Below are positions 1 through 20,622 of a DNA stretch of 20,622 bases, in pieces. A program made the position numbers and the translations under genes. The notes beneath the pieces were generated by a model, which saw only the letters and a list, made by a program, of their open reading frames with translations, had not been told where the DNA came from and did no database searches. Source of the DNA: a virus; IMG/VR virus record IMGVR_UViG_3300049825_000212, positions 1 through 20,622 of that record, one strand, 5' to 3'. The first letter of the stretch is position 1. The number at the start of each line of letters is the position of its first letter.

Positions 1-382
1 TGACTTCAGTGTAACCATTCGGGTTAGGCTCTTTCTGCAAGCCAATCTCAAAGCAAAACGGAATGTTGTGCAATTCCGCCGTGTCATTCCATTGGAACTT
101 GCCAAGCACATGACTGTAAGCTGACAACTGCTTGTTGGCAATTTCAACCGTCTTGGGGTTGGTATGGTGAAGGTTCAAGCGGTCAGTGTGCTTTTGACCA
201 GAAAGCGGGCCTTCAATCGGCGTCAATTCAAAGGCGAGATAACCGCCAGTAACCATACCGTTCTTTTCAACGTTGTCGGTATAGCTGTTGACGATAACGC
301 CCTTATACTTGCCAACGGGAAGCCCGCCGCCACCGCCATATTGCGGCGTATGCTGTTGAGCGTTGAATGAATATGCAACCAT
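1..382 (-). CDS. DUF669-family phage protein, 3' end cut by window edge
   Basis: Reading from ATG at 382, the product begins MVAYSFNAQQHTPQYGGGGG and continues LPVGKYKGVIVNSYTDN. This is the start typical of DUF669 proteins: a short F/Y-N-A segment, a flexible Gly patch, then a Pro-x-G-x-Y strand. These proteins are usually encoded beside phage recombination or replication genes and are thought to bind or assist with single-stranded DNA; that role is inferred from context. The last visible residues are QKEPNPNGYTEV, and the gene continues past base 1. I chose ATG 382 because GAAGGA lies nine bases upstream. The frame is open further upstream to another ATG at 550 that overlaps the preceding stop codon (TAATG), so a form with 56 extra N-terminal residues is possible. 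It is the last visible gene of the minus-strand operon. Confidence 0.75.
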   Translation of the reverse strand, partial: MVAYSFNAQQHTPQYGGGGGLPVGKYKGVIVNSYTDNVEKNGMVTGGYLAFELTPIEGPLSGQKHTDRLNLHHTNPKTVEIANKQLSAYSHVLGKFQWNDTAELHNIPFCFEIGLQKEPNPNGYTEV

Positions 383-549
383 GTCTGATAATCCTTCAGT
401 TGTGTTATTGCGTTTGCAATAGGCCACGGCGTATAGTATTTGTTCAGATTGCCAGGCTAGCCGCTTCGCCAGGCGCTCTAAGTCAATGAGCGTTTCACGC
501 TCTATAGCGTCAAGGGCTTTGTCCCTGAATTTGGTTCCACATCGCGGCA

Positions 550-864
550 TTACGCTACGTTGTAAACTTCAAAGGCTTCAAGCCCCTTGGCCTTGCGCCA
601 TTCAACCATTTTGCGGCTGATTTCACAAGCCGACGCCAGCTTTTCAGGGCTAGAGCGCTCGCCAGCATTGACCCGGTATTTGTGGGCAGGGTCAACAATC
701 ATATCAGCGTGAATACTGACGGCGCTAGCTGTATCACCCTTGCGAAGTGCCGCCCACAATGCCACCAAGAAAGGCGCTAGCGGGTCGCGTGCGAGCAAAG
801 TAAACTTTGGTTCGTCAGGCTCCGCTTTCAAATAGCAATCAAGTTCAAGCTGTTCTTCAGCCAT
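550..864 (-). CDS. Hypothetical 104-aa phage protein between Sak4-like ATPase and DUF669 genes
   Basis: The start at 864 sits inside the last codons of the Sak4-like gene (8-base overlap ATGGCTGA), so the product begins MAEEQLELDCYL. Residues about 18-40 read EPKFTLLARDPLAPFLVALW, a pattern I recognise from small proteins in phage recombination operons but cannot assign a function. The C-terminal half (SSPEKLASACEISRKMVEWR) looks helical. No transmembrane segment, zinc site or nucleotide-binding motif is visible. The frame is open upstream to 1104, but that extension lies antisense-free inside the ATPase gene and is Cys/Leu-rich, so I reject it. Its stop (TAA at 550-552) shares a base with an ATG of the next frame. 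Confidence 0.7.
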   Translation of the reverse strand: MAEEQLELDCYLKAEPDEPKFTLLARDPLAPFLVALWAALRKGDTASAVSIHADMIVDPAHKYRVNAGERSSPEKLASACEISRKMVEWRKAKGLEAFEVYNVA

Positions 865-1717
865 TTGCAATACTCCGATTGTAAAGGTCAATCCCGCATG
901 ACTTATAGATTGCGTCAGCGAGATAATTCCAACCATGTTGGGGCGGAATAGGGACAAGGCTAGAAAGCCCATAGCGATTGCCAGCAACCCAACCGGGCTG
1001 ACGGTCAACCGCCAGCATTCGCCCTTGATTGGAGCTAACCGCCTTTTGAAGTTGCTGGCCTTTTTCAGCCTTAAGCACAAACATAGGTTCATGCAAAAAG
1101 CCAACCATATCAGCCCATTGGGTTATGAACTCGCGCTTGCCATAAGTCTTTTGGTTCTTAGGCGAGTGCAAGAGTAAATCCCAAGTGTTATATTCGCCAT
1201 GGGCCGGGTCAACCACAAGCGCCGCGAATACGTGACAAGTGACAATGCAGTTAATGCCACCATACTTGGCCAATTCGTCCATGTAGCGCGTCCAACGGCC
1301 AAACAAGTCATTGGCGACATTGTAAGCCTTGCCGTAACCACCAAGGGCCGCTTCCATAGTCAAGCCAGTTGAATTGCCGGGCCTATAGCTAGGGTCGCTC
1401 CGCAAGCACTTATCATGAATCGCCCGTTCAAGCGCCGTGGCGCTATCCCAAATGATGCTAGACCCGCGCGCAATTTGGCCGCGTTGGGCACCTAGAATTA
1501 GCTCTTGGCAAAGCTGTTCGATTTGCTCCCAAGTTTCAAGCAACGGTGTATGAGCCACTTTCATAGCACCGTAACCCATTTCAAGGGGAACCAAGAGCGC
1601 GCCAGGGGCACCGCAAGCCAGGGTTGTCTTGCCAACCTTTTCAGCGCCAGCGATGACAATACGTTGACCGGCTTGTTGTGCGCCGCCAGTCGAGACAGCG
1701 CCTAGAATGCTATTCAT
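857..1717 (-). CDS. Sak4/RecA-like phage recombination ATPase
   Basis: A 286-aa P-loop ATPase. Walker A is GAEKVGKTT (residues 24-32), followed by the strand ALLVPLEMGYGAM. Walker B is probably GSSIIWDSATAL (Asp about 91), and a further core strand reads NCIVTCHV. This matches the short RecA-core ATPases (Sak4-like) that phages use with a single-strand binding protein for annealing or recombination; the family is known, its use here is inferred from the DUF669 neighbour. The frame also opens at a TTG at 1732, but ATG 1717 overlaps the upstream stop as TAATG and follows a GGGGG-rich stretch, so I use 1717. The gene overlaps the next by eight bases. No truncation is evident. Confidence 0.82.
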   Translation of the reverse strand: MNSILGAVSTGGAQQAGQRIVIAGAEKVGKTTLACGAPGALLVPLEMGYGAMKVAHTPLLETWEQIEQLCQELILGAQRGQIARGSSIIWDSATALERAIHDKCLRSDPSYRPGNSTGLTMEAALGGYGKAYNVANDLFGRWTRYMDELAKYGGINCIVTCHVFAALVVDPAHGEYNTWDLLLHSPKNQKTYGKREFITQWADMVGFLHEPMFVLKAEKGQQLQKAVSSNQGRMLAVDRQPGWVAGNRYGLSSLVPIPPQHGWNYLADAIYKSCGIDLYNRSIANG

Positions 1718-1986
1718 TAGGATTGCCCCCAACCACTACCCGCTTTATAAGCTGGCGCTTCAAGTTCTTTAAACACCAAGCCCTTGCCTTCAAGGTCAAT
1801 GACTTTAATGTCAGGGTGCGACGTTGCATAAGGTTCGTCACCCCATTTGCGGCGCACTTGGATAAAGCCGCCGCTTTCGCCAATGTAAACTTTGCTGTCA
1901 CGCTGATAGAGCTTGACTTGCTTGTGAACACCCTTGGGTTTGCGGATAATCGCTTGCCCGTCTTCTATCAGCGTGAACAGTTCCAT
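1717..1986 (-). CDS. Hypothetical 89-aa protein upstream of Sak4-like ATPase
   Basis: The product starts MELFTLIEDGQAIIRKPKGV and has an alternating pattern of hydrophobic and charged residues (KQVKLYQRDSKVYIGESGG, FIQVRRKWGDEPYATSHPD, IKVIDLEGKGLVFKEL), suggesting a small beta-rich domain. No motif I can name is present. The start codon directly abuts the TAA of the upstream gene with no gap, and its own TAA shares a base with the ATG of the Sak4-like gene, so it is translationally coupled on both sides. That placement suggests a job with the recombination ATPase, but this is inference only. Confidence 0.75.
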   Translation of the reverse strand: MELFTLIEDGQAIIRKPKGVHKQVKLYQRDSKVYIGESGGFIQVRRKWGDEPYATSHPDIKVIDLEGKGLVFKELEAPAYKAGSGWGQS

Positions 1987-2553
1987 TTATTTAGCCTTTG
2001 GTTCTTCAAAAGTGAGTTGGGGCGAAGCGGGCTTAATAGTCAACACTTCGTCAATCAAGTTCCGAATAGCAACTTGAGTTTCGTCGTCGCTGTCAAGCTT
2101 TTCATATTCGGAACCGGAAAGTTCAGGCTTCCACTTAATCAGCCGGTCAAGCAAAAGCCGCGCTTCAGGGCCAAGGGCCATAGTCTTTTCTTCAACGGCT
2201 CGCACCTGGCTTTCAATGCTGATAGCCTTGCCTTCACCGTCAACAGCCTCTTTGTTGCCAAGCGTATAAGTCAGCCCATAAACAAGCTTGACCTTATAGC
2301 CGCCGTTAAGGGCATAACGTTGTGTGCCTTTTTTGGGAGTTGGGAAAAGGGTTGCTGTCACCTTGGCGCGAGCTTCAGCTTCAGCGCTCTTTGCGGTTTC
2401 CAGCACCGGCTTAGCATTAAGCCAAGATTGAATTTCAATGTCGCGCCTAGCAACGAACTCTTCAGGCGTTTCAATGAGTGCGTCAGTTGTTTCAACTGCC
2501 ACTTCAGGCGGCGGGTTGTTATGGCCCATTGAAGGCCAGCCAGTGTTGTTCAT
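1987..2553 (-). CDS. GHN-x-PP-tagged phage protein, first gene of minus operon
   Basis: A 188-aa product beginning MNNTGWPSMGHNNPPPEV. Residues 9-16 carry a GHNNPPP tag also seen near the start of the large terminase in this window. The body has a helical, Ala/Glu-rich segment (VLETAKSAEAEARAKVTATL), then FPTPKKGTQRYALNGGYKVK and LVYGLTYTLGNK, then a helical C-terminus ending LTFEEPKAK. The middle pattern, a helix followed by a Lys-Gly-Thr turn and strands, resembles unannotated proteins of phage recombination operons; I know no function. ATG 2553 is preceded by AGGGA with eight bases of spacing. The frame stays open upstream to 2646, but that part crosses the perfect inverted repeat at 2583-2640 and is rejected. 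A copy of the leader motif AACCGGGCAA lies on this strand at 2574-2583. Confidence 0.78.
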   Translation of the reverse strand: MNNTGWPSMGHNNPPPEVAVETTDALIETPEEFVARRDIEIQSWLNAKPVLETAKSAEAEARAKVTATLFPTPKKGTQRYALNGGYKVKLVYGLTYTLGNKEAVDGEGKAISIESQVRAVEEKTMALGPEARLLLDRLIKWKPELSGSEYEKLDSDDETQVAIRNLIDEVLTIKPASPQLTFEEPKAK

Positions 2554-2573
2554 GTGGGAAGTCCCTAAATAAG

Positions 2574-2583
2574 TTGCCCGGTT
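2574..2583 (-). promoter_or_regulatory. Leader motif AACCGGGCAA, copy 1
   Basis: On the minus strand this reads AACCGGGCAA and ends 20 bases before ATG 2553. The same ten bases recur at 8042, 9594, 10407 and 17449, always in sense with the following gene. Function unknown. Confidence 0.5.
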
Positions 2584-2640
2584 CGCCACCAAAGGGAAAT
2601 GAACGCGGCTACACGTTCGAACCGTTCCCTTTGGTGGCGA
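2583..2640. repeat. 16-bp perfect inverted repeat in divergent intergenic region
   Basis: The left arm TCGCCACCAAAGGGAA (2583-2598) and right arm TTCCCTTTGGTGGCGA (2625-2640) pair perfectly around a 26-base loop. The loop holds a second short inverted repeat, GAACG (2601-2605) with CGTTC (2614-2618), and the 8-bp palindrome GTTCGAAC (2615-2622). No T-run follows on either strand, so a simple terminator is unlikely. It lies between divergent genes and could be a cruciform, an operator or part of a replication origin. Confidence 0.8.
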
Positions 2641-2641
2641 C

Positions 2642-2678
2642 TGCACTTAGGCACGGTGGCAAAGCGCCGTCAAGTGCA
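2642..2678. repeat. Second, imperfect hairpin beside the 16-bp inverted repeat
   Basis: TGCACTT (2642-2648) pairs with AAGTGCA (2672-2678). Inside it ACGGTG (2653-2658) pairs with CGCCGT (2665-2670) with one G-T wobble, leaving a GCAAAG loop. Two adjacent strong dyads in a 220-base gap between divergent operons suggest a control or origin region. Confidence 0.6.
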
Positions 2679-2768
2679 AAAGATTATTTTGCTAACCGTC
2701 TTGCGCAGTTCGATTAGCCGTGGCAGCTAGAGCGCGAAGCGGTGCGCCGTGTCGCGACAATCGGGCAA

Positions 2769-2777
2769 TTATCCACA
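2769..2777 (+). promoter_or_regulatory. Perfect DnaA box TTATCCACA
   Basis: TTATCCACA matches the DnaA-box consensus TTATNCACA exactly. Its final A is the first base of the start codon of the HTH gene, 216 bases before the primase-polymerase gene. DnaA bound here could serve replication initiation or repress the HTH gene. I noticed no second exact box nearby. Confidence 0.45.
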
Positions 2778-2974
2778 TGACTTCCAATCTGTTAAAGACA
2801 ACGCTACTGTTGCTAGACGCAACCGCCCTTGACGATTGGAAACGGCTAGCTAAAGAGCTTGACGTTACTGTTGGTTGGTTGCGTCAGTTGGCCAACGGTG
2901 AAATTAAAGAGCCTGGCGTTAATAAAATTGAACGGCTCTATAGCGCGCTATCTGGCAAAACAGTTAAACTTTAA
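2777..2974 (+). CDS. Small Cro/XRE-like helix-turn-helix protein
   Basis: A 65-aa protein. Residues about 20-58 (DWKRLAKELDVTVGWLRQLA, then NGEIKEPGVNKIERLYSALS) have the layout of a Cro/C1-type helix-turn-helix: a first helix, a V-T-V-G-W-L recognition region, then a P-x-V-N-x-I-x-x-L helix. It is likely a DNA-binding regulator, possibly acting on the dyads just upstream. The start at 2777 is weakly supported by a Shine-Dalgarno site; an in-frame GTG at 2720 would add 19 Arg-rich residues with no homologous look, so I prefer 2777. It precedes the primase-polymerase gene by 18 bases and is probably co-transcribed with it. Confidence 0.7.
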   Translation: MTSNLLKTTLLLLDATALDDWKRLAKELDVTVGWLRQLANGEIKEPGVNKIERLYSALSGKTVKL

Positions 2975-2992
2975 GCCGGATAGGGGCGGGCT

Positions 2993-5437
2993 TTGTTCAA
3001 CAACATTCCACATGAATTGCGTGAATACAACCAATGGATTGTTTGGCGGCTTGAAGAAAAGCCTGGCACAAGCAAGCCCACAAAGGTTCCGTATATAGCG
3101 CGCCCTAATGCGGGCAAAGCAAGTGTCATTGATCCTAGCACTTGGGTTAGTTTTGAAGACGTGCTTAAAGCTCCGCTGACGTGTCAAGGCATTGTGCCTT
3201 GGGATTATGACAAAGAGCGCCCTAGCAAATCGGTTGGCGAAACTGGCTTTAGCGGCATTGGCTTTGTGTTCACCGCAAGCGACCCGTTCACTGGCATTGA
3301 CCTTGACGACACACATGGCGACGTTGAAGCCTATGAACGTCAGCTTAAGATTTTCCACGAATTTAACAGCTATAGCGAGCTAAGCCCAAGCGGTAACGGC
3401 GTTCACATTATCGTCAAAGGCGTCTTGCCACATGGGCGGCGGCGGGCTGAAATAGAACTGTATTCAGCCGAACGATATTTCACCATGACTGGCAACGTTC
3501 AACGCCAGGCCCCGATTGCGGAGCGCCAAGAGCTATTGCAATTGCTCTTTGACCAAATGGGCGGCGCGGCTAAGGTTTACACCGTCAATGACGACAAAGA
3601 GCAAAAGCACACTGACGAAGAAATTATTGCTATGGCTGCTAGCGCGGGCAATGGCGAGAAATTTGGCAAGCTTCACCGTGGCGAGTGGCAGGGCGATTAT
3701 CCTAGCCAGTCTGAAGCTGACATTGCTTATGTTGACATTGTTGCTTTCTATACCCAAAACCTAGAGCAAATCCGGCGCTTGTTCAGGGTCAGCGCTTTAG
3801 GCCAAACGCCTAAAGACAACTATGAACACCGTGGCGACCGTGCTGCATATGTTGAATATATGGTGCGAAAGTCGTTTGACCGGCAATTGCCTAAAGTTGA
3901 CCCTGAAGGCTTGCGCTTGTTAATGGCTAAGCTAATGGCCAACGGTGCGACGGCGGAACCGGGCGGAAACGCCGCCGCACCGGGCATTGGGAGCGAAAGG
4001 AACTCGACCGCCGCCAACGAACCATTGCCCGGCCCTAGCGCCCGCGTCAATCCGTTTCCGCCAGGGCTGCTAGGTGAAGTCGCACAATTTATTATGGACG
4101 TTTCACCGCGCCCGGTTCCGCAAATCGCCCTAGCTGGCGCTATCGCCCTATTGAGCGGCATAACAGGCCGGGCTTACAATGTCAGTGGCACCGGCCTGAA
4201 CCAATACGTTTTGCTAATGGCCACAACTGGCAGCGGCAAAGACGCCATTGCTTCAGGCATTGCCAAGCTAATGACAGCGGTTAGTCATAGCGTGCCAGCC
4301 GCCAACGACTTTCGCGGGCCTGGCGAGTTGGTTAGCTCCGCTGGCTTAATTAAGTGGTTGGACAAGAAACCGGCTGTCATAAGCATTCTTGGTGAAATTG
4401 GCATTATGCTTCAGCAAATGGCCAGCATAACGGCTAACCCACACCTTAAAGGGCTTCAGCGTACGTTGCTGCAAATGTATTCCAAGAGCGGGCACGGCGA
4501 AATGTTTGACCCGTCAGCCTATTCAGACAAAGAGAAAAACACCGGCTTTATTCATAGCCCTTCGCTGACTATCATTGGTGAAACGGTGCCACATACCTTT
4601 TATGAAATGCTTGACGATAACATAATTGCCAGTGGCCTGTTGCCGCGTTTCCTGACGTTTGAATATATCGGTTCGCGCGGCTATTTGATTAAGGGACGTG
4701 AAACCGTCCAACCTTCGTTTGCTCTTGTGCAACAGTTGGCTGACCTTTGCGCTGGCTGTCTAACGCTGTCACACAATGCCAATGTGCATAACGTGCCATT
4801 TGAAGACGAAGCCCAAACAACCTTTGACGAATTTGACCGTTGGACAACTGACCAAATCAATTCAGCCAAGAGCGAGACACTAAAGCAATTGTGGAACCGG
4901 GCGCACCTGAAGGCGATGAAGCTTGCCGCCGTGTGCGCCGTTGGTATCAATCCCCTTCAGCCCGTCATAACCATGAATGAAACCATGTGGGCAACCAAGC
5001 TAGTCGTTGACCAAACCAACGCACTAATTGGCCGCTTTGAAGCTGGCGAGATTGGTTCACAAGCTGGCAATGAAGTGTCGCAAGTCAATGAGATTATCAA
5101 AGCCATTGGCACAACGATTAACAGCCCGTTTGAACGTTACAGCAAATTTGGCGACACTGAAGAAATGCACCGCGACGGCGTTGTTACGCATTCGCACGCC
5201 GCCAGGCGCGTTCAAGCTATGGCGTGCTTCAGGCATGACAGGTTTGGCGCAACCAACGCAATCAAGCGAGCTATTGCCACTTTGCTAGAGAATGACGAAT
5301 TGCGCGAAATTCCCAAGGCTCAAATGCAAGCCAAATATGGCCGGTCAGCCAAAGCTTACGTTGTCGCAATGCCTTTGCGTTTCGTTGAAGCAGCCAAGAA
5401 ATATGCCGCTGCAATCGAAAAAGAAAAGGGCGGCTGA
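2993..5437 (+). CDS. NrS-1-like primase-polymerase fused to DUF3987 helicase-like domain
   Basis: An 814-aa replication protein. Residues 1-190 look like an archaeo-eukaryotic primase/polymerase domain of the NrS-1 type. The opening is MFNNIPHELREYNQWIVW, metal-binding acids lie in GIDLDD (101-106), SGNGVHIIVKG (133-143) carries the nucleotide-binding His, and ELYSAERYFTMTGN (155-168) follows. Residues about 205-300 resemble the small helix-bundle region of that polymerase. A Gly/Ala/Pro linker (about 318-350) leads to a DUF3987 P-loop ATPase with Walker A TTGSGKD (411-417), a downstream ILGEIG acid and GLLPRFL as a possible arginine finger. The start is TTG at 2993, supported by TAGGGG six bases upstream and by the family-like N-terminus; no upstream ATG fits. 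Together it should prime, extend and possibly unwind phage DNA. It converges with a minus-strand unit whose terminator overlaps its stop codon. Confidence 0.85.
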   Translation: MFNNIPHELREYNQWIVWRLEEKPGTSKPTKVPYIARPNAGKASVIDPSTWVSFEDVLKAPLTCQGIVPWDYDKERPSKSVGETGFSGIGFVFTASDPFTGIDLDDTHGDVEAYERQLKIFHEFNSYSELSPSGNGVHIIVKGVLPHGRRRAEIELYSAERYFTMTGNVQRQAPIAERQELLQLLFDQMGGAAKVYTVNDDKEQKHTDEEIIAMAASAGNGEKFGKLHRGEWQGDYPSQSEADIAYVDIVAFYTQNLEQIRRLFRVSALGQTPKDNYEHRGDRAAYVEYMVRKSFDRQLPKVDPEGLRLLMAKLMANGATAEPGGNAAAPGIGSERNSTAANEPLPGPSARVNPFPPGLLGEVAQFIMDVSPRPVPQIALAGAIALLSGITGRAYNVSGTGLNQYVLLMATTGSGKDAIASGIAKLMTAVSHSVPAANDFRGPGELVSSAGLIKWLDKKPAVISILGEIGIMLQQMASITANPHLKGLQRTLLQMYSKSGHGEMFDPSAYSDKEKNTGFIHSPSLTIIGETVPHTFYEMLDDNIIASGLLPRFLTFEYIGSRGYLIKGRETVQPSFALVQQLADLCAGCLTLSHNANVHNVPFEDEAQTTFDEFDRWTTDQINSAKSETLKQLWNRAHLKAMKLAAVCAVGINPLQPVITMNETMWATKLVVDQTNALIGRFEAGEIGSQAGNEVSQVNEIIKAIGTTINSPFERYSKFGDTEEMHRDGVVTHSHAARRVQAMACFRHDRFGATNAIKRAIATLLENDELREIPKAQMQAKYGRSAKAYVVAMPLRFVEAAKKYAAAIEKEKGG

Positions 5438-5448
5438 AGCGCCGCCCT
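5416..5448 (-). terminator. Intrinsic terminator for the minus-strand unit 5472-5895
   Basis: AGGGCGGC (5427-5434) and GCCGCCCT (5441-5448) form an 8-bp GC stem with a 6-base loop. Read on the minus strand the stem is followed by TTTTCTTTTTCG, the classic U-tract. It therefore ends transcription of the two small minus genes and lies inside the last codons of the polymerase gene (stop TGA at 5435). On the plus strand no T-run follows. Confidence 0.75.
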
Positions 5449-5471
5449 AGTCCCTGACATTGTTGGTGCTG

Positions 5472-5702
5472 CTAGCATGGGCCTTGTTCAATGCTTATGA
5501 AGCTAGCCCATTCACCTTTGCGCCAATCATAGTGGCCAATCTCTAGCTTGTGAAACTGGCTTTCATGGCGCATTGACCATGCTTGCTTGTGCGCGAGCGA
5601 ATAAGACACAAACCCTATATCCCAAGCTAAAGTTAGCTTGCCTTCAGTGTCTTGGTCAATAATCCAAAACAAAGGTGGGGTTGGTGCTGACTGTCTAGCC
5701 AT
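5472..5702 (-). CDS. Hypothetical 76-aa protein
   Basis: Starts MARQSAPTPPLFWIIDQDTE at ATG 5702, which follows AAAGG with good spacing (8). The product is rich in aromatic residues (five Trp) and ends HYDWRKGEWASFISIEQGPC, with no recognisable motif. An in-frame extension upstream to 5792 runs through the neighbouring gene and is not used. It is the second gene of a short minus-strand unit that ends at the terminator at 5448-5416. Confidence 0.6.
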   Translation of the reverse strand: MARQSAPTPPLFWIIDQDTEGKLTLAWDIGFVSYSLAHKQAWSMRHESQFHKLEIGHYDWRKGEWASFISIEQGPC

Positions 5703-5730
5703 TATCTTTACCTTTCGTGTTGTGCCCACA

Positions 5731-5895
5731 TTAGGCGGTGTAATAGTTAACGGCAAAAGTAACCACAATCTTGCGATTGCTTTTAAGACCAATCCAAGAG
5801 CGGCGAACCGTTATGCGGGCTTTCGCTTCATTTGAAAGAGATTGCTTGAAAGCTTCAGCTTCAGCTTTGGTTGAGAAGTCTTTGAAGTTCCGCAT
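5731..5895 (-). CDS. Hypothetical basic 54-aa protein
   Basis: A short frame from ATG 5895 to TAA 5731: MRNFKDFSTKAEAEAFKQSL then SNEAKARITVRRSWIGLKSN and a C-terminus ending VVTFAVNYYTA. CGGAG lies eight bases before the start. The charge is clearly basic and the pattern is one helix followed by two beta strands, a plausible small nucleic-acid-binding or inhibitor protein, but no family is recognised. It is the first gene downstream of the minus-strand promoter at 5922-5950, and 28 bases separate it from the next gene. Confidence 0.6.
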   Translation of the reverse strand: MRNFKDFSTKAEAEAFKQSLSNEAKARITVRRSWIGLKSNRKIVVTFAVNYYTA

Positions 5896-5921
5896 TGCTC
5901 TAACTCCGTCTTGATAACTGG

Positions 5922-5950
5922 CTTTTAAGCTGGCTAGCTGAAGCTGTCAA
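5922..5950 (-). promoter_or_regulatory. Minus-strand sigma70-type promoter
   Basis: On the minus strand TTGACA is followed, after 17 bases, by TAAAAG (4 of 6 to TATAAT). It would drive the genes at 5895 and 5702. Its -35 box lies within an 18-bp sequence repeated in inverted orientation at 6325-6342. Confidence 0.55.
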
Positions 5951-5961
5951 CAGCTAATTTG
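5944..5961 (-). repeat. Left copy of 18-bp inverted promoter repeat
   Basis: On the minus strand this reads CAAATTAGCTGTTGACAG, identical over 18 bases to plus-strand 6325-6342. The two copies face away from each other and bracket about 360 bp of AT-rich DNA. Each contains a TTGACA -35 box, so it may combine promoter and operator. Confidence 0.75.
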
Positions 5962-6051
5962 CGTTATGGGTTTCCCCATGCCGATAAATCGCCCTATTTT
6001 TTAATTCGGGCATTTTTCGCGTATAATGGGGATATGTTGAAGATATAAGGC

Positions 6052-6068
6052 GAGAATGGCTGTTTTCC
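6052..6068 (+). repeat. Direct repeat, copy A
   Basis: GAGAATGGCTGTTTTCC, matching 6230-6246 with one T/G difference. The copies lie 178 bases apart inside the AT-rich control region. Confidence 0.6.
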
Positions 6069-6229
6069 GCCAAATATAACGATATAACAAATATAATGGT
6101 ATAAGAGAGAAAGAGAGGGTATTCCCATAATTCGGGCAATTAAAATTCATCCGACTTATTAAATAGCCCGACTTAATTTAGGCCATTTCTCCCTAGTATT
6201 ATATTTATTATATTGTTATATTTTCTATA

Positions 6230-6246
6230 GAGAATGGCGGTTTTCC
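6230..6246 (+). repeat. Direct repeat, copy B
   Basis: GAGAATGGCGGTTTTCC, one mismatch from 6052-6068. It may be a binding site for a phage regulator or initiator. Confidence 0.6.
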
Positions 6247-6324
6247 AGGGTTTGCGCCGTATAATGGCCCTATTAAATCTGATATACGCGCTGAAGCGAG
6301 ACTAGCCCGCGCCAGGTTGAACTT

Positions 6325-6342
6325 CAAATTAGCTGTTGACAG
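6325..6342 (+). repeat. Right copy of 18-bp inverted promoter repeat
   Basis: CAAATTAGCTGTTGACAG, the exact reverse complement of 5944-5961. Identity stops sharply at both ends, which suggests selection for a defined site. Confidence 0.75.
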
Positions 6343-6364
6343 GAATTGGGAAACGTGATTTTAT
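6336..6364 (+). promoter_or_regulatory. Plus-strand sigma70-type promoter, upstream of tandem pair
   Basis: TTGACA (6336-6341), 17-base spacer, TTTTAT (6359-6364, 4 of 6). It faces the accessory operon starting at 6476. Confidence 0.5.
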
Positions 6365-6441
6365 GGTTGCCGCTCATTGTGGGCAGGATAATCGCCAGCA
6401 AACTAGCCACTAAAATAGTTGTTGACATAGCCAAAATGTGA
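6355..6441 (+). CDS. Possible 28-aa hydrophobic peptide
   Basis: A GTG frame encodes a strongly hydrophobic and basic peptide opening MILWLPLIVGRIIASKLATK and ending IVVDIAKM. AGGAA precedes the GTG with nine bases of spacing. It looks like a small membrane peptide or type I toxin-like product. Against it, the frame overlaps the -10 box of the upstream promoter, so a transcript from that promoter would start after the GTG, and it uses several uncommon codons (ATA, CTA). I list it only as a candidate. Confidence 0.22.
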   Translation: MILWLPLIVGRIIASKLATKIVVDIAKM

Positions 6442-6450
6442 CTTTAGATA
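6422..6450 (+). promoter_or_regulatory. Plus-strand sigma70-type promoter, nearer of tandem pair
   Basis: TTGACA (6422-6427), exact 17-base spacer, TAGATA (6445-6450, 3 of 6). It lies 26 bases before the start of the gene at 6476 and probably drives the operon to 9846. Confidence 0.5.
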
Positions 6451-6475
6451 TGTCTTCAACAACGGAGTTAGTCAC

Positions 6476-6682
6476 ATGGTCAACGTTTACGAATTTATGT
6501 TTGCTGACGGTCAAGTTTTCGGTTGCGGAACCGCTCTTGAATTGGCTTATTGGCAAGCTGAAGGTATCATTGACCCTGAAGCCAAAGTTGGTAAGCTTAT
6601 CGGCACTGAACCGGCTAGTGAAGACGAACGCCGCAAGACCCTTTGGGGAATTGGCGATTTTATGGACAAGGTTGCAGCTTAA
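6476..6682 (+). CDS. Hypothetical 68-aa protein, first gene of accessory operon
   Basis: Begins MVNVYEFMFADGQVFGCGTA at ATG 6476, with GGAG eight bases upstream. The product is acidic: an N-terminal beta segment is followed by ALELAYWQAEGIIDPEAKVG, where a small helix is likely, and it ends LWGIGDFMDKVAA. I recognise no family. Being promoter-proximal and only three bases before the methyltransferase-like gene, it could be an early accessory protein, possibly a host-defence inhibitor; that is speculation from position only. Confidence 0.65.
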   Translation: MVNVYEFMFADGQVFGCGTALELAYWQAEGIIDPEAKVGKLIGTEPASEDERRKTLWGIGDFMDKVAA

Positions 6683-6685
6683 AGA

Positions 6686-7411
6686 ATGGCAAACATAGTC
6701 AGCCTATATGACGAAAGTGGCAATATGCTTCGCGATTGGGCTGAAGCTGGCCATGATTGCTATTGCATTGACATATTGAACGACAACACTAGCGAGCGCG
6801 TTGGCGCTGGCTGGCTGCACTTCGTCAATGCCGATATGCTTGACCCTGAAACACGCGCCAACGTGATAGCGCTGAAGCCAGCATTTATAGCCAGCTTCCC
6901 CCCCTGCACTGATTTAGCCGCTCTAGGTGCCAAACACTTTGAAGCGAAAGCCGCCGCCAACCCCAACTATCGTCAAGAGGCAATGAACTTGGTTTATATC
7001 GCCAAAGACATTATTGAAGAGTGCGGTTGCCCTGGTTTCTTTGAAAACCCTGTTTCAGTCATTTCAACTGAATACCGCAAGCCTGACTTCTATTTTCACC
7101 CCAACGAATATGGCGGCTATTTGCCTGAAGACGATAGCCATCCGCGTTGGCCAGATTACATTGAACCGCGCGATGGTTACACCAAGAAAACTTGTATTTG
7201 GGCTTTCAATGACTTCACCATACCTGACAAGCTTGAAGTGCCCCTAAGCGCCATTGTCGAATTTGAGACAGCCAAAGGCGGCGTTGTGCGCGGCTCAAAG
7301 CAATGGGGTAAGCTAGGCGGCAAGTCAGCCAAGACCAAGCAAATTAGGTCAGAAACGCCAAGGGGTTTTGCCAGGGCGGTTTATCTGAAATATGGAGCAA
7401 GTCATGGCTAA
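6686..7411 (+). CDS. Cytosine-C5 DNA methyltransferase-like protein
   Basis: A 241-aa protein with the order of core C5-methyltransferase motifs. The AdoMet-binding start is IVSLYDESGNM (4-14), followed by an acidic CIDI strand, and FPPCTD (71-76) has the expected catalytic Cys74 after PP. FFENPVSVI (118-126) corresponds to the ENV motif, and the C-terminus reads ETPRGFARAVYLKY, like the family's motif X region. It is shorter than cellular Dcm enzymes (about 400 aa) and seems to have only a small target-recognition region, a compact form seen in phages. It would methylate phage DNA against restriction, or a target not visible here. No strong Shine-Dalgarno precedes ATG 6686, so coupling to the upstream stop is likely. 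It overlaps the next gene by eight bases. Confidence 0.72.
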   Translation: MANIVSLYDESGNMLRDWAEAGHDCYCIDILNDNTSERVGAGWLHFVNADMLDPETRANVIALKPAFIASFPPCTDLAALGAKHFEAKAAANPNYRQEAMNLVYIAKDIIEECGCPGFFENPVSVISTEYRKPDFYFHPNEYGGYLPEDDSHPRWPDYIEPRDGYTKKTCIWAFNDFTIPDKLEVPLSAIVEFETAKGGVVRGSKQWGKLGGKSAKTKQIRSETPRGFARAVYLKYGASHG

Positions 7412-7730
7412 CTCTGCAAGATGCTCAATCAACTACACGCCAAGAATGACAGATTTGGAAGCCAATGACGCTTTGCCGCTTAAACTTCGCCAAGCTGTCA
7501 ACGATAGCGTTACCGAATGGGATAGCTATTATATACTTTTGGAGTATCGCCGCCGTTTGAAAAAGAGTTGGACAACTGACCATGTTGCTGACTTAATCGC
7601 CATGTTGCGAGATTGGGACAAGAGCTTTATGCTTAAGGGGTTTGTGCCAGCCAGGGGAAGGCGAGTTAAACAACCTAGCACGTTTGAACTTGGCGTGCCG
7701 CCGCTTTACCTTAAGGAACGTCAACCGTGA
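7404..7730 (+). CDS. Hypothetical 108-aa protein
   Basis: The start at 7404 (MANSARCSINYTPRMTDLEA) follows GGAG by six bases and shares ATGGCTAA with the end of the methyltransferase gene; an in-frame ATG at 7392 lacks such a site. The middle (ANDALPLKLRQAVNDSVTEW then YYILLEYRRRLKK) is helical with an A-x-D-x-LP-x-x-LR pattern found in small alphaproteobacterial and phage proteins of unknown function. The C-terminal part is basic and Pro-containing (FVPARGRRVKQPSTFELG). No enzyme motif is seen. The stop TGA overlaps a GTG start for the next small gene. Confidence 0.65.
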   Translation: MANSARCSINYTPRMTDLEANDALPLKLRQAVNDSVTEWDSYYILLEYRRRLKKSWTTDHVADLIAMLRDWDKSFMLKGFVPARGRRVKQPSTFELGVPPLYLKERQP

Positions 7731-7870
7731 TACGGCAAGACGACATTAGCCGCGAAGCCAAAGACAGCGGGTTAGGCGAGCTTCAGGCTTACCGCCGATT
7801 GCTCGCCAGGAAAGAGCTTGCGCGCTCGCCCGAAGTGAGGCAACAGGGCTATCGCCACTTATTGAAGTGA
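7727..7870 (+). CDS. Hypothetical 47-aa protein with GTG start
   Basis: GTG at 7727 overlaps the previous TGA (GTGA) and is preceded by AAGGA nine bases upstream, a textbook ribosome site. The peptide reads MIRQDDISREAKDSGLGELQ then AYRRLLARKELARSPEVRQQ and ends GYRHLLK, very basic and helical. The function is unknown; a small DNA- or RNA-binding role is possible. Eleven bases separate it from the next gene. Confidence 0.55.
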   Translation: MIRQDDISREAKDSGLGELQAYRRLLARKELARSPEVRQQGYRHLLK

Positions 7871-7881
7871 AAGGAACGACA

Positions 7882-8028
7882 ATGGGATTGCTGGCATTGG
7901 CCCTTTGGGCAATCGCGATAACGGGCGGCGTATTTTTCCCGCCGCTCTTCATAGCTCCAATTTACTGCACTTGGCTTTGGCTGAAGCAACGCAAGGCGCG
8001 TAAGCTGGCCAGGCTCGCCAAGGGCTGA
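7882..8028 (+). CDS. Small membrane protein, 48 aa
   Basis: ATG 7882 follows the recurring ribosome site GAAAGGAACGACA. Residues 2-36 are hydrophobic (GLLALALWAIAITGGVFFPP, then LFIAPIYCTWLWL), giving one long or two short membrane spans. A basic tail (KQRKARKLARLAKG) follows and should stay in the cytoplasm. It resembles many unnamed phage membrane peptides. A holin role is possible but the lysis cassette is elsewhere, so I leave the function open. Confidence 0.6.
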   Translation: MGLLALALWAIAITGGVFFPPLFIAPIYCTWLWLKQRKARKLARLAKG

Positions 8029-8041
8029 ACACCAACGAAAG

Positions 8042-8051
8042 AACCGGGCAA
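8042..8051 (+). promoter_or_regulatory. Leader motif AACCGGGCAA, copy 2
   Basis: Lies one base before ATG 8053, directly after AAAG, filling the spacer between ribosome site and start codon. Confidence 0.5.
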
Positions 8052-8052
8052 G

Positions 8053-8235
8053 ATGGAAAATAAAACCCTATTTGATAGGATGGTTTTTGACCGTCCTTAT
8101 TATCGACTATTGAAGAAAAGTCACCCTAAAGGCAGCGTTCCTTTTGTGTTAGCCTTTAACACTTTTCTTTGGTTTGGTTCGGCTATGGCAATTGGTATTG
8201 CTTTGACTAGTTTGCTTATTTGGCTTTGCGTGTGA
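8053..8235 (+). CDS. Small membrane protein, 60 aa
   Basis: The N-terminal half is basic and soluble (MENKTLFDRMVFDRPYYRLL, KKSHPKGS). The C-terminal half is a membrane segment of about 30 residues (VPFVLAFNTFLWFGSAMAIG then IALTSLLIWLCV). Base composition is more AT-rich than most of the window, like the adenine methylase gene that follows, so the two may have arrived together. The function is unknown. The ribosome site is weak (AAAGAA) and the leader motif AACCGGGCAA occupies the spacer. Confidence 0.55.
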   Translation: MENKTLFDRMVFDRPYYRLLKKSHPKGSVPFVLAFNTFLWFGSAMAIGIALTSLLIWLCV

Positions 8236-8327
8236 ACTTGCGCGAAGCCTTAGCTCTAGTCGCGGCTGGCGATACTAGTTACTTTCGTTGTGAATGCGGC
8301 GAAGAATGGGAAAAGGACGTTAGCTAA
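8232..8327 (+). CDS. Possible 31-aa peptide coupled to both neighbours
   Basis: A GTG frame that starts inside the stop codon of the preceding gene and ends in TAATG, sharing one base with the start of the methylase gene. The peptide reads MNLREALALVAAGDTSYFRC then ECGEEWEKDVS, with a C-x-C pair. The exact fit between neighbours suggests a real cistron, or at least a translational bridge that carries ribosomes to the methylase. There is no good Shine-Dalgarno. Too short to assign. Confidence 0.35.
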   Translation: MNLREALALVAAGDTSYFRCECGEEWEKDVS

Positions 8328-9028
8328 TGCCTCAATTCAAAACGTTGTTTTCTTATTATGGTAGCAAGGCTAAAATAGCGGCTAAATATCCAAAGCCTAA
8401 ACATGGGGTAATTGTCGAACCTTTTGCTGGCGCTGCAAACTATTCATTTACCAACTTTGAAAATGACGTTTTCTTAGTTGATTTACATAATGACATAATT
8501 AAGGTTTGGCAATTTTTAATAAACGCTTCAGAAAAAGACATTCTTGGCTTGCCTAAATTTTATGCTGGCTTGGATTTACGAACTTTGGGTTTAAGCCAAG
8601 GTGAAAAATTGTTCTGTGGCTTTTGGGCCAACAGAGGCGCGGCTTCATCAAGAAACATTGTCAGCAAGTATGCTGTGGGCAATACAAACGGTGAAATGTA
8701 TTTTGAATATATTAAGCAGTTTGTGGCTGAAAATTTATACCGAATTAGACATTTTCAAATTAAGCAAGGTTGTTATCAACAACTAGACCCTGAATGTAAT
8801 TACAAAGCTACTTGGTTTATTGACCCCCCATATCAAAATGGCGGCCAACATTATGTTCATAATCAAATAGATTATGAACAGCTTAAAATTTGGATTGAAA
8901 AAAGAACTGGCTTTATTATAGTATGTGAAAACGATACCGCAACTTGGCTTCAAGGTAAACCTTTGTTTGTTACGGTTGGCGCAAGAAAATTGACCAAAGA
9001 GATAATATGGAATTTTGATAATGGCTAA
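8327..9028 (+). CDS. D12-class adenine-N6 DNA methyltransferase (Dam-like)
   Basis: A 233-aa protein with the D12/MethyltransfD12 layout. FSYYGSKAKIA (8-18) is at the N-terminus, then EPFAGAANYSF (31-41) as the AdoMet-binding motif and VDLHND (51-56). The catalytic DPPY is at 166-169 within ATWFIDPPYQNGG. Such enzymes methylate adenine, often in GATC, but specificity cannot be read from sequence. Phages use them against restriction or to control packaging. The gene is clearly more AT-rich, with more A/T-ending codons than its neighbours, a sign of recent transfer. Start ATG 8327 overlaps the stop of the small peptide; its end overlaps the nuclease gene by eight bases. Confidence 0.82.
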   Translation: MPQFKTLFSYYGSKAKIAAKYPKPKHGVIVEPFAGAANYSFTNFENDVFLVDLHNDIIKVWQFLINASEKDILGLPKFYAGLDLRTLGLSQGEKLFCGFWANRGAASSRNIVSKYAVGNTNGEMYFEYIKQFVAENLYRIRHFQIKQGCYQQLDPECNYKATWFIDPPYQNGGQHYVHNQIDYEQLKIWIEKRTGFIIVCENDTATWLQGKPLFVTVGARKLTKEIIWNFDNG

Positions 9029-9566
9029 TCTTGACCCTTGGAGCTATGCGGAGAAAACCCGCAACGAATACGCTGAACAAGTCGCGCTGTTCATGTGGGC
9101 TAATATGGCTTGCAACTTTGGGCTTCAAGCGGCCAATGACCCGCTTAGCTATAGCGTGCCTGGCTATGCCAAAAACCTTGTTGCGCCAGCCGGGTCAGGG
9201 CTTGTGCCCCAACTGAAGTGGTTGCACGCTATCAAGAATGCCGGGCATGGTGACGCGGTGCGCGGCGCTATGTCTAAAGCTGAAGGCGTCAAGGCTGGTG
9301 TGCCTGACATTTGCTTGCCGGTGCGAAAGCTGTTTACACACCCTGAAGACCCTGACGGGCGAACCGTTGTTAAGGCAAGTGCGCTTTACATTGAACTGAA
9401 GCGCCTGAAGTCGGCACGCGGCGCGGCTGGCAGCACAAGCGAAGTTCAAGACGAATGGCGCGAGTATCTAACCCAAGCTGGCTATGCTGTTGAAGTATGC
9501 CACGGTTGGGAAGCGGCGCGCGATGCAATCTTGCGATATTTGGGCTTGACACAAGCTTACGCTTAA
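9021..9566 (+). CDS. VRR-NUC-type PD-(D/E)xK nuclease
   Basis: A 181-aa protein with the nuclease core: an N-terminal helix with Glu19 (EYAEQVALFMW), then GVPDICLP (93-100) giving Asp96, YIELKR (123-128) giving Glu125 and Lys127, and a helix with Gln143 and Trp146 (VQDEWREYL). The C-terminus (AGYAVEVCHGWEAARDAI) is the usual closing strand and helix. VRR-NUC proteins are structure-specific or junction-resolving nucleases often found alone in phages; that role is inferred. The insert at 105-120 (PEDPDGRTV) is an ordinary loop. Start ATG 9021 lies in ATGGCTAA, overlapping the end of the methylase gene. Confidence 0.8.
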   Translation: MANLDPWSYAEKTRNEYAEQVALFMWANMACNFGLQAANDPLSYSVPGYAKNLVAPAGSGLVPQLKWLHAIKNAGHGDAVRGAMSKAEGVKAGVPDICLPVRKLFTHPEDPDGRTVVKASALYIELKRLKSARGAAGSTSEVQDEWREYLTQAGYAVEVCHGWEAARDAILRYLGLTQAYA

Positions 9567-9593
9567 GCCTAACTCGCTAAATCACTAGAAAGG

Positions 9594-9603
9594 AACCGGG
9601 CAA
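9594..9603 (+). promoter_or_regulatory. Leader motif AACCGGGCAA, copy 3
   Basis: Directly abuts ATG 9604 and follows GAAAGG, so it forms the whole spacer between ribosome site and start. Confidence 0.5.
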
Positions 9604-9846
9604 ATGTTCCAAATTGGAAAAGCGTTTTGCGCCAAATGCGAAGGGCGCGGCTTTCATTGGGTTGAAGGCAAGATTATCAGCCGCCGCGATGGCAGCGAGA
9701 TTGCTTCAACCGTTAGCGGCAATAAATGCCAGGCGTGCGGCGGCACTGGCGAAGTTGGGCTTTACTTGGTTACGCGCCGGGTTGCCCAATTCTTGATTGG
9801 CTTTACCGTGCTTTACATGGCCTGGCAATTCTTGCGGGTTATGTAA
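9604..9846 (+). CDS. Zinc-ribbon (DnaJ-type CxxCxGxG) membrane protein, 80 aa
   Basis: Two motifs, CAKCEGRG (9-16) and CQACGGTG (42-49), give four Cys that would bind one zinc, as in the DnaJ central domain. The C-terminus (about 58-77: RRVAQFLIGFTVLYMAWQFL) is one transmembrane helix, so the zinc ribbon would sit at the membrane. The role is unknown; a protein-protein adaptor is plausible. It is the last gene of the accessory operon and is followed by a strong hairpin. Confidence 0.65.
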   Translation: MFQIGKAFCAKCEGRGFHWVEGKIISRRDGSEIASTVSGNKCQACGGTGEVGLYLVTRRVAQFLIGFTVLYMAWQFLRVM

Positions 9847-9851
9847 CTTCC

Positions 9852-9882
9852 TGCCCGTCTAGGACTTGAACCTAGACGGGCA
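9852..9882. other. 12-bp perfect hairpin resembling a tRNA acceptor/T-arm minihelix on the minus strand
   Basis: TGCCCGTCTAGG (9852-9863) pairs perfectly with CCTAGACGGGCA (9871-9882) around a 7-base loop. On the minus strand it reads as a 7-bp acceptor-like stem, a 5-bp T-stem and loop TTCAAGT, matching the T-arm consensus GGTTCRANYCC. No D-arm, anticodon arm or CCA is present. No T-run follows on either strand. It may simply be an operon-end hairpin. Confidence 0.6.
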
Positions 9883-9909
9883 TCCAATCCCAAACTGAAA
9901 GGGCACAAC

Positions 9910-10350
9910 ATGACTCAAGATGAATTTAAAATTGACATTATGGCTGACGGCACGCGCCTTGGCCAGCCGCAAAAGCCTGACTATGTGGTTGCTGTCAATT
10001 CGCTGTTTAGCGACATTCACGCGGCCAATGTCAAAGCCGGTTGGTGGACTAATCCGCATACTGGCGAAAGCATTTTGGAAACCCGCAATGTGGGTGAAAT
10101 TTTAATGCTTATTGTTTCTGAAGTCGCTGAAGCGATGGAAGGGCACCGCAAGGGATTGCAAGACGACAAGTTGCCACATAGGTCAATGCTTGAAGTTGAA
10201 CTTGCTGACGTGATTATTCGCATTGGTGACTTGGCTTGTGCCAAGGGCCTTGACGTTGGCGGTGCAATTAAGGAAAAGCTTGCTTACAATGCCAACCGCG
10301 CTGACCATAAGCTTGAAAACCGGGTTAAGCCTGGCGGCAAAGCATACTGA
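9910..10350 (+). CDS. MazG-like nucleotide pyrophosphohydrolase
   Basis: A 146-aa all-alpha NTP pyrophosphohydrolase-like protein. Metal-binding acids lie in SEVAEAMEGHRKG (70-82: E71 and E74) and MLEVELADVIIRIGD (93-107: E97 and D100), followed by KEKLAYNANRADH as the fourth helix. The family hydrolyses (d)NTPs to monophosphates; phage members may alter nucleotide or ppGpp pools, which here is inference. ATG 9910 follows GAAAGGGCACAAC, almost identical to the leader of the endolysin gene. The gene is separated from the upstream operon by the 9852-9882 hairpin and from the next by a promoter. Confidence 0.75.
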   Translation: MTQDEFKIDIMADGTRLGQPQKPDYVVAVNSLFSDIHAANVKAGWWTNPHTGESILETRNVGEILMLIVSEVAEAMEGHRKGLQDDKLPHRSMLEVELADVIIRIGDLACAKGLDVGGAIKEKLAYNANRADHKLENRVKPGGKAY

Positions 10351-10373
10351 AAAAAGGTGTTGACACTGGCGAA

Positions 10374-10403
10374 TTGACAACATAACTGAAAGCTTCCTAT
10401 AAC
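10374..10403 (+). promoter_or_regulatory. Strong sigma70-type promoter with tandem TTGACA boxes
   Basis: TTGACA (10374-10379), 18-base spacer, TATAAC (10398-10403, 5 of 6). A second TTGACA lies at 10360-10365. It drives the stand-alone gene at 10443. Confidence 0.6.
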
Positions 10404-10406
10404 GGG

Positions 10407-10416
10407 AACCGGGCAA
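10407..10416 (+). promoter_or_regulatory. Leader motif AACCGGGCAA, copy 4
   Basis: Located 26 bases before ATG 10443, just after the promoter -10 box, so probably at the very 5' end of the mRNA. Confidence 0.5.
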
Positions 10417-10442
10417 AGCCCACAACATGAAAGGTGAATGAA

Positions 10443-11075
10443 ATGGCTAAGATTACAAAGGCAATGATTGCCACCGTGCTTGCGATTGCAGCGAGCGAAA
10501 CCGGGTTTGCGATGCTGACCCAGGGTGAAGGCGCTGACGTTGTTGGCGCTGGCCTGGCCACCGTTGACACTTCCAACGTTGACGGCGACAAGGCGGCGGT
10601 TTCGCTGACTGAAGAGGGCGCTAAGCTTGCGGCTGAAAATGCCCCGGCCCCGGCTGGCCAGCCCGCCGCGAGTTCCGGCTTTGAGATTGACGACGCTGTT
10701 GCCATTCCGGCTGACAGTGCGCGCCGTTCGCGCGAAGGTGGCTATCCTTTCGACAAGCTTGAAGTTGGCCAGTCGTTCCACGTCGCCAAGAGCGTTGCCA
10801 ATCCTGACCCGGTTACGCGGCTTCAGTCGTCTGTTTCTGGCGCACGCGCCAAGTTTTCGGTTGAAACCGGCGAAACTGAAACTGTCACCGTCAAGGAATA
10901 TCAGCGCGGGCCTGACGGCAAGGGTTACGCCAAGGATGGTGACGGCAAGCGCATTGTCGCCACCACCAAGACCGTGAGCCGCGCCAAGATGGTGATTACT
11001 CGCGACTTCACCGTTAAGGCGGTTGACGCGAGCGACCCGCGCGGCGAAGGTGCCCGCGTGTGGCGCACCGCCTAA
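10443..11075 (+). CDS. Stand-alone, highly codon-biased 210-aa protein of unknown function
   Basis: The product starts MAKITKAMIATVLAIAASET. The N-terminal half is helical and Ala-rich, and an Ala/Pro linker follows (APAPAGQPAASSG, about 69-81). The C-terminal domain has the motif GYPFDKLEVGQSFHV (about 100-114) and ends EGARVWRTA. The P-F-D-K-L-E-V-G-x-S-F and R-V-W-R pattern recurs in short unassigned phage proteins, as far as I can recall. Codons are strongly biased to GCC, GTC, ACC, AAG and GAC, as in the coat protein, implying very high expression. It has its own promoter and tandem hairpins downstream, so it is monocistronic. ATG 10443 follows AAAGG by eight bases. An abundant DNA-binding or DNA-protecting protein would fit, but nothing proves it. 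Confidence 0.72.
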   Translation: MAKITKAMIATVLAIAASETGFAMLTQGEGADVVGAGLATVDTSNVDGDKAAVSLTEEGAKLAAENAPAPAGQPAASSGFEIDDAVAIPADSARRSREGGYPFDKLEVGQSFHVAKSVANPDPVTRLQSSVSGARAKFSVETGETETVTVKEYQRGPDGKGYAKDGDGKRIVATTKTVSRAKMVITRDFTVKAVDASDPRGEGARVWRTA

Positions 11076-11086
11076 GACAGTCTCGC

Positions 11087-11160
11087 CAGGCGCTCTAGGG
11101 CGCTTGGACGGGTCGCGGGATGGGCTGGCAGGGTTTGACCTTGCCAGCCCGTTTCTTTGT
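11087..11160 (+). terminator. Tandem hairpins with T-rich tail, terminator of the 10443 gene
   Basis: A first small hairpin (CAGGCGC 11087-11093 with GCGCTTG 11100-11106, one wobble) is followed by a 12-bp stem: GGGCTGGCAGGG (11122-11133) with CCTTGCCAGCCC (11139-11150), one wobble and loop TTTGA. GTTTCTTTGT follows, a fair intrinsic terminator. Confidence 0.75.
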
Positions 11161-11215
11161 GCTACAGCTTCGCTCCAAGCTTCGCTTTGCCGCAAAGGGG
11201 TTGGGGGTGACAATT

Positions 11216-11422
11216 ATGAATGAACGCCATATCTTGTTTGCGTTTCTGGCAACCTTGCTGGCTATCGTTGTGCTTGTGATAACTGGCGCAATCATGGCGG
11301 CGAATGGCAAGCCAACTGAAGCCCTTGGTATTGGCGGCGCTGTCACTGGCCTTATTGGCGTCATTGGCACCATGAAACCTCGCAACGTTCTTAGCGATGC
11401 TGGCCAAGGTCAAGCTGGCTAA
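11216..11422 (+). CDS. Holin-like small membrane protein, 68 aa
   Basis: Two hydrophobic segments: about 6-28 (ILFAFLATLLAIVVLVITGA) and 36-53 (ALGIGGAVTGLIGVIGTM), joined by a short polar turn (ANGKPTE), with a polar C-terminus. Size, topology and position as first gene before a coiled-coil membrane protein and an amidase fit a class II holin, which would form holes that release the endolysin. The start at 11216 follows GGGGGTGA; an open frame further upstream runs through the terminator and is rejected. Its stop overlaps the next start as TAATG. Confidence 0.6.
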   Translation: MNERHILFAFLATLLAIVVLVITGAIMAANGKPTEALGIGGAVTGLIGVIGTMKPRNVLSDAGQGQAG

Positions 11423-11778
11423 TGGAACTGACAGCACACTTGCATGAACTAATCATTGGGGTTGCCGTTGCCCTTGGAAGTGGCGGCTTGTTAGGGGCAT
11501 GGTTCACGCATACGCGCGACTTGCCCAAAGCTAGGGCTGAAGCGCGCAATATGGACTGGCAACGTTTCCAAACCGAAATTACGCGCCTTGACAAAAAGAT
11601 TGGCGAGCAAGACGACAAGTTAGACAGCCAGGAAAAGCGCATTGAAGAGCTTGAAACTGAAGTTGCTACTTGTCACATAACCAAAGAAATTCAGGCGCTC
11701 CAACTGGCTAAGCAAGAAAGCGAGATTGGCGATTTACGCAAACGCCTGGCCAAACACGAAAGGGCACAAAATGGCTAA
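11422..11778 (+). CDS. Membrane-anchored coiled-coil protein, candidate i-spanin
   Basis: A 118-aa protein with one N-terminal membrane helix (about 9-28: ELIIGVAVALGSGGLLGAWF). A long charged helical region follows (about 45-115), with heptad-like repeats such as LDKKIGEQDDKLDSQEKRIE and LQLAKQESEIGDLRKRLAKH. This is the architecture of inner-membrane spanin subunits, which link the two membranes in the last step of lysis. Unlike classical Rz/Rz1, it lies before the endolysin and its possible lipoprotein partner lies after it. It could also be an unrelated membrane coiled-coil protein. It shares ATGGCTAA with the amidase gene. Confidence 0.5.
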   Translation: MELTAHLHELIIGVAVALGSGGLLGAWFTHTRDLPKARAEARNMDWQRFQTEITRLDKKIGEQDDKLDSQEKRIEELETEVATCHITKEIQALQLAKQESEIGDLRKRLAKHERAQNG

Positions 11779-12217
11779 TCTTGCTCCGCTAGGTTCAATC
11801 AAGTTTCTGACCGTCCATTGCACGGCAACCCCTGAAGGGCGCGACAACACGGCGGCTGAAGTCACCCGTTGGGATATTGAACGCTTTGGCCAGCCGTCTT
11901 ATCATTGGGTTGTTGAACTTGACGGCGATACGGTGCGAACGCTCCAAGACAACGAAAAGGGCGCGCACACTGGCGGGCACAACACCGGCAACATTGGCAT
12001 TAGCTATGTTGGCGGAACGACTAGCTTGAACGCTGGCGGCAAGCCCAAAGACACGCGCACACAAGCGCAAAAGCTTGGACTGAAAAAGCTAATCCAGTCT
12101 TATCAGTCGCGCTTTCCTGACATCATTATTCGTGGCCACAAAGACTGGCCTGAAGTGAACAAAGCTTGTCCTAGCTTTGACGTTGCGGCCTGGCTTAAGG
12201 CCGGAATGCCCATTTAA
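11771..12217 (+). CDS. N-acetylmuramoyl-L-alanine amidase endolysin (T7 lysozyme type)
   Basis: A 148-aa Amidase_2 domain with no extra cell-wall-binding part. Zinc ligands by analogy with T7 lysozyme are His16 (FLTVHCTAT), His123 (IRGHKDW) and Cys133 (KACPSFD). Tyr44 (SYHWVVE) and Lys131 complete the active site, and HTGGHNTGNIGIS carries the conserved central strand. It cleaves the amide bond between muramic acid and the stem peptide. No signal peptide is seen, so a holin is needed for export, consistent with the neighbour at 11216. ATG 11771 follows GAAAGGGCACAAA and overlaps the preceding gene by eight bases. Confidence 0.88.
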   Translation: MANLAPLGSIKFLTVHCTATPEGRDNTAAEVTRWDIERFGQPSYHWVVELDGDTVRTLQDNEKGAHTGGHNTGNIGISYVGGTTSLNAGGKPKDTRTQAQKLGLKKLIQSYQSRFPDIIIRGHKDWPEVNKACPSFDVAAWLKAGMPI

Positions 12218-12234
12218 CCACGAAAGGAATGCAA

Positions 12235-12588
12235 ATGGTTCGTAAGGCTCTATTCGCCGCCCTGGCGCTCGCTTCGCTGTCTCTAGGCGGTTGTGCAGCC
12301 CTTCAGGCCCCGTCAGCCGTCGCCAGCGCCACGGCCATTGACGAAAAGGCGCTTTATGCCGCTGAAGCGCTCTATAACGTGCCAGCGCAAGCCTATGTCG
12401 TTGCTGACGGCAATGGCCAGCTTTCGCCTGAACTGAAGGCGGTGCTGAAGCCCAAGCTTCAAGAGGCTTATCGCGTGTTGCTTGCCATCCGCGCGGCTTA
12501 CGCGGCTGGCAATGCGGCTGGCTTCGCTAGTCAGGTTGTGGCGTTGCATAACCTTAGCGGCGCTATCGTTGCACTCATTCCAAAGTGA
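12235..12588 (+). CDS. Phage lipoprotein, 117 aa
   Basis: The N-terminus MVRKALFAALALASLSLGGC is a type II signal peptide: basic start, hydrophobic core and lipobox L-G-G-C with the lipidated Cys at 20. The mature part is Ala-rich and helical (AYRVLLAIRAAYAAGNAAGF). It should be anchored in the outer membrane. Coming directly after the endolysin, it may be an o-spanin-like partner of the 11422 protein, though it is longer than Rz1 and not Pro-rich. Starts at 12229 and 12235 are both ATG; I chose 12235 because AAGGA is then six bases away. Confidence 0.65.
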   Translation: MVRKALFAALALASLSLGGCAALQAPSAVASATAIDEKALYAAEALYNVPAQAYVVADGNGQLSPELKAVLKPKLQEAYRVLLAIRAAYAAGNAAGFASQVVALHNLSGAIVALIPK

Positions 12589-12599
12589 AAGGAACTGTT

Positions 12600-12869
12600 A
12601 TGGACTTCAGCAAAATCATTCAAACCATTGAAGACGGCGTTGACGTGATTGAAAAGCTCGCACCCGTCGCAACAGCCATTGGCGGGCCTATTGTGGGTAA
12701 GCTGTTCAAGACTGTTGAAACCGTCAGCGAAATTGCCCACAATGTCATTGACCGGGCGGCTGAAGCTGGCGAAGTTTTCAGCACTGACGACCAAGCGAAA
12801 ATTCAAAGTTCGATTGCTCGTCTAGCTGCACAAAACGACAAGCTGGCTGAAGCTATCCAAAATAGCTGA
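12600..12869 (+). CDS. Small amphipathic helical protein, 89 aa, end of lysis unit
   Basis: Starts MDFSKIIQTIEDGVDVIEKL at ATG 12600, after GAAAGGAACTGTT. A Gly/Pro turn with moderate hydrophobicity (APVATAIGGPIVGKLFKTV) lies between two amphipathic helices; the second half (AKIQSSIARLAAQNDKLAEA) is coiled-coil-like. No true membrane span is obvious. It is the last gene before a strong terminator, co-transcribed with the lysis genes. An antiholin or a structural helper are possibilities, neither shown by sequence. Confidence 0.6.
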   Translation: MDFSKIIQTIEDGVDVIEKLAPVATAIGGPIVGKLFKTVETVSEIAHNVIDRAAEAGEVFSTDDQAKIQSSIARLAAQNDKLAEAIQNS

Positions 12870-12893
12870 CGTTGCTACGTTGGTCAAAGCGCG

Positions 12894-12926
12894 CGGGCGG
12901 GCCTTCAGGTTCGCCCGTTTGCTTGC
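12894..12926 (+). terminator. Intrinsic terminator of the lysis unit
   Basis: CGGGCGGGCC (12894-12903) pairs with GGTTCGCCCG (12908-12917) as a 10-bp stem with two G-T wobbles and a TTCA tetraloop, followed by TTTGCTTGC. Confidence 0.75.
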
Positions 12927-12967
12927 TACCTGTTCACTTGACAAGAGTATGTTATTAGGCTTGCGTC

Positions 12968-13414
12968 ATGTGGAACCAACCCGTTGCCATATTTGAAGAC
13001 GAAGACGAAGACGCGCTTAAGTCTGAATTTATCAGACTGACCGCCCTTCACCCTTCCCGCACGCCTGACGAAATTGCCGGTTACGTTTTCAGGAAGCAAC
13101 GCGACCCTGGCTTGCGGTCAGCGCAAGCGGCTATGGTATGGCTGAAAGACATTGACGTTTTGGAGCGCATTCGCCAGGCGCGTCTTAACGGCGGCGTTGA
13201 AGCGCCCGGCATTCATAGCCTTGAAGACAAGCTTAGAAAACTTCAGGTCTTGTATGAAGACGAAAGCCAAGCGCTGAAAGACCGGCTTAACGCCATGCGC
13301 TTGCACGCTGAAATGAGCGGTCAAATTGTCAAGGCAATTGACGCCAAGGTTAGCAGCACTGACAAGGTTAAGCCTTTCCCAACTTTCGTCATTGCTCAAT
13401 ATGCTGACGACTGA
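12968..13414 (+). CDS. Terminase small subunit (putative)
   Basis: A 148-aa acidic-start protein (MWNQPVAIFEDEDEDALKSE). Residues about 20-75 are helical with an HTH-like stretch (RTPDEIAGYVFRKQRDPG then LRSAQAAMVWLKDIDVLERI), and a coiled-coil-like region follows (LEDKLRKLQVLYEDESQALK). It lies directly before the large terminase gene with a 14-base overlap, the usual place of the DNA-recognition subunit that selects packaging sites. The call rests mostly on position and layout. A TTGACA at 12938-12943 lies upstream, but I see no good -10 box at the right distance. Confidence 0.62.
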   Translation: MWNQPVAIFEDEDEDALKSEFIRLTALHPSRTPDEIAGYVFRKQRDPGLRSAQAAMVWLKDIDVLERIRQARLNGGVEAPGIHSLEDKLRKLQVLYEDESQALKDRLNAMRLHAEMSGQIVKAIDAKVSSTDKVKPFPTFVIAQYADD

Positions 13415-14705
13415 AGCCACCATTGGCCACAACGGCGGGCCACCGCTTATTGAGTTGACCAAGCCGCAATTCCGGCTTGTGACGACTCAAAGACAGTTTC
13501 CGGCTATGGTGGCTGGCTTTGGCGCTGGCAAGACTAATGGGCTTATGAAGCGGTGTTTGCGGCTGAAGTTCGCTTACCCTGAACAAAACGTTGCCTATTA
13601 CTTGCCAACTTATGACTTGGTGCGAACCATTGCCTTTCCGCGCTTCATTGAAGAGCTTGCGGCAATTGGTATGTTTGAAAAGGAACATTACAGCTTAGTT
13701 CAATCGCTAACGCCAATGATTAAAATACATGACGGCGGGCAGATTATTCTTCGCACAATGGACAACCCAGGCCGGATTGTGGGCTATGAAGTCGCTGATA
13801 GTTTCATTGACGAATTAGACACTATGAAAGAGGCTGACGCTAAGAACGCCTGGCAAAAAATCCTGGCGCGTAACCGTCAAAAGAAACCTGACGGGTCAAA
13901 GAATACCATTGCAGTTGGCACAACGCCTGAAGGTTTCAAGTTCGTTTATTCGCGTTGGAAGAAAGAGCCGCCTAGCGCGGAATATGAACTTATTAAAGCA
14001 AGCACCTATTCCAACGCTCGCAACTTGCCTGAAACCTATATACAAGATTTGATTGCTGACTATCCAAGCAATTTGATTGCGGCTTATATTGAAGGCGAGT
14101 TTGTCAACCTGACTAGCGGCGCGGTTTACCCTGAATTTGACCGAACGCTTAACGGCTCTAAGGAAGTCGTTAAGCTTGGCGAAGCTTTGCACATCGGCAT
14201 GGACTTCAACGTTGGTAATATGTCAGCCGTTGTGTTTGTGCAGCGGGAAGGCGATCCGCACGCGGTTGCTGAACTAACCAAGCTGTTAGACACGCCAGCC
14301 ATGATTGCGGCGCTGAAGGTTCGCTTTCCTAGTCATGCCATTTTCGTTTATCCTGACGCAACAGGTGCCAGCCGCAAAAGCAACAACGCCAGTGTGTCAG
14401 ATATTGCCTTGCTTCAACAGGCCGGGTTTACCGTGCTGAACAACGCCAGCAACCCGGCTGTCAAAGACAGGGTGCTTAGCCTAAATCGCATGATACACGC
14501 GGGCGGAAAGCGCCGCCTGAAGGTCAATGCGGACGCTTGCCCGGCTTTTGTTGAAAGCTTAGAGAAACAAGCCTATGACAAAAACGGCGAGCCTGATAAG
14601 ACAAGCGGGCTAGACCATACCAACGACGCGGGCGGCTATTTTATATGCTATCGCTTCCCTGTCTTGGGCAACCGCGTTGTGAAACTTAAGATTGCAGGGA
14701 ACTGA
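13401..14705 (+). CDS. Terminase large subunit
   Basis: A 434-aa packaging motor with Walker A GFGAGKTN (39-46) and Walker B SFIDELD (133-139, catalytic Glu137). The RNase H-like nuclease has acids at Asp267 (IGMDFNV), Asp318 (YPDATGASRKS) and Asp404/Asp408 (DHTNDAGGY). The ATPase drives DNA into the prohead and the nuclease cuts the concatemer. The N-terminus carries the tag IGHNGGPPL (8-16), shared with the protein at 1987-2553. ATG 13401 lies inside the small subunit gene; no separate ribosome site is seen, so coupling is likely. An in-frame extension to 13326 lies wholly within the small subunit gene. Confidence 0.9.
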   Translation: MLTTEATIGHNGGPPLIELTKPQFRLVTTQRQFPAMVAGFGAGKTNGLMKRCLRLKFAYPEQNVAYYLPTYDLVRTIAFPRFIEELAAIGMFEKEHYSLVQSLTPMIKIHDGGQIILRTMDNPGRIVGYEVADSFIDELDTMKEADAKNAWQKILARNRQKKPDGSKNTIAVGTTPEGFKFVYSRWKKEPPSAEYELIKASTYSNARNLPETYIQDLIADYPSNLIAAYIEGEFVNLTSGAVYPEFDRTLNGSKEVVKLGEALHIGMDFNVGNMSAVVFVQREGDPHAVAELTKLLDTPAMIAALKVRFPSHAIFVYPDATGASRKSNNASVSDIALLQQAGFTVLNNASNPAVKDRVLSLNRMIHAGGKRRLKVNADACPAFVESLEKQAYDKNGEPDKTSGLDHTNDAGGYFICYRFPVLGNRVVKLKIAGN

Positions 14706-14709
14706 CACT

Positions 14710-16197
14710 ATGGCTGTTATTGTCAACAAAGGCGTCAAAACAACGCATGAAAAGTATGACAAGTTTTTGCCCAAGTGGAAGCGCATTCGCGACGTTCTAG
14801 CTGGCCAAGACAACATTCATAATGCTGGCACGGCTTACTTGCCTAAGCTGAACAAGCAAAGTGACACGCAATATAAATCCTATGTGAAGCGAGCGGCGTT
14901 CTATAACGCAAGCTGGCGCACTGTTGCGGCTTTGCTTGGCATGATGTTTCGCAAGCCGCCTGAAAGCGAATTGCCTAACTCGCTTGACCCTTACCTTGCT
15001 GACGTGTCAATGAAAGGTGAACCTTTTGACGTGTTTGCTGAAGAATACACGCTTGAATGGCTTTCGATTGGCTTTGTTGGCGTGCTAACTGACCACCCGC
15101 CAGCAATTGACACGGCTGGCAATGAACTTACGCTTGCCCAAGCTGAAGCACTTGGCTTGCGGCCAACAATGCAACTTTATCGGGCTGAAGCAATCCGCAA
15201 TTGGAAGTTTCGCACCATTAACAACAAGCACACGCTTTCAATGGTTGTGCTTGGCGAGTGTGCCCAAATTGCTGAAAACGAATTTAGCGACACTGAACAA
15301 GAGCGCTTTAGGGTTTTGGACCTTGATGAAGCTGGCCAATATCGCGTGCGCGTATTCACGCAAGACAAAGACGGCAAAGACGAATTGATAGAAGGGCCGA
15401 TTTATCCCAAGTTGAATAACGCGCCGCTCAATTACATTCCGTTTGAAGCTGACTTTGAGTTTTGCGACCCGCCGCTTATTGACTTGATTGACGCTAACTT
15501 GAACCATTATCTTGTTAGCGCTGACTATCACCATGCGTTGCACTTCACCGCTTTGCCAACGCCATACGTTACCGGCTATGCGCCTAGCATTCCTGAACCT
15601 GGTCAGGCCCCTGAAGAACTCTATATTGGTTCAGAAAGTGCTTGGGTATTCCCTGACCCTAACGCTAGCGTTGGCTATCTTGAATTTACCGGTCAAGGTT
15701 TGACGGCGCTTGAAAAGGCGCTTGACCGCATTGAAAACCAAATGGCCAATCTTGGCGCTAAAATGCTGGCGAGTGAAAAGGCTGGCGTTGAAGCGTTCAA
15801 GACACAAGCCATGCGTAACGCTGGCGAAAACTCGATTTTGGCGAGCATTGCAATTGCCGTTTCGTTGAAGCTTGAAGCGGCGTTGAAGACGTTTGCCGCT
15901 TGGGCTAACTCGCCTGACGACAAGCTTAGCTATGAACTTAACCGCGACTTTATGCCGGTTGTAATGGACGCGCAAACGCTGACCGCTCTTATGGCGGCTT
16001 GGCAGGGCGGCGGCTTGTCTGAAGCGGAGCTATTCGATTTGTTCAAGCGTGGCGACCTTATTGAAAGCGACAAGACGCTAGAGGAACACCAAGGCGAGAT
16101 TGACGCGGAACCGCCGCCAGCGCCCGTCCCTGACCCGTCCAAGCCCAAACCAGGGGACAAGACGCCGCCCGTTGACAAGACGCCGCCAGCCGCATGA
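14710..16197 (+). CDS. Portal protein (DUF4055 type)
   Basis: A 495-aa protein in the portal position after the large terminase. Features of the DUF4055 portal family include the N-terminal region (YDKFLPKWKRIRDVLAGQDN and SYVKRAAFYNASWRTVAALL). A mid-region IPFEADFEFCDPPLIDLIDA precedes the HYLVSADYHHALHFTALPTP helix, and near the C-terminus comes a helical stretch, LTALEKALDRIENQMANLGA. The dodecameric portal forms the vertex through which DNA enters and the tail attaches. The C-terminal 30 residues are Pro-rich (KPKPGDKTPPVDKTPPAA) and probably disordered. ATG 14710 has AGGGA nine bases upstream. Its stop overlaps the next gene as ATGA. Confidence 0.82.
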   Translation: MAVIVNKGVKTTHEKYDKFLPKWKRIRDVLAGQDNIHNAGTAYLPKLNKQSDTQYKSYVKRAAFYNASWRTVAALLGMMFRKPPESELPNSLDPYLADVSMKGEPFDVFAEEYTLEWLSIGFVGVLTDHPPAIDTAGNELTLAQAEALGLRPTMQLYRAEAIRNWKFRTINNKHTLSMVVLGECAQIAENEFSDTEQERFRVLDLDEAGQYRVRVFTQDKDGKDELIEGPIYPKLNNAPLNYIPFEADFEFCDPPLIDLIDANLNHYLVSADYHHALHFTALPTPYVTGYAPSIPEPGQAPEELYIGSESAWVFPDPNASVGYLEFTGQGLTALEKALDRIENQMANLGAKMLASEKAGVEAFKTQAMRNAGENSILASIAIAVSLKLEAALKTFAAWANSPDDKLSYELNRDFMPVVMDAQTLTALMAAWQGGGLSEAELFDLFKRGDLIESDKTLEEHQGEIDAEPPPAPVPDPSKPKPGDKTPPVDKTPPAA

Positions 16198-16406
16198 CAA
16201 AGGCTGAACAACAAGCCCTGAAGTGGTTGCGTGAACACGGCGGCGATGGTTGCTTTGACAAGAGCGGCGTTGCCTTTGCCCAAGGCGAAACCGCGCCTGT
16301 CATGCGTTCCACTTGGAATAGCTTAGCCAACCAAGGCTATGTTGAATTTTACGGCGGCGTAAAAGACGGCGGCAAGAGCTATGGAAGGCTTAGGCTTAAG
16401 CCATGA
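16194..16406 (+). CDS. Hypothetical 70-aa protein, winged-helix-like
   Basis: Begins MTKAEQQALKWLREHGGDGC. The pattern is helix, turn, helix (PVMRSTWNSLANQGYVEF), then a short strand-turn-strand ending SYGRLRLKP, as in a minimal winged helix. It sits between portal and minor head genes and overlaps both by ATGA, so it is expressed with the head genes. Whether it is structural or regulatory is unknown. Confidence 0.6.
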   Translation: MTKAEQQALKWLREHGGDGCFDKSGVAFAQGETAPVMRSTWNSLANQGYVEFYGGVKDGGKSYGRLRLKP

Positions 16407-17461
16407 TTGACCAAAAGCTTTTTGACCTTGTGCTAGCTAACGCCTTGGACGTTCTAAGGCTGTCAGCGCATGAACGCTTGCAAGTGACTAGGCGTCTAAA
16501 GGTTATGGAAAAAGAGTTGCTGAAGCGGTTGGCTGAAGAGCAACTTAGCATTGGCGAGCGCGCCAAGTTGGCCAAAATCATTAACGACACTGACGACATT
16601 ATTGATTTGGCTTATGGCCGCTTGCGCGATGATTTGAACGTTGTTGGCATTGCTGAAATGGTTGCTGACCATGCGGCTGAAGCGCTTTATGTCGTCTTTG
16701 GCCTTGAAACAATTGGCGTGCCCACAAGGGATTATTTCAAGTCGCTAGCAAGTGACGTTCTAATTCAGGGTGCGCCTAGCGCCGATTGGTGGCGCGGCCA
16801 AAGCGAGAATATCAAGCTGAAGTTCAGCGCTCAATTGCGTCAGGGATTAGCGAACGGCGAAACCAACCAACAAATCACCGCCCGGATTGTGGGCAAAGCT
16901 GGCGTGCCAGGCGTTATGGACATTGCCCGGCGAGATGCGTCTAGCCTTGTTCATACGTCAGTGCAAACCGTGGCCAATGACGCTAGGCGGCAAACGTTCA
17001 AGAGCAATGACGATTTGGTTAAAGGGCTTCGCCAAGTCAGCACTTTAGATAGTCATACAAGCTTGACTTGCGTTGCTTATAGCGGCGAAAGTTGGAACTT
17101 GGACTTTGAGCCGCTTGGCCCTAAAAAGCTCGCTTATAATGGCGGCACGCCGCGCCACTTCCTATGCCGGTCAGTTGAAGTGCCAATTACAAAGACGTTC
17201 AAAGAACTTGGCATTGACATACCTGAAGCACCGGGCACAACGCGCGCTAGCTCTAGTGGCCAAATTGACGTTAACACAAGCTTCAACGACTATCTTGAAC
17301 GCATGGGCAAGAAATATCAAAACACCGTGCTAGGTGAAGGCCGGGCTGACCTTTGGCGCAAAGGCAAAATCACCCTGAAAGATTTGGTTGACGGGCAGGG
17401 AAGGCCCGTTAGTTTGGAAGCGTTGCACAACCTAGTTAGGAAAAGGACAACCGGGCAATGA
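16403..17461 (+). CDS. Phage minor head / head morphogenesis protein (Mu gpF / SPP1 gp7-like)
   Basis: A 352-aa protein with a helical N-terminal half and the conserved MuF-type domain at about 175-260. The helix RDASSLVHTSVQTVANDARR is followed by STLDSHTSLTCVAYSGESWN (213-232) and TPRHFLCRSVEVPI (249-262), giving the usual pair of Cys. It follows the portal genes as expected. These proteins are carried in the head, near the portal, and may be ejected or act in assembly; which one here is unknown. The C-terminal part (LKDLVDGQGRPVSLEALHNL) is also found in family members. It overlaps both neighbours by ATGA. Confidence 0.8.
   Translation: MIDQKLFDLVLANALDVLRLSAHERLQVTRRLKVMEKELLKRLAEEQLSIGERAKLAKIINDTDDIIDLAYGRLRDDLNVVGIAEMVADHAAEALYVVFGLETIGVPTRDYFKSLASDVLIQGAPSADWWRGQSENIKLKFSAQLRQGLANGETNQQITARIVGKAGVPGVMDIARRDASSLVHTSVQTVANDARRQTFKSNDDLVKGLRQVSTLDSHTSLTCVAYSGESWNLDFEPLGPKKLAYNGGTPRHFLCRSVEVPITKTFKELGIDIPEAPGTTRASSSGQIDVNTSFNDYLERMGKKYQNTVLGEGRADLWRKGKITLKDLVDGQGRPVSLEALHNLVRKRTTGQ
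17449..17458 (+). promoter_or_regulatory. Leader motif AACCGGGCAA, copy 5
   Basis: The last A of the motif is the first base of ATG 17458; AAAAGGA lies just before it. It sits inside the last codons of the minor head gene. Confidence 0.5.
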
Positions 17462-17721
17462 AAACATTGATTATAGCGTCAGGCGAAGGCTTCAAGCTTT
17501 TGCAAACTGATAGTGTCAACGAAGTCAAGCAACCCGTTGTTGCGGTGTATGACGACAAGGTTGAAGCTGAAGCCGGGCTTGCTCGCGCCAAGGCTCTTGA
17601 AGAGACTATTAGGCCACTTTGGCTAGCCGCCCTGGCACACGCCAACAAGCTTGAAAGCCTTATGCTTGACGCCGTTTGGGCTGCTGCGAAGCCGCTTGCC
17701 AACCCTGACGCGGCGGGTTAA
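17458..17721 (+). CDS. Hypothetical 87-aa protein
   Basis: Starts MKTLIIASGEGFKLLQTDSV, then VNEVKQPVVAVYDDKVEAEA and a helical C-terminal half (ALEETIRPLWLAALAHANKL). No motif is recognised. It lies between minor head and scaffold-like genes. The start overlaps the previous stop as ATGA and the leader motif fills its ribosome spacer. Confidence 0.6.
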   Translation: MKTLIIASGEGFKLLQTDSVNEVKQPVVAVYDDKVEAEAGLARAKALEETIRPLWLAALAHANKLESLMLDAVWAAAKPLANPDAAG

Positions 17722-17781
17722 GCCTAGCTCGCAATTTTGCAACCGGGCGCGGTTTTGCCGCATTCAAAAGGAACTGTTGAA

Positions 17782-18447
17782 ATGGCTTATGACCCTAAAG
17801 ACCCCGCTGACAAGAAAATTGTTGACGACGCGGTTGCCGCTGCATTGGCTGACGCTGAAGCCGCCCATGAAACTGACATTGCTGGCTTGAAGGCCAACAA
17901 TGCGCGGCTAAAAGAACAGCTTAAGAAAGCCACGGCGGGCGAAGCGAACGCTGAAGAGATTACGCGGCTTGAAACTGAACTTGCCAATTCGCAAGTCAAG
18001 CTGAAGACCGCCGAAAAGGATTTGACCAAAGTTACCAAAGAGCGCGACGAAGCGGCCAAGAGCCTTGAAGCTGAAACCGGCTTTACGCAAAAGCTTTTGG
18101 TTGACAACGGGCTTAGTGACGCCTTGGTTGCTGCCAACGTCGCAAAGCAATTCCTGCCAGCCGCAAAGGCTTTGCTGGCGGGCCAAGTCACCTTGAAGGT
18201 TGACGGCGAAAACCGGGTTGCAATGGTTGGCGAGAAAACGCTTGCTGACTTTGTTGGCGAATGGGCCAAGGGTGAAGACGGCAAGCACTATGTCGCCGCC
18301 CCTGGCAACAGCGGAGCGGGCGCTAAGCCTGGCGACAAAACGCCTGGCGGTTCCGGCAAGACGATTGACCAAGCGGGCTTTGACGCGATGAAGCCGGTTG
18401 AACGCGCGGCGTTCTTTTCTGACGGCGGAACTATCGCGGCGGAATAG
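17782..18447 (+). CDS. Scaffolding-like coiled-coil protein
   Basis: A 221-aa acidic protein with a long coiled coil (about 24-100, for example ITRLETELANSQVKLKTAEK). A compact region follows (LVDNGLSDALVAANVAKQFL), then a Gly/Pro linker with KPGDKTPGGSGK, and a short C-terminal segment ending FFSDGGTIAAE. Composition, length and position just before the coat gene fit an internal scaffolding protein that guides coat assembly and then leaves. ATG 17782 follows AAAAGGA with good spacing. The linker shares the heptapeptide KPGDKTP with the portal C-terminus. Confidence 0.72.
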   Translation: MAYDPKDPADKKIVDDAVAAALADAEAAHETDIAGLKANNARLKEQLKKATAGEANAEEITRLETELANSQVKLKTAEKDLTKVTKERDEAAKSLEAETGFTQKLLVDNGLSDALVAANVAKQFLPAAKALLAGQVTLKVDGENRVAMVGEKTLADFVGEWAKGEDGKHYVAAPGNSGAGAKPGDKTPGGSGKTIDQAGFDAMKPVERAAFFSDGGTIAAE

Positions 18448-18458
18448 TCAGAATGCTG

Positions 18459-18487
18459 TTGACAAGGCCACTGGCCTGAAGAATAAG
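18459..18487 (+). promoter_or_regulatory. Coat-gene promoter with operator-like dyad in the spacer
   Basis: TTGACA (18459-18464), 17-base spacer, AATAAG (18482-18487, 4 of 6). The spacer starts with the perfect dyad AGGCC-ACT-GGCCT (18465-18477), a likely operator. It gives the coat gene transcription independent of the upstream head genes. Confidence 0.5.
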
Positions 18488-18521
18488 CGAGTTGCTGAAG
18501 GTTGGGCGTTCAGCAACTCGC
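18487..18521. repeat. 13-bp perfect hairpin in the coat-gene leader
   Basis: GCGAGTTGCTGAA (18487-18499) pairs perfectly with TTCAGCAACTCGC (18509-18521) around a 9-base loop, GGTTGGGCG. No T-run follows. It overlaps the expected transcription start of the local promoter, so the full hairpin would form mainly in read-through transcripts, where it could be a processing or stability element. Confidence 0.7.
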
Positions 18522-18596
18522 GGTTGGGCCGCACCGTTGCCGGGCAAGTTGGGCTTGCTAGGCTTTTCAACACAAATCTTTTGGAAAGGCTTAGAA

Positions 18597-19730
18597 ATGG
18601 CCAATACGCTTACCGCCCTTGCGCCCACGCTGTTCAGCGCGGCCAAGGAAGTTGCTAGCGAACCTTGGGGGGTTGTTGCCGCAATCAACACTTCGTTTGA
18701 CGACAAGGGTGTTGCCAAGGGTGACACCGTGCAAGTTCCCGTCGCGCCGGTTCGTGCCGCCAGCGACTTCACCCCTGCCAACGTTGCTGGCGCTGGCACT
18801 GACGCCACTGCCAACACCACGCCGGTTGTTATCTCCAAGAGCCGCAAGGTTGACTGGAATATCACTGGCGAGCAACTGCGCTCGCTTCAGAATGGTGAAA
18901 ATGACCAGGATTGGGCGAAGCAACTGTTGCTTCAGGGTATGCGAACGCTTCGCAACGAAGCTGAAGTTGACGCCGCCCTTGCCGCCAAGGTTGGTGCATC
19001 ACGCGCCGTTGGCACCGCTGGCGCTTCGCCTTTCGCCACTGACATTAACACGTTGGTTGACGCTCGCAAGGTGCTTCAGGATAACGGCGCTCCGCTGGCT
19101 GATATGCAGTTTGTTGGCGACACAACCGCTGGCGCGGCCATGCGTAAGCTTGGCATTATTCAGAACCACTATCAGGCCGGTTCTGACGAAGAGCGCCGTT
19201 CCGGCATTCTTCAGCGTCAGTTTGGCTTTATGCCGCGTGAAAGCGCTGGCATTACGCTGCACACCAAGGGCACCGGCGCGGCTTACACCACCACGGCGGC
19301 TGGCTTCGCGGTTGGCACCACGGCCATTCCGATTATCACCGGCACTGGCACCGTTCTTGCTGGCGACGTTGTTACCTTCGCAGGTGACGCCAGCAAGTAT
19401 GTTGTCGCGGCTGGCGTTGCCGCGCCCGGCACCATTACGCTTGCCGCGCCTGGCTTGCGTCAGGCTATCCCGGCGGCTGCAACGGCGCTGACGATTGGCA
19501 ACAACTACACGGCCAATCTGGCGTTTGAACGCAACGCCATTGTGGGCACTCTTCGCCCGCCGATTATGCCGCCGAACCCGACTATTCAGCAAATGCTGGT
19601 TAGCGACCACTTGGGCATGACTTACCTTATGCTTGAAATCGCTCAATACGGCATGACGACTTGGGAGCTTCACCTTGCTTGGGGCTTCAAGACCGTCAAC
19701 CCTGAATTTTCGGAACTTGTGCTTGGCTAA
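18597..19730 (+). CDS. Major capsid (coat) protein, P22-like
   Basis: A 377-aa protein starting MANTLTALAPTLFSAAKEVA, the typical N-terminus of P22-type coat proteins, followed by NTSFDDKGVAKGDTVQVPVA and KVDWNITGEQLRSLQNGEND. A Gly/Thr/Ala-rich beta region (about 220-310, for example GTGTVLAGDVVTFAG) interrupts the HK97 fold like the P22 insertion domain. The C-terminus (MLVSDHLGMTYLMLEIAQYG) is also typical. Many copies form the icosahedral shell. Codons are strongly biased, as expected for the most abundant protein. ATG 18597 follows GGAAAGG; the frame is open upstream to 18492 but crosses the leader hairpin. A GC hairpin follows the stop. Confidence 0.87.
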   Translation: MANTLTALAPTLFSAAKEVASEPWGVVAAINTSFDDKGVAKGDTVQVPVAPVRAASDFTPANVAGAGTDATANTTPVVISKSRKVDWNITGEQLRSLQNGENDQDWAKQLLLQGMRTLRNEAEVDAALAAKVGASRAVGTAGASPFATDINTLVDARKVLQDNGAPLADMQFVGDTTAGAAMRKLGIIQNHYQAGSDEERRSGILQRQFGFMPRESAGITLHTKGTGAAYTTTAAGFAVGTTAIPIITGTGTVLAGDVVTFAGDASKYVVAAGVAAPGTITLAAPGLRQAIPAAATALTIGNNYTANLAFERNAIVGTLRPPIMPPNPTIQQMLVSDHLGMTYLMLEIAQYGMTTWELHLAWGFKTVNPEFSELVLG

Positions 19731-19736
19731 TGGTTA

Positions 19737-19762
19737 GGCGGGTTGACTTAGGCTGACCCGCC
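19737..19762 (+). terminator. Hairpin after the coat gene
   Basis: GGCGGGT (19737-19743) pairs with ACCCGCC (19756-19762) around a 12-base loop. Only CTTT follows a few bases later, so it may be a weak terminator or an mRNA 3'-end stabiliser. Confidence 0.5.
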
Positions 19763-19794
19763 GCCTGGCTTTGCCCACATGAAAGGTTGAAGAG

Positions 19795-20061
19795 ATGGAC
19801 AAGATTGAAACGGTGCGAATTGAAAGCACTGACCCTGAAACCCAAGGGCCTTATGTCATTGTCAACAAAGACGACTTTGACAAAAAGACCATGAAGGTTT
19901 ATGACGGGCCTGACAACCCGGAACCTGTCAAGGCTGACGCGCCCAAGTCGTTTGAAGAAATGGCCGCGAAGTTTGCGGCTATGGAAGCTGAACTTGCCGC
20001 CCTGAAGGGCACGCCGCCCGCTGAAGGCGCTGACGGTTGGGGAAAGCCGCCCGCTGAATAA
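19795..20061 (+). CDS. Hypothetical 88-aa protein after the coat gene
   Basis: Starts MDKIETVRIESTDPETQGPY, followed by VIVNKDDFDKKTMKVYDGPD, a small beta-rich segment resembling short acidic proteins next to phage coat genes. A helix (SFEEMAAKFAAMEAELAALK) and a Pro/Gly tail with PPAE twice (TPPAEGADGWGKPPAE) follow. The role is unknown; a head accessory protein is plausible from position. ATG 19795 follows AAAGG by eight bases. Confidence 0.68.
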   Translation: MDKIETVRIESTDPETQGPYVIVNKDDFDKKTMKVYDGPDNPEPVKADAPKSFEEMAAKFAAMEAELAALKGTPPAEGADGWGKPPAE

Positions 20062-20067
20062 TTGTTG

Positions 20068-20099
20068 AAATGGCCGGGGCTTAGCCGCCCTGGCCATTT
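20068..20099 (+). terminator. Hairpin between the 88-aa gene and the connector gene
   Basis: AAATGGCCGGGG (20068-20079) pairs with CCCTGGCCATTT (20088-20099), one wobble, around an 8-base loop. It ends in TTT without a longer U-tract. Confidence 0.55.
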
Positions 20100-20119
20100 G
20101 CCCATGCGGAGCGTGAAAC

Positions 20120-20622
20120 ATGGCCCTTATTGTTGAAACCGGCGCTGGCCTGTCAACCGCTGAAAGTTATGCTAGCATTGCTGAAGCTGACACACGGCTT
20201 GCGGCTTATGGTTTCACGTCTTGGGCTGCACTGACTGACGCGGTTAAGGAAACCGCTTTGCGCCTGGCCACTGATTTTATGGTCAACAGCTATCGCACGC
20301 GATGGAAGGGCTATAGGGTTAGCACCGTCCAAGCGCTCGATTGGCCGCGCAACTATGTTGAACGCGCTGACGCGGTTAACACTCAATACGGCGGCGCGGC
20401 TTATTACAAAAGCGATTTCGTGCCAGCCGAAATTAAAGCCGCTTGCATTGACCTGGCTTACAAGACTACCCAAGGCGTTGAACTTGCGCCTGACCTTGAC
20501 CAAGCGCAAAGGAAGGTCAAGGTTGGCCCGATTGAAGTTGAATATGACGCAACGGGCAATCAAGCAACCATTTTCCGCGCCATTGAAAGCAAGTTGCGCC
20601 CGTTCTTTAACGGCGGCGGTGC
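20120..20622 (+). CDS. Head-tail connector / 'DnaT-like' phage protein, 3' end cut by window edge
   Basis: Visible residues 1-167 start MALIVETGAGLSTAESYASI and continue AEADTRLAAYGFTSWAALTD, then RTRWKGYRVSTVQALDWPRN. The last two segments, an A-W-x-A-L-T-D turn and a W-K-G-x-R-x-x-x-x-Q-A-L-D-W-P-R block, are typical of the head-completion proteins often annotated as DnaT-like ssDNA-binding proteins. Further on, FVPAEIKAACIDLAYKT and RKVKVGPIEVEYDATG also fit the family. It likely forms the ring joining portal to tail. ATG 20120 has GGAG eight bases upstream. The gene continues past 20622. Confidence 0.8.
   Translation, partial: MALIVETGAGLSTAESYASIAEADTRLAAYGFTSWAALTDAVKETALRLATDFMVNSYRTRWKGYRVSTVQALDWPRNYVERADAVNTQYGGAAYYKSDFVPAEIKAACIDLAYKTTQGVELAPDLDQAQRKVKVGPIEVEYDATGNQATIFRAIESKLRPFFNGGG

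Follow-up and report, generated by a model that had tools for sequence, protein, structure and literature searches.

The ten-base sequence AACCGGGCAA recurs in gene leaders of a group of phages, always in the sense orientation and mostly abutting the start codon. Its position, orientation and conservation, its concerted change between lineages and its absence from other relatives are direct observations. We consider it probable, though far from certain, that AACCGGGCAA is a start-associated sequence, a sense-only mRNA element through which translation initiation of a set of genes is placed under common control. The analysis started from a 20,622-nt stretch of phage DNA (the window; positions 1–20,622 of IMG/VR record IMGVR_UViG_3300049825_000212, a contig that is probably incomplete) and was extended to relatives. 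Copies in gene leaders are called tags below.

Motif copies in the window

Five exact copies are present, all sense and all in leaders, with the coordinates, strands and distances to ATG listed in Table 1, as a sequence-only reading of this DNA had given them. The copy at 9594–9603 is directly preceded by the Shine–Dalgarno (SD) sequence AGAAAGG, with TTGACA 48 nt upstream, and the gene upstream of the 17458 ORFan overlaps it by 4 nt. Two near copies had also been proposed. That at 17741 holds up, since several relatives carry a tag in the orthologous leader, whereas that at 18538 is unsupported: it lies about 49 nt 5′ of the major capsid ATG, a gene that is tagged in no relative. Overlooked at the time was the copy at 2759–2768, which stands in an HTH-gene leader that is tagged in five relatives.

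Table 1. Motif copies and associated features in the window, and tagged genes behind terminator-like hairpins in other phages
Feature	Position	Strand	Context
Exact AACCGGGCAA	2574–2583	−	20 nt 5′ of ATG 2553, DUF7173/phrog_2480 gene (1987–2553); upstream type
Long hairpin, 15–16 bp stem	2584–2639	−	DUF7173 leader; ends directly 5′ of motif
One-mismatch copy AATCGGGCAA	2759–2768	+	8 nt 5′ of ATG 2777, small HTH-like gene (2777–2974)
Exact AACCGGGCAA	8042–8051	+	1 nt 5′ of ATG 8053, 60-aa ORFan; start-abutting type
Exact AACCGGGCAA	9594–9603	+	Adjoins ATG 9604 (0 nt), 80-aa CxxC protein gene; start-abutting type
Putative promoter region	10360–10403	+	TTGACA 10360–10365 and 10374–10379, TATAAC 10398–10403; just 5′ of 10407 motif
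Exact AACCGGGCAA	10407–10416	+	26 nt 5′ of ATG 10443, DUF7303/phrog_7597 gene; upstream type
Exact AACCGGGCAA	17449–17458	+	Overlaps ATG 17458 (−1 nt), 87-aa ORFan within operon; start-abutting type
Degenerate copy AACCGGGCGC	17741–17750	+	31 nt 5′ of ATG 17782, scaffold-position gene
Tagged post-terminator gene	G004 L288 11905; G006 L292 3358; G008 L297 1743; VCLv21 L322 30076		

The number of copies is a poor guide to their significance. The sequence-only reading put the chance expectation at 0.04, which is too low; exact AACCGGGCAA is expected about 0.09 times in the window under an order-1 Markov model, 0.2 times under order 3 and 0.5 times under order 4. When up to two mismatches are permitted, the window has 46 matches compared with 28 in dinucleotide shuffles. 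Eleven 10-mers, AACCGGGCAA included, have at least five copies, and because ten others reach this number, apparently through codon usage, copy number by itself is weak proof and was rejected as such. Position and conservation, not count, are decisive: each of the five exact copies falls in a leader, and among the leader 8-mers of the window AACCGGGC ranks first, with 6 of its 10 copies in leaders.

Leaders were compared between 12 carrier phage contigs (692 leaders) and 10 relatives that lack the motif (691 leaders). Exact AACCGGGCAA is present in the sense orientation in 44 of the carrier leaders, in the antisense orientation in none, and in none of the 691 non-carrier leaders, whereas 400 letter permutations of the motif averaged 0.08 leader copies in the 12 carriers (maximum 3); note that the carriers are related, such that these leader counts are not independent, and that G036 and G038 share many near-identical leaders. 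A total of 29 of the 44 copies end between −2 and +1 nt from the predicted start codon, compared with an average of 0.01 for the permutations, and the remaining copies mostly lie further upstream. In a one-mismatch scan the permutation maximum was 42, which presumably stems from permutations near the motif itself. Among seven close phages, sense leaders hold 27 of the 35 exact copies. Random or antisense copies in relatives, which would have spoken against the sequence-only reading, were looked for, and the motif stays sense-only and leader-specific. The proposal of a common control site is thus strongly supported, the motif being also conserved across phages and missing from non-carriers.

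Genes were called with a purpose-written simple caller that uses codon bias and rewards SD matches, and their starts are predictions; the deposited starts of phage Birtae match for three tags, and its deposited DUF7173 start lies upstream of the motif. Start-abutting tags use ATG in 53 of 54 cases, compared with 517 of 609 gene starts overall. Because GG occurs no more than 4 nt before the motif in 46 of these 54 tags, the AAGGA part is an ordinary SD and CCGGGCAA is extra. A de novo leader search, in which the motif was not given, returned AACCGGGC as the top 8-mer in the window, G003, G004, G006 and G007, placed it next after GAACCGGG in G008, and gave AACCGGGCA as the top 9-mer in VCLv21.

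Carriers, tagged genes and leader architecture

Terminase relatives of the window (L006–L085) were fetched, and nine whole contigs and three distant ones were read. Two relatives carry changed versions of the motif, GGAACCGGAA and AACATCGGCAA, in the same position. In G005, 5 of 6 copies of GGAACCGGAA lie in leaders with the same geometry, as do 8 of 14 copies of AGGAACCGGA(A) at one mismatch (log10 p of −9.3 before correction). The G009 version, ACATCGGCAA, has 4 of 5 copies in leaders and is a weaker claim than that for G005, because its log10 p of −5.7 precedes correction for about 7,800 tests. Such genome-wide changed versions are as expected if the site and its reader co-evolve. G001 (91% terminase identity) has two one-mismatch leader copies and an exact copy before its DUF7173 gene, and no copies were found in G015, G016 and G018. 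We also noticed tRNA-Gln(TTG) genes in G001, G007, G008 and G009 (L282, L295, L297 and L303), in place of which G005 has tRNA-Leu(TAA).

The carriers include two cultured phages, Variovorax phage VCLv21 (11 sites in leaders when one mismatch is allowed) and Sphingomonas phage Birtae (6–7 leader sites), and the motif is also found in IMG/VR contigs G034, G036, G038, G039 and G041. In these seven the portal is about 25 to 30% identical to that of the window and no terminase match is seen at the threshold used; the primase matches at 41 to 53% in all but the G039 fragment, and most have the DUF7173 gene. G015, G016, G018 and Caulobacter phage DMCA, in contrast, share the terminase (62–64%) but not the primase, and the motif is absent. 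The tag therefore goes with the early/replication module and not with the structural module, as these primase sharers are tagged and the terminase-only sharers are not. However, it is not general to all phages with that module, since the motif is missing from KL1, KP1, Halfdan, RcSpartan, Eidolon and Pfeifenkraut, all of which have the primase in common with the carriers. Mosaicism is also evident between the window and L322, L329 and L372–L383, in which similar early/replication modules are combined with structural modules of different kinds. Given that the hosts include both Variovorax and Sphingomonas and that structural modules differ, a single host-specific factor is unlikely. A leader habit of the hosts was considered and rejected, as bacterial AGGAACCGGGCAATG is mostly within genes among the matches listed (80 stretches), for example in a conserved coding context that recurs in Sphingomonadales and Pseudomonas.

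Tags fall into two classes. The start-abutting class (37 of 56 tags in a ten-phage set, variants included) follows the SD and runs into or nearly into the ATG. It marks smaller genes (median 88 aa, versus 135 aa for untagged genes; p = 0.001) that are mostly lineage-specific, many of them without relatives in the set. In the upstream class the motif precedes the SD and marks conserved genes, namely those for DUF7303, the scaffold-position protein and DUF7173, plus the divergent HTH gene in some phages. Orthologous DUF7173 leaders are tagged in G001, G004, G006, G007, G008, VCLv21, Birtae, G034, G036 and G038, DUF7303 orthologs in G002, G004, G006, G008 and others, and the scaffold-position leader in G001, G003, G006, G007 and G008. 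The suggestion that the motif marks an early or late class finds no support, because the early/replication region has tags and so does the structural region (the scaffold leader and a gene after an intrinsic terminator). Some tagged leaders lie inside operons with overlapping upstream genes, as at 17449 and at an 83-aa gene of G004 (L289), which argues for a per-gene, post-transcriptional effect.

Two tagged genes deserve separate mention. The 80-aa CxxC…CxxC protein (9604–9846) weakly resembles Q-like antiterminators (phrog_127, E = 4.5e-4), and G001 and G007 have a tagged gene related to it. A gene of 147–169 aa located right after a strong intrinsic-terminator-like hairpin carries a start-codon tag in several phages (Table 1).

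Of 56 tagged leaders, 13 have TTGAC 44 to 50 nt upstream of the motif, six of them at exactly −48. Should these be −35 boxes, the start of transcription would lie a short distance 5′ of the motif, which would place the motif in the mRNA. The −10 boxes of these predicted promoters are poorly conserved. Enrichment of TTGAC is lost after matching for intergenic gap (gap of at least 40: 16 of 35 versus 54 of 156, p = 0.25), indicating that tags are found mainly on genes that have space for a promoter. Thus, the fixed spacing of TTGAC alone stands out, not a general promoter enrichment.

Hairpins of about 12–17 bp end 0–7 nt before the motif in the DUF7173 leaders of the window, G001, G004, G005, G006, G007 and G008, with stem sequences that are unrelated among the seven phages, which suggests that this leader may be read as RNA. 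DUF7173 leaders of other phages have a short hairpin or none, and not every hairpin beats dinucleotide shuffles. A hairpin as a general feature 5′ of the motif was rejected, because few leaders other than that of DUF7173 have one.

Several noncoding regions were noted in addition. The divergent DUF7173/HTH region (2554–2776) folds far better than shuffles (z of −4.9 and −5.7 for the two strands) and has outward-pointing motif copies at both ends; neither ARAGORN nor Rfam detected a tRNA or known RNA there. The largely noncoding, AT-rich region 5957–6329 lies between the arms of an 18-bp perfect inverted repeat, each of which contains TAGCTGTTGACA (5945–5956, minus strand; 6330–6341, plus strand), and TAGTTGTTGACA is found at 6416–6427 (plus strand). 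TAG[CT]TGTTGAC recurs intergenically in G007, G008, VCLv21 and G034, several times before tagged leaders, and it and the 5957–6329 region possibly represent a phage promoter class or an origin. In L330, a phage contig that shares its sample with G002, a perfect inverted repeat (6506–6535) upstream of a 307-aa gene is made up of GAACCGGGCTA and its complement.

Explanations for the motif and candidate readers

About two-thirds of the exact copies fill the spacer between SD and ATG, in the order SD-AACCGGGCAA-ATG, and most others lie just upstream of the SD, where an initiating 30S subunit could still reach them. In the mechanism that we propose, the motif would be bound by a trans-acting factor, in all likelihood an RNA-binding protein encoded by the phage, that prevents ribosomes from loading or sets the time at which they do so, much like T4 RegA at sites overlapping AUG. 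We infer three things here, namely action at the RNA level, repression rather than activation, and a phage-encoded reader. The CCGGGC portion has no complement in the anti-SD tail and is unable to pair with it, so something else must read it. The fixed ATG register, the sense-only orientation and the copies within operons favor an RNA element at translation initiation, whereas the concerted change in lineages and the different hosts favor a reader encoded by the phage. Translational control, offered as an example by the sequence-only reading, is thus the best fit, with most copies in the SD–ATG spacer and some inside operons, although the binding factor it envisaged was not found: among the genes tested, no regulator-like gene is common to all carriers and missing from all non-carriers. 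Against reading at the RNA level, the fixed TTGAC position is also expected of a DNA site near promoters.

Two candidate readers were tried. The HTH protein is an unlikely one, as its orthologs diverge while the motif is constant and HTH homologs are present in non-carriers; nevertheless, the HTH gene, which most carriers tag, could be that of an autoregulated DNA-binding protein. The small CxxC protein of the replication region is not carrier-specific, given its homologs in Eidolon, Pfeifenkraut and Halfdan. Under a fuller version of the translational reading, which we put forward tentatively, the tags define a post-transcriptional regulon whose phage-encoded RNA-binding regulator co-evolves with the ten-base site, such that the whole set switches in concert between AACCGGGCAA, GGAACCGGAA and AACATCGGCAA and recently acquired ORFans join by gaining a tag.

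The main rival is a stoperator-like site in DNA, which we judge unlikely. A phage DNA-binding protein such as the HTH protein would bind the asymmetric site, placed 3′ of promoters and where genes adjoin, and block transcription initiation or elongation in a single direction, in the manner of cluster A mycobacteriophage repressors. The TTGAC spacing is compatible with this, as are the outward-pointing tags of the HTH gene and its divergent DUF7173 neighbor in several phages. Moreover, the stoperators of L5 and other cluster A phages are likewise many short asymmetric sites in short intergenic spaces with one orientation to transcription, but they act on DNA in temperate phages via the immunity repressor (PMC9283540). 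A stop site needs no fixed register to the ATG, yet most exact copies have one. Furthermore, HTH orthologs down to 33% identity, with varied recognition-helix residues, accompany an unchanged motif. The cluster A stoperator has the 13-bp asymmetric consensus GGTGGMTGTCAAG, which does not exceed chance frequency in the window (two matches at two mismatches, 0.8 expected). No integrase (PF00589) or serine recombinase (PF00239) was above the cut-off in the carriers searched, many of whose records may be fragments, so that no lysogeny or immunity role is evident from these records.

It is more doubtful still that no trans factor is involved and that the motif is merely this lineage's favored ribosome-binding leader, kept or copied with cassettes for good initiation. 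Most start-abutting copies do extend the SD directly, and tags are common on small accessory genes, which may have moved as cassettes. However, this explanation leaves the CCGGGC portion without a pairing partner, and it does not account for upstream-type copies outside the SD spacer, for non-homologous genes tagged in different phages, for the joint change of the whole tag set in G005 and G009, or for the untagged majority of genes in carriers. That the motif is the target of an antisense or small RNA with a UUGCCCGGUU seed, encoded by host or phage, is very improbable. An RNA of this kind, having multiple targets, would need many ribosome-binding sites to share one short, identical tag in the sense orientation, and the L330 inverted repeat does pair the motif with its complement; nevertheless, exact complements in the window are confined to the strand opposite the tags, even the best Rfam scores obtained for the window fall far short of the gathering score, and the hosts of the carriers differ. 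Finally, a chance repeat arising from base composition and codon usage has almost nothing to recommend it beyond the ten other repeated 10-mers, and is refuted by the permutation and non-carrier controls together with the leader-specific, sense-only occurrence and the conservation in relatives.

Comparison with known systems

The nearest known kind is the start-associated sequence (SAS) of cluster K mycobacteriophages, for which the literature gives no established mechanism (Pope et al. 2011, PMC3203893; PMC11373665; PMC12699233). AACCGGGCAA would work alike but is not a member, as consensus, SD content and distribution differ. Both are short, asymmetric, non-palindromic repeats immediately 5′ of start codons in one orientation (44 sense and 0 antisense copies here, 29 of the 44 at −2 to +1). 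Both are conserved beyond the SD, strongly prefer ATG, are absent from most other phages, and mark genes of different families that are patchily conserved between phages. A subset of SAS (ESAS) lies just downstream of SigA-like promoters, comparable to TTGAC at about −48 here. However, the 13-bp SAS consensus GGGATAGGAGCCC has no match in the window at up to two mismatches. The SD is inside the SAS, whereas here it precedes the start-abutting motif and follows the upstream one. In addition, SAS are confined to the non-structural arm of Mycobacterium phages, and ESAS have 17-bp inverted repeats; the tags described here belong to Proteobacteria phages, occur in both arms (the scaffold leader and post-terminator genes), are away from the start codon in about one-third of exact copies, and have no such repeats that we noticed.

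T4 offers two further parallels. RegA is a single phage protein, in competition with ribosomes for about 30 mRNA initiation regions (PMC3014915), and, as here, its sites overlap or lie just 5′ of the AUG in many mRNAs; they are A+U-rich and poorly conserved, whereas this motif is G+C-rich and nearly invariant. RegB is a phage RNase to which early mRNAs are marked out by a sequence conserved in their translation initiation regions (PMC3014915), but the consensus of that sequence, GGAGRAYARAA, is unlike this motif, tags here extend beyond early genes, and no nuclease came to light.

In the literature searched, the motif did not appear in print in any phage paper, and the only clear start-associated sequence encountered there is that of the cluster K mycobacteriophages. 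AACCGGGCAA would be a second, unrelated instance, which suggests that the marking of many genes at their start codons for one regulator arose more than once. If the regulon reading is true, the regulon spans phages of Alpha- and Betaproteobacteria with differing structural modules. The deposited Variovorax phage VCLv21, together with the natural motif variants, is a candidate test system for what reads such tags.
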